From NCBI RefSeq assembly GCF_032302195.1, contig NZ_CP135275.1, forward strand, positions 558,001 to 622,000: a DNA stretch of 64,000 nucleotides, in the 5' to 3' direction. Source of the DNA: Paenibacillus sp. MMS20-IR301 (GTDB lineage: Bacteria > Bacillota > Bacilli > Paenibacillales > Paenibacillaceae). Positions within the stretch are counted from its first letter, which is position 1. Each line of letters starts with the position of its first letter. The notes below the pieces were generated by a model that did no database searches, was not told the origin of the DNA, and saw only the letters and a list, made by a program, of their open reading frames with translations. This document shows, in pieces, positions 1-64,000 of the stretch. The position numbers and the translations under genes are program-made.

Positions 1-742
1 CGACATCCGTGAAATGATAGTTATTGAAATTAATGCCCAGATCCATCGGCAGTTTGCGGAAGTCGGGCTGCGGAATCAGCGGAGTGCCGTCATTCAGGCT
101 CAGGAACAGCCGGTTCATGCCGCTGAAGCTTTTACCCTGCAGGGGTTCGACAAGATTCTTGACCTTGAGCCAGGCCCCGACATCGGTGCCCCAGACCTTT
201 ATCGTACGCAGGAGGTAGAACTCATGGTCGATCTCAGCGGTATACCAGCTGGAACGGCTCTCGAACAGGCCGGATTCCCTGACATAGTTTTTGAGCTTTT
301 GCTGCTCCAGGAACGGCACGCCTTGCTGCGCAGAATCAAGATAGACATCGGCTTCCTTGGAGTAGATGAAGAAACCGTCGACCGACCGGTAGCCCCAGAT
401 TGATTTGTTTAACGACTGCTCGGCCCGGTACTGGGCCAAATAGCGGTCGATGTCCCGCGGCGGTTTCTCAATCGTGCGGATATCCACCTCAAGGGTGCTC
501 ATGCCTGCCAGGAAATTCTCAACATCCGCCAAGGCGTCGTCAATCTGCTCCATATAGATATCCAGTGTGTTTTTATGTGACTCGAAGACCTGGCCCCGCA
601 CGACCTGAATCGCATAGACATTGTTGAAGATCATTAACAGAAGCAGAATCAGCATGACTATGGAGATGCTTCCTATAATCCGGAACTTCAGCGAATTGGG
701 TGAGATCATTTGCTTAAGTCTTCTGAGCATTGTTTTCACCAT
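1..742 (-). CDS. Sensor histidine kinase, YesM type, N-terminal part only (cut by window edge)
   Basis: About 247 codons of a leftward gene run off the left edge without a stop. A short basic start (MVKTMLRRLKQ) is followed by one membrane segment at about residues 20-45 and then an extracellular region rich in acidic and aromatic residues. This is the layout of the sensor half of YesM-type kinases (TM, Cache-like sensor, TM, HAMP, His_kinase). The HAMP and kinase parts are outside the window, so the family call rests on the N-terminal layout and on the divergent sugar-binding lipoprotein at 955. Two in-frame ATGs are possible, at 742 and 730. Neither has a strong ribosome site, although GGATGGTG precedes the second. 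Its response regulator is presumably to the left. A cre-like box lies just upstream (766-779). Confidence 0.72.
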   Translation of the reverse strand, partial: MVKTMLRRLKQMISPNSLKFRIIGSISIVMLILLLLMIFNNVYAIQVVRGQVFESHKNTLDIYMEQIDDALADVENFLAGMSTLEVDIRTIEKPPRDIDRYLAQYRAEQSLNKSIWGYRSVDGFFIYSKEADVYLDSAQQGVPFLEQQKLKNYVRESGLFESRSSWYTAEIDHEFYLLRTIKVWGTDVGAWLKVKNLVEPLQGKSFSGMNRLFLSLNDGTPLIPQPDFRKLPMDLGINFNNYHFTDV

Positions 743-765
743 CCAGCGTATAGTTATTTCTGTTA

Positions 766-779
766 TAATAGCGCTTACA
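766..779 (-). promoter_or_regulatory. cre-like box upstream of the kinase gene
   Basis: On the minus strand the 14-mer TGTAAGCGCTATTA matches the Bacillus cre consensus TGWAANCGNTNWCA except at position 13 (T for C). It lies 24-37 bases upstream of the 742 ATG of the partial kinase, a position suited to CcpA repression of the sensor operon. It is a sequence match only. Confidence 0.4.
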
Positions 780-954
780 TCTTAGGGTATCTTCAAAAAT
801 ACTTAAGAATACTGCGGTTGTCAAGAAATGTTTGGCCATGCAAATACGTCCGGTGAAAAGCTCACATTAGTGATAATTCTGCAAATGATAATGATTTTTT
901 TATCCTGAAGCACACCTTATACTCAAATCATCCAATTGAAAAAGGGGGATTCAA

Positions 955-2448
955 ATGAGCAGAACCAAATTACCGCTGATTGCGGTGTTATGCCTGGTCA
1001 TCATCATGGCAGGAGTTCTGAGTGCCTGCCAGCAGAAAGAGAACGGCGGGAATGCTGCCGAAGGGGCGGGGCAGGAGACGGTATCGCTGGTAATGACCAT
1101 GCCGACCTTCAGCACGATACCTAAGGAAATAACGAAGGTGCAGGAGGCGATGAACGAAATTTCGCGTAAGGAGATTGGCGTAGAGGTGGAGCTCCAGATT
1201 ATTGATTCCGCCGCCTATAACCAGCAGATGATTCTGATGCTGGCCAGCGGCGAGAAGCTGGACATTATGTCGGGCCTGTTCACGTACAGCTCGGCATATC
1301 AGAAGGGACAGCTGACCGAGCTGGACGGGCTGCTTGAAGAGCACGGGCAGGGCATTATCAAAGCGCTCGGTGAGGAATATATCAATGCCACCCGCATCAA
1401 CGGCGTGCTGTACGGACTGCCGAACCTGCGTGATTTTGCAAGCGGATACGGGGCATTCTCGATGCGCAAGGATATTTTGGACAAATACAAGATTGATATC
1501 GCCACTATTAAGACCATAGAGGATGTAGGGAATGTATTCAAAATTGTCCATGAAAACGAACCGAATCTGACTACAGTAGCACCATCCGCCGAGTCTTTCC
1601 TGAATCAATACCGGAACTTCGACGGACTCGGCAACGACTTTGGCGTACTGCTTAATTACGGGGAAAAGCTGGAAGTCGTCAATTTGTTCAAATCAGAGGA
1701 TTATAAAAATTATTTGAAGCTGGTCAGAGGCTGGTATCAGAACGGGTACATCAGCAAGGATGTGACTACGACTACGGAGGCAGTTACGCCGCGGGTGAAG
1801 GCCGGCTCGTTATTCGCCTATAACACCACCTGGAAGCCCGGCATTGAGCAGCAGGAATCCAATATGGCAGGTACCCCGATGTTTATTGTCCAGACGCTGG
1901 ATTCATTCATGCCGGGCTCGAGCGTGTCGTCCATGCCGTGGACTATTCCGATTAACTCGGAGCATCCGGATAAGGCGATGGAATACCTGAACCTGCTTTA
2001 TACCAACGAGGATATGATGAATCTGCTGGCTTACGGCATTGAAGGGGATCACTATGTGGACAAGACCGGTGGAACCATCGGGTTTCCGGACGGTATTGAT
2101 TCCAAGAACTCCGGGTACAACCTGAACATGACCTGGCTGCTGCCCAATGAATTCATTACCAAGGTCTGGGAAGGGAATCAGCCGTCCATTTGGGAGGACA
2201 CCCGCAAGTTCAATGAAACGGCCAAAAAATCCGCTGCGCTCGGCTTTACTTTTGATAATGCCAAGGTAGCGACCGAAATCACATCCGTGCAAAACGTATA
2301 CGATGAATACAGAAAAGTGCTGGAGAATGGGGTTGTCGACCCGGATGAGTATTTGCCTGAGATGAACGCCAAGCTGGATGCCGCCGGTATTGACGTCATT
2401 ATTGAGGAGAAGCAGCGCCAGCTGGATGAGTGGGCTTCCAAGAAATAA
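955..2448 (+). CDS. Extracellular sugar-binding lipoprotein (family 1 solute-binding protein, LplA type, DUF3502 C-terminus)
   Basis: A 497-residue lipoprotein: the signal peptide ends in the lipobox LSAC with the lipidated Cys at residue 25, followed by a Glu/Gly-rich linker. The body is a type 1 periplasmic-binding fold. The last ~90 residues match the DUF3502 pattern found in LplA-like proteins of Paenibacillus (GFTFDNAKVATE, then VYDEYRKVLENG, DPDEYLPE, and EKQRQLDEW near the end). It should capture an oligosaccharide outside the membrane and hand it to the permeases at 2520 and 3468. The start is set by AAAAGGGGG at 941-949, just before the ATG. A hairpin at 2462-2494 separates it from the permease genes. 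The sugar is unknown; the co-transcribed glycosidases suggest an acylated glucoside-type oligosaccharide. Confidence 0.93.
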   Translation: MSRTKLPLIAVLCLVIIMAGVLSACQQKENGGNAAEGAGQETVSLVMTMPTFSTIPKEITKVQEAMNEISRKEIGVEVELQIIDSAAYNQQMILMLASGEKLDIMSGLFTYSSAYQKGQLTELDGLLEEHGQGIIKALGEEYINATRINGVLYGLPNLRDFASGYGAFSMRKDILDKYKIDIATIKTIEDVGNVFKIVHENEPNLTTVAPSAESFLNQYRNFDGLGNDFGVLLNYGEKLEVVNLFKSEDYKNYLKLVRGWYQNGYISKDVTTTTEAVTPRVKAGSLFAYNTTWKPGIEQQESNMAGTPMFIVQTLDSFMPGSSVSSMPWTIPINSEHPDKAMEYLNLLYTNEDMMNLLAYGIEGDHYVDKTGGTIGFPDGIDSKNSGYNLNMTWLLPNEFITKVWEGNQPSIWEDTRKFNETAKKSAALGFTFDNAKVATEITSVQNVYDEYRKVLENGVVDPDEYLPEMNAKLDAAGIDVIIEEKQRQLDEWASKK

Positions 2449-2461
2449 ACATTATACAACA

Positions 2462-2494
2462 TGCGGTTCCTGCCTGACTTCAGGGGGGACCGCA
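2462..2494 (+). other. Intercistronic hairpin between binding-protein and permease genes
   Basis: TGCGGTTCC pairs with GGGACCGCA (nine pairs including one G-T wobble), with an inner CCTG/CAGG stem. There is no T-run, so it is more likely an mRNA-stabilising or processing element than a full terminator. It lies directly after the lipoprotein stop codon. Confidence 0.6.
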
Positions 2495-2519
2495 ATATCC
2501 CGTCATAGGAGGAGGGCAT

Positions 2520-3455
2520 ATGGAAAAGGCAGTGACAAAAAAGACCCTCGTCAGAAAATTAAGCGGCTTTGTCCCGCTGTACCTGATGATGATTCCAGGG
2601 CTGCTCTATCTGTTCATCAATAACTACCTGCCGATGACCGGCCTTGTGGTTGCATTCAAAAACTATAATGCCCGCAAGGGGATTTTCGGAAGCGACTTTG
2701 TCGGCTTCAAAAACTTTGAATACTTGTTCAAGACCTCGGACGGCTGGGTGATTACGCGGAATACGATTTTGTACAACTTTGCCTTCATTGTCATCAATAC
2801 CGTGCTGGCTGTTATCGTCGCCATTCTGCTTAGCGAATTAACCTCAAAGGTGAGAACCCGGTTCTATCAGAGCATTATCCTGCTGCCTTTTCTGATCTCA
2901 TCGGTTATTGTCAGCTATCTGGTATTTGCTTTTCTGAGCGCTGAAAACGGTTTCCTGAACAATACGATTCTGGCTGCTCTCGGTATTGAGCCTGTAGCCT
3001 GGTACAATGAGCCGAAATATTGGCCGTTTATTCTGATTATTGTAAGCGCCTGGAAGTCCGTCGGCTATAGCTGCATTATTTATCTTGCGACCATTATCGG
3101 GATAGACCGGGGGTATTATGAAGCGGCGGAGCTGGAAGGGGCGGGAAAGCTCAAACAAATCTGGTATATCACCCTTCCTTTGCTGAAGCCGGTCATTATC
3201 CTGCTTACGATGCTTGCGCTCGGCAGAATTTTTTATTCGGATTTCGGCTTATTCTATCAGGTGCCGCAGAATCAGGGGGCGCTTTATCCGACCACCAACA
3301 CGATTGATACTTATGTGTACCGCGGTTTGCTGCAGCTCGGCAACATCAGCATGTCTGCGGCAGCGGGATTATACCAGTCCGTCGTCGGCTTCATTCTGGT
3401 TATGGGCTCCAATCTGCTGGTCCGCAGGCTGGATAAGGATAGCGCAATCTTCTAG
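2520..3455 (+). CDS. ABC transporter permease, LplB type
   Basis: A 311-residue inner-membrane protein with six predicted membrane segments, the first near residues 15-40 (FVPLYLMMIPGLLYLFINNY). The ATPase-coupling loop reads EAAELEGAGKLKQIWYITLP at about residues 200-220 and fits the MalF/LplB EAA motif. The GGAGGAGG site before the ATG at 2520 is strong. Together with the gene at 3468 it forms the heteromeric channel for the sugar captured by the lipoprotein at 955. The lack of the long MalF periplasmic loop and the pairing with a DUF3502 lipoprotein point to the CUT1 LplB/YtcP subgroup. Confidence 0.93.
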   Translation: MEKAVTKKTLVRKLSGFVPLYLMMIPGLLYLFINNYLPMTGLVVAFKNYNARKGIFGSDFVGFKNFEYLFKTSDGWVITRNTILYNFAFIVINTVLAVIVAILLSELTSKVRTRFYQSIILLPFLISSVIVSYLVFAFLSAENGFLNNTILAALGIEPVAWYNEPKYWPFILIIVSAWKSVGYSCIIYLATIIGIDRGYYEAAELEGAGKLKQIWYITLPLLKPVIILLTMLALGRIFYSDFGLFYQVPQNQGALYPTTNTIDTYVYRGLLQLGNISMSAAAGLYQSVVGFILVMGSNLLVRRLDKDSAIF

Positions 3456-3467
3456 GAGGCTACAGGA

Positions 3468-4361
3468 ATGAGTAAAGAAACGAAAGTATTCCAGTTCACT
3501 GCACATTGTATCATGACTATTCTGTCTGTTCTGGCGCTGATTCCGATCGTTCTGCTGGCGGTCTCATCCTTTACGGATAATGATTATTTGCTGAAAAACG
3601 GCTACTCCTTCTTTCCCGGCAAGCTTAGTACAGGCGCATATACGTATCTGCTGCAGGAGGGGGAGGCCATTGCCCGCGCATACGGCATATCCTTTTTCGT
3701 GACAATTGCCGGAACCGTGCTGAGCATCATTATAACCACCCTGCTCTCTTATCCTCTGGCCCGGGCGGATCTGCCGGGAAGGAATGTGTTCTCCTTCTTT
3801 GTATTCTTCACCCTGCTGTTTAACGGGGGGCTCGTGCCTACCTATCTGATGTATACCGGAGTGTTCGGCATCAAAAACTCGATCTGGGCGCTGATTATCC
3901 CTGGTCTGCTGCTGAATGCCTATAATGTCCTGCTGGTCAGAAGCTACTTCGTTACAGGGGTGCCGACAGAGATACTGGAAGCCGCGCGGATTGACGGAGC
4001 CAGTGAATTCGCGACCTTCCGCCGCATCGCCCTGCCGATGGCCAAGCCGATTGTCGCTACGATTGCCTTGTTTGTCGGCATTGCCTACTGGAACGACTGG
4101 AATAACGGTTATATCTATCTGACCACCCGCACCGATCTGTTCAGTATTCAGAACCTGCTGAACCGGATGATCCAGAATATCCAGTTCCTTACATCCAATT
4201 CTGCGGCGAGCAACAACATTCAGGAAGGATTGGCGAAAATACCTTCAGCTACCGTCCGCATGGCGATAGCCGTGACCGGGATTCTGCCGATTGTCATTGT
4301 CTATCCGTTCATCCAGAGCAATTTCGTGAAGGGGATTACGCTTGGCGGAGTCAAGGGATAA
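3468..4361 (+). CDS. ABC transporter permease, LplC/YtcP type
   Basis: A 297-residue permease with six membrane segments, the second half of the channel made with the protein at 2520. The EAA loop reads EAARIDGASEFATFRRIALP near residues 170-190. It begins 12 bases after the previous stop with AGGAGG upstream, so the two are co-translated. The C-terminus ends in the sequence FVKGITLGGVKG, typical of the LplC/YtcP subgroup. No ATPase follows, so the pair must use an ATPase encoded elsewhere. Confidence 0.93.
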   Translation: MSKETKVFQFTAHCIMTILSVLALIPIVLLAVSSFTDNDYLLKNGYSFFPGKLSTGAYTYLLQEGEAIARAYGISFFVTIAGTVLSIIITTLLSYPLARADLPGRNVFSFFVFFTLLFNGGLVPTYLMYTGVFGIKNSIWALIIPGLLLNAYNVLLVRSYFVTGVPTEILEAARIDGASEFATFRRIALPMAKPIVATIALFVGIAYWNDWNNGYIYLTTRTDLFSIQNLLNRMIQNIQFLTSNSAASNNIQEGLAKIPSATVRMAIAVTGILPIVIVYPFIQSNFVKGITLGGVKG

Positions 4362-4415
4362 GATGCTGCAGCACAAGCAAAAAATAAAAAAATGTTAATC
4401 TATGGAGGTTATCAT

Positions 4416-5270
4416 ATGAAAATGGTTGAAGTGAAGCTGAATGAAAGCGGACGTGTCAAGCTGACCGGCTATATCCAGGAGTCGTCGAAGGAAATGGGAA
4501 CGGTGGCCGCGAAGCCTGCAGTGCTGATCTTCCCGGGCGGGGCGTATATGTTCCTCTCCGACCGGGAAGCTGAGCCGGTTGCACTGGCTTACGCGGCGGC
4601 AGGCTTCCAGGCGTTTGTCCTGCGTTATTCAGTAGGCAAGCATGCCGGCGGCTTCCAGCCACTGAAGGAAGCTTCCGAAGCGATTGCCATGATCCGGGAG
4701 CATGCGGCCGACTGGCATGTCCTGCCGGAGCAGATTGCCGTCTGCGGCTTCTCTGCCGGCGGGCACCTGGCCTGCGCAGCCGGGCTGCGTGCGGAGCACC
4801 GGCCGAACGCGATGATTCTCGGGTATCCCGCGATTGACCTCGGGGATGCGGAGGAGAACAAACAAAACGATCATAAGATGGTCGAGAATCTGATGGGTAC
4901 ACCGGATTATACGCAGGAGGAGCTGGACCTGCTCAACCTGCACAAGCAGGTCGGTGCAGATGCTCCCCCCGCATTTATCTGGACGACCTTTGAAGATGTT
5001 GTTGTCGGCGTTCAGCACACGCTGAAGCTGGTTACGGAATATGCCGCCCGCAATCTTCCCTTTGAATATCATGTGTTCCAGCGCGGAGAACACGGTTTAT
5101 CCCTGTCTACGGCAGTCCTCGCGAACGGCCGCAAAAGCATGGTGGATGCCCATGCTGCCAAATGGTTTGAGCTGAGCACAGAATGGCTGCGCTCTTTGTT
5201 CGGTGAGCTTGAGGTTATCGATAAGCCGTTTGAATTCAATTTTGATGATTTCCAGGCGGAGCAGGACTGA
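4416..5270 (+). CDS. Alpha/beta hydrolase, probable carbohydrate esterase (BD-FAE type)
   Basis: A 284-residue cytoplasmic protein without a signal peptide. The ATG at 4416 is preferred over one at 4392 because GGAGG lies at 4404-4408, inside the longer reading. The fold is a serine hydrolase: an oxyanion-hole motif FPGGAY near residue 41, the nucleophile elbow GFSAGG with Ser113, Asp194 in TTFEDVV and His226 in GEHGLS. This layout is that of the BD-FAE/xylan acetylesterase-like family, which removes acetyl or other acyl groups from sugars. The ~40 residues after the catalytic His are acidic and unusual. Its place between the importer and the glycosidases suggests it de-esterifies imported oligosaccharides. 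The substrate is not shown by the sequence. Confidence 0.85.
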   Translation: MKMVEVKLNESGRVKLTGYIQESSKEMGTVAAKPAVLIFPGGAYMFLSDREAEPVALAYAAAGFQAFVLRYSVGKHAGGFQPLKEASEAIAMIREHAADWHVLPEQIAVCGFSAGGHLACAAGLRAEHRPNAMILGYPAIDLGDAEENKQNDHKMVENLMGTPDYTQEELDLLNLHKQVGADAPPAFIWTTFEDVVVGVQHTLKLVTEYAARNLPFEYHVFQRGEHGLSLSTAVLANGRKSMVDAHAAKWFELSTEWLRSLFGELEVIDKPFEFNFDDFQAEQD

Positions 5271-5299
5271 CATTTTTGCCATTAGAACAAAGGGGGCAA

Positions 5300-6013
5300 A
5301 TGCCTGTGGGCACAGAGGTTAAAGCTGTTATTTTTGATCTGGATGGCGTCATAGTTTCGACGGATAATCTGCATTATGAGGCATGGAGCCGGATTTGCAA
5401 GGAGGAGAACATCCCGTTTGACCGGATAATCAATGACCGTTTGCGCGGGGTAAGCCGTATGGAGAGCCTGGACATTATTTTGGAGCGTACATCCCGGCTG
5501 TACACGGAACCGCAAAAGCAGGAATTGGCTGAACGCAAAAACGGCTATTATAAAGACTTGTTATCCGGTATATCTGAAGCGGATCTGCTGGACGGAGTGG
5601 AAGAGACACTTGATGCCTTACAGAACCGGGGAATCCGGACGGCGATCGGCTCCTCCAGCCGTAATGCCCGGGCCATCCTGGCGCAGCTGGGCATTGCCGG
5701 ACGGTTCGACGTCATTGTTGACGGCAATGAGCTTGCCCGCAGTAAGCCGGACCCGGAAGTATTCACTACCGCTGCCAAGAAGCTGGAGCTCCTGCCGGTT
5801 AGCTGCCTGGTTGTTGAAGATGCTGAGGCAGGTGTCCGCGCAGCTGCCGCTGCCGGAATGGTGCCCGCAGCGGTTGGGACAGCTTGCGGCAGCCCGCTGG
5901 CTGTCCTGCACCTGGACCGGCTGCCTGATTTGCTGCCGTATTTGGAGAAGGCATCAGCTGCCTCTACTGATTCCGGGAGCAGCGATTCCATCATGCAAGG
6001 AGGACATTATTAA
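5300..6013 (+). CDS. HAD-superfamily beta-phosphoglucomutase-like protein
   Basis: A 237-residue cytoplasmic protein. HAD motifs are complete: FDLDGV with nucleophile Asp13 and acid/base Asp15, the cap motif RLRGVSRMESLD typical of beta-phosphoglucomutases, GSSSRNA (motif II), KPDPE (motif III) and VEDAEAG (motif IV). Beta-phosphoglucomutase interconverts beta-glucose 1-phosphate and glucose 6-phosphate, normally next to an inverting disaccharide phosphorylase. No phosphorylase is encoded here, so a sugar-phosphate phosphatase role cannot be excluded. AAAGGGGG at 5289-5295 selects the ATG at 5300 over an upstream TTG at 5276. The stop overlaps the next start by one base (TAATG), giving translational coupling. 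Confidence 0.82.
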   Translation: MPVGTEVKAVIFDLDGVIVSTDNLHYEAWSRICKEENIPFDRIINDRLRGVSRMESLDIILERTSRLYTEPQKQELAERKNGYYKDLLSGISEADLLDGVEETLDALQNRGIRTAIGSSSRNARAILAQLGIAGRFDVIVDGNELARSKPDPEVFTTAAKKLELLPVSCLVVEDAEAGVRAAAAAGMVPAAVGTACGSPLAVLHLDRLPDLLPYLEKASAASTDSGSSDSIMQGGHY

Positions 6014-7770
6014 TGCCATTTGATAAGGACACCAAGATCGGCCATATCTGGGCGAACGCCGCCGGCCGCGCTATTCTGAACCAATACGTGCCGGAGCTGG
6101 GGAATTCGCCGTTCCTTCCGTTCTCCAAGGCCAGAACCCTGCCTGAACTGGCGGTAGCCAATGAAGCCTGGACATGGCCGGATGAGCTGCTGGCTGCGGT
6201 CTTGTCCGAGCTGGCGCGCATTCCGGACGAAACAACTGCGCGGCAGGCTTCCGGATGCGTACCCGGTGCAATTGCAGAAGCGGACACCGGTGCGGAAGCA
6301 AGCGCTGCTAAGGTTATTTCCGCGCCGGATAGCGCTGAGCGCTGGGGGATTTTCGAGCTGGAGCTGGAAGCCGGGGGCTTGGGCTATGCCAATCCCTTCA
6401 CAGATATTACGCTGCAGGCGGAATTTGTGCAGGACGGGCAGCGTGTGAACGTGCAGGGCTTCTATGACGGCAGCGGAATATACAAGGTCCGCTTTATGCC
6501 GGCCTCAGAAGGCGAATGGACCTACCGCACCGTCTGTAACGCCACTCCGCTTGCCGGGATTGCCGGGAAGTTCACCTGTACACCGCCGGTAGCAGGGAAT
6601 CATGGCCCCGTCCGCGTGGCCCGGCAATTCCACTTCGCTTATGCAGACGAGACAGCTTATGCTCCTGTCGGCACGACCTGTTATGCCTGGATTCACCAGA
6701 GCGAAGCGCTGCAGCAGGAGACCTTGCAGACGCTGGCCGAGTCGCCGTTCAATAAACTGCGGATGACGGTTTTTCCGAAATTTTATCAGTTTAATCTGGA
6801 GGAGCCGGAGCTGTTCCCCTATGAAGGTTCGCTTGCGCAGGGCTGGGATTTCACCCGGTTTAACCCGGTGTTCTTCCGGCGTATGGAGGAGCGGCTGCTT
6901 GATTTGATGAAGCTTGGCATTGAAGCGGATTTAATTCTGTTTCATGCCTATGACCGGTGGAGCTTCTCGGAGATGGAACCGGCGGCGGACGATCTGTATT
7001 TGCGGTATTTAACCGCCCGGCTGTCCGCTTTCCGCAACCTCTGGTGGTCGCTTGCCAACGAATATGATCTGATGTGGGCCAAAGAGGCGGAAGACTGGGA
7101 ACGCTTTGCCGGTATCATCACGGAGGGTGATCCTGCAGGGCATCTGATTTCAATTCACAATTGCTTCGATTTCTATGATTATTCGCGGCCTTGGGTGACA
7201 CACTGCAGCACCCAGCGGGTTGATGTATACCGGACAGCGGAGAATACGACGGAATGGCGTGAACGCTGGGGCAAGCCGGTGGTTATTGACGAATGCGCCT
7301 ATGAAGGGAATATCGATCTGGGCTGGGGCAATATTACCGGTCAGGAGATGGTGCGGCGCTTCTGGGAAGGGGCGGTGCGCGGCGGGTATGTGGGACATGG
7401 CGAAACCTACCTGCATCCGGAGGAAATACTATGGTGGTCCAAGGGCGGGAAGCTGTATGGAAGCAGCCCTGAGCGAATCGGCTTCCTGCGGACAATTCTG
7501 GAAACAGCCCCGGGAAACGGGCTTGAACCGCTGAAATCGGATTGGGATGTGCCCTGCGCCGGAATCAAAGATCAATATTATCTGTACTACTACGGATTCA
7601 ATCAGCCTGCATACCGACAGTATGCCATGAAGCCGGGAGTCCGTTATAAGGCGGAAATTATCGACACCTGGAATATGAGCATTCAGGAGCAGCCGGGAGA
7701 ATATGAGGGCCATTTCCGGCTTGAGCTTCCGGGGAGTCCCTATATTGCTGTGAGGCTTACTGCCGTTTAG
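6013..7770 (+). CDS. DUF5060/DUF5605-type glycoside hydrolase (TIM-barrel), substrate unknown
   Basis: A 585-residue protein with no signal peptide. Residues 1-90 form a helical region beginning with IGHIWANAAGRAILNQY. A DUF5060-type beta-sandwich follows at about 110-205 (NPFTDITLQAEF, GFYDGSGIYKVRF, GEWTYRT). The rest is a TIM-barrel core with a small C-terminal beta domain of DUF5605 type. In the barrel, LANEYD places a probable acid/base at Glu350, and VVIDECAYEGN places a probable nucleophile at Glu427, as in clan GH-A enzymes. AAGGAGG at 5999-6005 precedes the ATG, which overlaps the previous stop. It should cleave an imported oligosaccharide, possibly after the esterase at 4416 has acted. 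The linkage cleaved is not recognisable. Confidence 0.8.
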   Translation: MPFDKDTKIGHIWANAAGRAILNQYVPELGNSPFLPFSKARTLPELAVANEAWTWPDELLAAVLSELARIPDETTARQASGCVPGAIAEADTGAEASAAKVISAPDSAERWGIFELELEAGGLGYANPFTDITLQAEFVQDGQRVNVQGFYDGSGIYKVRFMPASEGEWTYRTVCNATPLAGIAGKFTCTPPVAGNHGPVRVARQFHFAYADETAYAPVGTTCYAWIHQSEALQQETLQTLAESPFNKLRMTVFPKFYQFNLEEPELFPYEGSLAQGWDFTRFNPVFFRRMEERLLDLMKLGIEADLILFHAYDRWSFSEMEPAADDLYLRYLTARLSAFRNLWWSLANEYDLMWAKEAEDWERFAGIITEGDPAGHLISIHNCFDFYDYSRPWVTHCSTQRVDVYRTAENTTEWRERWGKPVVIDECAYEGNIDLGWGNITGQEMVRRFWEGAVRGGYVGHGETYLHPEEILWWSKGGKLYGSSPERIGFLRTILETAPGNGLEPLKSDWDVPCAGIKDQYYLYYYGFNQPAYRQYAMKPGVRYKAEIIDTWNMSIQEQPGEYEGHFRLELPGSPYIAVRLTAV

Positions 7771-7776
7771 GCAGCT

Positions 7777-9012
7777 ATGCAAAATCCTCAATCACCGGGT
7801 ATTCCCCGGCTATGGACGGGAAGCTTCATCACACTGCTGTGCATCAGCTCATTGACCAGCATAGCAATGAATATGCAGATGGTTACCCTGCCCCTCTACA
7901 TCGTGCAAACCGGGGGCGGCCCGTCTTCCGCCGGGATGATGATGGGTGCCTTCACAATTGCAGCCCTGCTGTTCCGCCCTTACTTCGGGAGACTGGTGGA
8001 CCGGCTCGGCGGGAAGCTTATGCTTGTGGCCGGTACCGCTGTCTTTGCTGTTATTTCTTTAGCTTATTCGGTACTGCCCTGGGTCTGGGCGCTGCTGCTG
8101 GTCCGGTTCATCCATGGAGTGGGCTTCAGTGCCAGCTCCACAGCCTCGGGAACGATGCTCGCCCAGGTGGTCCCGCCACGCAGGCTGATGGAGGGAATCG
8201 GCCTGGCCGGACTGGCCCATACACTGGCCGTTGCTGTGGGTCCGGGGATCGGCCTGTTTTTTGCCCGGCAGCTGAACAATTATACCTTGCTATATGTAAT
8301 TACCGCTCTATTGGCTATGGCGGCGATAGCTGTTGCCTGGCGGCTGCGTGAGCCGGAGGGCAGCAGGCCAGCAGCGGCAGAGCCCATTGCTCCGCGCCGG
8401 AATAACCTGATTGAGCGAAGCGCCCTGCCGACCTCGGCGGTCATGTTCTTTATAGCGATGCCCCAGAGCAGCATTATTACCTTTCTGCCTGCTTACGGAC
8501 TTGAGCAAGGGGTAGGCTTGATCGGCCTGTTTTTTACCTTTAGCGCTATTTCCATGGTGGCAGCAAGAGTATTTTGCGGCAAAATCTCGGATAAACACGG
8601 CCCGGGCATCGTAATCATCCCAGGGTTTTTACTTGCGGTGGCTGCTCTCGCGTGGCTGCCGTTCATTGCCTCACTGGACGGCTTTATAGCTGCCGGAGTG
8701 CTGCACGGGCTGGGATTCGGAACAGTGCAGCCGATATTAAATGCGCTTACGATGCGGCGTTGTCCGTCGGAACGCAGAGGAGCGGGGAATGCGACTTTCT
8801 TCCTGTTTATTGATGGAGGTTATGCCGCGGGCTCCATTCTGATCGGTTTGTTATTGAGCTACACAAGTTATGCCGTGATGTATATGTGCTGCGCAGGGCT
8901 GATCGTCCTGGCCTTAGGCCTGTACATATATTTATTAGGAAGCAAGCGGGAACGGATAAGAGAGCGGAACCTCTCTCAGGAATGGATTCAGAACAGTGAA
9001 GGAGCGGATTAA
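7777..9012 (+). CDS. Major facilitator superfamily transporter
   Basis: A 411-residue integral membrane protein with about 12 hydrophobic segments. The loop between the second and third segments carries the MFS signature in the form GRLVDRLGGKLM, and a second-half copy appears as GKISDKHGPGIV. It begins seven bases after the glycosidase stop with only a weak ribosome site, so translation probably depends on the upstream gene. The substrate is unknown. In a catabolic operon it may export a product, such as a released acyl group or a non-metabolised sugar, or add a second import route. Confidence 0.88.
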   Translation: MQNPQSPGIPRLWTGSFITLLCISSLTSIAMNMQMVTLPLYIVQTGGGPSSAGMMMGAFTIAALLFRPYFGRLVDRLGGKLMLVAGTAVFAVISLAYSVLPWVWALLLVRFIHGVGFSASSTASGTMLAQVVPPRRLMEGIGLAGLAHTLAVAVGPGIGLFFARQLNNYTLLYVITALLAMAAIAVAWRLREPEGSRPAAAEPIAPRRNNLIERSALPTSAVMFFIAMPQSSIITFLPAYGLEQGVGLIGLFFTFSAISMVAARVFCGKISDKHGPGIVIIPGFLLAVAALAWLPFIASLDGFIAAGVLHGLGFGTVQPILNALTMRRCPSERRGAGNATFFLFIDGGYAAGSILIGLLLSYTSYAVMYMCCAGLIVLALGLYIYLLGSKRERIRERNLSQEWIQNSEGAD

Positions 9013-9015
9013 CCA

Positions 9016-10722
9016 ATGCAGCATTTAAAAGAAAAGCCGTTTTGTCTGAGCGATGAGGATATCTCGTGGGTGGCTGAAACGCTGGACAGTCTGACGGAAG
9101 AGGAAAAAATCGGACAATTATTCTGTCTGGTCAGCTACACAAGTGATGAGGATTACCTTGGCAGCCTGGCCCGGAAGTACAAAGCCGGCGGACTAATGTG
9201 CCGTCCGATGCCTGCAGCCGAGACGGTGGATACGGTGCGGATTTTACAGGAGAACTCCCGTATTCCTATGCTGATCGCGGCCAATCTGGAGCGTGGCGGA
9301 ACAGGGATTGCCGCTGAAGGCACTACCATTGGTTCAGTTATGCAGGTGGCAGCTACGGATGAGGAGGAAATGGCCTACAAGCTGGGAAGCGTCTGCGGAC
9401 AAGAGGGGGCAGCTGTAGGCTGTAACTGGGCTTTTGCCCCGATTATTGATATCGATTACAATTTCCGCAATCCGATTACCAATACCCGCACCTTCGGCTC
9501 AGACCCTGAGCGTGTCCGCCGGATGGGCGTCCAGTATATCAAGGGAGTGCAGGAGAATAATGTGGCCGCCTCGATCAAGCATTTTCCGGGGGATGGCATG
9601 GATGAGCGGGACCAGCATCTTGTAACCAGCATTAACTCCCTCACCTGCGAACAGTGGGATGCTACATATGGTGAGGTCTACAAATCCTGTATTGAAGCCG
9701 GAGCCATGACCGTCATGATCGGCCATATTATGCAGCCGGCCTACAGCCGCAGGCTGAATCCGGCGCTGAAGGATGAGGAGCTGCTGCCGGCGTCATTGTC
9801 GTACGAGCTGACGACTACTCTGCTTAAAGAGCGCCTCGGTTTCAACGGCCTGGTAGTTACAGATGCTTCCACCATGGCGGGGATGACCATTCCGATGAGC
9901 CGGGCACAGGCGGTTCCGCAGGCCATTGCGGCCGGCTGCGATATGTTTTTGTTCACGCGCAATCTGGAAGAAGACTATATGTATATGAAAAAAGGGATTG
10001 AGGACGGCATTATCACCCGTGAGCGTCTGGATGATGCGCTGGTCCGGATTCTTGGCCTGAAGGCTTCGCTCAGGCTGCACCGGAAGCAGGCTGCCGGTGA
10101 ATTGGTGCCTTCACTTGAAGCGGCGAAGGAAGTGCTGGGTGCGCCCCTGCACAAGGTATGGGCGGCTGAGTGTGCGGACAAAGCGGTTACACTGGTTAAG
10201 GAAGAAGCCGGTGTCCTTCCGGTTACTCCGAATAGATACCGCAGAATTCTATATTACGATATTGAAGCTGCTGAGGGTGTTGCCTATTCGGTCCGGACCG
10301 GGGTGGCGGACATGTTCCGGAAGCTGCTGGCCGGGGAAGGCTTCGAAGTAACTCAGTATCTACCTCCCCAGGGCCGGGAAGGAATGCTGGCCAAGCAGGA
10401 GGATATTACCGGACAGTATGATCTGATCATCTATCTTGCCAACATGTCTACTAAGAGCAATCAGACCGCTGTGCGGATTGAGTGGGCCCAGCCGATGGGA
10501 GCCAACGTTCCGGTCTATATCAACACAGTGCCGACTATATTCATCTCCGTGGAGAATCCCTACCATCTGCTGGATGTGCCGAGAGTCAAAACATTCATTA
10601 ACGCGTACAACTCAAATGATCATGTGCTAAAAGCGATAATCGACAAGCTGATGGGGCGTTCAGCCTTTACAGGAACGAGTCCGGTTGATCCTTTCTGCGG
10701 CATGTGGGATACCCGGCTGTAG
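9016..10722 (+). CDS. Glycoside hydrolase family 3 N-terminal domain protein
   Basis: A 568-residue cytoplasmic enzyme. The first ~350 residues are the GH3 barrel, with KHFPGDGMDERDQHLV giving an Asp199-His201 dyad like that of NagZ-type beta-N-acetylhexosaminidases, and VVTDASTMAG placing the probable nucleophile at Asp283. The residue after KHFPG is Asp where NagZ enzymes usually have His. The C-terminal ~200 residues form an alpha/beta sandwich (LVKEEAGVLPV onward). The Asp-His dyad supports an N-acetylhexosaminidase or glycoside-phosphorylase-like subgroup, but the substrate is open. A phosphorylase activity would fit the beta-phosphoglucomutase-like gene upstream. GGAG at 9001 lies 11 bases before the ATG. 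It is the last gene of the operon. Confidence 0.86.
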   Translation: MQHLKEKPFCLSDEDISWVAETLDSLTEEEKIGQLFCLVSYTSDEDYLGSLARKYKAGGLMCRPMPAAETVDTVRILQENSRIPMLIAANLERGGTGIAAEGTTIGSVMQVAATDEEEMAYKLGSVCGQEGAAVGCNWAFAPIIDIDYNFRNPITNTRTFGSDPERVRRMGVQYIKGVQENNVAASIKHFPGDGMDERDQHLVTSINSLTCEQWDATYGEVYKSCIEAGAMTVMIGHIMQPAYSRRLNPALKDEELLPASLSYELTTTLLKERLGFNGLVVTDASTMAGMTIPMSRAQAVPQAIAAGCDMFLFTRNLEEDYMYMKKGIEDGIITRERLDDALVRILGLKASLRLHRKQAAGELVPSLEAAKEVLGAPLHKVWAAECADKAVTLVKEEAGVLPVTPNRYRRILYYDIEAAEGVAYSVRTGVADMFRKLLAGEGFEVTQYLPPQGREGMLAKQEDITGQYDLIIYLANMSTKSNQTAVRIEWAQPMGANVPVYINTVPTIFISVENPYHLLDVPRVKTFINAYNSNDHVLKAIIDKLMGRSAFTGTSPVDPFCGMWDTRL

Positions 10723-11022
10723 AGGTTGCTGATGAGGATAAAAGGGGGCTGTCTCCAAAGTAGCCGAGAAATGGCCGAGAGGGACATCTTTTGATAATGC
10801 GCAGGATCAACTAGAGCACTTGGATGGACGCTGCGTGAACGGACCGTTGTTCCAATCGCTGTGCTCTCCAGATTTTTTTTCATTCCCCTTAGCGGTGAAA
10901 ATCCGGAGACCAAGGCGAACGCTGCCGCTTTTCCACAATCGTTCCGTCCTCTCCGCTGTTTAAGCGGGATACGAAAATGAACAGAACCAGAATTGAAGCC
11001 GTCACGAAAAGACCCGAAACGC
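10723..11022. repeat. Non-coding stretch, probable dispersed intergenic element
   Basis: About 300 bases between the GH3 stop and the terminator at 11023. A 139-codon open frame exists on the minus strand, but it runs into the GH3 gene, has no ribosome site and resembles no family I know. The opening AAAGGGGGCTGTCTCC recalls the ends of intergenic repeats in this group (compare the GGCTGCCCT hairpin at 35629). No second copy was seen in this window, so the repeat call is an inference. Confidence 0.3.
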
Positions 11023-11063
11023 AAGAAGCGATCCTCCAATTTTGGAGAACCGCTTCTTTTTTT
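11023..11063 (+). terminator. Intrinsic terminator
   Basis: GAAGCG, CTCCAA and their partners TTGGAG, CGCTTC form a stem broken by small internal mismatches around a TT loop, and seven T residues follow on the plus strand. It would stop transcripts reading through from the GH3 operon and separates them from the convergent alpha-galactosidase gene. Confidence 0.8.
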
Positions 11064-11083
11064 AGTTTGGAAAAGGTAATGCT

Positions 11084-13369
11084 TTAACGTTGAACAGCTC
11101 TCAGGCGGAAGGTGCAGCTGGCGTAGTCGCCGCGCAGGTCGGAGACGGTGAGGCCGATCGTCATCAGGCGGTCGCCGCCAAGCGGAGTGCCGCCGAATGC
11201 CGGCTGGAACGGTTCAGTGCTGTGATCAGCAGCAGCTGATTCGTCACTGCCGTGGCCCGCAGGCTGATCTGCTGCGCCGGTCTCGATGACGTAGTCGAGC
11301 GCAGGATCAAGCCCCTTGAGCGCAAGACGCGTAATCGGTGCATTAGGCGTGGCGAGTACACGGAAGTAAGCCACGAAGGCTTCCGTCCGGTCTTCGCTGA
11401 CGAACATCCAGGCGGTATCGCCGCTGCCTTCAAACGGGCTCTGCAGGCGGTACATATCCCCCTGCTGCACCAGGGTGCGGATCTCCTTGTACTGGGCAAC
11501 CTGCTTAGCCGCCAGTGTCTTCTCGGCATCCGTGAACTTAGTAAGATCCAGCTCATAGCCGAAATTGCCGCTCATGGCGACATCGCCGCGGGTTGCCAGG
11601 GAGGTAATCCGGTCGACCTGATGGTTCGGTACAGCAGAGACATGGGCGCCCATGCTGCTGGCCGGATAGACGATGCTTGTGCCGTACTGGATGGCCAAAC
11701 GCTCAATGGCATCGGTATCATCGCTGGTCCAGGTCTGCGGCATGTAGAACAGCATGCCCGGATCGAAGCGGCCGCCGCCGCCGGAGCAGCTCTCGAACAG
11801 AATATCCGGGAAGCGCGAGGTCAGGCGCTCCAGCAGATCATACAGGCCGAGCATGTAGCGGTGGGCGGTTTCTTTTTGCCGCTCAGGGCTGGTGTTTGCC
11901 GAGGCGATCTCAGTCATATTGCGGTTCATATCCCATTTGACATAGGTAATCGGCGCGCTTGCGAAGACGGAGCTCAAGGTCTCATACAGGTAGTCGCATA
12001 CTTCAGGGCGCGAGAGATCCAGAATGAGCTGGTTGCGGGCTTCGGTCCGGCGGCGTCCGGCGGCATGCAGACACCAGTCTGGATGGCTGCGGTACAGCTC
12101 GCTGTCCGGCGAGATCATCTCCGGCTCCACCCATAGCCCGAACTGCAGGCCCTCACGGTTCACGCGGGCGGCGAGATCATTAAGCCCTTCAGGCAGCTTG
12201 CGGCGGTCCTCGAACCAGTCGCCGAGCGAGCTGTTGTCGGAGTCACGCTTGCCGAACCAGCCGTCGTCGAGCACGAACAGCTCAATGCCGAGCGGTCCGG
12301 CTTCCTTGGCGATGGCGGCGATTTTGTCGGCATCGAAGTTGAAGTAGGTCGCTTCCCAGTTGTTGACCAGAATCGGCCGGGCCTGGTCGCGGTGCACGCC
12401 GCGGCACAGGCGGGTGCGGTACAGCCGGTGATAGGTACGGGACATGCCGCCGAGGCCTTCGCCGGAGTAGACGAGTACCGCCTCCGGGGTTTGGAAGGAT
12501 TGGCCCGGCTCAAGCAGCCAGGAGAAGTCAAACGGGTTGATCCCGATGCTTACGCGGGTCTGGCCGAACTGCTCCACCTCTGCTGCAGCAGCGAAGCTGC
12601 CGCTATAGACAAGGCTGAAGCCATACACATCGCCTTGATGCTCATCTGCACCGTGGCGGAGCAGGGCAAGAAACGGATTGGTCTGATGGCTGCTGGAGCC
12701 GCGGCGGCTCTCCAGCGACAATGCGGCACCGGGGATGAGCGGACGGCGCTGGACATGGCGTTCTCTTGCCCAGGCTCCGCTGAGGTGCAGCGTATCATAA
12801 GCCGAGTCGGCGAAATCAACGGAGGCGCTGAGCGCCTGCTCAAGCCGCAGCGGGGCTTCGCCCTGATGCTCGAAGCGGACCGAACGGGCAATGGCGCTGT
12901 GATGTGCAAATACGGTATACAGCAGAGTGACGGTCAGACCGGCGTAATCGTCCTTCAGGGTCAGCTCCAGCGTCTGGGCTTCGTCTTCATTCTCCGCGTA
13001 GACGGCAGGCAGTCCTTCAAGCACCGGCTTGCCCGGTGTGATGACATAACCGGCATATTTCAGCTCGGTAAGCCGGGTGCCGTCAGCAAGCTGCGCCTGA
13101 TAGGCCGGCCGGCGGAAATCACTGGTGCCGTACTGCGGATATTCCTGCGGCAGCGCATCCAGTGAGAGTGTAGTCTTCGACAACAGAGGGGTCGGGGAGA
13201 AGGAGGAGCGTTCGCGCAGCTCCAGTGCCCCGCTCAGGCTGCTGTCATGGCGGAGCTGGGCTCCCCAGTAGACATGGGCGGGATATCCGTCAGTCACCTG
13301 GATGATGTAGCTGGTCCCTTTGGATTGAAGATGGAACAGGCCTTGCGATTCGTCTGCAAAAATATTCAT
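11084..13369 (-). CDS. aga: Alpha-galactosidase, GH36
   Basis: A 761-residue cytoplasmic enzyme that releases terminal alpha-galactose from raffinose-type or galactomannan oligosaccharides. The C-terminal half has the GH36 signatures: YVKWDMNRN with nucleophile Asp480, SCSGGGGRFD, and TSDDTDA with acid/base Asp550. The 70-residue spacing equals that of the Geobacillus AgaA pair (478/548). The N-terminal ~330 residues are the family beta-supersandwich. The ATG at 13369 is chosen because AAGGAG lies 11 bases upstream; an open frame extends to 13465 without a ribosome site. It lies downstream of the LacI-type gene at 13494, probably in one transcript or behind the palindrome at 13440. The upstream regulator suggests repression in the absence of galactoside. 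Confidence 0.95.
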   Translation of the reverse strand: MNIFADESQGLFHLQSKGTSYIIQVTDGYPAHVYWGAQLRHDSSLSGALELRERSSFSPTPLLSKTTLSLDALPQEYPQYGTSDFRRPAYQAQLADGTRLTELKYAGYVITPGKPVLEGLPAVYAENEDEAQTLELTLKDDYAGLTVTLLYTVFAHHSAIARSVRFEHQGEAPLRLEQALSASVDFADSAYDTLHLSGAWARERHVQRRPLIPGAALSLESRRGSSSHQTNPFLALLRHGADEHQGDVYGFSLVYSGSFAAAAEVEQFGQTRVSIGINPFDFSWLLEPGQSFQTPEAVLVYSGEGLGGMSRTYHRLYRTRLCRGVHRDQARPILVNNWEATYFNFDADKIAAIAKEAGPLGIELFVLDDGWFGKRDSDNSSLGDWFEDRRKLPEGLNDLAARVNREGLQFGLWVEPEMISPDSELYRSHPDWCLHAAGRRRTEARNQLILDLSRPEVCDYLYETLSSVFASAPITYVKWDMNRNMTEIASANTSPERQKETAHRYMLGLYDLLERLTSRFPDILFESCSGGGGRFDPGMLFYMPQTWTSDDTDAIERLAIQYGTSIVYPASSMGAHVSAVPNHQVDRITSLATRGDVAMSGNFGYELDLTKFTDAEKTLAAKQVAQYKEIRTLVQQGDMYRLQSPFEGSGDTAWMFVSEDRTEAFVAYFRVLATPNAPITRLALKGLDPALDYVIETGAADQPAGHGSDESAAADHSTEPFQPAFGGTPLGGDRLMTIGLTVSDLRGDYASCTFRLRAVQR

Positions 13370-13439
13370 GTGCTTAACACTCCTTGTCAATGTCAGGTGG
13401 AATAGACTCCGGCAGTCCGGAGGGCGAACCTGTTGTGCT

Positions 13440-13454
13440 GTGTAATGCTTACAC
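13440..13454. promoter_or_regulatory. 15-bp inverted repeat upstream of the alpha-galactosidase gene
   Basis: GTGTAA-TGC-TTACAC is a perfect six-base inverted repeat with a three-base centre, between the lacI-type gene and the alpha-galactosidase gene. It resembles an operator, but it does not match the operator-like palindrome at 14501 or a full cre box. Confidence 0.35.
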
Positions 13455-13493
13455 TTCGCATGCACTTCGATAATCTACTGCTGCGCCCGCCGC

Positions 13494-14531
<1,038 letters not shown>

Positions 14532-14572
14532 TTAATCCTACCACCTTGCATTCGTACTTTCAAGCTTCATTT

Positions 14573-14586
14573 TAGATGCGCTTTCA
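14573..14586 (-). promoter_or_regulatory. cre-like box in the lacI/kinase divergent region
   Basis: On the minus strand TGAAAGCGCATCTA has the perfect left half of a cre site (TGAAAGCGC) with two mismatches in the right half. It lies about 90 bases upstream of the kinase start at 14677 and in the lacI-type promoter region, so CcpA could affect either gene. Confidence 0.28.
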
Positions 14587-14676
14587 GGGGCAGGCTGGCT
14601 GAAGCTGACAGCTTCTAAACCTGGGATGATTGTGTTAACATGTTGAATATTCATTAGAGGCCGGAGGAGAACAAGC

Positions 14677-16494
14677 TTGAAACAGACAACATTTGCCGGG
14701 AGATGGTTCGGCCGGCTGCGCTTCAAAAGCAAGGTAATTGCCATCTTTCTTCCCTTGCTGATCCTGTCACTGCTCATTCTGGGCGCATTATCCAGCCATT
14801 TATTCAGCCGTTCCTTAATCGACCGGACGACACGCAATGTGGCGGACGAATCCCAGCTGATTCTGTCGCGCACCGATTATATTCTCCGCAGTGCGGAGAC
14901 AGCTGCCAATATTATGGTCACCAACATCAACCGCTTATACGAATCCTATCCGGGTGAACAGGCATTGCCGCTGGAACGGGTACGGTTTGCGAACCTTATG
15001 CAGAGCCGCTTATCCACGGACCTGTCGATTTTCCGGGAGGTGGATGCAGCGGTCTTCGTCGGCAAGGAAGGTGTAATCTACCCTTCTTACACGACCGGCG
15101 GTGATGAAGCAGGCCTTGCGGCAAGCGGAATGCTGGAACGGGTGCAGCAGGCCGGGAGCTACGGGGTATCACAGTGGTTCGGCATGGACAAGCGGGACTA
15201 CCTGACTTCAGATCCGGCCGCTCCGGTGCTTACTCTCGGTAAAATGGTCATTAACATCGACACCGGTGAGACTCTGGGCACTTTGTTCCTGATGATTAAA
15301 GAGGAGCAGCTGTCAGCGTTTCTGCAGTCCAGTGACCCGGCTGCGCCCAAAGCCTATTATTTCATGGATGAACAGGGCCGGATCGCAGCGGCGGCGGACA
15401 AGGACAGTCTGCTGAAGCCGATTGAGCCGGCGATGGCTGCTGCCATCCGGGCGGGGAACAGCGGGAGTGAGCATGCCAGCTTTTCTTACAAGGATGACGG
15501 CAATCTGGTTACGGTCAGCCATTACGGGCGGATGGACTGGGAGCTGATTAACGTGGTCTCGCTGAAGCTCCTGACGGCGGATGTCCGGCAGAACGTACGG
15601 CTGACGGCGCTGGTCGGGGCGCTGTGCCTGATCTTTTCCCTCTTCGGCGCGAATATTCTGTCGCGGATGGTGGCCGGCCCGCTGGAACGGCTGACCCGGG
15701 CGATGCGGCAGGTGGTGAGCGGCGATCTGCGTCCTGTAGCTGCTGTACGGACAGAGGATGAGATCGGAACGATTGCCGAGGCCTTCAATTTCATGGTCGG
15801 CCGGGTCGGCGAGCTGCTGAGTGAAGTGACCGAGGAGCAGAGACGCAAGCGGGAATATGAGCTGGCGCTGATCAGCGCACAGATCAAACCGCATTTTTTA
15901 TATAACACACTGGATACGATCTACGTCCTGAACGAGCTGGACCGTAATGAGGAAGCCCGGGATACGACCAAGGCGCTGGCGGATTTCTACCGGATGGTGC
16001 TCAACCAGGGCAGGGAGCTGATTATTCTGGAGAAGGAAGCGCGGATCACCGACGACTACCTCGCCATTATGCAGATCCGTTACCCGGATGTATTCCGCTA
16101 TGAGCTGGATATCCCGGCTGAGCTGTCCGGAACGCCGATTCCGAAGCTGTCGCTGCAGCCGCTGGTGGAGAACGCGATTTATCACGGGCTGAAGAAGAAG
16201 GGCAGCAAGGGCTTCATCCGCATCGGGGCTTACAGGCTGGAGGGGCGGGTGATCGTTCAGGTGAGTGATAACGGCATCGGCATGGATGAAGAGCGGATTG
16301 CCGCCATTATGAGCGGAAGCCCGCAGGGGGATGAGACCCGGTCAATCGGCACATACAGTGTGCGGCAGCGGCTCAGCCTCTATTTCGGGGAGGAATACGG
16401 CCTGACGGTCCGGAGTGCTGCCGGTGAGGGAACGGTAATTGAGCTGTCATTGCCGGGTGCGGCGAATGAAAGGAGGGAGGAACAGGATGTATAA
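14677..16494 (+). CDS. Sensor histidine kinase, YesM type
   Basis: A 605-residue membrane kinase. Residues 1-45 hold a basic start and the first membrane segment (VIAIFLPLLILSLLILGAL). An extracellular dCache-like sensor extends to about 300, followed by a second membrane segment (LVGALCLIFSLFGANIL), a HAMP domain (~320-375), a His_kinase domain with QIKPHFLYNTL (His406) and a HATPase domain (VENAIYHGLKKK, SDNGIGMDE). It starts at a TTG at 14677, supported by GGAGGAG at 14663-14669. It should phosphorylate the regulator at 16487, whose start overlaps this stop by eight bases. The importer at 18224-21356 is the obvious target, with its lipoprotein or sugar as the likely signal. Confidence 0.94.
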   Translation: MKQTTFAGRWFGRLRFKSKVIAIFLPLLILSLLILGALSSHLFSRSLIDRTTRNVADESQLILSRTDYILRSAETAANIMVTNINRLYESYPGEQALPLERVRFANLMQSRLSTDLSIFREVDAAVFVGKEGVIYPSYTTGGDEAGLAASGMLERVQQAGSYGVSQWFGMDKRDYLTSDPAAPVLTLGKMVINIDTGETLGTLFLMIKEEQLSAFLQSSDPAAPKAYYFMDEQGRIAAAADKDSLLKPIEPAMAAAIRAGNSGSEHASFSYKDDGNLVTVSHYGRMDWELINVVSLKLLTADVRQNVRLTALVGALCLIFSLFGANILSRMVAGPLERLTRAMRQVVSGDLRPVAAVRTEDEIGTIAEAFNFMVGRVGELLSEVTEEQRRKREYELALISAQIKPHFLYNTLDTIYVLNELDRNEEARDTTKALADFYRMVLNQGRELIILEKEARITDDYLAIMQIRYPDVFRYELDIPAELSGTPIPKLSLQPLVENAIYHGLKKKGSKGFIRIGAYRLEGRVIVQVSDNGIGMDEERIAAIMSGSPQGDETRSIGTYSVRQRLSLYFGEEYGLTVRSAAGEGTVIELSLPGAANERREEQDV

Positions 16495-17620
16495 GGTGAT
16501 GATTGTCGATGATGAGCCGCTGTTCCGCGATTATCTGCGGTTGAAAATGGACTGGCAAAGCCACGGCTTCGAGGTCTGCTGTGAAGCGCGGGATGGCCTT
16601 GAAGCGCTGCTTGAGGCGGAGAAGCATCAGCCGCATCTGGCGCTGATCGATATTAATATGCCGTTTATGGACGGGATCGAGCTGGCCGGGAAGCTGAAGG
16701 ACCGGTTCGGGCGGATCGTAATCGTCTTCGTATCGGGCCATAATGAATTTGAGTATCTGCAAAAAGCAGTGCGGACCGGTGTGCAGGATTATCTGCTCAA
16801 GCCGTTCAACGCGGAAGAGATGCTGGACATGCTGGGCCGGGTCCGGCCGAAGCTGCCCCGGCTGTCCCGTGAGCAGGAGACGGCTGGGCAGGCGAAGGAA
16901 GGCGGCAGTGCTGCGGCTTCCGGGCAGTCCAGCCAAGCAGGCCAAGCAGGCCAGGCCCCGGCGGAGCTCAGCTCCATCCGTGATGCGATTGTGCTGGGGC
17001 TGCGCATGAAGGATGCCGATATTCTGGATGAGGTGCGCAAGGCGGTCCGCCAGCTCCGCGGCAGCAGATGGGGCGATGAATATGCGGATGCCATGATGAT
17101 GGGGCTGCTCTCACTGGTGCTGACCTTTGCCGGTGAACGCGGGTTCTCCTTCAGCAGGGTCTGGGACAGCGGGGAGGACAAGGCGCCGTATGACAGGCTG
17201 AAGGCCTGCGCTTCCTGGGAGGAAGCCGAAGAATGGCTGATCGCCCTGTACCGCAGGGTGATTCAGCTGACGGAGGATGTGAAGCCGACGAAGGCTTCGA
17301 GCCTGTTCGCCGCAGCGATCAGCTATATCGGGCAGCATTATGCGGATGCGGAGCTGTCGGCAGAGCAGGTGGCCAGCGGCGTATATGTCGATTCCAGCTA
17401 TCTGCGCCGGATCTTCCGCAAGGAGTCGGGGTATTCCATCGTCGACCACATTACCCATATCCGGATGAAAAAAGCGCGTATACTCCTCCTGGAGGGCAAC
17501 CGCCGGCTCGCGGATATATCCGAGAGCGTCGGCTACGCGGACCCCAATTACTTCAGCAAAAGCTTCAAAAAGCGCTTCGGCGTAACGCCGACAGAATACG
17601 AGCAGCTGGTTAAGAAGTAG
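16487..17620 (+). CDS. Response regulator, YesN type (receiver plus AraC HTH)
   Basis: 377 residues. The receiver spans about 1-120, with the acidic pair in VDDEP, phospho-acceptor Asp55 in LIDINMPFMDG and the conserved Lys in LLKPF. The DNA-binding part is a two-helix-turn-helix AraC domain at about 275-377 (VDSSYLRRIFRKESG, VGYADPNYFSKSFKKRFG). The linker is about 150 residues, shorter than in the 530-residue regulators elsewhere in this window. It includes a low-complexity Gln/Ala/Gly run from a short nine-base tandem repeat near 16930-16955. The ATG follows GGAGGGAGG and overlaps the kinase stop. It probably activates the sugar importer at 18224. Confidence 0.94.
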   Translation: MYKVMIVDDEPLFRDYLRLKMDWQSHGFEVCCEARDGLEALLEAEKHQPHLALIDINMPFMDGIELAGKLKDRFGRIVIVFVSGHNEFEYLQKAVRTGVQDYLLKPFNAEEMLDMLGRVRPKLPRLSREQETAGQAKEGGSAAASGQSSQAGQAGQAPAELSSIRDAIVLGLRMKDADILDEVRKAVRQLRGSRWGDEYADAMMMGLLSLVLTFAGERGFSFSRVWDSGEDKAPYDRLKACASWEEAEEWLIALYRRVIQLTEDVKPTKASSLFAAAISYIGQHYADAELSAEQVASGVYVDSSYLRRIFRKESGYSIVDHITHIRMKKARILLLEGNRRLADISESVGYADPNYFSKSFKKRFGVTPTEYEQLVKK

Positions 17621-17689
17621 CCGGATACGGGGGGCCGGAGTGCAGCGCCAAGATCAGTCACCTAAGCGCCTGGAGTTTCCTACTGCGGT

Positions 17690-17721
17690 AAAGGCGGTTC
17701 CCGGCAGGGGACTGCTTTTTT
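17690..17721 (+). terminator. Intrinsic terminator after the two-component pair
   Basis: AAAGGCGGTTCCC and GGGGACTGCTTT pair with a few wobbles around a GGCA loop and run into a T tract (CTTTTTTA). It closes the kinase/regulator transcript and isolates it from the importer operon. Confidence 0.72.
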
Positions 17722-18158
17722 AAATAGATAAGAATGTATTTGTTTCGGTCTGCCAGCAAAATACCCGAGTCCCGAGTCAACTTCGAAGCCAAGCCCCACT
17801 TTGTGGGGTTATTTTATGGGCTGCACCTATAAAATCCTGTATCAATTACAACATTTGCTGCAGGTTATGAGCCGTAATCAAAGACTGTTGTATAAAAGGC
17901 AGCAATTCCGCCAGGGCAGATGGATAAATGAGGGGATTGTTGTATTTCGTGCATGATTTCTTGCGAATCGCCCGATAATCAGTAGTCCAAGTTGCAGAAC
18001 GTACAACATTAAGAGCGGGGCTATACAGGTGAAGTGTGCCCGCAGTGCTGCCGTAGCTCCACTCTACTTCGCTTCCCTTCTCCTTACGATTCTTGTTTTG
18101 TCCCGATTTTTACGGATAAGGCCCGTTTTGTGCCTTAAGATATGCAGCAGACTGAAGC
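17722..18158. other. Non-coding upstream region of the importer operon
   Basis: About 440 bases without a credible gene. It holds a second hairpin at 17793-17809 (GCCCCAC-TTT-GTGGGGT followed by TATTTTA) that could be a backup terminator. It also holds two motifs, at 17936-17954 (TTGTTGTATTTCGTGCAT) and 17991-18007 (GTTGCAGAACGTACAAC), related to the TTGTAC-type repeats at 55061-55200. The rest shows no recognised structured RNA. Confidence 0.4.
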
Positions 18159-18164
18159 TATAAT
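18159..18164 (+). promoter_or_regulatory. Candidate -10 element of the importer promoter
   Basis: A perfect TATAAT lies 60 bases before the lipoprotein start. The bases 17 upstream (TAAGAT) are a poor -35 element, which fits a promoter needing an AraC-type activator such as the regulator at 16487. Confidence 0.4.
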
Positions 18165-18223
18165 GTGGGAGTAGCAAGCGGAGATTTATCTAAAGACACA
18201 TACTTGCATAAGGGGGATTCACA

Positions 18224-19543
18224 ATGAAAGCTCAGCACAAACGTTTAAGCGCACTAATGATAACGCTTTCCATGACACTGCTGCTGTCGGCCTGCGGCGG
18301 AGGCAATGCAGCTACCAATGACAGCGCGGAACCGGCTGCGGCACCTGAGGGCGGCGCGGTCAAGCTGAAGGTATATGCCCAGCATTTTGACGAAGATACA
18401 AAAGGCCCGTTCGACTACGCGGTGGAAGAGCTGAAGAAGGAAATGCCGGAGGTGGAGATTGAGCTGGATTCCGCTGTACAAGACGGCAACCAGAAGCTGA
18501 AGACTTACGCGGCTACAGGCAATATGCCGGATATTTATTTCACCGACTGGGCTACGCTGCAGACCTTTGCCAAATCGAAGAATGTAGAGATTCTGGATGA
18601 TTATGCAGCCACAACGGAATACAAAGCGAGCCTGAACCCGGGCGTGGAATCCCGCCTGATTGCTCCGGACGGCCATGTGTATGCCTACCCGGATACAGGA
18701 ATCGAGTTCCAGCTGATCTATTACAACAAAACCATCTTCGATAAAGCGGGCATTGCTACCCCGATTAAGACGATTGATGAGCTGGCGGCAGCAGCTGTGA
18801 AATTGAAGGAGGCCGGATATGTGCCGATGTCGATTTTTGCAAAAGAGAAATGGATCAGCGCCGCCTTCTATAACGGCCTTGTCACCCGTGAAGAAGCCGC
18901 AGGCTTCGGCGCACTGGATCAGCAGGGGCTGACGGAGCTGCCGCAGGCATTCGTTACAGCAGCGCAGCAGATCGAACAGCTGCAGCAAGCCGGCTTGTTC
19001 GATGCCAACGCCACCAATACAAACTATGACCAGGCTTCCTCACAGTTCTATCAGGGCAAATCGGCCATGTTCGTTAACGGACAGTGGGAGATTTACAGCT
19101 CGGCTGAGAAGCTTGGCGACCAGGTCGACTGGATGTACTGGCCTGCCAAGGATGAAGCTACCTACGAGGCATCCAAATACTATATCGACGGTGCCGGTTC
19201 ACCACAGGGGTATGCTGTATCTCCGGCAAGCAGCAACAAAGAAACTGCAGTCAAGGTAGCCGCATTCCTGGCGGCGAAATCCGCTGAGTACAAATATACG
19301 CAGCTGGGCAGCCCGATCATCTCACCGAAGACCGACAAGCCGATTGCTTCCGACGTGCCGGTGATGATGCAGCGGGTAGCGGATGAGCTGCTGCCGAGCG
19401 CCAAGGAATACGCGAAGCTGCTGAGCAACACGCAGATTCAGAACGCGATTAATGACAATACGCAGAATCTGCTGGTGGACGGCTTCAAAGCGCAGAATTT
19501 CGTGGACAACCTTAACCGTACACTGGGCAAGGAAAATAAATAG
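18224..19543 (+). CDS. Extracellular sugar-binding lipoprotein (family 1 solute-binding protein, MsmE type)
   Basis: A 439-residue lipoprotein: the signal peptide ends in LLSAC with lipidated Cys24, then a short Gly/Asn/Ala linker and a type 1 sugar-binding fold. Recognisable blocks are FQLIYYNKTIFDKAGI, the usual binding-protein segment before the hinge, and KSAMFVNGQWEIY. AAGGGGG eight bases before the ATG sets the start. It feeds the permeases at 19616 and 20511 and is followed by a strong hairpin at 19551-19588. Its expression is probably driven by the kinase/regulator pair at 14677-17620. The ligand is unknown. Confidence 0.94.
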   Translation: MKAQHKRLSALMITLSMTLLLSACGGGNAATNDSAEPAAAPEGGAVKLKVYAQHFDEDTKGPFDYAVEELKKEMPEVEIELDSAVQDGNQKLKTYAATGNMPDIYFTDWATLQTFAKSKNVEILDDYAATTEYKASLNPGVESRLIAPDGHVYAYPDTGIEFQLIYYNKTIFDKAGIATPIKTIDELAAAAVKLKEAGYVPMSIFAKEKWISAAFYNGLVTREEAAGFGALDQQGLTELPQAFVTAAQQIEQLQQAGLFDANATNTNYDQASSQFYQGKSAMFVNGQWEIYSSAEKLGDQVDWMYWPAKDEATYEASKYYIDGAGSPQGYAVSPASSNKETAVKVAAFLAAKSAEYKYTQLGSPIISPKTDKPIASDVPVMMQRVADELLPSAKEYAKLLSNTQIQNAINDNTQNLLVDGFKAQNFVDNLNRTLGKENK

Positions 19544-19550
19544 CATTAAG

Positions 19551-19588
19551 CAGCCGGACCCTGAGGCCTTCGCCCCGGGGTCCGGCTG
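19551..19588 (+). other. Intercistronic hairpin after the binding-protein gene
   Basis: CAGCCGGACCC and GGGTCCGGCTG form a perfect 11-bp stem with a 16-base loop, eight bases after the lipoprotein stop. There is no U-tract after it, so partial readthrough or 3' end protection is expected. This would leave more binding protein than permease. Confidence 0.75.
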
Positions 19589-19615
19589 TAATGAAACAAG
19601 GAGGGGAAGAACGTC

Positions 19616-20494
19616 ATGAACAAATACTTGGGAAATAAACCGGCGCTGGCGCTGTTTCTGCTCCCTGCTCTATTGCTTTACAGTGTCATCCTGATCTATC
19701 CTGTGCTGCAGACGGTGCTGCGGAGCTTCTATGACTGGGACGGGCTGAGCACGGCAAGCTTCTCGGGGCTGGCCAACTACCGCGAGCTGTTCAGTGATCC
19801 GCTGCTGGCTACCTCACTGAAGAACGGGCTGCTCTTCGCCGTTGTCCTCGCTGTATTTCAGATTGGCCTGGGCACCATTCTGGCGCTCGTCTGCGCGAAT
19901 CCGAAGATCCGAGGACGCAAGCTGCTGAAGACGGCGTATTTCATTCCGGTAGTACTGTCAGTGACAGTAGTCTGCCAGCTGTGGATTGCCATGTATGATC
20001 CGACGAACGGTCTGGTCAACAAGCTGTTCGAGCTGCTGCATATCCCGTACCGCCAGAACTGGCTCACATCACCGACCCAGTCAATTATCGCAATTGCTTT
20101 TGTCAATGCATGGCAGTTCATGGGCTACCAGTTCTCCCTGCTGTATGCCGGAGTCAAGGCTGTGCCGGAGGATTACTTCGAGGCTGCAACCATTGACGGC
20201 TGCGGCAAATGGCGGGCTCACCTGCATGTAACACTGCCGCTGATGCGGGAGACATTCAAATTCTGCTTCACTATCGCCATCACGTCGGGGATCGGGGCTT
20301 TTGTGCAAATGCTCATTATGACAAACGGCGGACCCGGAACGACCAACTATACTTTAACCTTCATGATTTACCGCTATGCCTTTATGGAGAGCAACTATGG
20401 TTATGCCTGCGCCGTATCCGTGCTGCTCGTAATGATCTCACTGGCAGCAACGCTTGTAATCAACAAAGTATTCGACCGGGGACAGAACGTGTAA
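19616..20494 (+). CDS. ABC transporter permease, MsmF/UgpA type
   Basis: A 292-residue membrane protein with six predicted segments, starting MNKYLGNKPALALFLLPALL. The coupling loop reads EAATIDGCGKWRAHLHVTLP at about 180-200. Before the last segments the sequence LIMTNGGPGTTNYTLT is the conserved block of MalF-type sugar permeases. AAGGAGGGG precedes the ATG. It is one half of the channel fed by the lipoprotein at 18224. Confidence 0.94.
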   Translation: MNKYLGNKPALALFLLPALLLYSVILIYPVLQTVLRSFYDWDGLSTASFSGLANYRELFSDPLLATSLKNGLLFAVVLAVFQIGLGTILALVCANPKIRGRKLLKTAYFIPVVLSVTVVCQLWIAMYDPTNGLVNKLFELLHIPYRQNWLTSPTQSIIAIAFVNAWQFMGYQFSLLYAGVKAVPEDYFEAATIDGCGKWRAHLHVTLPLMRETFKFCFTIAITSGIGAFVQMLIMTNGGPGTTNYTLTFMIYRYAFMESNYGYACAVSVLLVMISLAATLVINKVFDRGQNV

Positions 20495-20510
20495 TGGAAA
20501 GGAGAACGAC

Positions 20511-21356
20511 ATGAATTCAAAAACAACATTCCGGTCCATCGGGCAAATTCTGCTGCAAATACCGCTGTGGCTGTATTTTATCGTCTCGATTTATCCGCTG
20601 TTCTGGATGATCTCATATTCCCTCAAAAATAATGACGAAATCTTCGTGACCAACCCGTTCGGCCTGCCGACGCATTTCCGGTTCGAGAATTACGTCAATG
20701 CCTGGACGCAGTTCAACATTCCGCGTTACTTCCTGAACAGCTTCGTCGTATCCACGATCTCTACACTCTGTATTCTGCTGCTGGCACTAATGTTCGCCTT
20801 CGCTGTAGCCCGGATGCAGTGGAAGTTCCGCTCGGCAGTCAGAACGTATATGATTGTCGGAATGTTCATGCCGCTGCAGGTGATCATGATTCCGCTGGCG
20901 ATTCTGGTCCGCGACTTCCATCTGACCAATACGTTCGGAGCGCTTATCATTCCTTACATCGCAATCGGGCTGCCGTTCTCTACAATGGTTTTCTACGGCT
21001 TCCTGGTCAGCATTCCCCGGGAAATTGAGGAGGCGGCCTGCATCGACGGAGCGAGCATCTACCGGCTGTTCGGCCAGGTGATTCTGCCGCTGGCCCTGCC
21101 GGCAATCGCTACGATTGCCATCTTCCAGTTCCTCAATAACTGGAACGAATTCACTCTGGCATATATCCTGATCTCGGATGAGAATATGAAGACACTGCCG
21201 CTCGGGCTGCTCTTCTTCCAGGGCTCCTACAGCACGGACTGGGGAGCGATGGGTGCAGTTATGACAATCGCTTCGATACCGATGGTGCTGGTCTATCTGC
21301 TGCTGAGCGAGCAGGTGGAGCGGGCCATGACCGTAGGCTCGGCGGTAAAGGGATAG
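20511..21356 (+). CDS. ABC transporter permease, MsmG/UgpE type
   Basis: A 281-residue membrane protein with six segments, starting 16 bases after the previous stop behind AAGGAG. The coupling loop is EAACIDGASIYRLFGQVILP. The C-terminus LSEQVERAMTVGSAVKG is typical of the MalG-type partner. It ends the importer operon, and a terminator follows at 21398. No ATP-binding subunit is present. Confidence 0.94.
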   Translation: MNSKTTFRSIGQILLQIPLWLYFIVSIYPLFWMISYSLKNNDEIFVTNPFGLPTHFRFENYVNAWTQFNIPRYFLNSFVVSTISTLCILLLALMFAFAVARMQWKFRSAVRTYMIVGMFMPLQVIMIPLAILVRDFHLTNTFGALIIPYIAIGLPFSTMVFYGFLVSIPREIEEAACIDGASIYRLFGQVILPLALPAIATIAIFQFLNNWNEFTLAYILISDENMKTLPLGLLFFQGSYSTDWGAMGAVMTIASIPMVLVYLLLSEQVERAMTVGSAVKG

Positions 21357-21397
21357 GTTGTATTTTCTGCCGAAATTCAGATAATGCTACAAATGAA

Positions 21398-21440
21398 AAA
21401 GTGCCCCAAACCGCCATCTAATGGCTGCTTGGGGCACTTT
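21398..21440. terminator. Bidirectional terminator between convergent operons
   Basis: AAAGTGCCCCAA and TTGGGGCACTTT form a 12-bp perfect stem around a 19-base loop that itself contains GCCAT/ATGGC. An A-run precedes it on the plus strand, which becomes a U-run for leftward transcripts of the regulator at 21609. Rightward transcripts end in CTTTG. Confidence 0.85.
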
Positions 21441-21456
21441 GCGCATAAAGCAGATT

Positions 21457-21593
21457 CCTTGCGGACCGGAGCGCCGTTATTTGGATGAATCCCGCCAGTT
21501 GGCGGCCTATGCGGACACAGTGGACCTTAACTAACATGTTTTTCGTCATTTTGAGCTCGAAAGCGGCTAATAACGGCTCCTGTGTCCGCAAAG
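21457..21593. repeat. Small intergenic element with imperfect inverted ends
   Basis: The left end at 21457-21484 (CTTGCGGAC...CCGTTATT) and the reverse complement of the right end at 21567-21593 (TTTGCGGAC...CCGTTATT) match at about 20 of 27 positions. A third partial copy, GCGGACACAG, sits at 21511-21520. It encodes nothing credible and looks like a non-autonomous palindromic repeat. The right end abuts the stop of the regulator gene. Confidence 0.5.
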
Positions 21594-21608
21594 CTCTGCG
21601 CGTCCTCT

Positions 21609-23240
21609 TCAATTACTCCGCACCGTCTGCGTACCCGTCTCAATCTGCTGAATGTAATCCCGGGGCGAGATTCCGGTCACCTTTTTGAAGACCTTGCTGA
21701 AATAGAAGGCGCTTTCGTAACCGAGCTTCTGCGAGATCTCGTAGATCCGGCCTTCCCCGCGGACCATCATTTCCTTGGCGGCAGTGATTTTGATCTCTGT
21801 GATATACTCTACATAGTTCACTTTGGCGACCTTGGAGAACAGATGGCTCAGATAGTTGGGACTGAAGTTGAACACATCGGCCACCTGGTTAAGCGACAGC
21901 TTGCTGCCGAGATTTCTTTTGATGTACTCCTGGACATTCTTGACGACCTGCTCCTTGTAGCTCTGCCTGCGGCTGGAGAGGATATCCGAACAACCATCGC
22001 GGAACTGGATCAGCCAGCCGGCGATTTCTTCTATAGTATGCATCTGATAAATCGCCCGGTAGCCCTCCGGCTCCTGCTCGAAGATCTGCTCCACAATATT
22101 CTCCCCGTCCGCAAGCAGCGAGGTGGCCATATACAGGATATTGCAGGCGGCGTCAGTAGCAGGAACGAGCAGATCGGACCGGCCGTCGAAGATCTCAATC
22201 ATCCTGGAGATGATGGTGGTTAAGGCATGGGTATCCATCTCTTCAAAAGCACGGCGGATCTCTGAGCGCGATTCGGAGAAGTCGAACAGCAGATGCGCCT
22301 GCTCCAGCTGCTCGCCCTCCGTGAAGAAGACGAAGGAATGCTCCTTAACGGCTGCCGGCAGTGCCTTCCGGGCGGCCAGATAGCTCTCGCGCAGCAGATA
22401 GGGGTCCTCCACGGCAAAGCCGATCGCGCCGATAATCGTGACATTGAAATAGTTGTGCAGCACGGAGGCCATATCCGCCAGCAGCTTCTGGATATCCGGC
22501 ATCCAGGCCTGCGGGTCGGTTCCCGGCACAGGCAGAGTCAGGGCGAAATTGCGCAGGTCCAGACTCGTTACATAGCAGGGAGTAACTGAGGAGAGCGTAT
22601 CCTTGGCCATTTGTACGGTGCTTGAGCACAGGGCGACCAGCTTATCACCGCGCGGCGGCACGGTGTCCGGCCCGAGAATCCGGCAGGTGCAGACCAGGTA
22701 GGCCGGTGCAGGCAGATCCAGATCGAGATCCTCCTTCTGTAGGAGGTACTGGTTCTTGTTCTCGAACAGGTTGTTGAACAGGCGGACGAAGAATTTGTCG
22801 CGCTGGGCCTGAAGATTGCCGCGGTGCATCAGCTTGGGGTAGCTCTCCATTGTCTGATAAGCCTCAAGCATCGTAATGGCTCTGCGGACCGATTCGGCAA
22901 GTGCATCCGGCGTCAGCTCCAGCTTCACCAGGTAGTCAGTTGCCTGCACTTCAATGGCGCCGCGCGCATACTGGAATTCCTCGTAGCTGGTCAGCATGAT
23001 GAAGAGCGGCAGCCGGCCGTATTTCTTGCGGACGGAGGCGGCCACCTCGAGGCCGCTTTTGATCGGCATTTTGATATCGCTGATTACAATGTCGGGGCGG
23101 AGGGTGTCAATCATCTCTTCCTCCTGGGCGCCGTTATGGGCAATGCCGACAATTTCGATGTTGTATTGCTCCCATTTGAGCATGGATTGCAGGCCGATAC
23201 AGACCAGTGCCTCGTCATCTGCAATTAATAATTTGATCAT
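21609..23240 (-). CDS. Response regulator, YesN type (receiver plus AraC HTH)
   Basis: 543 residues. The receiver at 1-120 begins MIKLLIADDEALV, with the phospho-acceptor in IVISDIKMP and Lys in DYLVKLE; the usual KPF is changed to KLE. A ~300-residue linker follows, and the AraC double helix-turn-helix occupies about 440-540 (FNFSPNYLSHLFSKVAK, LGYESAFYFSKVFKKVTG). The ATG at 23240 is preferred because AAGGA lies ten bases upstream. It lies about 100 bases downstream of its kinase gene and should activate the divergent importer at 25395-28664. Confidence 0.93.
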   Translation of the reverse strand: MIKLLIADDEALVCIGLQSMLKWEQYNIEIVGIAHNGAQEEEMIDTLRPDIVISDIKMPIKSGLEVAASVRKKYGRLPLFIMLTSYEEFQYARGAIEVQATDYLVKLELTPDALAESVRRAITMLEAYQTMESYPKLMHRGNLQAQRDKFFVRLFNNLFENKNQYLLQKEDLDLDLPAPAYLVCTCRILGPDTVPPRGDKLVALCSSTVQMAKDTLSSVTPCYVTSLDLRNFALTLPVPGTDPQAWMPDIQKLLADMASVLHNYFNVTIIGAIGFAVEDPYLLRESYLAARKALPAAVKEHSFVFFTEGEQLEQAHLLFDFSESRSEIRRAFEEMDTHALTTIISRMIEIFDGRSDLLVPATDAACNILYMATSLLADGENIVEQIFEQEPEGYRAIYQMHTIEEIAGWLIQFRDGCSDILSSRRQSYKEQVVKNVQEYIKRNLGSKLSLNQVADVFNFSPNYLSHLFSKVAKVNYVEYITEIKITAAKEMMVRGEGRIYEISQKLGYESAFYFSKVFKKVTGISPRDYIQQIETGTQTVRSN

Positions 23241-23342
23241 ATTCATCACGTCCTTGCTTAGTTTGCTAAATGAAAAGGGGTCCCCGCAAAGTACCTGAGT
23301 CATCACCCGAAGCTATACTCTACTTTGTGGAGGTGTATTTAG

Positions 23343-25121
23343 CTATTCTCGCTGCAGAAAGGGCAGGAGCAGCTTCATTCTAGTATAGTGGCCGATGTTG
23401 CTCTCAATGGAGAGGCCGTAATTCTCGCCAAAAGCCAGCTGCAGACGCTCATTCACGCTGCGCAGCCCGACATTCTCCAGCATTCCCTTGGCTTCGTCCT
23501 CCGGAACAGACAGAATCGTGGAGATTTGCTCCTCCTTCATGCCGACACCGTTGTCTTCAACCGTGACCAGAAGATCGGCGAATCCGCTTTTGGCCACCTT
23601 GATGATAATATCACCGCGTCCTTTAGGCTCAATACCGTGGAAGATGGCATTCTCCACCAGCGGCTGAAGCGTGAAGCGGGGGATCAGGCCGGTAAGCAGC
23701 TCTTCGTGCTCAATCTCCTGAACCATGGTAACGGTGCTGCCATAGCGGTATTTCTGGATCAGGAAATAATCATCCAGCAGGCTCAGCTCATCCTTCAGCG
23801 GCATCAGCCGCCGGTTGTCCTTGGCAATGCTGCGGAGCAGCCTGGACAGGGAGGTCGTCATTTCCGCAATACCTGTAGCGTTCTGGATCGTCGCCATCCA
23901 TTTAATGGAGTTCAGGGTGTTGTAGAGAAAATGCGGATTGATCTGGCTCTGGAGCATCCTGTATTCCAGCTCCTGCTTCTGCTTCTCATCCGCGAGCCGG
24001 CTGTCCATTAGAGCGACGATATCCTGGGACAGCCTGTTGATTCCCCGTCCTACATCGCCAAGCTCACTGTTCCATTCGATGTTGCGGTCGATCAGGAAGT
24101 TGCCCTGGGCGATTTTATCGATACGTTTCTTCAGCTTCTCTACCGGAAGACTGATCGTTCGGGTCAGATACAGCGTAATGATAGCGCTTAAGACGATGAC
24201 CAGCAGGACAACGCCGAGCATGACCAGAATCCATATATTTGCCTTAGGCGCGAAGAGGTCACCCGATAAAGTCTGTGACAGAATGACCCCGCTGCGTACG
24301 GGATAAGATACCACAATATGGCGTTCTTCATCTTTTGCAAGCTTGACCATAGACAGCTGGGTTTGCGGACCGACAGGTTTTTCATTGGTATAGGCCACCG
24401 GTTCATACGGCTCTGTAATAGCGGTGACCTGGTCGCCGGTCAGCTGATAATGATGATTGCCGAGCGTCAGCAGCAGCCGGGAGTTCTTCGGCAGGGAGTA
24501 CCCTTTCAGCTTGTCGGTAATCACAGAGGTATTCGCTAACAGGTACACCGTGCCCACCCGGGTTGCCCCTCTGCCGTATATCGGAAAAATAAAAGGAATT
24601 CCGTTCGTATTGGAGAGCGGGTCCTTGATCACCCGGTCCCACTTCTCCTCGGCATTGTCGCTAAGACCGGTAATTTGACTGATATTGTGTATCGTAAGCG
24701 GAACGGAGGTACCGGTCTTATCCACCTGCAGGAACTTTCCGTTGCTGTCCGTAACAATCAGGCGGCGGGCATAGCTGTTGGAGCGGTTGTTCAGGAAATC
24801 CTGCTGCATCGAGTTAAAGACATTAATGGCTTGCTTAGGGCTTGCCTGCGCTGATCCGAAATACTCTGTAATAAGGGTATTAGTAGAAGAGTTCGTACTG
24901 CAGGTCATCGCCAGCGCAGACAGATCAATTAAATCCTGTTCTATAATATGGGAAACCAGCTGCAGATTGAACTCGGTCGCCTGAATGGTAGTTTTGCGCT
25001 GATAATAAGTAATCAATTCGTAGCTGAAAAAAGACAGCAGCGCAGCGATCAGCAGTGCAAATACGGCCATGAGCAGAATGATGCGGCTTTTAATAGTAGA
25101 TTTTCTAACCGTCTTGAACAC
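23343..25121 (-). CDS. Sensor histidine kinase, YesM type
   Basis: A 592-residue membrane kinase: a first membrane segment near residues 12-35 (IILLMAVFALLIAALLSFFS), an extracellular Cache-type sensor to about 290, a second segment (IWILVMLGVVLLVIVLSAII), HAMP, then QINPHFLYNTLNSI (His397) and an ATPase domain (VENAIFHGIEPKG, VEDNGVGMKEE). The only supported start is a GTG at 25121 with AAGGGAG almost touching it, an unusually short spacing that may keep translation low. A cre-like box sits 24 bases upstream (25145-25159). It pairs with the regulator at 21609 and faces the importer at 25395. Confidence 0.93.
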   Translation of the reverse strand: MFKTVRKSTIKSRIILLMAVFALLIAALLSFFSYELITYYQRKTTIQATEFNLQLVSHIIEQDLIDLSALAMTCSTNSSTNTLITEYFGSAQASPKQAINVFNSMQQDFLNNRSNSYARRLIVTDSNGKFLQVDKTGTSVPLTIHNISQITGLSDNAEEKWDRVIKDPLSNTNGIPFIFPIYGRGATRVGTVYLLANTSVITDKLKGYSLPKNSRLLLTLGNHHYQLTGDQVTAITEPYEPVAYTNEKPVGPQTQLSMVKLAKDEERHIVVSYPVRSGVILSQTLSGDLFAPKANIWILVMLGVVLLVIVLSAIITLYLTRTISLPVEKLKKRIDKIAQGNFLIDRNIEWNSELGDVGRGINRLSQDIVALMDSRLADEKQKQELEYRMLQSQINPHFLYNTLNSIKWMATIQNATGIAEMTTSLSRLLRSIAKDNRRLMPLKDELSLLDDYFLIQKYRYGSTVTMVQEIEHEELLTGLIPRFTLQPLVENAIFHGIEPKGRGDIIIKVAKSGFADLLVTVEDNGVGMKEEQISTILSVPEDEAKGMLENVGLRSVNERLQLAFGENYGLSIESNIGHYTRMKLLLPFLQRE

Positions 25122-25144
25122 TCCCTTGTAAATGGTGAAAATAG

Positions 25145-25159
25145 ATTAAGCGTTTTCAT
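25145..25159 (-). promoter_or_regulatory. cre-like box upstream of the kinase gene
   Basis: On the minus strand ATGAAAACGCTTAAT fits the extended cre consensus WTGNAANCGNWNNCW with one mismatch. The mismatch is at the same position as in the box at 766. It is 24 bases from the kinase start, suited to CcpA repression. Confidence 0.42.
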
Positions 25160-25394
25160 CTACCTTATCATATTCTTGGGTTTCTATACAGTAGGAGGGA
25201 GATCAGCGGAGAATTTTACATGTTTTGAATAGGAAATTACAGGTTTGAACCCGGCAGAAGAGCGAAGAGCACAGAAAAGTGAATGATCTGTGTTTGAAAT
25301 TGCATCCCAATCGGCTCTGAAAAGGCTTACACTTTGTACTGTAGCCGGATGAACCGGTCACGGATGACCATAAGAAGGAAAAGGGGATATTGAA

Positions 25395-26738
25395 ATGAAT
25401 ATGAAAAGATTCTACGGCATGACGCTTGCCACTGCGCTCTCCGTGAGCATGCTGGCCGGGTGCTCCGGCAATAACAGCAATAATGAGGCTGCTGCAACTA
25501 CCGCGCCTGCGGCGAACAACGCTGCAAACGCTTCCGCTGAACCGAGTCAAGAGCCTGTAACATTAAAATGGGCACTGTGGGACTGGGAAGCAACCGCTTA
25601 CTACAAACCGCTGATCGATGCCTATAAAGCAGCACATCCGAATGTAACGATCGAGTATGTCGATCTGGGCTCCACAGACTACATGACGATGCTGAGCACA
25701 CAGCTCTCCGGCGGTGCAGATCTGGACGTTCTTACCATTAAAGATATCCCGGGTTACTCGAACCTTGTAAAGCAGAACCACTTGGAGCCGCTAAAGGCTT
25801 ACATGAGCGACAATTCGATTGATCCTTCTGTGTACGGCGGTACTGTGGAGCAGATTGAAGTGAATGACGATGTATACGCGCTTCCTTTCCGCAGTGACTT
25901 CTGGGTTGTGTATTACAACAAAGCTTTGTTCGACAAAGCCGGTGTGGAATATCCAAGCAATGATATGACCTTCGATCAATATGATGAGCTGGCCCGCAAG
26001 ATGACCTCCGGCAGCGGCTCCGAAAAAGTATACGGTGCCCACTACCATACTTGGCGCAGCGCGGTTCAACTGTTCGGCATTCTTGACGGCAAGAACACTG
26101 TAGTCGGCGGCAACTATGATTTCCTGAAGCCTACCTACGAGCGGATCCTGAAAGAGCAGGAAGACGGAATTGTAATGGATTACGCTACACTGAAGACTTC
26201 CAGCACACACTACTCCGGCGTATTCTACAACAACTCCGTTGCCATGATGAACATGGGCAGCTGGTTCATTGCTACCCAGATCGAGAAAGTGAAGAGCGGC
26301 GAATCCCAGTCTACTGAATGGGGCATCGTGAAATACCCTCATCCGGATGGTGTGGAAGCAGGTACTACACTGGGTACAATTACTTCCCTGGCTGTAAACC
26401 AGAAGTCCAAGCACAAAGAAGCGGCACTTGATTTCATGAACTTCGTAACAGGTGCTGAAGGTGCGAAGGTTATCGCTTCCACCGGTACGATTCCGGCGAT
26501 TAAGAACGATGAAGTTATCAACTCCATCACTTCCATCGACGGCTTCCCTGCAGACGAGAACAGCAAAGCTGCTCTGAGCACTGTTCAGACTTATCTGGAA
26601 ATGCCTATGCATGAAAAGAGTGCAGACATCGAAGTAATCCTGAACGAAGCACACGACAACATTATGACCAAGAACGCTACCATTGATGAAGGCATCAAGG
26701 ACATGAATGAGCGCGTAGGACAGCTTTTAAACAATTAA
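25395..26738 (+). CDS. Extracellular sugar-binding lipoprotein (family 1 solute-binding protein)
   Basis: A 447-residue lipoprotein with lipobox MLAGC (Cys23) and an Asn/Ala/Thr-rich linker to residue 55. The mature domain has ALPFRSDFWVVYYNKALFDKAGV, a binding-protein hallmark (only the first blocks are cited here), and VAMMNMGSWFIATQIEKV near residue 285. AAAAGGGGA before the ATG sets the start. It is divergent from the kinase at 23343 and heads the third importer. Codon choice is more uniform than in neighbouring genes, which may reflect high expression. The ligand is unknown. Confidence 0.94.
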   Translation: MNMKRFYGMTLATALSVSMLAGCSGNNSNNEAAATTAPAANNAANASAEPSQEPVTLKWALWDWEATAYYKPLIDAYKAAHPNVTIEYVDLGSTDYMTMLSTQLSGGADLDVLTIKDIPGYSNLVKQNHLEPLKAYMSDNSIDPSVYGGTVEQIEVNDDVYALPFRSDFWVVYYNKALFDKAGVEYPSNDMTFDQYDELARKMTSGSGSEKVYGAHYHTWRSAVQLFGILDGKNTVVGGNYDFLKPTYERILKEQEDGIVMDYATLKTSSTHYSGVFYNNSVAMMNMGSWFIATQIEKVKSGESQSTEWGIVKYPHPDGVEAGTTLGTITSLAVNQKSKHKEAALDFMNFVTGAEGAKVIASTGTIPAIKNDEVINSITSIDGFPADENSKAALSTVQTYLEMPMHEKSADIEVILNEAHDNIMTKNATIDEGIKDMNERVGQLLNN

Positions 26739-26762
26739 CCTGAAGTAAGACTGTGAAGTCTG

Positions 26763-26782
26763 GGGCGGGCGAAGGCCCGCCC
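26763..26782 (+). other. Intercistronic hairpin after the binding-protein gene
   Basis: GGGCGGGC-GAAG-GCCCGCCC is a perfect eight-base stem with a four-base loop followed by TTTATA. The short T-run could cause partial termination before the permease genes. Confidence 0.75.
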
Positions 26783-26870
26783 TTTATACAAACAAATATA
26801 CTTCACACTGTACAGGAGTGCAGGAAGCCAAGAGTTGCCGGGAAGTTTTAGAAGGTTTGGAGGAGAAAGA

Positions 26871-27809
26871 ATGCAGAACGAAACCATATTGCGTACAAAT
26901 AAGAGCCCAAAAAGTCGTATGTCAAGAGGCCTCAAAGATAACCTGATTGCTTACAGCTTTATTGCGCCGAACTTTATCGGATTTGCCCTGTTTACACTGG
27001 TGCCTATGATATTTGCCTTTATCCTTGCTTTTGTGAAATGGGACGGGGCCAATCCGATGGAGTATATCGGACTGGATAACTTTGCACGGCTGATTAAAGA
27101 TACAACCTTCCATAAAGCTTTATGGAACACTATTGTCTATACCATCGGAGTCGTACCGCTGACCATGATTGTGGCACTGGCGCTGGCGATTCTGCTTAAC
27201 CAGAAGATTATGGGCCGTAACTTCATGAGAACGGTATTCTTCTTCCCGTATGTAGCCTCTCTGGTTGCTGTTGCGGCGGTGTGGAACTTTATCTTCAGTC
27301 CTACAATGGGGCCGATCAACAATGTTCTGCACTTGATTACCGGTATTCCGCTGGAGGATCTTCCGCGCTGGGCGGCAGATAAGCAGTGGGCGATGTTCAC
27401 GGTAGTTCTGTTTACAGTGTGGAAAAACATGGGTTATTACATGGTTATCTACCTGGCAGGCCTGCAGGGCATTAACCCTGAGCTGTACGAGGCTGCCGAG
27501 CTGGATGGTGCCGGACCGTGGAGAAGATTCCGCAATGTGACTGTCCCTCAGCTGGCGCCGACCACCTTCTTTGTCCTGATGATCCTGGTCATTAACTCAT
27601 TCAAGGTCTACGATATCTTTATCAACCTATTTGCCGGTGCTGATAATCAGCTGAACAACTCTACGAGAGTTATGGTCTATCAGATCTATAACACGGCCTT
27701 CCGTTCACTCGATTACGGCTACGCCAGTGCTATGGCAATTGTACTCTTTCTGCTGGTACTCGGCATCACCATCGTCCAGTTCCGCGGCGAGAAGAAATAC
27801 GGACAATAG
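26871..27809 (+). CDS. ABC transporter permease, MsmF/MalF type
   Basis: A 312-residue membrane protein with six segments. The ATG at 26871 is chosen for its GGAGGAG site at 26858-26864 over an upstream in-frame ATG at 26835. The coupling loop EAAELDGAGPWRRFRNVTVP is at about 205-225. It pairs with the permease at 27825, 15 bases downstream, to form the channel for the lipoprotein at 25395. The cytoplasmic N-terminus (~30 residues) is basic and longer than in its paralogues. Confidence 0.94.
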   Translation: MQNETILRTNKSPKSRMSRGLKDNLIAYSFIAPNFIGFALFTLVPMIFAFILAFVKWDGANPMEYIGLDNFARLIKDTTFHKALWNTIVYTIGVVPLTMIVALALAILLNQKIMGRNFMRTVFFFPYVASLVAVAAVWNFIFSPTMGPINNVLHLITGIPLEDLPRWAADKQWAMFTVVLFTVWKNMGYYMVIYLAGLQGINPELYEAAELDGAGPWRRFRNVTVPQLAPTTFFVLMILVINSFKVYDIFINLFAGADNQLNNSTRVMVYQIYNTAFRSLDYGYASAMAIVLFLLVLGITIVQFRGEKKYGQ

Positions 27810-27824
27810 GAGGATTCAAAAGAT

Positions 27825-28664
27825 ATGGTTGGAAAAAGTAAAGGACTTAAAGTCACCGTCACCGTGTTTGTGTATATTCTATTATTTCTGACAGTACTGG
27901 CCATGCTGGTGCCGTATGTATGGATGTTATCCTCATCACTTAAGCTGAACAAGGATGTATTCTCCTTCCCGATGCAGTGGATTCCCCAGAGTCCGCGCTG
28001 GGAGAACTATGCGGATATCTGGACCCGGATTCCGCTGGGACGCTTCATTTTCAATACAGCGAAGTTATCGATTATCGTAACTATTCTGCAGCTGCTGACT
28101 TCGAGCTTCGCAGCCTATGCCTTCTCGAAGCTGCACTTCCGCGGCAAGAACTTCATCTTCCTTGGATATATCGCAACCATTGCGATTCCTTGGCAGGCGT
28201 ACATGGTGCCGCAGTTTATCCTGATGCGTTACATGGGACTGAACAATACCCACCTGGCAATCATTCTGCTGCAGGCATTCTCCGCATTCGGTGTGTTCAT
28301 GATGCGCCAGTTCTATCAGGGTGTTCCGGATGAATTATGTGAAGCCGCCCGGATTGACGGGCTCAGCGAATATGGTATCTGGGCGAGAATCATGCTGCCG
28401 CTGTCTAAGCCGGCACTCTCAACGCTCACGATCTTTACCTTCGTTGCCACCTGGAATGACTTCCTCGGGCCAATGATTTACCTGACCGATACGAAGCTCA
28501 AGACGATTCAGATCGGTCTGCGTATGTTCATCTCGCAGTACTCTGCGGAGTACGGCCTGATCATGGCAGCAAGCGTGGTATCCATTATTCCGGTAGTGGT
28601 TGTCTTCCTGGCCCTGCAGAAATACTTCGTACAAGGCGTTGCAGCATCAGGAATTAAAGGTTAA
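27825..28664 (+). CDS. ABC transporter permease, MsmG/MalG type
   Basis: A 279-residue membrane protein with six segments and the coupling loop EAARIDGLSEYGIWARIMLP. The C-terminus KYFVQGVAASGIKG is typical for MalG-type subunits. AGGAGG lies ahead of the ATG. It ends the third importer operon, and a terminator follows at 28676. Confidence 0.94.
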   Translation: MVGKSKGLKVTVTVFVYILLFLTVLAMLVPYVWMLSSSLKLNKDVFSFPMQWIPQSPRWENYADIWTRIPLGRFIFNTAKLSIIVTILQLLTSSFAAYAFSKLHFRGKNFIFLGYIATIAIPWQAYMVPQFILMRYMGLNNTHLAIILLQAFSAFGVFMMRQFYQGVPDELCEAARIDGLSEYGIWARIMLPLSKPALSTLTIFTFVATWNDFLGPMIYLTDTKLKTIQIGLRMFISQYSAEYGLIMAASVVSIIPVVVVFLALQKYFVQGVAASGIKG

Positions 28665-28675
28665 CACTGTTCCAG

Positions 28676-28715
28676 GCCTGGCAGTTGCAGATTTCGCGGA
28701 CTGCCGGGTTTTTTA
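28676..28715 (+). terminator. Intrinsic terminator of the third importer operon
   Basis: CCTGGCAGT pairs with ACTGCCGGG (one wobble) around a 14-base loop and is followed by GTTTTTTATA on the plus strand. It separates the importer from the large secreted enzyme gene. Confidence 0.85.
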
Positions 28716-28819
28716 TAGAAGTTCAGATGGATGAAGGAAGGAATAATTAAGCATTATATTCTGCTAACAACGGATTAATGCGCTTATTCGATTACAGCAA
28801 CGAAGGAGGAATTACAAGA

Positions 28820-31800
28820 ATGAACAACAGGAAACAAGTCAAAAAAAGGCTGTTCTCTGTGCTGATGTCTACAGCACTGGTAGCCGGTATGTTCCCGGCA
28901 CTGGGGATGCCGTCAGCCTCTGCTGCTGAAGCAAATACTGTATATGCAGCTGCCCATATGGGGGCAAAGACAACTGCAGGCACTACCCTGCCGGCAAGTA
29001 TTACTATCGGGGGACAGACTGCCGCCGTTAAGTGGAATATCGCCGAAGACACCTTTGATGTGCCGTACGATACCGTCACTGTAAGCGGAACCGCGAATGG
29101 CGGGCCGGTGCTGGCGAATGTGGAAGTGATTCCGCCTGCCGCGAATCCGCTCGTTTATTTCGTAGACAGCGGAAGAGGCGGCGACTCTTATAATAATCCG
29201 CCTGCTTCCTCACCGCTCTATGAGGCAGTCAAGACCTTGTCCGGCGGCAGTCTGCTTAACGAACTGCCTGATCAGAGGTACGTCAGCGGCCAGACCGGCT
29301 GGGGATATGACGATACAAGCAATCCGGTGAAGAACTCCAAGGAAGGTAATCTTGTCGATCCGGCCACTGAACCGTCTGTATGGAAGGTCGGTCTGCGGGC
29401 AGATCCGAAAGGTGCTCATATCGTCTATAAATTGAAAGCGCTTCAAGCCGGGACCTATACACTGAGCAGCGGTTTCTATGAATGGTTCTCCCTTCCCCGC
29501 TACCGTGGAATAGAGCCGCGCCTGGAGTATAAGAATACCGCAGGGGAGAGCAAGACCATCACGTTCGCAGGGTTCGACACGAATACGACCAAGTTTATCT
29601 CCGGCGAATTCACCATTCCCGGCGATATTGATACCGGCAGCCCGATGACGCTGACTTATGCAGGCGTATCAGGTGAGAAGCCGATTCTGAGCTGGTTCGC
29701 AGTAGCTAAGGGCGCGGTCAAGAAGGTTATGGATGATGCCCGGCAGACTGCGGCGTCGGTTGTCCGGGTGAATCTGGACGGCAATGACATCAATCAGGAG
29801 AATGTCAACGGCCTGACGTTCAAGGGCTTCGGCGTACTGAGCGGCAACAGCACCAGCGCCCTGCTGATGGACTATAAGTCTGAGCAGCCTGAAGCTTATG
29901 CGCAGCTGCTGCAGATTCTGTTCGGCGGCGACCGCCCGCTGATTGACCATGTCAAAATTGAGATGGGGAATGACCGTAACAACTCTACAGGCCCGGACCC
30001 TTCGACGATGCGGACTGCGGATGAAGAGGCCAATGTGAAGCGGCATCCCGGCTTCCAGCTCGCTGCTGACGCCAAAGCCGTCAATCCGGCGGTGAAGGTA
30101 AGCTTCCTGCGCTGGAACGCTCCGGCCTGGGCGAATAATAATGACAAAATCTATACCTGGTACAAAAATACGATTCTGGCTGCTTATCGTGAATACGGTT
30201 ACATGATTGATTACATCAATCCCGATGTCAATGAGCATGCCGCAGATTTGAACTGGATCAAGGAATACAGCAAGAAGGTTAAAACGGATACAACGGGCTT
30301 CGCAACTCCTCAGGAGGAGGCGCTGTATCACAGCATTAAGCTGATCATCTCCGACGAGGTCGGAATCGGCACCTTCGGTGATGCGATGGTCAGCGATCTG
30401 TCACTGCAGGAAGCCGTGTCTGTTGCCGGATATCATTACAACACGGATGATGACAGCAAAGGCAATTTCAAACGGCTCGCTGAGGAATTCGACAAGGAGA
30501 TCTGGAACAGTGAAGCACAGGCGACCTTCAGCAATTCGGCCTTCCGCCCGAATAACAATGTGAAGGATCCCTCGAAGGCAGGCACAGGGATCGGCGGTGT
30601 CGGCGGTCCGCTGGAGATGGGCAACACCATCATTAAAGGTTTCGTGAATTCACGCCGGACCCACTTCATTTACCAGCCGGCAATCGGCTCCTTCTATGAA
30701 GGCGGGCAGTATTCCTTCAAGGAGCTGCTCAGTGCACGGGACCCGTGGTCAGGCTTCATTCATTATGATGCCGGGCTGGTCATTCTTCAGCATTTCAACA
30801 GCTTTGCAGAGACAGGCTGGGAGAATGAAGGGAATACTGCGGGAATCTGGCGGGCGGTGCCGAAGGCCAGCTACACCGGCGCTTCGGGCACAAATCCGGT
30901 CAGCGGACGCAACGGCACTCCGAGCTATATGACGCTTGCCGCTCCGGACAAGAAGGATTTCTCGACAGTAATCATCAATGACAGCGAATATGAGAAAATT
31001 TATAAGCTGCAGGCAGTAAATATGAAATATACAGGAACTCCGTCCCTTGAGGTATGGGAGACCCGTGCAGCTGAGCAAGGCCAGGCCTTCAACAGCAATT
31101 ATATGAAATATCTCGGCGAAGCTGCAGCCGACAGCAGCGGTGTATATACGGTACGCATGAAGCCGTTCTCCATTGTAACCGTAACCACGCTGGATAATCA
31201 CGGCACTGAAGATGCACCTGCAGTGCTCCCGGTTGAAGGAGAACGCACGGTGCTCGATACCGATGTCACCGGTTCCATGCAGAATACGGAAGACCGGTTC
31301 CTGTACGCAGACGACTTCAATTACGGCAGCAAGACCGTTGCTGTCATAGGCGATGGAGGCAAAATTACCGGCGAGCAGAGCTATGTCAGCTCCCGCGGCG
31401 GCGGCCAGAGCGTAATGCCGCGTTATACCCAGGATCTGAACGGTGCTTTCGAGGCATACCGTATCGGCGATACGGATAATTATGTCCTGCGGCAGCAGCT
31501 GGATCAGACGACTACAGGCGTAGGCGGTGCCTGGAACGGGGGAGACCCGGTTACTGCAATCGGGGATTACCGCTGGACCAACTATAAGGTAAGTACCGAT
31601 GTATCCTTTGAGCAGAACAGCACGTTCAGCGGCAACAATTACGCTGCCGTCGGAGCCCGGTATCAGGGCGGCTCACAGACGCTAAGCGGTACGCCCTATG
31701 CCCTGAAGTTCTGGTTTGACGGCGGATGGCAGCTGCTCTCAAGCGGCAGCATTGTTGCCAGCGGTAATGTGGCCACAGGCGCGGGCGGCGTGAAGATTGA

Positions 31801-34800
31801 CGGCTTCAACACTGCGTATGATGCATGGCATAACATTGCCGTTCAGGTGGCGGGGGATAAGGTTACTGCTTATCTGGATCATGTTGAGCTTAAAACATAC
31901 ACCGACCCGAATCCGAAATTGTCGGGACGCGTACAGCTGGCGAGCGGCTTCTATCATGTCCGCTTTGATAATCTGAAGGTGGAGAAGGTAGACGGCTATA
32001 CTCCGTATTACTCAGAGCAGCTGGATAATCTGGAAATGTACGATCTGGCCGCAGCCCCGGCAGCGAAGCTGATATACGAGGGTGCATGGGCCCATGAGAA
32101 TGGAAAAGGCATGTATGTGTATCAGCGTTCCCTGTCAACCAGCCAAGGTGCAGGTGCGGTGCTGAAATACACCTTCACCGGCACAGGCCTGGATATTCTG
32201 GGACCAAACGACGGCTCAGCAAAGCTGGAAGCAACAGTAGACGGCCGTACCGTGGTGCTCTCGGGCACGACCGCCGCAGCGAAGGAGCTGTACCAGGCCT
32301 TCACACTGCGCGGGCTGGAGTACGGTGAGCATACGGTTCAGATTAAAGTGCTGAGCGGTACACTTGCTGTGGATTCCGTAGGAGTAATCTCCGGCGGAGC
32401 TGCAGGAGCTCTGAATACTGCCGCGCTGGAGCAGGCGGTGAAGGACGCGCAGGAAATTGTCCGGCAGGATGAATTCCCGGAGAATGACTGGAATATGTTC
32501 GCAGCGGCGCTCGGTTCAGCGGAAGCCGCATTGCGGAATCCGGCCCAGTACAGATTGGATCAGGAAGGAGCTGCGCAGCTTGAAGCGCGCCTGACCTCTG
32601 CTTATATCGGGCTTGTTATCGGAGATGTACGGGAGCTCGCCGCTCCTAAGGATACGGCTGTTTATGCCGGGAAGAAGCCGAATCTGCCGGCCAAGCTGGA
32701 AGCAACCCGTGCTGACGGCAGCAAGGTGCAGGTGGCTGTGAAATGGAACCTGGATACCGTTAGCTTCGACACTCCATATGAGCGGGTGGCAGTAACCGGA
32801 ACATTCGGAAATCTTAAAACCATAGCATATGTAGAAGTGGTGCCGGCCGGCCTTGTGTACTTCCTTGACCCTGGTGTCTTGGCGGACGGGGTATCCCAGC
32901 CGTATACAGCCATCAAGGAGTTCGTGGGTGAAAGCCTGCTGAACAATAAGGCAGATCAGCTGTCTACAGGGGATACAGTGTGGGGACATACCAATACGGG
33001 GGCGAATTACAACCTCAAAGGGTCAGTCTCACTTACGGATAAAGCTCAATCAGGCGTATACAGCTCGAATACGGTGAATACACCTCTGATCTACAAGCTG
33101 CCTCTAAGTGCAGGTAAATATACGATTACTTCGTATCACCTGGACTGGTGGACCAATAACAGCCGCACGATGGATATCAGGCTCAGCTATAATGATGCCG
33201 AAGGTAAAGCGGTGAGTGAAAAGGTCAAAACCGGCCTGATTGCAGGTTCCGCAGGCGCTGCGGTCAATTATGACTTCACGCTGCCGGCGAGCGGAACTGT
33301 AACTTATGCAGTGTACAATACGTACAGCCAGGCTGCACTGATAAGCTATCTGGCAGTAGCCAGAGATAAGGTCAGCGTGGCCAATGAGCAGGCTGTCAAT
33401 GAAGCCAAGAGTATTATTGAAGGCGCAGCCTACAGTGTAGAGAAGGATACAGCGAATAGTGAAGCGGCTGTTCAGAACTGGCTGCAGCAGACGATTAACG
33501 GCTTGCCCGGCTTCAGTGCAACCGGGGCTGCTATGGGTGTTATCAGCCTGTCACCATTCCAGGCAGCCACAGATGATGCTGATGGCAGCTTCACCTTCAC
33601 GGTGTCCCTGAGCAAGGGGGAAGCCTCGGTTAGCGGCTCGGCCAGCGGAGTAATTACGCTGCCGGTACCGGATAAGGTTCAGCCGGTAATCACTCTGTCA
33701 GGTGATGCAGTTGTGAACCTTAAGGTTGGTTCAGAGTATACCGACGCAGGAGCTACGGCTTACGATGAGCAGGACGGAGATTTAACGGACCGGATCATTA
33801 CAACGGTCAGCAGTGAAGTATACGGTCTGACAGAGCTGGATACGGCAGTGGAGGATATCTATACCTTCCATTATAATGTCAGCGATGCTGCGGGGAATGT
33901 TGCGGAAGAAGTAACCAGAACCGTAGTAGTTGCAGCTGACCCGGATGTTATCAAGCCGGTCATTACACTGCTTGGTGAACCCTCCGTTCAACTGAAGAAT
34001 GGCGCAGTTTACCATGATGCCGGAGCTACAGCGGCAGATGACCGTGACGGGGATATTACGGACCGCATTGTGACCGCGGTTACGAAGGACGGCAAGTCTG
34101 TGCTGACGCTGGATACCTCAGCAGCCGGTACTTACGTAATTCTCTATAACGTGAGTGATTCCGCAGGCAATGCAGCTGTTCAGGTGACAAGAGCGGTGAC
34201 GGTGGACGAAGCGGAGCAGCCGGTTGTGACCCCTGAACCTACACCACAGCCGACACCGGCACCGACAGAAGCACCGGCGGCAACGTCACCAGCAGTGACG
34301 CCAACGCCAACACCGGTACCAACACCGGCACCGCAGACCGAAAAGGTGCTTGGTGTGAACGATATCGCGGGTCCGGTGCAAGGAACCATTACGGTTCAGC
34401 TGGCAGACGCTACTGAATCCGTATTGCTTCCGGCAGGTTTAACAGGAATCACAGGGGAGAACACTTTGCGTCTCGCCTGGAGCAGTGTTGCTGTTGAGCT
34501 GACTCCTGAAGTGCTGAAGAGCATTCAGGATAAGGTTAACGGAGGCCGGTCAGAGGAGGCGCGGATTAAGCTGTCAGCGGTGAAGACAGCGAAGACTGCT
34601 GTAGAACAGCTGCTGAATAATCCGGCTGTGAACGGTTCTGTCCAAATTTCGGCGGCAAGCGATGTGCTCAGCTTCGGTCTGGAGGTAGTGGCTGCAGACG
34701 GTACAACTGTACCGGTAACCGCATTTGATCAGCCGCTGCTGCTTACCTTCAATGTAGATCCGGAAGCTGATCCGAACCTGCTCGGTATTTACTATATCGG

Positions 34801-35443
34801 CACAGACGGCAAGCTGGAATTCATCGGCGGAACACTGGCTGGCGGCAAGCTCACCGCCGGTGTACATCATTTCAGCCAGTATGCAGTGCTCGAATATGAC
34901 AAGAGCTTCTCGGATGTAAACAGTGACAGCTGGGCAAGTGCAGTCATTAAATCCATGGCTGCAAAGCATATCATTGAAGGTGTATCCGCTACAGCATTCA
35001 ATCCGCAAGGTGAAGTAACGAGAGCACAATTTGCTTCCATGATTACACGTGCGCTGGGGCTTAAGGCGGGAAGCGGATCAGCCTTTGCGGATGTGAACTC
35101 CGGTGCCTGGTATGCTGAAGCTGTTGCGGCTGTCAATGAAGCGGGAATCGTGCTCGGACGCAATAAGGACATCTTTGCCCCGAATGAGAGCATCACCCGT
35201 GAGGAAATGGCGGTCATGATTGTCCGCGCTTATGAATATATGCTGGGAAGTCCGGCAGCTGCCGCTGCCGCAGGCTCATTCAGTGATTATTCCCGGATTC
35301 ATGACTGGGCGAAGGATGCAGCCGGCAAGGCTGAACAGGCAGGACTAATCAAGGGGCGCGGCAATAAGCAATTCGCCCCGCTAGAGACGATGACCCGCGC
35401 GGAAAGTGCGCAAGTGATCGCTAATCTGCTGAAGCATCTGTAA
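28820..35443 (+). CDS. Secreted S-layer-anchored multidomain enzyme with GH59-like catalytic module
   Basis: 2207 residues; the ATG at 28820 follows GGAGGAAT. The signal peptide ends near PSASA (~35). A Big_4-type Ig domain (~38-108) precedes an unnamed beta-sandwich (~110-300). The catalytic module at ~310-780 resembles GH59 galactocerebrosidase: FKGFGVLSG, VKIEMGNDRNNSTGPDPSTM, DVNEHA with probable acid/base Glu472, and WNSEAQA with probable nucleophile Glu565. A concanavalin-like domain (~827-1058), a further beta domain, a FIVAR-type helical segment (~1195-1268), second copies of the Ig and beta-sandwich pair (~1270-1560), two DUF5011-type repeats (~1619-1795), a Pro/Thr linker and three SLH domains (~2030-2205) follow. 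It probably removes beta-galactosyl units from extracellular glycans or glycolipids at the cell surface. The family call rests on motif resemblance only. Confidence 0.82.
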   Translation: MNNRKQVKKRLFSVLMSTALVAGMFPALGMPSASAAEANTVYAAAHMGAKTTAGTTLPASITIGGQTAAVKWNIAEDTFDVPYDTVTVSGTANGGPVLANVEVIPPAANPLVYFVDSGRGGDSYNNPPASSPLYEAVKTLSGGSLLNELPDQRYVSGQTGWGYDDTSNPVKNSKEGNLVDPATEPSVWKVGLRADPKGAHIVYKLKALQAGTYTLSSGFYEWFSLPRYRGIEPRLEYKNTAGESKTITFAGFDTNTTKFISGEFTIPGDIDTGSPMTLTYAGVSGEKPILSWFAVAKGAVKKVMDDARQTAASVVRVNLDGNDINQENVNGLTFKGFGVLSGNSTSALLMDYKSEQPEAYAQLLQILFGGDRPLIDHVKIEMGNDRNNSTGPDPSTMRTADEEANVKRHPGFQLAADAKAVNPAVKVSFLRWNAPAWANNNDKIYTWYKNTILAAYREYGYMIDYINPDVNEHAADLNWIKEYSKKVKTDTTGFATPQEEALYHSIKLIISDEVGIGTFGDAMVSDLSLQEAVSVAGYHYNTDDDSKGNFKRLAEEFDKEIWNSEAQATFSNSAFRPNNNVKDPSKAGTGIGGVGGPLEMGNTIIKGFVNSRRTHFIYQPAIGSFYEGGQYSFKELLSARDPWSGFIHYDAGLVILQHFNSFAETGWENEGNTAGIWRAVPKASYTGASGTNPVSGRNGTPSYMTLAAPDKKDFSTVIINDSEYEKIYKLQAVNMKYTGTPSLEVWETRAAEQGQAFNSNYMKYLGEAAADSSGVYTVRMKPFSIVTVTTLDNHGTEDAPAVLPVEGERTVLDTDVTGSMQNTEDRFLYADDFNYGSKTVAVIGDGGKITGEQSYVSSRGGGQSVMPRYTQDLNGAFEAYRIGDTDNYVLRQQLDQTTTGVGGAWNGGDPVTAIGDYRWTNYKVSTDVSFEQNSTFSGNNYAAVGARYQGGSQTLSGTPYALKFWFDGGWQLLSSGSIVASGNVATGAGGVKIDGFNTAYDAWHNIAVQVAGDKVTAYLDHVELKTYTDPNPKLSGRVQLASGFYHVRFDNLKVEKVDGYTPYYSEQLDNLEMYDLAAAPAAKLIYEGAWAHENGKGMYVYQRSLSTSQGAGAVLKYTFTGTGLDILGPNDGSAKLEATVDGRTVVLSGTTAAAKELYQAFTLRGLEYGEHTVQIKVLSGTLAVDSVGVISGGAAGALNTAALEQAVKDAQEIVRQDEFPENDWNMFAAALGSAEAALRNPAQYRLDQEGAAQLEARLTSAYIGLVIGDVRELAAPKDTAVYAGKKPNLPAKLEATRADGSKVQVAVKWNLDTVSFDTPYERVAVTGTFGNLKTIAYVEVVPAGLVYFLDPGVLADGVSQPYTAIKEFVGESLLNNKADQLSTGDTVWGHTNTGANYNLKGSVSLTDKAQSGVYSSNTVNTPLIYKLPLSAGKYTITSYHLDWWTNNSRTMDIRLSYNDAEGKAVSEKVKTGLIAGSAGAAVNYDFTLPASGTVTYAVYNTYSQAALISYLAVARDKVSVANEQAVNEAKSIIEGAAYSVEKDTANSEAAVQNWLQQTINGLPGFSATGAAMGVISLSPFQAATDDADGSFTFTVSLSKGEASVSGSASGVITLPVPDKVQPVITLSGDAVVNLKVGSEYTDAGATAYDEQDGDLTDRIITTVSSEVYGLTELDTAVEDIYTFHYNVSDAAGNVAEEVTRTVVVAADPDVIKPVITLLGEPSVQLKNGAVYHDAGATAADDRDGDITDRIVTAVTKDGKSVLTLDTSAAGTYVILYNVSDSAGNAAVQVTRAVTVDEAEQPVVTPEPTPQPTPAPTEAPAATSPAVTPTPTPVPTPAPQTEKVLGVNDIAGPVQGTITVQLADATESVLLPAGLTGITGENTLRLAWSSVAVELTPEVLKSIQDKVNGGRSEEARIKLSAVKTAKTAVEQLLNNPAVNGSVQISAASDVLSFGLEVVAADGTTVPVTAFDQPLLLTFNVDPEADPNLLGIYYIGTDGKLEFIGGTLAGGKLTAGVHHFSQYAVLEYDKSFSDVNSDSWASAVIKSMAAKHIIEGVSATAFNPQGEVTRAQFASMITRALGLKAGSGSAFADVNSGAWYAEAVAAVNEAGIVLGRNKDIFAPNESITREEMAVMIVRAYEYMLGSPAAAAAAGSFSDYSRIHDWAKDAAGKAEQAGLIKGRGNKQFAPLETMTRAESAQVIANLLKHL

Positions 35444-35463
35444 GCAATAATGTAACCATAACC

Positions 35464-35502
35464 AGAGCAGCGATTCTTCCGTTTTTGGAGCATCGCTGCT
35501 CT
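35464..35502 (+). terminator. Terminator of the large secreted enzyme gene
   Basis: AGAGCAGCGAT and ATCGCTGCTCT form a perfect 11-bp stem around a T-rich 17-base loop, 20 bases after the stop codon, followed by GCGTTTATT. Confidence 0.8.
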
Positions 35503-35530
35503 GCGTTTATTAGGAACGCGAAAGCTATAC

Positions 35531-35616
35531 GAGCGGGAAAAGAGGGGCACTAATGCCCCTAAAATGCTCCGAAGCGGCCTGAACGGGGAAAAGAGGCACT
35601 GCGCCCCTATCCCCGC
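35531..35616. repeat. Two degenerate tandem copies of a hairpin-forming unit
   Basis: Unit one at 35531-35570 (GAGCGGGAAAAGAGGGGCAC...) and unit two at 35581-35616 (GAACGGGGAAAAGAGGCAC...) share their order of motifs. Each contains a GGGGCA/TGCCCC-type inverted repeat, shortened in the second. There is no coding potential. Confidence 0.45.
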
Positions 35617-35628
35617 AACTTGAAAGGA

Positions 35629-35668
35629 GGCTGCCCTCGTAAGTAAAATTCCTACTTACGGAACAGCC
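35629..35668. other. Two-tier hairpin between convergent genes
   Basis: The outer arms are GGCTG/CAGCC and the inner arms are CGTAAGTA/TACTTACG (eight perfect pairs) around AAATTCC. It lacks a clear T-run on either strand. It may end leftward transcripts of the AraC gene or belong to the repeat next to it. Confidence 0.5.
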
Positions 35669-35718
35669 CCTACTCTGAAGCTAAGCACGTATCCCGCCAA
35701 TACAACGGATTCTGCCTG

Positions 35719-36555
35719 TCAGGCATGTTTACCGTATTTGCCGGGCGGGATGCCTGTAATGTTCTTGAAGGTGCGGATGAAGTTGGCATAGTCGTTGAAG
35801 CCGGACAGGTAGCAGGTATCGGACACGGAGTTTCCGGCAGACAGGAGCTGCTTGGACAGGGCGATTTTTTTGAGCAGGACATAACGGTAGATCGTCCCGC
35901 CGGTCTGCTGCTTGAACAGATGGCTGAGATAATACTTATCCACATTCAATTCGCCGGCTATATGCTCAAGGGAGAGGTTCAAATGCAGGTGGTTGTCAAT
36001 ATAGCTCATGGCGGACTGGATATGTGCAGAGATTACGCTCGGCACAGCGGAACGGGTGCGGCTGTACAATTCGTTCATGAGCACCAGAATCTGAATCAGG
36101 TAGGTCAGGGCCAGTACCTCACTGCCATATTGTTCACTCGCGAGAGCGGACAGGAGAAGAGATGCCAGTTCGGTGTACTTTGTAAGCAGCGGTTCATCCA
36201 TCCGCGCCAGATTATGCTCTCCGGGCTGGCGGTTCTGGAAGCAGGCGAGCAGATTGGTGGTAGCCGTGCAGAACGGATAGACCAGAGGTGCTTTAAAGTG
36301 AATCGTTAACCGTTCGTAAGGCTCCGGGGACAGATTGATTATTTTATGAATCTCATGGTTGTTGAACAGGAGCACATCGCCCCGGTGCAGCGGATAGCTG
36401 TACTGGTCGACGAATCCGTTCACGCTGCCCCCAAGAAACAGGAAGATTTCGTAGTGGTCATGGATATGAAAATCCTTTGTCGGCGAGATTGAGGTTTTGC
36501 CCATATTGGCCAGAAGATCGCCTTCGAAGGTTTGATGATACCGGGCATGCTTCAT
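35719..36555 (-). CDS. AraC-family transcriptional regulator with cupin sensor domain
   Basis: 278 residues. The N-terminal ~130 residues are a cupin-type AraC ligand domain (DFHIHDHYEIFLFLGGSVNG, HRGDVLLFNNHEIHK). The C-terminal ~100 are a double helix-turn-helix (LNVDKYYLSHLFKQQTGG, CYLSGFNDYANFIRTFKNITG). GGAG eight bases before the ATG at 36555 favours this start over one at 36624. It is divergent from the uronide-degradation operon at 36751 and probably activates it on binding an intracellular sugar. An inverted repeat at 36608-36633 between the two may be its site. Confidence 0.92.
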   Translation of the reverse strand: MKHARYHQTFEGDLLANMGKTSISPTKDFHIHDHYEIFLFLGGSVNGFVDQYSYPLHRGDVLLFNNHEIHKIINLSPEPYERLTIHFKAPLVYPFCTATTNLLACFQNRQPGEHNLARMDEPLLTKYTELASLLLSALASEQYGSEVLALTYLIQILVLMNELYSRTRSAVPSVISAHIQSAMSYIDNHLHLNLSLEHIAGELNVDKYYLSHLFKQQTGGTIYRYVLLKKIALSKQLLSAGNSVSDTCYLSGFNDYANFIRTFKNITGIPPGKYGKHA

Positions 36556-36607
36556 CCTAACGGCTCCTTTTTCAAATTGTTGATCACAATAAACGCAATA
36601 AAAATTC

Positions 36608-36633
36608 ATTATTCGCAAAGACATTGCAATAAT
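36608..36633. promoter_or_regulatory. Inverted repeat in the AraC/uronide operon divergent promoter
   Basis: ATTATTCGCAA and TTGCAATAAT are inverted around five bases, with one bulged C. The position, between the AraC start and the operon start, suits an operator or activator site. Confidence 0.35.
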
Positions 36634-36750
36634 ATCACACTAAACTATAGAAGAAGAAAGCGCAATCTTTATAACGTGCCTACACTGGCAACTATGCTTT
36701 AAGTTAACTCTTAAGCAACCGCCGGAGAGGCTGAAAGGGTTGAATTATAA

Positions 36751-37893
36751 ATGAAGGATAACGAGCAGCGCAAATATTGGCTGGATACGATGCTGTTGAT
36801 CGGAAAGCCGGTGCTGGAGGCGCTTGCTGAGCGGAAGCTGAAGCAAGCAATGCCGAATGAGTTTCATAGTGACCGCAGTGCGTTTGCCCATCTGGAGGCT
36901 TTTGCCAGACTGGCCTGCGGAATGGCCCCGTGGCTGGAGCTTGAGGGGCTGGAGGGGGACGAGGAGCAGCTGCGGGCACATTATGCAGGGCTAATGCTTG
37001 CGGCCATCGCTGCTGCGGTTGATCCGCAGTCGCCGGACTACATGGAGTTCAGGACGGAAGGGCAGCCGCTGGTCGATGCGGCCTTCCTGGCCCATGCGCT
37101 GGTGCGTGCACCGAAGGCACTGGCAGGCCGGCTGAGCGGAGAGGTCAAAGCCAATCTGATCACCGCGCTGAAGCAGACGCGGCGGACTGCGCCGAGCGGC
37201 AGCAACTGGCTGCTGTTCAGCGCCATGGTGGAGGCGGCGCTGTACCTGCTGGGCGATCACGATTACGACCGGATGCGGGTTGGCTATGCAGTCCATATGT
37301 TTATGGACTGGTATAAGGGCGATGGCGTATACGGTGACGGGAAGGATTTCCACTGGGATTATTACAACAGCTTTGTCATTCAGCCGATGCTGATCGATGT
37401 GGTAGCCCTGTTCGCTCAGGAGTCGGAGCAATATGCAGCCCTTAAGCCGCTGATCATGGAGCGGGCGCAGCGGTATGCTTCAGTGCTGGAGCGGAGCATT
37501 GCTCCGGACGGTACTTATCCGTTCCTCGGGCGCTCGATCGTATACCGTTTCGGCGCGTTCCAGCTGCTGTCACAGGCAGCGCTGCAGCATTTCCTGGAGG
37601 ACAGTCTTCCTCCGGCACAGGTCCGCTGCGGGCTGACAGCTGTGATCGGGCGGATCATGAGCTTCCCTGGAACGATGGATGATGCCGGATGGCTGCGTCC
37701 GGGGGTGTACGGCTATCAGCCGGAGCTTGCGGAGAGCTATATCAATACAGGCAGCCTTTATTTATGCGCTGCTGTATTCCTGCCGCTCGGGCTGCTGCCA
37801 AGCGATCCGTTCTGGGCGGGGGAAGACGCCAAGTGGACTTCATTAAGAATTGTAAGCGGAGAGAATGTCCTGCGGGATCATGCCTTGGAATAG
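36751..37893 (+). CDS. DUF2264 domain protein (predicted cytoplasmic glycosidase)
   Basis: 380 residues, no signal peptide. It matches the DUF2264 family by its opening (HLEAFARLACGMAPWLELEG), by APSGSNWLLFSAMVEAALYLLG and by DGVYGDGKDFHWDYYNSFVI and AYVLER-like blocks. The fold is expected to be an alpha/alpha barrel. To my recollection some DUF2264 proteins are placed in CAZy GH154 (beta-glucuronidase), which would suit the GH88 and heparinase-like genes downstream. It is shorter than the second DUF2264 protein at 40994 and lacks its C-terminal beta domain. GAAAGGG upstream supports the ATG at 36751. Confidence 0.84.
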   Translation: MKDNEQRKYWLDTMLLIGKPVLEALAERKLKQAMPNEFHSDRSAFAHLEAFARLACGMAPWLELEGLEGDEEQLRAHYAGLMLAAIAAAVDPQSPDYMEFRTEGQPLVDAAFLAHALVRAPKALAGRLSGEVKANLITALKQTRRTAPSGSNWLLFSAMVEAALYLLGDHDYDRMRVGYAVHMFMDWYKGDGVYGDGKDFHWDYYNSFVIQPMLIDVVALFAQESEQYAALKPLIMERAQRYASVLERSIAPDGTYPFLGRSIVYRFGAFQLLSQAALQHFLEDSLPPAQVRCGLTAVIGRIMSFPGTMDDAGWLRPGVYGYQPELAESYINTGSLYLCAAVFLPLGLLPSDPFWAGEDAKWTSLRIVSGENVLRDHALE

Positions 37894-37983
37894 CGGGCGG
37901 TCGGCTCTTATGGGGCAGCTCCGCAGCCGCTGATGATAAAGACCCGGCTGGTGTGACTTGCATGCAGATAAGGAGGAGAAGGA

Positions 37984-39798
37984 TTGAACTTACAGGAGCT
38001 GCTGGATATTGTGCAGCAGATGAAGCCGGCTGATCTAAGCTTATATTATCCGCAGGGTGACGGGGCCGGCTTTTGGGCGGCGGCGCGTTCAGCCGGAGCC
38101 CTAGCACAGGAGCTGGATGAAATCCGTGCGGAGGCAGTGAGACTGGACGGACAGGCTATACCGGAGCTCAGCTATACCCTGTTCTCGGTATTTGCTGAGA
38201 CCGGTTCAAGACTGGAATATGAACGGGTCTACTTCGAGCGGAGAAGAAGGCTGAACACGTATGTCCTGCTGGCGCTGCTTGCGCCGGAGCAGGCGGGAAT
38301 TCCTGAGCCGCTGGCTGATATCCTCTGGGCAGTCTGCGGGGAATACACCTGGTGCCTTCCGGCCCATGTTCCTGCACAGCATGACGCGGCTGATATTAAC
38401 CGTTACATTGACCTGTTCTCCTCGGAGACAGGATTTACATTAACGGAGATTTCCCTGCTGCTCGGGGAACGGCTTCCGCCGCTGCTGCGGTCCCGGATCC
38501 GCCATGAGGTAGAGCTGCGAATCTTCCGGCCTTTTCTGGAAGAGGGCCCCTATGAATGGGAGACAGCACGCCATAACTGGGCGGCAGTCTGTGCGGGCTC
38601 CATCGGGGCAGCAGCACTGCTGGCAGTAGATGACCCGGACCGGCTGGCCGGGATTCTGCTGAAGACCGAGCGAGCAATGGGCTATTACCTTGAGGGCTTC
38701 GGTGATGACGGCGCCTGCCTGGAAGGGTTAGGGTACTGGAATTACGGGTTTGGTTATTTCACTTATTACAGCGATCTGCTCCGCTCCCGGAGCGGAGGCC
38801 GGCTGGACTGGTTCCGGCTGGAGAAGGTGGCGCGGATTGCCTGCTTCCAGCAGCACTGCTTCATCGACGGAAGCCTTGTCGCCAATTTCTCGGATTCGCT
38901 GCCGGAGGTGCGGGTGCACACGGGCCTGTCGCATTATCTGGCTGGTCTGCTTCCGGAAGTGGAGCGGCCGCCGTCTGCGCTGCGTGCTCCTTACACCGAG
39001 GATCACTGCAGCCGCTGGGCGCCGGCTGTCCGCAATCTGCTCTGGAGCGCCGGGGCTCCCCGGGCAGACGAAGCCTGGCGTCCGGCCAGCAGCTATCTGC
39101 CTGACGCCGCCTGGCTGGTATCGCGTCATGTGTCAGAGGCCGGAACCTTCGGCTTCGCAGCCAAGGGCGGCCACAATGCAGAGCCGCACAATCATAATGA
39201 TCTCGGCCAGTTCATTCTGAGCGGCGGGGGAGAGGTCTATGCCGCCGATCTCGGCAGCGGAGAATACACCGCAGATTACTTCGGCGCCGGCCGCTACAGC
39301 TATGACTGCAATGGCTCGCAGGGCCATTCGGTGCCGGTCATTGACGGCCGGTATCAACAGGCCGGTCTTCAGTTCAGCGCCACGGTGCTGCACGCTGCGG
39401 CTTCAGCGGAGAAGGACGAGCTGACGCTGGAGCTGGCTCGCGCGTACGGGCTGGCCGGGCTGAAGGCCCTGGTCCGTTCGCTGGTCTGGCATAAAGCGGG
39501 GCAGCCCCGGCTGGAGCTGACAGACAGCTACCGGTATGAGGGAAGCCCTGCTAGCTGGACGGAACGGTTCGTCACCTGGCGCCGGCCGGAGCTGCTTGCG
39601 CCGGGAGCTGTACTCCTGCCGGGTAGCACGGGCGGCGGTGTGGAAGTCACTTATGATCCGCAGGTAGTGGAGCCGGAGATCACCGCGCACACGTACCGGG
39701 ATCATTTTGGCCGGGAGACGCTCTGGCACAGCCTGGACTTCCAGGTGCTGCAGCCCGGGGCTGAGGGCGAGCTGAGGTTTATTTTTCAGTTTCTATAG
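37984..39798 (+). CDS. Heparinase II/III-like polysaccharide lyase, cytoplasmic
   Basis: 604 residues, starting at a TTG placed directly after AGGAGGAGAAGG. The N-terminal ~330 residues form a helical toroid with an internal YEWETARHNWAAVC block and LEGLGYWNYGFGYFTYYSDL, which is typical for alginate and heparinase-type lyases. The C-terminal Hepar_II_III beta domain starts near 390 with GGHNAEPHNHNDLGQF, carrying the family His-Asn-Asp motif. Such enzymes cleave uronic-acid polysaccharides by beta-elimination, leaving a 4,5-unsaturated uronyl end, the substrate of the GH88 enzyme at 39847. No signal peptide is present, so it acts on imported oligosaccharides. The exact glycan is unknown. Confidence 0.88.
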   Translation: MNLQELLDIVQQMKPADLSLYYPQGDGAGFWAAARSAGALAQELDEIRAEAVRLDGQAIPELSYTLFSVFAETGSRLEYERVYFERRRRLNTYVLLALLAPEQAGIPEPLADILWAVCGEYTWCLPAHVPAQHDAADINRYIDLFSSETGFTLTEISLLLGERLPPLLRSRIRHEVELRIFRPFLEEGPYEWETARHNWAAVCAGSIGAAALLAVDDPDRLAGILLKTERAMGYYLEGFGDDGACLEGLGYWNYGFGYFTYYSDLLRSRSGGRLDWFRLEKVARIACFQQHCFIDGSLVANFSDSLPEVRVHTGLSHYLAGLLPEVERPPSALRAPYTEDHCSRWAPAVRNLLWSAGAPRADEAWRPASSYLPDAAWLVSRHVSEAGTFGFAAKGGHNAEPHNHNDLGQFILSGGGEVYAADLGSGEYTADYFGAGRYSYDCNGSQGHSVPVIDGRYQQAGLQFSATVLHAAASAEKDELTLELARAYGLAGLKALVRSLVWHKAGQPRLELTDSYRYEGSPASWTERFVTWRRPELLAPGAVLLPGSTGGGVEVTYDPQVVEPEITAHTYRDHFGRETLWHSLDFQVLQPGAEGELRFIFQFL

Positions 39799-39846
39799 GT
39801 GCTTAGTACATCAATTTCCAATAAATCATATAAAGGCGGGATTCAG

Positions 39847-40983
39847 ATGAACAATACAGTACAGCTGGCATGGGTAAACGAGGCGTGGGACAAGGCGCTG
39901 GAGAAGACCAGAGTAAACAGCCTCAGAATCGGCGCGGAATTTCCCCACGCCAGCCAAGGCGGGAAATACGTGCTTGAAGGCGCAAGCTGGTGGACAGCCG
40001 GCTTCTGGCCGGGCATGCTCTGGCAGCTCTACGCCGGCAGCGGGGATGAGAGCCTGAAAGCCATTGCCGAGCAGTGCGAGGAACGGCTTGATGAGGTCCT
40101 CGACGGCTACCTGAAGCTGGATCATGACCTGGGCTTCATGTGGATTCTGACCAGCGTGGCGAATTACAAGCTTACGGGCAGCGAGCAGTCCCGGGTCCGG
40201 GCGCTTAAGGCGGCCAACTATCTGGCCGCACGCTTCAATCTCAAAGGCCGCTATATCCGGGCCTGGAATCCCTGGAGAGAAGGCGAAGACAACAGCGGTG
40301 TTGCCATCATTGACTGCAGCATGAATATGAGCCTGCTTTTCTGGGCTTCCGAAGTCACCGGGGACCCGCGCTACCGGCATATTGCCGAAGCACATATGGA
40401 TACGGTGCTGGAGCATTTCATCCGGCCGGACGGCTCGGTCTATCATATTGTCAATTTCGATCCGGCCAGCGGCGAAGTGGCCGGGAAGCTCGGCGGTCAA
40501 GGCTATGCGCCGGAATCAGCCTGGTCACGCGGCACTGCGTGGGCGCTCTACGGCCTGTCACTGGCCTATCATCATACGGGTAAGCAGAGCTATCTGGATG
40601 GAGCCAAGCAAGTGGCCCATTTCTTCCTGACCCGCCTGCCGGAGGATCAGGTGCCTGCTTGGGACTTCCGTGCTCCAAGCGAGATCAGAGAACTGCGCGA
40701 TACCTCTGCCGGTTCCTGTGCGGCGAGCGGCCTGCTGCTGCTGGCGGGCCAAGTGGAGCCTTCCGAGGCGGATGTGTACCGGAACGGAGCGTTGCGGATT
40801 ACCGAATCCTTGTACCGGAATTACGGCACATGGGATAATGCTGATGAAGAAGGGCTGCTGCTGCACGGCACCAGCAATTACCCGGAGGACCGGAATATTG
40901 ATGTTCCGCTGATCTATGGCGATTTCTTCTATGTCGAAACGCTGGCCCGGATCAAAGAAGCCGGCCCGTACTACTGGGAGTAG
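39847..40983 (+). CDS. Unsaturated glucuronyl hydrolase, GH88
   Basis: 378 residues, equal to the Bacillus sp. GL1 enzyme length. The ATG at 39847 follows AAGGCGGG; an upstream start at 39799 has no ribosome site. GH88 landmarks: LDHDLGFMW with Asp94 and IIDCSMNM with Asp156, matching the catalytic Asp88/Asp149 pair of GL1; ASWWTAGFWPGMLW near residue 40; and YAPESAWSRGTAWALYG near 220. It hydrolyses the unsaturated uronyl group from lyase products in the cytoplasm. It follows the lyase at 37984 by 48 bases and precedes the second DUF2264 gene by 10 bases. Confidence 0.94.
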   Translation: MNNTVQLAWVNEAWDKALEKTRVNSLRIGAEFPHASQGGKYVLEGASWWTAGFWPGMLWQLYAGSGDESLKAIAEQCEERLDEVLDGYLKLDHDLGFMWILTSVANYKLTGSEQSRVRALKAANYLAARFNLKGRYIRAWNPWREGEDNSGVAIIDCSMNMSLLFWASEVTGDPRYRHIAEAHMDTVLEHFIRPDGSVYHIVNFDPASGEVAGKLGGQGYAPESAWSRGTAWALYGLSLAYHHTGKQSYLDGAKQVAHFFLTRLPEDQVPAWDFRAPSEIRELRDTSAGSCAASGLLLLAGQVEPSEADVYRNGALRITESLYRNYGTWDNADEEGLLLHGTSNYPEDRNIDVPLIYGDFFYVETLARIKEAGPYYWE

Positions 40984-40993
40984 GAGGATTACG

Positions 40994-42895
40994 ATGACTA
41001 ACGTGAACACGGCGTCAGACAAGGTTGCCCCGCAGCCAATCAGCAGCAATCCGCTGCAGACGCGGGAGGATTTGCTGGCTGCCCTTGAACAGCTGACGGC
41101 TCCGCTTGAACCGTATTACAGCCCGGGCAGGGCAAGCCTTCAAATCGGCAGCACCGGAGCGGGTTATCCGGCAGCAACCGCCGGGATGGAGGGCTTCTCC
41201 CGGGTGCTGTGGGGGCTGGTGCCGCTGCTGATCGGCGGCGGGGAGAGCAGCATGTGGAGCCTGGTGCTGGACGGTATCCGTCACGGTACCGATCCTGACC
41301 ATGCGGAATACTGGGGGGAAGTGAGGGATTATGACCAGCGGCTGGTCGAGATGGCGGTCTTCGGCTTTGCCCTGGCTGCGGTTCCCGGACAGCTCTGGGC
41401 ACCGCTTGCCCCGCAGGAGCAGGAGCGGCTGTACAACTGGCTGAATCAGATTAACTCCCATCCCTGCCACGACTGCAACTGGCTGTTCTTCAATGTACTG
41501 GTGAATACAGGCTTCCGCATCATCGGCCGCCCGTATGATGCGGAGCAGCTGGAGAGGAATCTGGAGCGGATGGACGCCTTCTATCTGGGCGAAGGCTGGT
41601 ACAGCGACGGGGTCGGCGGACACAGCGACTATTACGGGCCGTTTGCCATTCATTATTATTCGCTGCTGTATGCGAAGCTGATGGAGCAGGATGACCCGCA
41701 GCGGGCCCATAAGTTCAAAGAGCGTGCCCGGCTGTTCGCCGCCGGCTTCCTCGGCTGGTTCGCCCCGGACGGCTCTGCACTTCCCTACGGGCGCAGCATG
41801 ACCTACCGTTTCGCCATGTCGGCATTCTGGAGCGCCCTCGCCTATGCCGGTGTGGACGGTCTGCCTGCCGGCGTGCTCAAAGGGCTGGTGCTGCGCAATC
41901 TGCGCTGGTGGTTCAGCCAGCCGATCTTCGATGCCGCCGGCATACTGACCATTGGCTATGCTTACCCGAATCTGGTCATGGCAGAGAGCTATAATGCCCC
42001 CGGCTCCCCCTATTGGGCGCTGAAGGCCTTCCTGCCGCTGGCACTGGGGCCAGAGCATCCGTTCTGGGCGGAGGAAGAGCTGCCGCTGCCGGAACTGCCG
42101 GCCGTGATGGTCCAGCAGCCGGCACATCTCGTGATGGTCCGCGAGCCGGCTTCCGGCCATGTGGCCGGCTTCAACAGCGGACACTTATCTTCGAATGAGC
42201 ATACCCATACCTCGGCCAAATACGAGAAGTTTGTATACTCAACGGGCTTCGGCTTCAGCGTGCCCCGCGCCGAATGGGGACTGGGACAAGGCGCATACGA
42301 TTCGATGCTTGCACTCAGTGAAGGCGGCGAGAACCTGTACCGCGTACGGCGCCGCAATCTCGAATCTGAGATTACGGATAATGTGCTGAGAGCGGTCTGG
42401 AAACCTTGGAGCGATGTTGAGGTCCGGAGCTGGATTGTGGCCGGCTTACCCTGGCATATCCGGATTCACCGGATTAAGACAGGCCGGGCGCTGGATGCTG
42501 CGGAAGGCGGGTTCGCGCTTGGACAGGAGACGGAGCTGGAGCAAGCGGCGGATAGCCTGGGGCTCGTTGCAGCAACACCTTGGGGAGTAAGCGGAATTAA
42601 GGGACTGCGCGGTTACGGGAAGGCAGAGCTGGTATGGCCGAATGCCAACACCAACCTGCTGCGTCCCCGGACGGTGCTGCCAACACTGACGGTGCCGCTC
42701 CAGCCGGGGGTTCACTGGCTGGCTTCAGCCGTCTACGGCGATCCGGCGGCGGGTACTGCGGAGGCTCAGCCGGTAGGCGGAGCGGGCAGTATTCTGCAGC
42801 AGTCTCCGGCAGCTCTGCTCCAGGTTACTCTTGGTGAAGAGGCAATTACTATATTCACTAATACCGGAACCAAAATTATCATTCCAGTGAATTAA
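40994..42895 (+). CDS. DUF2264 domain protein, long form with C-terminal beta domain
   Basis: 633 residues; the ATG at 40994 follows AGGAGGATTACG. The DUF2264 region spans about 20-375 with HPCHDCNWLFFNVLVNTGFR, DGVGGHSDYYGPFAIHYYSL and LPYGRSMTYRFAMSAFWSA, aligned by eye with the protein at 36751. The C-terminal ~250 residues add a beta-rich domain (SNEHTHTSAKYEKFVYSTGFG) absent from the shorter paralogue. It is probably a glycosidase on uronic-acid oligosaccharides. Two members of one family in a four-gene operon suggest two different linkages or positions are attacked. No signal peptide. Confidence 0.85.
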   Translation: MTNVNTASDKVAPQPISSNPLQTREDLLAALEQLTAPLEPYYSPGRASLQIGSTGAGYPAATAGMEGFSRVLWGLVPLLIGGGESSMWSLVLDGIRHGTDPDHAEYWGEVRDYDQRLVEMAVFGFALAAVPGQLWAPLAPQEQERLYNWLNQINSHPCHDCNWLFFNVLVNTGFRIIGRPYDAEQLERNLERMDAFYLGEGWYSDGVGGHSDYYGPFAIHYYSLLYAKLMEQDDPQRAHKFKERARLFAAGFLGWFAPDGSALPYGRSMTYRFAMSAFWSALAYAGVDGLPAGVLKGLVLRNLRWWFSQPIFDAAGILTIGYAYPNLVMAESYNAPGSPYWALKAFLPLALGPEHPFWAEEELPLPELPAVMVQQPAHLVMVREPASGHVAGFNSGHLSSNEHTHTSAKYEKFVYSTGFGFSVPRAEWGLGQGAYDSMLALSEGGENLYRVRRRNLESEITDNVLRAVWKPWSDVEVRSWIVAGLPWHIRIHRIKTGRALDAAEGGFALGQETELEQAADSLGLVAATPWGVSGIKGLRGYGKAELVWPNANTNLLRPRTVLPTLTVPLQPGVHWLASAVYGDPAAGTAEAQPVGGAGSILQQSPAALLQVTLGEEAITIFTNTGTKIIIPVN

Positions 42896-42899
42896 AAAT

Positions 42900-42950
42900 A
42901 AAGAGCGCATTACCTGGCGGCAGCTGGGGATGTGCTCTTTGTCTGCTTTT
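42900..42950 (+). terminator. Terminator of the uronide-degradation operon
   Basis: AAAGAGCGCAT and ATGTGCTCTTT pair over 11 positions with one wobble, followed by GTCTGCTTTT. The A-rich left flank would also serve leftward transcripts. Confidence 0.7.
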
Positions 42951-43053
42951 AGTGAAGCAATTATGACCATAATCCGGAATTTTACTGGCTTTTTTATAAC
43001 TATATCTGTAAAATGGTAGCCGTCTGAAAAAAAGGTAAAGAAGGTCCTTAATT

Positions 43054-44619
43054 TTGAAAGAAAATCATACCCGTAAGTTGCTCGACACTTGGTTTAATTT
43101 TAAGTTCCGGCTGCTCACAGGCGGAATTGCGGTGGGGGTATTTTCCGGGAGTGTTGTTGTGCTGTTCCGATTTGTTCTGGAGTATGTACTGGAACTTGTG
43201 CTGGGCTTTTACCGCTATCAATTGGATCATGTTTGGGCCATCCCCCTGTGGCTGGTGGTTCTGGTGTCTGCCGGATGGATAACAGGAATCCTCGTGAAGA
43301 AGCAGCCGGCGATTTCCGGCAGCGGAATTCCGCAGGTCAAGGCAGTGCTGCAGAATAAATTAGAAATGAACTGGTGGCAGGCGGTCAGTGCCAAATTTAT
43401 CGGCGGGACGCTTAGTATAGGCACCGGATTATCGCTCGGCAGAGAAGGCCCTTCGATTCAGATTGGAGCACTGATCGCCCAAGGCTTCAGCCGGATCATG
43501 CGTAAATCAAAAACAGAAGAAAATATACTGATTACCTGCGGGGCAAGCGCGGGCCTGGCTGCCGCATTTAATGCCCCCATTGCGGGGGTTATTTTCGCGC
43601 TTGAAGAAGTACATATGAATTTTTCGCCTCTTATTATGATAGCGGCCTTGGCCTCATCGCTTACAGCTGATTTTGTGTCCAAGGAGTTTTTTGGAATGAA
43701 TCCGGTTTTTCACTTCACGAATATCGGAGCAACCCCGCTGAATCTATACTACCACCTGATTCTTCTTGGGATTATTGTCGGCATACTGGGGATCGGGTTT
43801 AACAGAGGCATCTATGCTTTTCAGGATATATACCGGAAAATGACCTGGCTGCCCGCCCATTTCAGACCTGTTCTTCCCTTTGTAATGGCCGGATTGCTGG
43901 GATTGTGTTTTCCTGTAGTGCTGGGGGGCGGCAATAAACTGATTAATGAGCTGGTAGAAGGGCCCTTTCAGCTGAAGCTGCTGTTTCTCATCCTCATTGT
44001 TAAATTTCTGTTTACACTATTCAGCTATGGCTCATCTGCTCCGGGCGGCATTTTCCTGCCTATGCTGGTAATTGGGGGCCTGGTCGGAGTAATCTACAGC
44101 AAAGTAATCAACGGGTTTACGGGTGCGCCTACGCTTAGCGAGAGCAGTTTTCTTATTCTGGCCATGGCCGGTTATCTCACCGCGAGCCTTAAAGCCCCCA
44201 TAACCGGAATTATCTTAATTACCGAAATGACAGGCTCCTTCTCCAATCTGCTCTCTACCGGTATTGTCTGCCTGAGCGCATATATGACTGCGGAGCTGTT
44301 CCGCTCACATCCTATATACGAAGTCCTTCTGGAACGGTTCATGCATCAGGGAAAGACAAACATTCCGGCGGGTTCCTCCGGCAAAATCATTCTGGAAATC
44401 CCCGTACACCTGGGTTCAATGCTGGATGGAACCACGATCAGAGAGTATACCTGGCCGGCTGAATGTCTGATTGTCTCGGTAAAACGGGGCTCCAGCGAGC
44501 TGATCCCGCATGGTGGCCTAATAATGCTGGCTGGAGATTATTTAAACATCCTCACAGCAGCAGCCAACGCTCCCCTGGTTAAAGAAGCATTGGCTGCGGA
44601 TACCGAGACGGTTCAATAG
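43054..44619 (+). CDS. ClC-family H+/Cl- exchange transporter with C-terminal RCK_C domain
   Basis: 521 residues, starting at a TTG at 43054 with GAAGG about 11 bases upstream. The ClC core has all three anion-binding signatures: GSGIPQVKAVL, GREGPSIQ with gating Glu131, and GGIFLP. The pair of acidic residues in FALEEVHMNF matches the internal proton glutamate region of exchangers, so coupled transport rather than a channel is likely. From about residue 444 a soluble RCK_C (TrkA_C) domain follows (LEIPVHLGSMLDGTTIREY, LIPHGGLIMLAGDYLNIL). RCK_C domains in KtrA and CpaA bind c-di-AMP, and I recall EriC of group B Streptococcus as a reported c-di-AMP target. The gene stands alone, upstream of the Mrp block. 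Confidence 0.92.
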   Translation: MKENHTRKLLDTWFNFKFRLLTGGIAVGVFSGSVVVLFRFVLEYVLELVLGFYRYQLDHVWAIPLWLVVLVSAGWITGILVKKQPAISGSGIPQVKAVLQNKLEMNWWQAVSAKFIGGTLSIGTGLSLGREGPSIQIGALIAQGFSRIMRKSKTEENILITCGASAGLAAAFNAPIAGVIFALEEVHMNFSPLIMIAALASSLTADFVSKEFFGMNPVFHFTNIGATPLNLYYHLILLGIIVGILGIGFNRGIYAFQDIYRKMTWLPAHFRPVLPFVMAGLLGLCFPVVLGGGNKLINELVEGPFQLKLLFLILIVKFLFTLFSYGSSAPGGIFLPMLVIGGLVGVIYSKVINGFTGAPTLSESSFLILAMAGYLTASLKAPITGIILITEMTGSFSNLLSTGIVCLSAYMTAELFRSHPIYEVLLERFMHQGKTNIPAGSSGKIILEIPVHLGSMLDGTTIREYTWPAECLIVSVKRGSSELIPHGGLIMLAGDYLNILTAAANAPLVKEALAADTETVQ

Positions 44620-44661
44620 GATAGTCTCACAGCTGGGCGGCAACGGTGTGACTGATGCGGA

Positions 44662-45522
44662 CTATGATATTTCCAGCAAAAAACTGTTTAATGTTGCATT
44701 TACAATCTGGGCACCGCTGCCTATCCAGATTAAATGTCCCCATGTTTCAAGCAGGCAAAGCTTGGATTGAAGAATATGTTCATGAGCAGTTATAGCGTGT
44801 CCGGGGACAACCGTATGATCATTTTTGCTGTGAATAATTAAGGTTGGACATAATACTGACTGTAAATCGGAATGAGACAGCGAAGCATTCTGTTCAAGAT
44901 CCAGTATAAATCCATGACCGGAGCGCTGGCGCTGATTCATGGCAACGAATTGTTCAATGTCCTGCCGGGAAAACTGCTTTAATATCTCGGTTACGGGAAG
45001 CGTGCTGAAGGAGGGGAGCATTTGCTTCAGCATAACTTTCGGAAACCTGCTGCTAAGGAAAGAAATCAGTTTCCAGGTGTATTTTTCCGTTCGAGGGTGA
45101 AATAATATTCTGGCTGCCTTATAGGTTATGTCATTGTTATGCCATTCTTTGGTGACGGCAGACTGGAGGGTTAGACTGCTGACCCTGCCGGGATAGCGGG
45201 AGGCAAATTTTATCCCGCTTGGACCCCCGGCGGAAACGGCAATCACATGGACCTTGCTGAAGTTCAGATGGTCAATCAGGCGCAAGTAAATTTCACAGGC
45301 GGACTCCAGCGAACATCCCAGCTTTTTGCTGGTCTTCCCGTAGCCGGGTCTGGAAGGAGTGATGATGCAGTATCCTTGCTCCAGAAGATTCTTGTAGCCA
45401 AAGTCCTCCTGACAATTCGAGTGTCCTCCATGAAAAAGAAGAATTGGCTGTCCTGCTCCAGTTACTGTGTATTCCATTGCTGTACCGTGGTCCAATTGTA
45501 ACATCTGGGTTATTTTTGGCAT
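44662..45522 (-). CDS. Alpha/beta hydrolase
   Basis: 286 residues, cytoplasmic. The oxyanion-hole motif LLFHGGHSN is near residue 30, and the nucleophile elbow is AVSAGG, with Ala in place of the usual first Gly. The acid is probably in IIHSKNDHTVVP and the His in ETWGHLIW. The ATG at 45522 lies ten bases after AGGA; a GTG at 45525 is possible. It is divergent from the USP/Mrp operon, sharing a ~240-base upstream region. It resembles the hydrolase at 52360 in length and elbow. The substrate is unknown. Confidence 0.85.
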   Translation of the reverse strand: MPKITQMLQLDHGTAMEYTVTGAGQPILLFHGGHSNCQEDFGYKNLLEQGYCIITPSRPGYGKTSKKLGCSLESACEIYLRLIDHLNFSKVHVIAVSAGGPSGIKFASRYPGRVSSLTLQSAVTKEWHNNDITYKAARILFHPRTEKYTWKLISFLSSRFPKVMLKQMLPSFSTLPVTEILKQFSRQDIEQFVAMNQRQRSGHGFILDLEQNASLSHSDLQSVLCPTLIIHSKNDHTVVPGHAITAHEHILQSKLCLLETWGHLIWIGSGAQIVNATLNSFLLEIS

Positions 45523-45636
45523 CACTTAAAGTCCTCTCTCCCTCCAGTTGCTAATGACATCTTATAGGACAGCAGCAGTTAAGGAAAGTGAAATCAATTT
45601 TCTTCTATAAATTCAGGGCTGCAAGCTCGTGGCACC

Positions 45637-45665
45637 TTTACATTGGCCTCCGGTGACGATATAAT
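45637..45665 (+). promoter_or_regulatory. Strong SigA-type promoter of the USP/Mrp operon leader
   Basis: TTTACA at 45637-45642 and TATAAT at 45660-45665 are separated by exactly 17 bases, close to the SigA consensus. Transcription would begin near 45672 and run directly into the terminator-like hairpin at 45696. Confidence 0.75.
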
Positions 45666-45695
45666 AACCCTAATTGTATATGGATTTAAACGGAG

Positions 45696-45731
45696 GAGCC
45701 TGCCAACAGCGGGCTCTTTTTGTGTTTTTTT
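45696..45731 (+). terminator. Intrinsic terminator inside the operon leader (possible attenuator)
   Basis: GAGCCTGC-CAACA-GCGGGCTC forms an eight-base stem with one wobble, followed by TTTTTGTGTTTTTTT. It lies between the promoter at 45637 and the first gene at 45766, so most transcripts would stop after about 60 bases unless readthrough is promoted. Confidence 0.75.
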
Positions 45732-45765
45732 GCTGGAATAAATTTGCTTTTCAGGGGGCTTGAAT

Positions 45766-46398
45766 ATGGAAATGAAGAGGGAAAGCATCATGGTGTGTGT
45801 ACATTACGGTCCCCACGGGCAGCGGCTGATCCAGAGGGGGAGCCGGCTGGCAGAGCTTCTCCATGCACCATTGATCGTGCTAACTGTAGATGCATTAGGA
45901 GACAATGAGTATAACCGGGAGAAGCAGCAGTACCTTTCAGGCTGGGAAACTCTGACGAAGGCTGCCGGAGGGGAATTTGTAATCCGCAATAGTAACGGTA
46001 AAAAAACCTCCGAGGTGATATCAAAGACGGCACAGGAGCGGGGGATTACACAGATCGTGATCGGCCAATCGGGCCAGACACTCTGGCAGGAGATTACCAA
46101 AGGGAATTTTATCAATGAGCTGCTGGAGCGGATCGGTCCGGTTGATCTTCACATCGTTGCTGTACAGCGGTATCCTGAGCTGCTTGAACAAACTCATGAG
46201 CAGGGGATTACTGCTTATCTGCTCCGCAGGAAGGACCGTTATGTGCTCTCCGATGAAGCTTCCGGGGATGAGGCGATGAAGGGCATTTTCTTCCGTGAGC
46301 TTCATACCGATTTTAACACTGGCCTGTTCAAAATTGTAACCAACGGCGAGGCGCAATATTTGCGGGTCGTGCAAAATGAGTGGGTTAAGCCGCAATAA
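45766..46398 (+). CDS. Stand-alone KdpD-type universal stress protein domain
   Basis: 210 residues; the ATG at 45766 follows AGGGGG, and a TTG at 45760 is less well spaced. The Usp fold at about 8-130 matches the KdpD subtype: the opening GPHGQRLIQRGSRLAELLHA, then QIVIGQSGQTLWQEI and PVDLHIVAV. The first two correspond to KdpD blocks. There is no kinase domain and no membrane segment. A ~75-residue C-terminal tail of unknown fold follows. The USP domain of Staphylococcus aureus KdpD binds c-di-AMP, so a nucleotide-sensing role next to the Mrp genes is plausible but unproven. It is the first gene of the operon, 37 bases before mrpA. Confidence 0.85.
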   Translation: MEMKRESIMVCVHYGPHGQRLIQRGSRLAELLHAPLIVLTVDALGDNEYNREKQQYLSGWETLTKAAGGEFVIRNSNGKKTSEVISKTAQERGITQIVIGQSGQTLWQEITKGNFINELLERIGPVDLHIVAVQRYPELLEQTHEQGITAYLLRRKDRYVLSDEASGDEAMKGIFFRELHTDFNTGLFKIVTNGEAQYLRVVQNEWVKPQ

Positions 46399-46435
46399 AC
46401 CAAATTAAGAAAATGAAAAGGAGGGGTGCTGTGCC

Positions 46436-49294
46436 GTGCTTTACATTGTAATTTCACTTCCGTTCCTGCTGGCTCTGCTGCTGCTGCTGATCAGACAGAA
46501 CCTGCGCTTTCATCTGGGCTGGATCGTTCTGCCCTTGCCGGTACTTCTATTCTTCTACTTCCTGACCAAGATTCCGGCTATTCAGGCGGGAGATAATCTA
46601 ATCGTCAGTTTCCCATGGATGCCTTCCTTTGGGGTCGATTTCACACTGGTGCTGGACGGACTCAGTATGCTGTTCGTCCTGTTGATTACCGGGATGGGAA
46701 TGCTTGTGTTACTTTATTCCATTTATTATCTCGATAAGCAGACTGAGGGAATCCGCCAGTTCTATATTTATCTGCTGATGTTCATGGGGGCTATGCTGGG
46801 TGTGGTGCTGTCAGATAATCTGATGGTGCTGTACGGGTTCTGGGAGCTGACCAGCATTTCCTCATTCCTGCTCATCGCCTTCTGGTACCGCCGGGAAAGA
46901 TCCTCCTATGGGGCGCTGAAATCTATGCTGATTACGGTTTTTGGCGGTCTGGCCATGTTTGCCGGCTTTAATCTGCTGTATGTAATGAGCGGTACCTACA
47001 GTATCCGTGAAATTGTTGCACAGGCAGGGGCGCTGGCAGACCAGCCGATGCTTATCCCGGCCATGCTGCTTATTCTGCTGGGCGCGTTCACGAAATCGGC
47101 CCAATTCCCATTCCACATCTGGCTGCCGGATGCGATGGAAGCTCCGACACCTGTCAGCGCCTATCTTCATTCGGCCACGATGGTTAAAGCGGGACTCTAC
47201 CTGGTGGCCAGACTGACTCCCTTGTTTGCAGGGCAAGCTGCATGGTTCTGGATTGTATCCGTTACCGGATTGTTCACCCTGCTCTATGGGGCATTTAAAG
47301 CCATCCGGCAAACCGATCTCAAGGCTTTGCTCGCCTACTCTACCATAAGCCAGCTTGGGCTGATTATGAGCCTGCTCGGGCTCGGCTCGGCAGCGGCCTT
47401 TGTTACAGGTGAACAAGAAGCGGTGTTCTATTCGATGGCTACGGCAGCAGCGCTTTTTCATCTCATTAATCATGCTGTCTTTAAAGGCAGCTTGTTTATG
47501 GTCGTGGGTATCATTGACCACGAGACAGGTACCCGTGAGCTCCGTAAGCTGGGCGGTCTCATGTCGCTCATGCCAATTACCTTTTCAGTGGCCCTGATCG
47601 GAGCCTTCTCCATGGCAGGGCTGCCGCCGTTCAGCGGATTCCTCAGTAAAGAAATGTTCTTTACTTCCGTTCTGAATATCCGGGAGTTTGACCTCCTAAG
47701 CTCAGGGTCGTGGCTGCAGCTCTTTCCTGTAATCGCCTGGATCGCCAGTGTGTTTACCTTTGTATACAGTATGATTCTCGTCTTCAAAACCTTCGGGGGC
47801 AGGCTCCAGCAGAACAAGCTGGATAAGATTCCGCATGAAGCGCCGCTGGGGCTTTTACTGCCGCCGGTGATTCTAATCTCACTTGCTGTCCTGTTCGCCT
47901 TCTTCCCGGGGCTGGTTTCGGGCACACTGATTGAACCGGCGATGGCCTCGATCCACACCGGTCTGCTTGCGGCAGACGAATCCTTCGGGGTATCTATTCA
48001 TTTCTGGCATGGCTGGACACCGGAGATCTTCATGACGCTTGGCGTTGCGGCTGCAGGTATGCTGCTGTTCAAAGGCTATAGCCGGATGAAGGTGCTGGAC
48101 CGTGAGGCCAGCGGAAGAAATACGCTTAACCGTATTTATAACGGCTCGCTGCAATGGCTGGAACGTGGTTCCCGGCGGCTGACAGATACGTACATGACAG
48201 GCTCTAACCGCCATTATCTACTTTATATCTTCAGCTTTTTCATTATCGCTCTGCTGACCGTTCTGCTGGGGCAAAGAGGAATAAGCTTCGGGATGAATCA
48301 GTATGCGCCTTTATCCTTTTATGAGATAGCTGTTGTAGCAGTGATGCTCCTGGCTGCATTTGCCGTGCCTTTTGCTAAATCGCGTGTTAATGCGATCCTG
48401 TTCACCGGTGGTGCAGGGTACATGGTGACCCTGCTCTTTGTTCTCTTCCGGGCGCCTGATCTTGCGCTTACCCAAATGATTATTGAGACGGTGTCCGTTA
48501 TCCTGTTCCTGCTCTGCTTCCGCTATCTGCCGAAGCTGAAAGGGCAGAAGGAGCCGCTGCGCTTTAAGCTGCCAAATCTGGTCATCGCGCTTGGCGGCGG
48601 CATCACTATAACGCTGGTTGCGCTGGCAGCGATGGGCAGCAGTCCCTTTGAACCAATCTCCGAGTTCTTTTTGAAAGAAAGCTACAATTTGGCTGGAGGG
48701 AAGAATGTAGTCAACGTCATTCTGGTGGATTTCCGCGGATTTGATACCCTGTTCGAAATTATGGTGCTGGGGATTGCCTCACTGGCGATTTATGGTTTAA
48801 TTCATTTGAGGATGGAGCCTGATCTGCCACAGCCGGGAAAAGCCCGCAAGAGCAGTTCACTCCGCAGTAATGATGTGATTCTGCAGACGATGTCGAAGGG
48901 GATCGTTCTAATTATTATCGTATTTTCCTTCTATTTGTTCTTCGCCGGACATAACCATCCGGGCGGCGGTTTTATCGGGGCCTTAATGACATCTGCCGCG
49001 CTTGTACTGATGGCGGTTGCCTTCGGCATGGACCAGGTCCGCAAGGCCTTTCCGGTCAATTTCCGTTTACTCACTGCAGTAGGATTGTTAATAGCCATCC
49101 TTACAGCGTCGGGCTCGTTTTTGTTCGGGGCCCCTTTTCTGAGCCATGCTTTCGGCCACTTTGATCTGCCTGTGCTCGGGGATACGGAGCTGGCGACTGC
49201 CGTCCTGTTTGATCTGGGCGTGTACCTGGCCGTAATTGGTGTCACCATGAACATCATCTTATCGATCGGAGGGGATAAGTCTTGGAACTCTTAA
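46436..49294 (+). CDS. mrpA: Mrp Na+/H+ antiporter subunit A fused to subunit B
   Basis: 952 residues starting at a GTG behind GGAGGGG. The first ~600 residues are the NuoL-like proton-translocating part (EAPTPVSAYLHSATMVKAG is its hallmark, near residue 235). Residues ~600-800 are the MbhD/MbhE-like part of subunit A. Residues ~807-950 (SLRSNDVILQ, FFAGHNHPGGGFIGALMTS, FDLGVYLAVIGVTMNII) match subunit B, which is a separate ~143-residue gene in Bacillus subtilis. No separate mrpB exists here, so A and B are made as one chain. The complex exchanges cytoplasmic Na+ for H+ using the membrane potential. The stop overlaps the next start. Confidence 0.93.
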   Translation: MLYIVISLPFLLALLLLLIRQNLRFHLGWIVLPLPVLLFFYFLTKIPAIQAGDNLIVSFPWMPSFGVDFTLVLDGLSMLFVLLITGMGMLVLLYSIYYLDKQTEGIRQFYIYLLMFMGAMLGVVLSDNLMVLYGFWELTSISSFLLIAFWYRRERSSYGALKSMLITVFGGLAMFAGFNLLYVMSGTYSIREIVAQAGALADQPMLIPAMLLILLGAFTKSAQFPFHIWLPDAMEAPTPVSAYLHSATMVKAGLYLVARLTPLFAGQAAWFWIVSVTGLFTLLYGAFKAIRQTDLKALLAYSTISQLGLIMSLLGLGSAAAFVTGEQEAVFYSMATAAALFHLINHAVFKGSLFMVVGIIDHETGTRELRKLGGLMSLMPITFSVALIGAFSMAGLPPFSGFLSKEMFFTSVLNIREFDLLSSGSWLQLFPVIAWIASVFTFVYSMILVFKTFGGRLQQNKLDKIPHEAPLGLLLPPVILISLAVLFAFFPGLVSGTLIEPAMASIHTGLLAADESFGVSIHFWHGWTPEIFMTLGVAAAGMLLFKGYSRMKVLDREASGRNTLNRIYNGSLQWLERGSRRLTDTYMTGSNRHYLLYIFSFFIIALLTVLLGQRGISFGMNQYAPLSFYEIAVVAVMLLAAFAVPFAKSRVNAILFTGGAGYMVTLLFVLFRAPDLALTQMIIETVSVILFLLCFRYLPKLKGQKEPLRFKLPNLVIALGGGITITLVALAAMGSSPFEPISEFFLKESYNLAGGKNVVNVILVDFRGFDTLFEIMVLGIASLAIYGLIHLRMEPDLPQPGKARKSSSLRSNDVILQTMSKGIVLIIIVFSFYLFFAGHNHPGGGFIGALMTSAALVLMAVAFGMDQVRKAFPVNFRLLTAVGLLIAILTASGSFLFGAPFLSHAFGHFDLPVLGDTELATAVLFDLGVYLAVIGVTMNIILSIGGDKSWNS

Positions 49295-49617
49295 TGGCGG
49301 TAGCAGTCGGAATCCTTTTTACTATAGGCATTTACCTCATTCTGTCGAAGAGCCTGCTGCGCATTGTATTGGGTACATCCCTGATGACACACGGTGTCCA
49401 TCTGCTGCTTCTGACTATGGCCGGACTCAAAAAGGGTGCAGCGCCGGTCCTGGGTACAGGGGCGGATACTTATGTTGATCCGCTGCCGCAGGCGCTGATC
49501 CTGACCTCCATTGTCATCAGCTTTGGGGTCACGGCCTTCTTTTTCGTACTTGCATACCGATCCTATCAGGTGCTGGGGACGGATGAAATGGATAGTATCA
49601 AGGAGGAGAAGGAATGA
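49282..49617 (+). CDS. mrpC: Mrp Na+/H+ antiporter subunit C (NuoK-like)
   Basis: 111 residues with three membrane segments, the normal size for MrpC and NuoK. It starts at a TTG at 49282 inside the end of mrpA, with GGAGGGG at 49269-49275 as ribosome site. Conserved blocks are [37 protein letters not shown] near the third segment (the first part is the MrpC hallmark), and an acidic C-terminus. It joins subunits A and D in the membrane complex. The stop overlaps the mrpD start (ATGA). Confidence 0.94.
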
Positions 49618-51089
49618 GCAATTTATTAGTGCTGCCGATTCTGATTCCCCTGAGTACTGCGGTTATTCTGATTTTTTGTAAGGAGAAGATCCGGCTGCAG
49701 CGCGGAATCAGTGCTGTCAGCGGGTTACTGAATATACTCACTGCATTATTGCTGGTTTCACGCGTCCATACTGAGGGGATACAAACCTTACAGATGGGGG
49801 GCTGGATGCCGCCCTACGGCATCGTTTTTGTAGGAGATATGTTTGCTGTACTGCTGGTCATGATGGCTTCGCTTGTCAGCTTTGCAATACTGCTCTATTC
49901 ATTCAGCAGTATAGGAGAGAAGCGGGAGCGGTATTATTACTATACATTCTTCCACTTTTTGCTCGTAGGGGTGTATGGCTCCTTCCTTACCGGGGATATA
50001 TTTAATTTGTTTGTTTTCTTTGAAGTGATGCTGATTTCTTCCTATGCGCTCATTTCACTTGGAGGAACAAGGCTCCAGCTGCGGGAAACATCCAAATATC
50101 TGCTGATTAATATTGTATCCTCAACACTGTTTGTAGCAGCAGTAGCGTATCTCTATGCAGCAGTGGGGACGCTCAATATGGCTCATCTGTCCCAGCGTAT
50201 TGCTGAAGCCGGTCAGGGGGGCGTGCTGAACGTAATTGCGATGTTATTCTTAATCGTATTCTCTCTGAAGGCCGGACTGTTCCTGTTTTTCTGGCTGCCG
50301 GGCTCCTACAGCGCCCCCCCATTTGCGGTCAGAGCGTTGTTCGGTGCACTGCTGACCAAAGTAGGGCTGTATGCAATCATTCGTACATTTACACTGTTAT
50401 TTGTAAATGATACAGATTTCACACAACCATGGATTACCTGGATGGCGGTAGCCACCATGATCCTTGGCGGCCTGGGGGCAGTGGCTTACAACGATATTCC
50501 GCGTATTTTGAATTACAACGTTATTGTTAGTGTAGGTTTTGTAATCTTCGGACTTGCTGCCGGGACCCCCGGTTCACTAAACGGCGCGGTGTTCTATCTG
50601 CTGCACGATATGCTGGCAAAAGCCCTGATGTTCATGCTTGGCGGGATGATTATCACCGCTGCAGGGACAGAGCGCCTAGCTGGAATGGGCGGCATGATCA
50701 AAAAATATCCGCTCATCGGCTGGATGTTCTTTATCCTGACCCTTGCCTTGGTGGGCATTCCGCCGCTTAGCGGCTTTGCTGGTAAACTTCTGATTATCCG
50801 CGGGGCTCTGGATGCCGGCATGCTGGCGTTATCGCTCATTGGTCTGGGATCAAGCTTCCTCGTGCTGTATTCCTTAATCAAGATATTCAGGCTGGCATTC
50901 TGGGGCAATGAACCGGAGAAAGAACTGCCACAAGTCAGGTTGAAGCATTCTTCGGCCGTTGCCGCATGCCTTTTGGTGCTTGTAATCCTAATGGGGATAG
51001 GATCTGAGGCGATATATACCTATGTATCACAGGCTGGAGAAGTTCTGTCCTCGCCGGCACTGTATATTGAATCTGTGATGAAGGAGTAG
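49614..51089 (+). CDS. mrpD: Mrp Na+/H+ antiporter subunit D (NuoM/N-like)
   Basis: 491 residues with about 14 membrane segments, equal to the B. subtilis subunit (493). It has the antiporter-family core: LLVGVYGSFLTGDIFNLFVF, FFWLPGSYSAPPFAVRALFG, and LPGS where subunit A has LPDA. The ATG overlaps the stop of mrpC by four bases. It is the second proton-channel subunit of the complex. Confidence 0.95.
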   Translation: MSNLLVLPILIPLSTAVILIFCKEKIRLQRGISAVSGLLNILTALLLVSRVHTEGIQTLQMGGWMPPYGIVFVGDMFAVLLVMMASLVSFAILLYSFSSIGEKRERYYYYTFFHFLLVGVYGSFLTGDIFNLFVFFEVMLISSYALISLGGTRLQLRETSKYLLINIVSSTLFVAAVAYLYAAVGTLNMAHLSQRIAEAGQGGVLNVIAMLFLIVFSLKAGLFLFFWLPGSYSAPPFAVRALFGALLTKVGLYAIIRTFTLLFVNDTDFTQPWITWMAVATMILGGLGAVAYNDIPRILNYNVIVSVGFVIFGLAAGTPGSLNGAVFYLLHDMLAKALMFMLGGMIITAAGTERLAGMGGMIKKYPLIGWMFFILTLALVGIPPLSGFAGKLLIIRGALDAGMLALSLIGLGSSFLVLYSLIKIFRLAFWGNEPEKELPQVRLKHSSAVAACLLVLVILMGIGSEAIYTYVSQAGEVLSSPALYIESVMKE

Positions 51090-51095
51090 AGGGCT

Positions 51096-51575
51096 ATGAT
51101 GCTGCAGATCGTGCTTAACCTTTTGATTGCTTTCTTGTGGATGTTCATGAACAATAATATTTCCGGTGGAAGCTTCATTGTGGGGTATCTGCTTGGAATT
51201 GTGCTTTTACTTGTCATGCAGAAATCACGGAAACAGCCATTCTATCTTAGACGTTTATGGGCAGTGCTGAAACTTCTGCTGATCTTTGCCCGTGAGCTGA
51301 CAGTATCCAATTTTGTAGTGATTGGTCATATTATCCGGCCGAAACTCAACATACGCCCTGGTATTTTTGCTTATGAGACTGCCTTGACCTCGGCGTGGGA
51401 AGTTACCTTGCTGTCCTGCCTGATCTGCTTGACTCCGGGAACATTAACGCTGGATGTCTCAAGAGACGGAACAACCCTGTATATCCACGCTATTGATATT
51501 AAAGATGCAGAGGAGATGGCAAGCCAGATCCGAAAAAGTTTTGAGCAGACCATACTGGAGGTGAGCCGCGGATGA
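51096..51575 (+). CDS. mrpE: Mrp Na+/H+ antiporter subunit E
   Basis: 159 residues (158 in B. subtilis) with two or three N-terminal membrane segments and a soluble C-terminal part. Family blocks: ISGGSFIVGYLLGI, PGIFAYETALTSAWEVTLLS and LTPGTLTLDVS. It begins six bases after mrpD, and its stop overlaps the mrpF start. Subunit E is needed for complex activity in known Mrp systems. Confidence 0.94.
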   Translation: MMLQIVLNLLIAFLWMFMNNNISGGSFIVGYLLGIVLLLVMQKSRKQPFYLRRLWAVLKLLLIFARELTVSNFVVIGHIIRPKLNIRPGIFAYETALTSAWEVTLLSCLICLTPGTLTLDVSRDGTTLYIHAIDIKDAEEMASQIRKSFEQTILEVSRG

Positions 51576-51868
51576 ACCAGCCCATATTGACTGCTGCTCT
51601 GGTAATTCTGGGGCTGGCGCTGCTGGCCTGCGTATTCCGTCTTCTGGCAGGGCCGACCCGTTCAGACCGCGTTGCCGCCCTGGATACGATAGGAATTGAT
51701 GTTCTGGCAATGATTGCAGTGATCTGCATGCTGCTGGATACACAGGACTTTCTGGAAATCATTCTGGTAATCGGTATTCTTACCTTTATTGGGACAACAG
51801 CGCTGGCCAGATATATTGAACGCGGCATTGTGATGGAAGAGGAAGGAGGAGACAGAAATGACACTTGA
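51572..51868 (+). CDS. mrpF: Mrp Na+/H+ antiporter subunit F
   Basis: 98 residues with three membrane segments (94 in B. subtilis). The block RLLAGPTRSDRVAALDTIG is the MrpF signature. The ATG overlaps the previous stop by four bases, and the end overlaps mrpG by 11 bases, so translation is coupled throughout. Confidence 0.94.
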   Translation: MNQPILTAALVILGLALLACVFRLLAGPTRSDRVAALDTIGIDVLAMIAVICMLLDTQDFLEIILVIGILTFIGTTALARYIERGIVMEEEGGDRNDT

Positions 51869-52202
51869 ACTGATAGGTAAAATTCTGGTCCTGCTCGGCG
51901 CGATATTCTGCGGGCTCAGCGCATTTGGCTTGATCCGGTTGCCCGATGTGTATCTGCGCTCGCATGCGGCCACCAAAAGTGCAACATTCGGGGTGCTCTG
52001 TGTGCTGGGAGGTGCGTTTCTGTACTTTCTGTTCGCTGACGGTACCATCAGTATCAAGCTGCTGCTCGCGATTCTATTTGTCTTCATTACTTCTCCGGTG
52101 GCAGGTCATCTAAACGGGCGTGCTGCTTACCGTTCCGGGGTCCCTTTATGGAGGGGCAGCGTCCGGGATGATATGAAATCCTCTATCGAGAAGGATCAGT
52201 AA
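51858..52202 (+). CDS. mrpG: Mrp Na+/H+ antiporter subunit G
   Basis: 114 residues with three membrane segments. LIRLPDVYLRSHAATKSATF is the MrpG signature (the first 20 residues only are given), followed by FVFITSPVAGHLNGRAAYRSG. GGAAGGAGG inside mrpF precedes the ATG. It completes the operon in the order A-B fused, C, D, E, F, G. A c-di-AMP riboswitch begins 22 bases after its stop. Confidence 0.94.
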   Translation: MTLELIGKILVLLGAIFCGLSAFGLIRLPDVYLRSHAATKSATFGVLCVLGGAFLYFLFADGTISIKLLLAILFVFITSPVAGHLNGRAAYRSGVPLWRGSVRDDMKSSIEKDQ

Positions 52203-52223
52203 ATGCCTGCAAAATAATGATAA

Positions 52224-52340
52224 TTCGCTGAATCCCACATTGGGAGCGGGGGAACCAGGTATCTGGGGTGAATCTCGAATAATTCGAGCAGGGCTATGCT
52301 CACTTGAGCCCGAATCCGGCAGCTAACCTCGTAAGCGTAC
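52224..52340 (+). ncRNA. ydaO/yuaA-class c-di-AMP riboswitch
   Basis: The element carries the class landmarks in order: CGCTGAATCCC at the 5' side, GGGGGAACCA, TCTGGGGTGAATC, a hairpin CTCGAATAATTCGAG, AGGGC, then GCCCGAATCC, GGCAGCTAACCTCG and TAAGCG closing P1 with CGCT at 52226-52229. This matches Rfam RF00379 as I know it. Known members sense c-di-AMP and switch genes off, mostly K+ transporters and wall hydrolases. Here no terminator follows. The ribosome site AGAGGAG (52344-52350) starts seven bases after P1, so translational control of the hydrolase at 52360 is likely. It lies 22 bases after mrpG, probably within the same transcript. Confidence 0.96.
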
Positions 52341-52359
52341 AAGAGAGGAGTCATATGCA

Positions 52360-53175
52360 ATGCCGCATATTGAAGTTAATGGGACCACACTATACTATGA
52401 GGTGTCGGGCAGCGGTCTGCCGATTGTTTTTCTTCATGATCATTCGACCTCGCATCGTATGTTTGAGCCGCAGGCAGATTATTTCAGCAAACGGGCTAAA
52501 GTGATTCTGTTTGATCTGAGAGGGAACGGGCAGTCCGGTAAAATGGATGTGGAAATTAGCAGAATAGTGGACACGCAATGTGAGGATTTAAAAGGGTTGC
52601 TGGACGGGTTATCTATTACTAAGGCTGTAATCGTAGCTTGTTCGAGTGGAGCTGTTCTGGCGCACAAGTTTGCTTATCAGTACCCGGAGCGGGTTATGAA
52701 CATGGTTTTGGTAGACAGTTATTTTCATAGTAATTATACGGCGGCAGCCGGTAAGGTAAAGGAGTTTCTGGAAATCTGCGCATGGGCGGCCCACTATCTT
52801 CCGGCGGAAATGTTCATCCGTTCTTTGCGGATCACGTACAACAAATGGTATGAAGCTTACCGTATCCTGAGGGGTGAGCTATTGCATGAACGGACGACGG
52901 AGCTTATTAAGCAGCGCCTGGCCCTGCGGCACACGGATAGCTGCGGGTTCGCGCTGCGGCTGAAGATTCCTGTTCTTTGTGTATCAGGCAACCGGAATGA
53001 GTGGGTGCTGGAGCAAGTGAAGAAGGCGGCGGCCCGATATTCGTTTGCACGGTTAGCCATACTTGAGGATGCGATGTACCCGAGCCACCTGTGCCAGCCC
53101 GAGCACTTCAATAGGCTGCTGCTTGAGTTTTTACAAGACCAGCATGCATTCGAGCGATCGGCATCCGGGAAGTAG
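52360..53175 (+). CDS. Alpha/beta hydrolase controlled by the c-di-AMP riboswitch
   Basis: 271 residues, cytoplasmic. The oxyanion motif is VFLHDHSTSH (HD where many have HG), RGNGQSGK follows the third strand, and the nucleophile elbow is ACSSGA with Ser95 and Ala in place of the first Gly. The His is probably in MYPSHLCQPEHF. The ATG at 52360 lies nine bases after AGAGGAG; an ATG at 52354 is out of frame. The riboswitch at 52224-52340 is immediately upstream. The substrate is unknown. Its place after the Mrp genes and behind a c-di-AMP switch suggests a part in the osmotic or wall response rather than in sugar use. Confidence 0.87.
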   Translation: MPHIEVNGTTLYYEVSGSGLPIVFLHDHSTSHRMFEPQADYFSKRAKVILFDLRGNGQSGKMDVEISRIVDTQCEDLKGLLDGLSITKAVIVACSSGAVLAHKFAYQYPERVMNMVLVDSYFHSNYTAAAGKVKEFLEICAWAAHYLPAEMFIRSLRITYNKWYEAYRILRGELLHERTTELIKQRLALRHTDSCGFALRLKIPVLCVSGNRNEWVLEQVKKAAARYSFARLAILEDAMYPSHLCQPEHFNRLLLEFLQDQHAFERSASGK

Positions 53176-53202
53176 AGGATTGCCTGCTGGATTTCCCGTT
53201 CA

Positions 53203-53255
53203 GGGATCTTGGTCAAATAGGAGCCTAGCCTGTTTACTTTTTTGACAGAGATCCC
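53203..53255. other. Long imperfect hairpin between convergent genes
   Basis: GGGATCT and AGATCCC, extended by GGTCAAA/TTTGACA, form the outer stem around 25 bases with an internal T-run. It may act as a terminator for the hydrolase transcript, although no T-run follows the stem on either strand. Confidence 0.45.
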
Positions 53256-53316
53256 GCAATGATTGGTACATCTTCCGCAGGCGGCACACACTCCGTATTA
53301 CCCGCCTCACACCGCC

Positions 53317-54915
53317 TCACTCCGCATTGCTGCGGAACTGGTTGGGGGTGATACCTTTATACTTTTTGAACACCTGGTAGAAGTATTTCGTGTCATTGTA
53401 CCCGGACTGCAGCGCGATATCCTCAATCCGCATGCCCGGGTCCTTGAACAGCAGGCAGGCACGCTCGATGCGGACCTTGTGCAGATAGTCGGTGAAGCTG
53501 ATTTTGAGCTGCTGCTTGAACAGCAGGCTAAGGTAACCCGGGGTAATGTAGATTTCCCGCGCGACAATCTCGCGGTTGATGTCCTTCATATAGTTCTGCT
53601 CGATGTACAGCTTGGCCGATTCAAGCAGCTTGTTGCTGTTCTTCTTGGAGGACAAATGCTCGCTGACTCTGAGGGCAGTCTCCAGCAGCGACTGGAAAAT
53701 ATTATCCAGACTGGAGCGGGACAGGACATGAATCAGCTCGGTCAGATTTTGCCCGAACACCTTATTCACGTTGACGTTGTTCTCAATACACAGCTTGTAC
53801 AGGGCGAAGAACAGCGCGAAGCTCGATTTGATCACCTGGTCCCGCGACACGGTTTCGGGCTGCAGTGCCACATTAAACAGCGACAGCATCTCGGTGATTT
53901 CCTCGCTGGAGCCGCTGCGGACAGCCTTCAGCACCTCCTGCTCCTCATGCAGAGGATAGGAGGACTGGGAGGATTCATCATCGAACTCCCCGCTGAACTC
54001 GACGATTTTGCCGGTGCCGGTATAGTTCCGGGTGTTAAGCGCCTGTGAAGCCTCCAGGAAGGAACGCCGCAGATGCTGGATGTTATGATCCAGGCTGCCG
54101 ATTCCGGCGGAGACGGTGAACTTCAGATAGCTTGCGATATTATCCTGGATAATCCGGATATAGCCGCTTAACTCTTCATGATCGAGCAGATCATCGGTGT
54201 TCAGCACAAGGACTATATCATCCTGATGTTCAAAAGCGGTACATACGATAGACTCCGGCAGGGATTCCTCGCAGATATTTTTCAGGCCGTATTTGAGCAA
54301 CTCGGTGTCCTCATGCAGATACTTCTGGTGCAGCTGCTGGAAGTTGTCGATCCGCAGCAGAATCACCCCGTACATCATGTAGGGGAAGACCAGATTGTTC
54401 ATTTTCAGATTGGCCAGCAGCCGGGAGTAGGAGGAGCTTTCGGTCAGGATCAGCTGGCTTAATGTCTTCTCCTTCAAGAGCGGGAGGCTCTCACGGAAGC
54501 CCTGGCGCAGATGCTCAAGCGAAGTAATCTCCAGCTTCTCTGAACGGATCTGCTCCGTGATGGCGAGAATCGTATTCAGAATCTCCTGTCTCCGGCTCGG
54601 CTTCAGCAGATAGTTGCTGGCTCCGACCCGGATGGCTTTCTGGGCGTAGGCAAAATCATCATACCCGCTCATAATGACCGATTTGATATGCGGGTACTTC
54701 GCAGATACGGCAGAAATCAGCTCCAGCCCGTCCATCTGCGGCATGCGGATATCGGTCAGCATAATATCTACCGGATGGCTGCTTAAGATTTCCAGTGCCT
54801 CCTGTCCGTCCCGGGCTTCTGCCACAATGCTGATGCCGTGGGCCTGCCAGTCGATCAATGTTCTGATGCCCACCCGGGCCCGTTCCTCATCATCCACGAT
54901 AATCATATTAAACAT
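53317..54915 (-). CDS. Response regulator, YesN type (receiver plus AraC HTH)
   Basis: 532 residues. The receiver (1-120) starts MFNMIIVDDEERARVG, with the phospho-acceptor in IMLTDIRMPQMDG and Lys in YLLKPSRR. The AraC double helix-turn-helix is at about 430-530 (IYITPGYLSLLFKQQLK, QSGYNDTKYFYQVFKKYKG). AAGGAGG lies eight bases before the ATG at 54915. Its kinase is at 55315, but 399 non-coding bases separate the two, unlike the overlapping or closely linked pairs elsewhere in the window. It should regulate the importer and beta-galactosidase at 57351-62564. Confidence 0.94.
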   Translation of the reverse strand: MFNMIIVDDEERARVGIRTLIDWQAHGISIVAEARDGQEALEILSSHPVDIMLTDIRMPQMDGLELISAVSAKYPHIKSVIMSGYDDFAYAQKAIRVGASNYLLKPSRRQEILNTILAITEQIRSEKLEITSLEHLRQGFRESLPLLKEKTLSQLILTESSSYSRLLANLKMNNLVFPYMMYGVILLRIDNFQQLHQKYLHEDTELLKYGLKNICEESLPESIVCTAFEHQDDIVLVLNTDDLLDHEELSGYIRIIQDNIASYLKFTVSAGIGSLDHNIQHLRRSFLEASQALNTRNYTGTGKIVEFSGEFDDESSQSSYPLHEEQEVLKAVRSGSSEEITEMLSLFNVALQPETVSRDQVIKSSFALFFALYKLCIENNVNVNKVFGQNLTELIHVLSRSSLDNIFQSLLETALRVSEHLSSKKNSNKLLESAKLYIEQNYMKDINREIVAREIYITPGYLSLLFKQQLKISFTDYLHKVRIERACLLFKDPGMRIEDIALQSGYNDTKYFYQVFKKYKGITPNQFRSNAE

Positions 54916-55314
54916 GGCCGAAGCCTCCTTATAAGACGCATTTAAGTTTGAACGTTATGCTTTATTCGTCACTGCGGCGAACATTTGGACTTCCGGCCGC
55001 TAACGCTTCTGCAGGTTCCTGTGAGCTTGAGCTTTTGAATAGTAAGGAAGCAGAGAATTCATTCTATTGTACTTTGTACAGCAGATCACAGCAAAATCAG
55101 CCCTAAAATAGAATCTATTGTACTTTGTACACTCGTTTCATGAGTTTTTGGCATTCTAAGCTCATTTTCCTGAAAAGCATTGTACGAAATACAATAGAAT
55201 AGTTTTTTCGGGCATTTAGCAATGAATCAAATGTATATAATACAATTGCCCTATTGTTACAGGCGTTCTCCTATCGTTAATAAACTTAAGCTTCCAGTTC
55301 AAGCTATATAGTTG
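54916..55314. other. Non-coding region between kinase and regulator genes
   Basis: 399 bases without a gene. It contains three copies of a TTGTAC-type motif (55061-55200), an AT-rich segment with ATGTATATAATACAAT near 55230, and a GCGGCGAACATTTGGACTTC segment near 54972 that resembles other intergenic elements of this group. No terminator and no strong promoter were recognised. Confidence 0.5.
55061..55200. repeat. Three copies of an ATTCTATTGTAC-type motif, one inverted
   Basis: ATTCTATTGTACTTTGTACA at 55061-55080 and AATCTATTGTACTTTGTACA at 55112-55131 are direct copies. ATTGTACGAAATACAATAGA from 55179 is the inverted, diverged copy, whose complement reads TCTATTGTATTTCGTACAAT. Each contains a small palindrome (TTGTAC-TTT-GTACA or TTGTA-TTTCG-TACAA). 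Related motifs occur at 17936 and 17991. Confidence 0.65.
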
Positions 55315-57126
55315 TCACTGTTCTACCTCAATATCCATAATCGCCGGAATGACGATCTCCACGCGGGTGCCCTCTCCCGGGACACTCGAATAATTCAGGG
55401 TGAAATCGCCCTTATAGAAATGCTTCAGCCGGTCGTATACATTCTGGACCGCATACCCCCCGACATCCGGGGCTGTATACACATCCGATTCCTCGCGGTC
55501 CTTGAGAATATTCTGCAGCGTCTCGCTGCTCATCCCGCCCCCGTTATCCTCAATGACAAAGACAAGCTTGTCCCCGGTTAATTGCCCGCTGATGCTTACT
55601 CTGCCGCCGCCGCGTTTCTGCTCAATGCCGTGAACGAGTGCGTTCTCAATAAATGGCTGCAGGCTGAGCTTCAGAATAACGAAGGCTTCCAGCTCCGCAG
55701 GAATATCAATGACGAATTCGAGCGACTCCTTGAATCTCATTTTCTGCAGGGAGAGGTACAGCCCGATCAGTTCTTTCTCCTTGGCTACGCTGGTGAAGCT
55801 CTTCCCGCGGTTCAGGCTTAAGCGGAACAGCCGGGAGAGGTTGATCACCATCTCGCTGATCTTGTCCTGCCCGGAGGACTCCGCCTCCCAAAAAATCGTA
55901 TCCAGCATGTTATACAAAAAGTGGGGATTGATCTGCGACTGCAATGCTTTTAACTCTGCTTCCTGCTCCTTGAGCTTGAGCAGATAGGCATCGTCCACAA
56001 GCGCCTTGATGTTCGCCACCATGTTATTGTATCCCCGGCTCAGCTGGCCGATCTCATCCCAGTACTTGATGTTAACCTTCTCGTCGAATTGGCCGTTCTG
56101 GAAACGCCGCATTGACAGCAGCAGCGTCTTAATCGGTGCCGTCAGGAACGAGGAGAAAAACATCAGCAGGGGTATACTAAGCACCAGACTGGCCAGAATC
56201 ATCACCAGCACAGCGGATTTAATCGAGCTAAGCTCTTCCGTTAAGGAACTGAGCGGCACACTGTACAGCGTAATCCAGCCGTCCTCGTTGATATTGTAAT
56301 TCAGCAGCGTATCCCCGCCTTTAATATTGACGATGGTGGAGCCCGAGAGAACGCCTGCTGCCGCCTGCTTCAGCACGAAATCGACAGCTTTGGGACTATA
56401 GGTTTCTTTGCCTGCGGCCAGCAGCTGCTCCCCGTGCTCATTCAGAATCAGGATGCCATGGTCCTGATCATAGAGATTCGTCAGGTAAGTCTTGCGGATC
56501 GTCTCCAGATTGATGCCGACGAAGACAAAGCCGATCCGGTTGCCGTTGACAATATCGCGGATAATCCGGGTCATCCCCAGCTTCTCGTTGCGGTTGCTCT
56601 GGATGAACACATTATTCTCCCGGGTCAGCGGGAACCAGTAGGAGGCGCCGTTTAAGGCAACGGTCTCTTTATAGATTGCATTATTAATAATAGTATCGAA
56701 GCTGTTAGCCCCGCTGCTGTCATCGGTTGCGACTTGAAATATAGGTGTCGGGACGCTCCCGTAGAGGGACAGGTAATCGAAATTTCCGGTTACGAGCATC
56801 TGGTTCATCATTGAGGCGGTCGGCCCGTTATAGAATTGGTTCTCGATCTCTACAGAATCCGCAGTATTGTTTCTTAAGGTCTCCTGCACGACGGACGCCA
56901 GGCTGAAGACGGTAACCCAGTCGGCGATGGTCTTTTGCATCCGGGAGAGGTTGCTGTTGATCTGCTTCAGGACACTCTGGTTGGAATTGCTTACTTTATT
57001 GATAATCTGCTTCTTGGAGATCGAGTAGGAATACCCGCCAATGGAGAAGGTGACCGCTGTAATCAGCAGGAAAATAAGGATCGTTATCTTATATCGCAGA
57101 TTCAGATTCAAGTAGAAACGCAGCAT
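55315..57126 (-). CDS. Sensor histidine kinase, YesM type
   Basis: 603 residues. The ATG at 57126 (MLRFYLNLNLRYKITIL) has AAAGG upstream; the open frame back to 57240 has none. The first membrane segment is at 14-33, an extracellular sensor extends to about 300, and a second segment reads AVLVMILASLVLSIPLLMFF. HAMP follows, then QINPHFLYNMLDTI (His402) and the ATPase domain (IENALVHGIEQKRG, IEDNGGGMSSE). It is divergent from the importer/GH42 operon at 57351 and probably senses the sugar bound by its lipoprotein. The regulator at 53317 is the partner. Confidence 0.94.
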   Translation of the reverse strand: MLRFYLNLNLRYKITILIFLLITAVTFSIGGYSYSISKKQIINKVSNSNQSVLKQINSNLSRMQKTIADWVTVFSLASVVQETLRNNTADSVEIENQFYNGPTASMMNQMLVTGNFDYLSLYGSVPTPIFQVATDDSSGANSFDTIINNAIYKETVALNGASYWFPLTRENNVFIQSNRNEKLGMTRIIRDIVNGNRIGFVFVGINLETIRKTYLTNLYDQDHGILILNEHGEQLLAAGKETYSPKAVDFVLKQAAAGVLSGSTIVNIKGGDTLLNYNINEDGWITLYSVPLSSLTEELSSIKSAVLVMILASLVLSIPLLMFFSSFLTAPIKTLLLSMRRFQNGQFDEKVNIKYWDEIGQLSRGYNNMVANIKALVDDAYLLKLKEQEAELKALQSQINPHFLYNMLDTIFWEAESSGQDKISEMVINLSRLFRLSLNRGKSFTSVAKEKELIGLYLSLQKMRFKESLEFVIDIPAELEAFVILKLSLQPFIENALVHGIEQKRGGGRVSISGQLTGDKLVFVIEDNGGGMSSETLQNILKDREESDVYTAPDVGGYAVQNVYDRLKHFYKGDFTLNYSSVPGEGTRVEIVIPAIMDIEVEQ

Positions 57127-57350
57127 GGGATCACTGACCTTTGCCTTAAGAGTAGATAAGAATACAGCAGCTGTGCACTGTTCATTAATAGTATGCCAAA
57201 GTACCGGAGATAAACAAGGCTCACGGGAAGGAGTCGACAATTTTAAACTTTACTCTCTTTTTCTCTACTGACCGCCTTCAGGGATCTCTGTTACGATGTT
57301 GTCAGCACAAAGAAGCCAAGCCAGTTCAACATAAACTAGGGGGAGATTAC

Positions 57351-58703
57351 ATGGTTAAGAATACAAAGTCCAAACGGAATATAACGCTGATTGCGGCGCT
57401 TGCGGCAGTCTCAGTACTCAGTGCATGCGGCAATAATAACAGCGGCGGGAATGCAGCCGGCAGCAGCACAGACGGTAATGCGGCAGGAAGCGCAGGAGAG
57501 CAGGTTACCCTCCGTCTCTTCTCGAACCTCCCGGACCGTAAGTCCGGCCAGGGCCTGGCTGAGCAGATGGTCATCGACAATTATACGAAAGAGAATCCTA
57601 ATGTAAAAATCGAACTCGAAACGCTCGCCGAGGAGCCGTTCAAGAACAAGCTGAAAGCCTATATGGCTTCCAATGAGGCACTGGACATCACCATGGTACA
57701 CGGCGGAGCGGAACTGAACACACTGGTCCAGGCCGGTTATGTCAAAGAGCTTGATCCCGCAGAGTATGAGGGCGAAACTTACAACTTCCTGCCAGGCGTG
57801 TACAAGTCCTTCACCTTCAACGATAAATTGTATGGTCTTCCGCGCAACAGTGATTATGAGGTTATCTACTACAACAAAAAAATATTTGCCGACAATGGTG
57901 TGAATGTGCCGACCACCTATGCGGAGCTGCTGGATGCGGCTAAGCAATTCCGTGCCAAGGGCATTGAGCCGATGTCGGTTAACGGTAAAGATCTGTGGAG
58001 CTTCGCAGCCTTCTTCCAGGATCTTGTGATCCGGGTGAGCGGTGACCAGAGCCTGACACTGGATGCGGTAGACCAGAAGAAGAGCTTTACAACAGATGAA
58101 AGCTTCATTACAGCAGCTAAGCTGCTTGGGGAAGCAAGAGATGCTAAGCTGTTCCAGGAATCGTTCATGACGGCAGACTACGGTGCATCCCAGAACTTAT
58201 TCACGCAAGGAAGAGCGGCCATGTGGTACATGGGTTCATGGGAAGCCGGAATGGCTACCAATGAAAGCTTGTCCGAAGACTTCCGCAATAATGTGGCTGT
58301 ACTGAAATTCCCGGTTGTCGACGGCGGCAAGGGCAAGGATACAGACCTGCTGGCCTGGAACGGCGGCGGCTACTCGCTGGTCAGCAGCTCCAAGCATCCG
58401 GAAGAAGCCAAGAAGTTCTTCGATTACCTGATGAGAGCAGATCAGTGGGCCAAAACGGTCTGGGATACAGGCGCGGCAGTGCCTGCCCAGAAATATGAGC
58501 TTACCGGCAGTGAAAGCGGGCTGCAGCAACAGCTGACTGAAGTGCTTACCGGAGCGACCACTACAGCAGGGTCCCTTGGCCTTGATTATGGCACACCGAA
58601 GTTCAAAGATGACGGCCAGAATGCCTTCGGCAAGTTCTTCGCCGGCGGATCGACACCTGAAGAGCTGCTGGCAGAACTGCAAAAAGCAGCGGAATCTCAA
58701 TAA
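57351..58703 (+). CDS. Extracellular sugar-binding lipoprotein (family 1 solute-binding protein)
   Basis: A 450-residue lipoprotein with lipobox VLSAC (Cys26) and a Gly/Asn/Ser linker. The mature part is a type 1 binding protein (YGLPRNSDYEVIYYNKKIFA, the standard block, and AAMWYMGSWEAGMATNESL near residue 290). TAGGGGGAG before the ATG sets the start. It precedes two permeases and a GH42 enzyme, so a beta-galactoside or galacto-oligosaccharide is the probable ligand. Confidence 0.94.
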   Translation: MVKNTKSKRNITLIAALAAVSVLSACGNNNSGGNAAGSSTDGNAAGSAGEQVTLRLFSNLPDRKSGQGLAEQMVIDNYTKENPNVKIELETLAEEPFKNKLKAYMASNEALDITMVHGGAELNTLVQAGYVKELDPAEYEGETYNFLPGVYKSFTFNDKLYGLPRNSDYEVIYYNKKIFADNGVNVPTTYAELLDAAKQFRAKGIEPMSVNGKDLWSFAAFFQDLVIRVSGDQSLTLDAVDQKKSFTTDESFITAAKLLGEARDAKLFQESFMTADYGASQNLFTQGRAAMWYMGSWEAGMATNESLSEDFRNNVAVLKFPVVDGGKGKDTDLLAWNGGGYSLVSSSKHPEEAKKFFDYLMRADQWAKTVWDTGAAVPAQKYELTGSESGLQQQLTEVLTGATTTAGSLGLDYGTPKFKDDGQNAFGKFFAGGSTPEELLAELQKAAESQ

Positions 58704-58729
58704 ACAAATATAGAGAGTGAAAGGGGACA

Positions 58730-58749
58730 GGGCAGGAAGCTTCTTGCCC
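58730..58749 (+). other. Intercistronic hairpin after the binding-protein gene
   Basis: GGGCAGGAA and TTCTTGCCC pair over nine positions with one wobble, and AGAGAG/TTCTCT on the flanks can extend the stem. It sits between the lipoprotein and permease genes, as in the other three importers. Confidence 0.6.
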
Positions 58750-58781
58750 TTCTCTAATCTCAAGGATGGAGTGAGACTTCC

Positions 58782-59672
58782 ATGCAAAAAGTATTCAATA
58801 ATAAAACCGCCATATTCCTGTTCGTCTTTCCGGGAATTCTCTTATTCGCACTGACTTTTCTCGTTCCAATCTTTCTTAGCGGCTACTACTCCCTGAGAGA
58901 TACACTGGCGCCGGGCACACCCTCTACCTTCACAGGCTTTGCTAACTATACACAGCTTCTGTTCCACGACAGCCGGTTCTGGCTGGCTTTACGCAATGCG
59001 ATTCTGCTCGGACTCGGCTTTATCTTCATTCAGCATCCGATTGCCATCTTTTTCGCCATCATGCTGGACCGCCTGGGCGGGAAAGCGGAGAAGTGGTTCA
59101 GAACGATCTTTTTCATCCCGTGCGTTATTTCTGTAGTCGTTATTTCGAAAATGTGGCTGTCCCTGCTGGACCCTACCTTCGGCGCCTTCAACAAGCTGCT
59201 CGATACGCTGGGCCTGGGCATGCTGAAGCATGCGTGGCTGGGCGACAGCAGTACGGCACTCGTGACGATGCTGTTCATCCTGATCTGGGCCGGATTCGGC
59301 TGGGGGCTGCTGTTCTACTATGCGGGCCTCAAAGGAATTCCGGATGAAATGTATGAAGCGGCATCCCTGGACGGGGCGTCCGGCTTCAAATTACATCTGC
59401 GGATTACTGTTCCGCTGCTCTCACCGGTCATTACGGTGCAGATAACACTGGCAATGATTACTGCCTTGAAGCAAATGGAAACCGTGTTCCTGACCACCAA
59501 CGGCGGTCCCGGCGACTCCACGCAGTTCCTGGCTGTATACCTATATAACAAAGCCTTCTCGGCCAGCCAATACGGCTATGCCAATGCGATTTCGATTCTC
59601 TTCATTATCGTCTGTCTGCTGGCGACCTACCTCAGCAGCAAACTTACCCGCAGTGATGCTACGGAATTCTAA
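58782..59672 (+). CDS. ABC transporter permease, MsmF type
   Basis: A 296-residue membrane protein with six segments, starting MQKVFNNKTAIFLFVFPGIL behind a GGAGTGAG site. The coupling loop reads EAASLDGASGFKLHLRITVP, and the MalF-type block FLTTNGGPGDSTQFLAVYLY precedes the last segments. It works with the permease at 59688 to import the ligand of the lipoprotein at 57351. Confidence 0.94.
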   Translation: MQKVFNNKTAIFLFVFPGILLFALTFLVPIFLSGYYSLRDTLAPGTPSTFTGFANYTQLLFHDSRFWLALRNAILLGLGFIFIQHPIAIFFAIMLDRLGGKAEKWFRTIFFIPCVISVVVISKMWLSLLDPTFGAFNKLLDTLGLGMLKHAWLGDSSTALVTMLFILIWAGFGWGLLFYYAGLKGIPDEMYEAASLDGASGFKLHLRITVPLLSPVITVQITLAMITALKQMETVFLTTNGGPGDSTQFLAVYLYNKAFSASQYGYANAISILFIIVCLLATYLSSKLTRSDATEF

Positions 59673-59687
59673 GGAGGCAACAACACC

Positions 59688-60512
59688 ATGAAAAAAAGCA
59701 CGAAAATCATACTATGGGTGTTCTTCCTTATTGTCGCCCTGGTTCAACTGTTCCCGTTAATCTGGCTGGTCGATTTCTCGTTCCTCAGCAGCAATGAATT
59801 CTATTCCTCAAGCATCCTGAAATGGCCGTCTGATCCGCAGTGGCAGAATTACATCAATGCCTGGGTGGACGGGAAATTCCTGCGGTATTTCCTTAACAGC
59901 GCATTTGTTACTACCGTTACAATCCTGCTGACAGTTGTGCTATCCTTAACACTGGGGTATGCGTTTACCCGGATGCAGTGGAGGTTCCGCTCTATCTTTT
60001 TCACCATTATTCTGCTTGGTATTATGATTCCTATTCATGCCACACTGCTGCCTAACTTTGCGATCTTCAAGGCGCTCGGCCTGACGAATTCCTATCTGGG
60101 GCTGATTCTGCCGTACACTGCGGTATCTGTACCTATGGGGACATTCATTCTGACCGGATTCCTGAAGAGTATCCCGAAAGCGATGGAAGAGTCGGCGGTG
60201 GTTGACGGAGCGGGGATTTACCGGATTGTGTTCCAGATTATCGCCCCGCTTACCGCGCCTGCACTTGTAACGGTTGTTGTAACCACGTTCCTGAACTGCT
60301 GGAATGAATTCATTATGGCTTCCACCTTCCTGAGCAAGGATGCACTGAAAACGCTGCCGTTCTCGGTCATGAACTTTGCCGGCCAGTATTCTTCGGATTA
60401 TGGCTCACAGTTTGCGGTCATGGTGCTGACCTCGATCCCGGCAATTATTATCTATGCCATCTTCAATGAACAGATTACGAAAGGCGTTACCGCCGGTGCT
60501 GTTAAAGGTTAA
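59688..60512 (+). CDS. ABC transporter permease, MsmG type
   Basis: A 274-residue membrane protein with six segments, 15 bases after its partner and behind AAGGAGG. The coupling loop reads ESAVVDGAGIYRIVFQIIAP, so the EAA motif has Ser at its second position, unlike the other seven permeases in the window. The C-terminus FNEQITKGVTAGAVKG is typical for MalG-type subunits. Confidence 0.94.
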   Translation: MKKSTKIILWVFFLIVALVQLFPLIWLVDFSFLSSNEFYSSSILKWPSDPQWQNYINAWVDGKFLRYFLNSAFVTTVTILLTVVLSLTLGYAFTRMQWRFRSIFFTIILLGIMIPIHATLLPNFAIFKALGLTNSYLGLILPYTAVSVPMGTFILTGFLKSIPKAMEESAVVDGAGIYRIVFQIIAPLTAPALVTVVVTTFLNCWNEFIMASTFLSKDALKTLPFSVMNFAGQYSSDYGSQFAVMVLTSIPAIIIYAIFNEQITKGVTAGAVKG

Positions 60513-60551
60513 ACGTGCCCGGCCGGATTAATTACAATCAGGAGGACAACC

Positions 60552-62564
60552 ATGGATCACTTGTTATACGGGGTCGCTTATTACGACGAGTATATGCCGT
60601 ACGACCGTCTGGATGAAGATATCCGGATGATGCAGGAAGCGGGAATTAACACCGTGCGCATTGCGGAATCTACCTGGAGTACTCATGAACCCCAGAATGG
60701 CGTATTTAACTTCAGCTCGGTCAAAAGAGTGCTGGATGCCATGCATGCCGCCGGAATTCATGTCATCGTAGGCACGCCTACTTACGCGATTCCTGCATGG
60801 ATGGTCAAGGAGCATCCGGATGTGCTGGCCGTTACGGCGAAGGGGGAAGGGAAATACGGGGCGCGGCAGATTATGGATATTACCCATCCGGTCTACCTCT
60901 TCTATGCAGAGCGGATGATCCGCAAGCTGATGGAGCAGGTGCATAAGCATCCTGCCGTAATCGGTTACCAGATTGATAATGAAACGAAGCATTATGAGAC
61001 GGCCGGGCCGAATGTGCAGCTGAGGTTCGTTAAATATATGCGGGAAACCTATGGAACCCTTGAGGCGGTCAATCACAAGTTCGGCCTCGATTACTGGAGT
61101 AACCGGATCGACAGCTGGGAGGACTTCCCGTCCATGGTTGGCACAATCAACGGCAGCCTGGGCGCCGAGTTTGCCAAATTCCAGCGCGGGCTGGTGAATG
61201 AATTCCTGGCCTGGCAGCTCGGGATTGTGGGTGAATATAAGCAGCCGGGGCAGTTTACGACACATAATTTCGATTTTGAGTGGCGGGGGCATTCGTTTGG
61301 CGTACAGCCTTCGGTGGATCATTTTGCGGCGTCCCAGCCCTTCGACATTGCCGGTGTAGATATTTATCATCCGTCCCAGGATAATCTTACCGGTGCGGAA
61401 ATTTCCTTCGGGGGAGATATTACCCGCTCGCTGAAGCAGAATAACTATTTCGTCCTGGAGACCCAGGCGCAGGCTTTCCCGGAATGGACGCCTTACCCCG
61501 GGCAGCTGCGGCTGCAGGCGTTCAGCCACTTAGGTTCCGGCGCGTCGATGGTTGCCTACTGGCACTGGCATTCGATCCATAATTCCTTCGAGACATACTG
61601 GAAAGGGCTGCTCAGCCACGATTTCCTGCCTAACCCGGTATATAAGGAAGCGCAGACGATCGGTGCGGACTTTAAGCGGTTGAGTCCTCAGCTGATTGGA
61701 CTGAAGAAGACCAGCAAAGTGGCTGTAATGGTCAGCAACGAAGCATTGTCGGCCATTGAATGGTTCAAGCTGCCCGGCGGCGTCATTTACAATGATGTGG
61801 TCCGCTGGATGTACGACGAGCTCTACAAGATGAATATTGCCTGCGATTTCATCCAGCCTTCCAGCACCCGCTTGCACGACTACGAGCTGATTGTAGTTCC
61901 GGCCCTGTATGCCGTCTCTGACGAGGCGCTGCAGAACCTGAACGAGTATGTCCGCAGCGGCGGCCATGCCGTCTACTCCTTCAAGAGCGGATTTACCGAT
62001 GAGCAGGTGAAGGTGCGGCATACCGCACAGCCGGGCGTAATTCATGAAGCCTGCGGAGTGACTTACAGTCATTTTGCTACGCCGAATGCGGCTGCCGGGC
62101 TTACCGGCAAGCTGTTCCCGGAAGGAACGGAGGCAGGTGTGCACACTGTCAAGACATGGATGGAAATGCTGGTTGCAGCGGATTCTGCCGAAGTACTGGC
62201 CAGCTACGATCATCCGCAGTGGGGTGAATATGCGGCGGTTACGCGGAATGCGTCCGGGAAGGGGACGGCTACCTATATCGGCTGTATGACGGAGCCGGCC
62301 GCGCTTGCGGTGATCCTGCAGGATGCCGTCAAGAATGCCGGATTATGGGGTGAGGACCAGCAGCTGGTATTCCCGCTCATCGTGAAGACCGGTGTGAACG
62401 GCCGGGGCAATACGATCCGTTACTACTATAACTATTCAGCGCAGCCTGTGACCTTTAAATACGGGTATGGAGCAGGGCAGGAGCTGTTGTCCGGGAGTCC
62501 GGTGGCGCCTGGTGAGGAGCTGGAGCTTGAGCCTTGGGGCTTAAGGATTATTAGTCAGGAGTAA
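60552..62564 (+). CDS. Beta-galactosidase, GH42
   Basis: A 670-residue cytoplasmic enzyme, AGGAGG before the ATG. The GH42 barrel begins LLYGVAYYDEYMPYDRLDED and carries the acid/base Glu144 in GYQIDNETKH and nucleophile Glu303 in LETQAQAF. The trimerisation domain follows at about 385-600, and a small C-terminal beta domain ends the chain. It releases beta-galactose from oligosaccharides brought in by the importer upstream, 40 bases away, as the last gene of that operon. Together with the GH36 and GH59-like enzymes it indicates that galactose-containing glycans are a main food source here. Confidence 0.95.
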   Translation: MDHLLYGVAYYDEYMPYDRLDEDIRMMQEAGINTVRIAESTWSTHEPQNGVFNFSSVKRVLDAMHAAGIHVIVGTPTYAIPAWMVKEHPDVLAVTAKGEGKYGARQIMDITHPVYLFYAERMIRKLMEQVHKHPAVIGYQIDNETKHYETAGPNVQLRFVKYMRETYGTLEAVNHKFGLDYWSNRIDSWEDFPSMVGTINGSLGAEFAKFQRGLVNEFLAWQLGIVGEYKQPGQFTTHNFDFEWRGHSFGVQPSVDHFAASQPFDIAGVDIYHPSQDNLTGAEISFGGDITRSLKQNNYFVLETQAQAFPEWTPYPGQLRLQAFSHLGSGASMVAYWHWHSIHNSFETYWKGLLSHDFLPNPVYKEAQTIGADFKRLSPQLIGLKKTSKVAVMVSNEALSAIEWFKLPGGVIYNDVVRWMYDELYKMNIACDFIQPSSTRLHDYELIVVPALYAVSDEALQNLNEYVRSGGHAVYSFKSGFTDEQVKVRHTAQPGVIHEACGVTYSHFATPNAAAGLTGKLFPEGTEAGVHTVKTWMEMLVAADSAEVLASYDHPQWGEYAAVTRNASGKGTATYIGCMTEPAALAVILQDAVKNAGLWGEDQQLVFPLIVKTGVNGRGNTIRYYYNYSAQPVTFKYGYGAGQELLSGSPVAPGEELELEPWGLRIISQE

Positions 62565-62581
62565 TGCTTTTATAGTAGAGA

Positions 62582-62627
62582 AAAAAGGATATAGTCCAGG
62601 GGCAATCCCTTGAGCTATATCCTTTTT
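62582..62627. terminator. Bidirectional intrinsic terminator
   Basis: AAAAAGGATATAG and CTATATCCTTTTT form a perfect 13-bp stem around a 20-base loop that itself pairs as GGG/CCC. It has runs of A and T on both sides, so it can end the GH42 operon and the leftward gene at 62662. Confidence 0.9.
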
Positions 62628-62661
62628 GTGTATTGGAGCGTGCTGCTCTGCTATAGGCGGA

Positions 62662-63084
62662 CTAGAGCGTGATTGTCTCCATTTGCATATGACCCATTGT
62701 TACAATTGCTTCATTGAAATGAAATTCATATACCTCAAACATCGGGCCTGCTTCCTTCAGCGTAAAAGCAAACGACGGGTTGTTCTTCGTGAAGCCTGCT
62801 TCCAGGTCATAGACGGAATGCTCGCTTTTCTTGACTGTAGCATCGGTTACCCGGACCAGCCGGCCGGTTGCCGCTTCGGGAAGCGTAGTGAAGGCTATTT
62901 TGTCATTCGCTGCGAATTCTGCTGTTTTGGGCGACTGCTTGAAGGTTGAGACATATACAATACCTTGATCAGCATCGTAGAAGTGGCTCATTACTCTGAC
63001 ATTCGGTTTATTATCCGCGGATGTTGCCAGTGCAAGATGCCCGCTGACCTCCATTATTTCTTTGAAGCCTTGTACATAATCCAT
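62662..63084 (-). CDS. Pyridoxamine 5'-phosphate oxidase-like FMN-binding protein
   Basis: 140 residues with the split-barrel fold of the PNPOx-like family: GHLALATSADNKPNVRVMSH at the start, GIVYVSTFKQSPKTAEFAAN in the middle and the barrel strand KIAFTTLPE. Such small proteins bind FMN or a related cofactor, and most have no known substrate. AAGGGAG lies eight bases before the ATG at 63084. It is divergent from a WYL-type regulator at 63205, which may control it. Confidence 0.9.
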   Translation of the reverse strand: MDYVQGFKEIMEVSGHLALATSADNKPNVRVMSHFYDADQGIVYVSTFKQSPKTAEFAANDKIAFTTLPEAATGRLVRVTDATVKKSEHSVYDLEAGFTKNNPSFAFTLKEAGPMFEVYEFHFNEAIVTMGHMQMETITL

Positions 63085-63204
63085 ATTTATTCTCCCTTAT
63101 TCATGTATTGAACCACTGGTTAGCGGCTAAGTTGATAGTAGCATACGGAATTATGACAGCAGTATGTCATGGTTGTTGTGGTAGAATAAAAAAAGGTGAT
63201 GGCC

Positions 63205-64000
63205 ATGAAAATAGACCGTTTGATCTCCATAATTATGATTCTGCTGGAGCGCGACAAAGTCAGTGCATCGAAGCTTGCGGAGATGTTCGAGGTTACACCC
63301 CGGACGATATTCCGGGATATCGATTCGATTAACCAGGCGGGCATTCCGATTGTTACGTATCCAGGTGTGCGGGGCGGCATAGCGATTATGGAGCAATACA
63401 AGATTGAGAAAAGATTGTTTACCATCTCTGATATTACAGCCTTGTTAACGGGGCTAGGGAGCATTCATTCCACGTTGTCAGGGGAGGAAATTCTCAATGC
63501 GATGGCTAAAGTGAAAGGGCTGATCCCTGAGGAGCAGGTCCGGGAGATCGAGCAGAAATCGGGACAGATCGTAATTGATCATGCCCCGTGGCTGGGCAAC
63601 AAGATTCTGCATTTGAAGCTGAGCGATATCAGGGCCGCAATGGATGATCACAGGCTGCTTGCGTTCAGCTACAGTGATCAGGCGGGCAGGCAGAGCAGCC
63701 GTGAGGTTGAACCTTACCGGCTTATAATGAAGGATTCCAACTGGTATCTGCAGGGATACTGCACTTCCAGGCAGGATTTCCGCATCTTCCGCTTATCCCG
63801 TATCACTGCCCTTGAGGTGCTGGAAGGGACGTTTTTGCCCCGGGAGTTTGACCCCGGTCCGCTGGCTCCTCCGGGACAGGAGATGATTACCCTCAAGCTG
63901 TTAATTGAGCCCCCGTTACGGGACCTGATGCTTGAGCTGGCCGGCGAAGAGAATGTGATTGCCTGCGGCGATAACCGGTTCACCGTCCACTTCCCGTTTG
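63205..64000 (+). CDS. YafY-type HTH/WYL transcriptional regulator (truncated by window edge)
   Basis: The first ~265 codons of a gene that runs off the right edge. An HTH_11 domain occupies residues 1-55 (LISIIMILLERDKVSASKLA, FEVTPRTIFRDID). The WYL region begins near 135 (FSYSDQAGRQSSREVEPYRL, SNWYLQGYC, FRIFRLSRI), and the WCX C-terminal part starts before the edge. AAAAAGGTG eight bases before the ATG at 63205 favours this start over an ATG at 63199. WYL regulators sense ligands or nucleic acids. The divergent FMN-binding gene is the nearest likely target. Confidence 0.92.
   Translation, partial: MKIDRLISIIMILLERDKVSASKLAEMFEVTPRTIFRDIDSINQAGIPIVTYPGVRGGIAIMEQYKIEKRLFTISDITALLTGLGSIHSTLSGEEILNAMAKVKGLIPEEQVREIEQKSGQIVIDHAPWLGNKILHLKLSDIRAAMDDHRLLAFSYSDQAGRQSSREVEPYRLIMKDSNWYLQGYCTSRQDFRIFRLSRITALEVLEGTFLPREFDPGPLAPPGQEMITLKLLIEPPLRDLMLELAGEENVIACGDNRFTVHFPF

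Follow-up and report, generated by a model that had tools for sequence, protein, structure and literature searches.

The known members of the c-di-AMP/K+ regulon are mostly transporters, osmolyte genes and wall hydrolases. In SAM-II and preQ1 riboswitches, a pseudoknot sequesters the Shine-Dalgarno (SD) sequence. The ydaO (kimA) riboswitch of B. subtilis shares its aptamer class with the element analysed here, but has a terminator platform and a transporter target. In B. thuringiensis, c-di-AMP controls a K+ transport operon through the kdpFABC riboswitch, and in the accessible part of the report this control is transcriptional (PMC6488665); the word 'hydrolase' is absent from its main text. 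For the nlpC gene of C. glutamicum, a c-di-AMP riboswitch acting on translation has been reported. In the accessible sections of that report it is of the RF00379 class, has no terminator and is assigned to translational control, with a CTCC-GGAG pseudoknot that its authors only hypothesise (PMC9960051). A pseudoknot has been described for the c-di-AMP aptamer class in the accessible parts of two reports (PMC5393176, PMC9337991); in the printed sequence of the crystallised aptamer, loop CUCCUUCG and tail CGAAGGAG are complementary on our own reading (PMC5393176). Doublet arrangements are also known for the class, according to the accessible text of PMC9481103.

We analysed a window of 64,000 nt, the whole stretch of Paenibacillus sp. 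MMS20-IR301 DNA considered here. A gene for an alpha/beta-hydrolase-fold protein (HYD) follows a c-di-AMP aptamer behind the genes of an Mrp antiporter. Like the nlpC element, the window element is of the RF00379 class and has no terminator; it precedes a different gene, and its SD sequence overlaps the aptamer's own pseudoknot strand, as in all 15 loci of its type. The features are as follows.

46436-52202, plus strand: Mrp Na+/H+ antiporter operon (NCBIfam subunit models, ORFs)
46436-49294, plus strand: MrpA-MrpB fusion (NCBIfam)
49282-49617, plus strand: MrpC (NCBIfam)
49614-51089, plus strand: MrpD (NCBIfam)
51096-51575, plus strand: MrpE (NCBIfam)
51572-51868, plus strand: MrpF (NCBIfam)
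51858-52202, plus strand: MrpG (NCBIfam)
52216-52352, plus strand: c-di-AMP riboswitch aptamer RF00379 (cmscan, 111 bits)
52226-52229, plus strand: P1 5' strand, paired with 52334-52337 (cmscan structure line)
52299-52306, plus strand: pseudoknot loop strand CUCACUUG, complementary to the 3' tail
52340-52347, plus strand: pseudoknot tail strand CAAGAGAG, complementary to the loop
52343-52350, plus strand: SD sequence GAGAGGAG (anti-SD match)
52360-53175, plus strand: HYD, 271 aa, alpha/beta-hydrolase fold with degenerate triad (S95, D119, N213, Y240, H243; ORF with ATG start, Pfam)

RF00379 was the sole gathering-threshold match in the whole window (52216-52352, plus strand, 111.0 bits, E 1.3e-25, cmscan; gathering cut-off 38 bits), and the match spans model positions 1-134, full length and not truncated. 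The preliminary description had called the element a nearly textbook ydaO-class aptamer and proposed an Infernal check with RF00379; the significant match bears this out, with a single blemish. At 52289 the window has C, where all 14 further aptamers with a short gap to the gene have U, and this could affect affinity. The mrpG stop codon (ending at 52202) lies 13 nt from the model start, and 7 nt separate the model end from the ATG of HYD. The ribosome site begins five nt past P1, in agreement with its earlier placement within seven bases of P1. The earlier reading that the element has no terminator also held: we found no intrinsic terminator of the ydaO-type transcriptional attenuator between aptamer and HYD, where the 7-nt gap is too small for one, and the two terminator-like patterns in 51800-53400 both lie within the HYD ORF at shuffle level. 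A simple consensus scan gave no promoter-like site from 51800 to the aptamer. Because there is neither a promoter-like site nor a credible terminator upstream of HYD, co-transcription with mrp is likely. In the accessible part of an RNA-seq study of P. riograndensis, in which strain SBR5 was transformed, one RF00379 leader appears among the mapped long 5' UTRs, before a 'cell wall-associated hydrolase' (PMC5670726), which agrees with a HYD switch inside a longer transcript without proving it. An out-of-frame ATG at 52355 precedes the HYD start by 5 nt and follows the SD sequence by 4 nt; it opens a short overlapping ORF.

The MrpA-MrpB fusion is one 952-aa protein in which the MrpB model matches residues 810-946, and a universal-stress-protein-like gene (45760-46398) stands ahead of mrp in the window and in several relatives. 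The gene 3' of HYD is convergent. By eye, 53317-58703 holds a convergent AraC-type response regulator and a sensor-kinase-like gene, then a sugar ABC transporter binding protein-like gene, all apparently unrelated to the HYD switch. RF00379 matched six times in this genome. The downstream genes are a permease (an AA_permease_2 match that we take to be KimA-like), a radical-SAM protein presumably resembling lysine 2,3-aminomutase, a G5/3D wall protein, two NlpC/P60-type proteins (one scanned) and HYD.

We searched 100 genomes of the genus, taking at least 40% identity as the ortholog threshold, and obtained 40 orthologs (window included) in 39 genomes. RF00379 lay directly upstream of 34 of the 40, window included. 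Conservation of the pairing in relatives had been named in advance as a refutation test, and the pairing passed it; together with the deeper linkage described below, it rules out a chance neighbourhood of aptamer and HYD. The 40 include a frameshifted ortholog (G064) and exclude a fragment of 120 residues (G089), a split gene whose riboswitch is still present (G079), a remnant copy with a riboswitch (G067), and matches below 40% identity or with partial coverage. A single-sequence scan of genome contigs recovered only 3 loci. RF00379 was not found in four scanned outgroup or distant paralogs (L073, L074, L076, L078).

Six orthologs have no aptamer: those of G029, G087, G064 and G077 and two copies in G095 (G029 is P. 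ihuae, G064 Paenibacillus sp. DMB5 and G041 P. phytohabitans). The G029 leader reads TTCGCTGAA, then CGAGGGGGCACATGTA, then ATG, and only a tail-like GATGAGAGGGGG is left in the mrp-linked G095 copy. In both, the aptamer seems to have been lost by deletion with the ribosome site kept. G067 (L048, about 8684-10422) has a second copy of the aptamer, behind which come a HYD remnant and then an open TrkH gene; it looks as though the switch had been handed over to the K+ transporter. We also observed a near-identical hairpin and T-run (CCGGAGGAGCCTGC...GCGGGCTCTTTTT) before aptamer-less HYD in two genomes (L040, about 8856-8890; L093), and a similar hairpin, inferred from translated text only, near TrkH in a third (L044, near 9796). 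At 11204-11257 of L072, a Paenibacillus genome matches the sRNA family SpF59 of Streptococcus (72.9 bits).

HYD relatives were examined for a conserved link to cation transport or to c-di-AMP control, as expected of a K+/Na+ homeostasis gene. We counted a member as linked if it had its own RF00379 element, even without a nearby transporter, or a cation-transport gene adjacent or in the same gene cluster; nine members with their own riboswitch had no wide map (G008, G016, G015, G036, G080, G021, G038, G058 and the intact G067 copy). By this measure, 65 of the 72 members examined were linked: 40/41 in the genus, 13/14 in the family outside the genus, 10/10 among new members from the order scan and 2/7 in the class outside the order, the genomes beyond the genus being drawn samples. 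The seven unlinked members are G063 (the 41st of the genus, 32% identity), G197 (family), G751, G644, G515, G557 and G496. Five matches outside the genus with 108-127 bits (G112, G166, G224, G284, G309) scored much like the outgroup genome G032 and stayed outside the count. Seven paralogs from the outgroup or distantly related (L073-L079) served as a control and gave no transport-reference match apart from weak kinase-type matches to the full KdpD query (L076, L077).

The linked settings contain Mrp, Kdp, KhtTU-like, KimA-like or TrkH genes. A full mrp operon stands upstream of HYD in 11 mapped loci, as in the window, and three mapped loci have an orphan mrpE setting. In L045, L050 and L052, an aptamer-less HYD lies behind an orphan mrpE, with a ClC-type gene within 6 kb upstream in each and an NhaP-type gene within 6 kb upstream in two. 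TrkH is found downstream of HYD in four intact cases and one remnant. The kdp settings show three gene orders: kdpABC-HYD-kdpD', kdpABC-kdpD'-HYD and HYD-kdpD-kdpE-kdpA-kdpB, where KdpD' matches the family 'KdpD-like non-kinase potassium sensor'. In two loci HYD is preceded by a TrkA_C protein and a CPA2 antiporter, a pair that we take to be KhtTU-like, and one locus has a KimA-like permease. Among the 19 kdp-linked loci, RF00379 lies upstream of kdpA on the same strand in 11 (seven by cmscan; G437, G360, G722 and G770 by coordinates), was not found there in six (G178, G176, G241, G208, G343 and G405, the last on a short contig), and two (G286, G297) were outside the scan. These loci recall the B. 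thuringiensis operon, in which c-di-AMP likewise controls K+ transport. The preliminary description had set HYD apart from ion transport in noting that known targets are mostly transporters. This separation did not survive the comparison: HYD directly follows mrp in the window, and its relatives occur in kdp, khtTU-like, KimA-like and TrkH contexts.

One reading of the linkage is that it reflects shared regulation only, HYD having an unrelated metabolic job. Consistent with this, no cation-transport reference match was found within 6 kb of HYD in the mapped loci that have a terminator between aptamer and gene (seven of the 12 of the tandem-aptamer clade and five of a 42%-identity group, G081, G069, G039, G044 and G057), and five of the seven members outside the order are unlinked. 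The separate placements in mrp, kdp (in three gene orders), khtTU-like, KimA-like and TrkH settings argue against it, and we consider it unlikely. Our searches of the open literature listed no paper tying a HYD-like protein to c-di-AMP or kdp; an earlier mention in the ydaO target lists of Block 2010 or Nelson 2013 is possible. HYD is the surprise of this locus, a widely linked protein of apparently degenerate hydrolase fold that would act in K+/Na+ homeostasis.

The fold itself is intact. HYD scored 59.8 bits against Pfam Abhydrolase_1 (PF00561), its AlphaFold2 model had a mean pLDDT of 86.1 and a pTM of 0.87, and the best Foldseek matches were esterases and an enol-lactonase (TM mostly 0.73-0.85); all three place it in the alpha/beta hydrolase superfamily. 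HYD shares this fold with the families of 3-oxoadipate enol-lactonase (2xua) and of aryl esterase (1va4) (TM 0.80-0.84) but has not kept the classical triad. Assignment to pcaD, haloalkane dehalogenase or another named enzyme was rejected, the best 25 of 27 NCBIfam matches being far below cut-off (for the lactonase model, 72.7 against 255.85).

We aligned residues in 58 family rows, out of the 72 members, and three outgroup rows, placing the classical His at Y240 by counting from the LCQP proline and by the alignment to 5egn. The classical Ser/Asp/His triad is absent from its usual places in HYD. None of the 58 family rows keeps the classical acid (Asn213 in the window), and one keeps the catalytic His (Tyr240 in the window), namely G220, which has Asp as nucleophile. 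The nucleophile is Ser in 46 rows (Ser95 in the window), Ala in seven, Asp in four and Gly in one; in row G240, the residue aligned with M239 is His. All three triad residues, Ser, Asp and His, are present in the three outgroup rows. Unlike the triad, D119 and C245 do not vary within the family (58/58), nor do Y160, W163, R178 and Q185 in the cap. With the classical triad lost throughout the 58 aligned family rows, catalysis is in doubt, and the pattern of a kept pocket and a lost triad suggests a binding protein. GID1-type receptors are dead hydrolases that bind a hormone. HYD may share their logic, fold and pocket being kept and the His lost.

A real hydrolase with a rearranged triad would give c-di-AMP an enzymatic output after all. 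Its residues would be Ser95, Asp119 after strand 6 and His243, three residues past the usual place. An acid after strand 6 occurs in other alpha/beta hydrolases and so has precedent there, the fold is sound by AlphaFold2 and Foldseek, and S95, D119 and H243 are kept in every row of the window's 31-row subclade. In the H243 column, however, the three outgroup rows, which have a classical triad, show Asn, and the other 27 of the 58 rows show Asn or Ser; 12 of these 27 have Ala, Asp or Gly as nucleophile. We regard this rearrangement as improbable. The 'unknown enzymatic output' of the preliminary description is thus not upheld as worded, given the missing triad and the linkage to cation transport. 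Instead of acting as a standard hydrolase, HYD would most likely bind a ligand and regulate cation transporters or partner them.

We next consider how the RNA could control HYD. The loop and 3' tail of the window aptamer can form the RF00379 pseudoknot with 7/8 pairs and one A-A mismatch. Without the mismatch, the longest run is 4 bp (CUUG with CAAG) and touches the SD sequence by one base; in the mismatch-tolerant helix, the tail strand and the SD sequence share 5 nt. The 9-mer 52343-52351, which lies 8 nt ahead of the start codon, has an anti-SD duplex of -12.3 kcal/mol. At each of the 15 short-gap loci, the aptamer tail gives the best anti-SD match from P1 to the start codon, 8-9 nt before the start, and the mismatch-tolerant pseudoknot strand overlaps the SD sequence; in G013 a competing helix, CUUUG with CAAAG, overlaps it less. 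Because loops differ in length, pairing was assessed by a swap test instead of a per-column covariation count. With 44 unique pattern-caught loops from all loci (kinship ignored, a few loops over-long), own loop-tail pairing was 8.10 compared to 7.17 for swapped pairs (sd 0.17, maximum 7.83), and 0/2000 swaps reached the own value. Examples of such loop/tail pairs are CUUUG/CAAAG, CCUGCA/UGCAGG and CCAUCU/GGAUGG, the last with one end pair G-U. In the short-gap loci alone the signal was modest (own 6.7 vs 6.1 off-diagonal, 11 distinct pairs), and 0/300 loop shuffles reached the observed mean pairing.

Two adjacent NlpC/P60 genes of this genome, each with RF00379 (G000 C1:5766299-5767466; loci L005, L006), have aptamer tails, GGAAGGAG and GGAAGGGG, that resemble a ribosome site and pair with the loop CCUUC. 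The pair looks like the HYD design with a different, compensated pseudoknot. As proposed here, the window element resembles SAM-II and preQ1 riboswitches in having its SD sequence inside a ligand-stabilised pseudoknot, whereas the aptamers and ligands are unrelated. The overlap of SD sequence and pseudoknot strand, together with the absence of a terminator in the gap, supports the earlier suggestion of probable translational control. The window RNA belongs to a known class, in which it is unremarkable. Its translational arrangement is uncommon, although it has a precedent, and is well supported by comparison with other loci. Judging from its sequence, the RNA is likely a translational OFF switch.

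The gap between aptamer and gene was measured at 36 direct-riboswitch loci, comprising 32 of the 34 genus loci (without G038 and G044) and four from elsewhere. Two platforms were observed. In 15 loci, the window included, the gap is 5-8 nt with no terminator; in the other 21 it is 80-187 nt and holds a hairpin followed by a T-run, 12 of these 21 having tandem aptamers. In a tree of 61 rows, which left out the short-gap G008, the 14 short-gap loci all fall in one 19-row clade (support 93/67, the SH-aLRT of 67 being weak). This clade also holds five aptamer-less rows (G029, two of G095, G087, G197), and its sister is a 12-row terminator-type clade (100/98). Its first branches, G013 and then G002 with four relatives, all stand behind a full mrp operon. 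The simplest reading would be a single platform change from terminator to SD capture, together with capture by mrp.

If control were at the level of transcription, say by Rho-dependent termination or by decay within the mrp-HYD transcript, the SD overlap would be incidental. Transcript-level effects are reported for Streptomyces (St-Onge et al., as cited in the accessible part of PMC9960051), and the GAGAGG tail is kept also where it is not an SD sequence. Against this, no intrinsic terminator fits the 7-nt gap, and 15 loci retain the short gap, compared to a long spacer in the 21 terminator loci, which leaves this mode of control with little probability. A translational ON switch, in which CCUC (52327-52330) pairs with the SD sequence until the ligand frees it, is very improbable: CCUC is complementary to GAGG of the window SD sequence, but every short-gap aptamer except that of the window (14 of 15) has CCCC instead, the related terminator-type loci resemble the usual OFF form of the class, and the c-di-AMP riboswitches described in the accessible parts of PMC6488665, PMC9960051 and PMC9337991 are OFF switches.

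On the best reading, HYD serves K+/Na+ homeostasis, has a degenerate hydrolase fold and is made at low c-di-AMP. At high c-di-AMP, we infer, the aptamer would bind its ligand and fold, and its 3' tail would pair with the loop of the GGGC hairpin. This loop-tail pseudoknot would hide part of the GAGAGGAG ribosome site of HYD. c-di-AMP falls under K+ limitation or osmotic stress. Such a drop would release the ribosome site, and HYD would be made. HYD would be the last cistron behind the mrp genes, and therefore c-di-AMP could tune HYD without cutting the antiporter mRNA. We consider the proposal as a whole, a c-di-AMP translational OFF switch joined to a non-classical hydrolase-fold protein of K+/Na+ homeostasis, to be probable. 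More tentatively, and with somewhat less than even confidence, we propose that HYD founds an unrecognised K+/Na+-homeostasis family of the Bacilli. Its fold, catalytically dead, would offer cation transporters a receptor or adaptor in the conserved cap pocket, its level would be set by c-di-AMP through the riboswitch of the operon or its own, and one change from terminator to SD capture would have accompanied its move behind mrp.

If true, the c-di-AMP/K+ regulon would gain a protein without classical catalytic residues, and HYD would be a testable candidate for K+ transporter supervision in Paenibacillus and its relatives. The locus would also provide an evolutionary case of one riboswitch class shifting from transcription termination to translation control, to which the two apparent natural aptamer deletions with the ribosome site kept would add.
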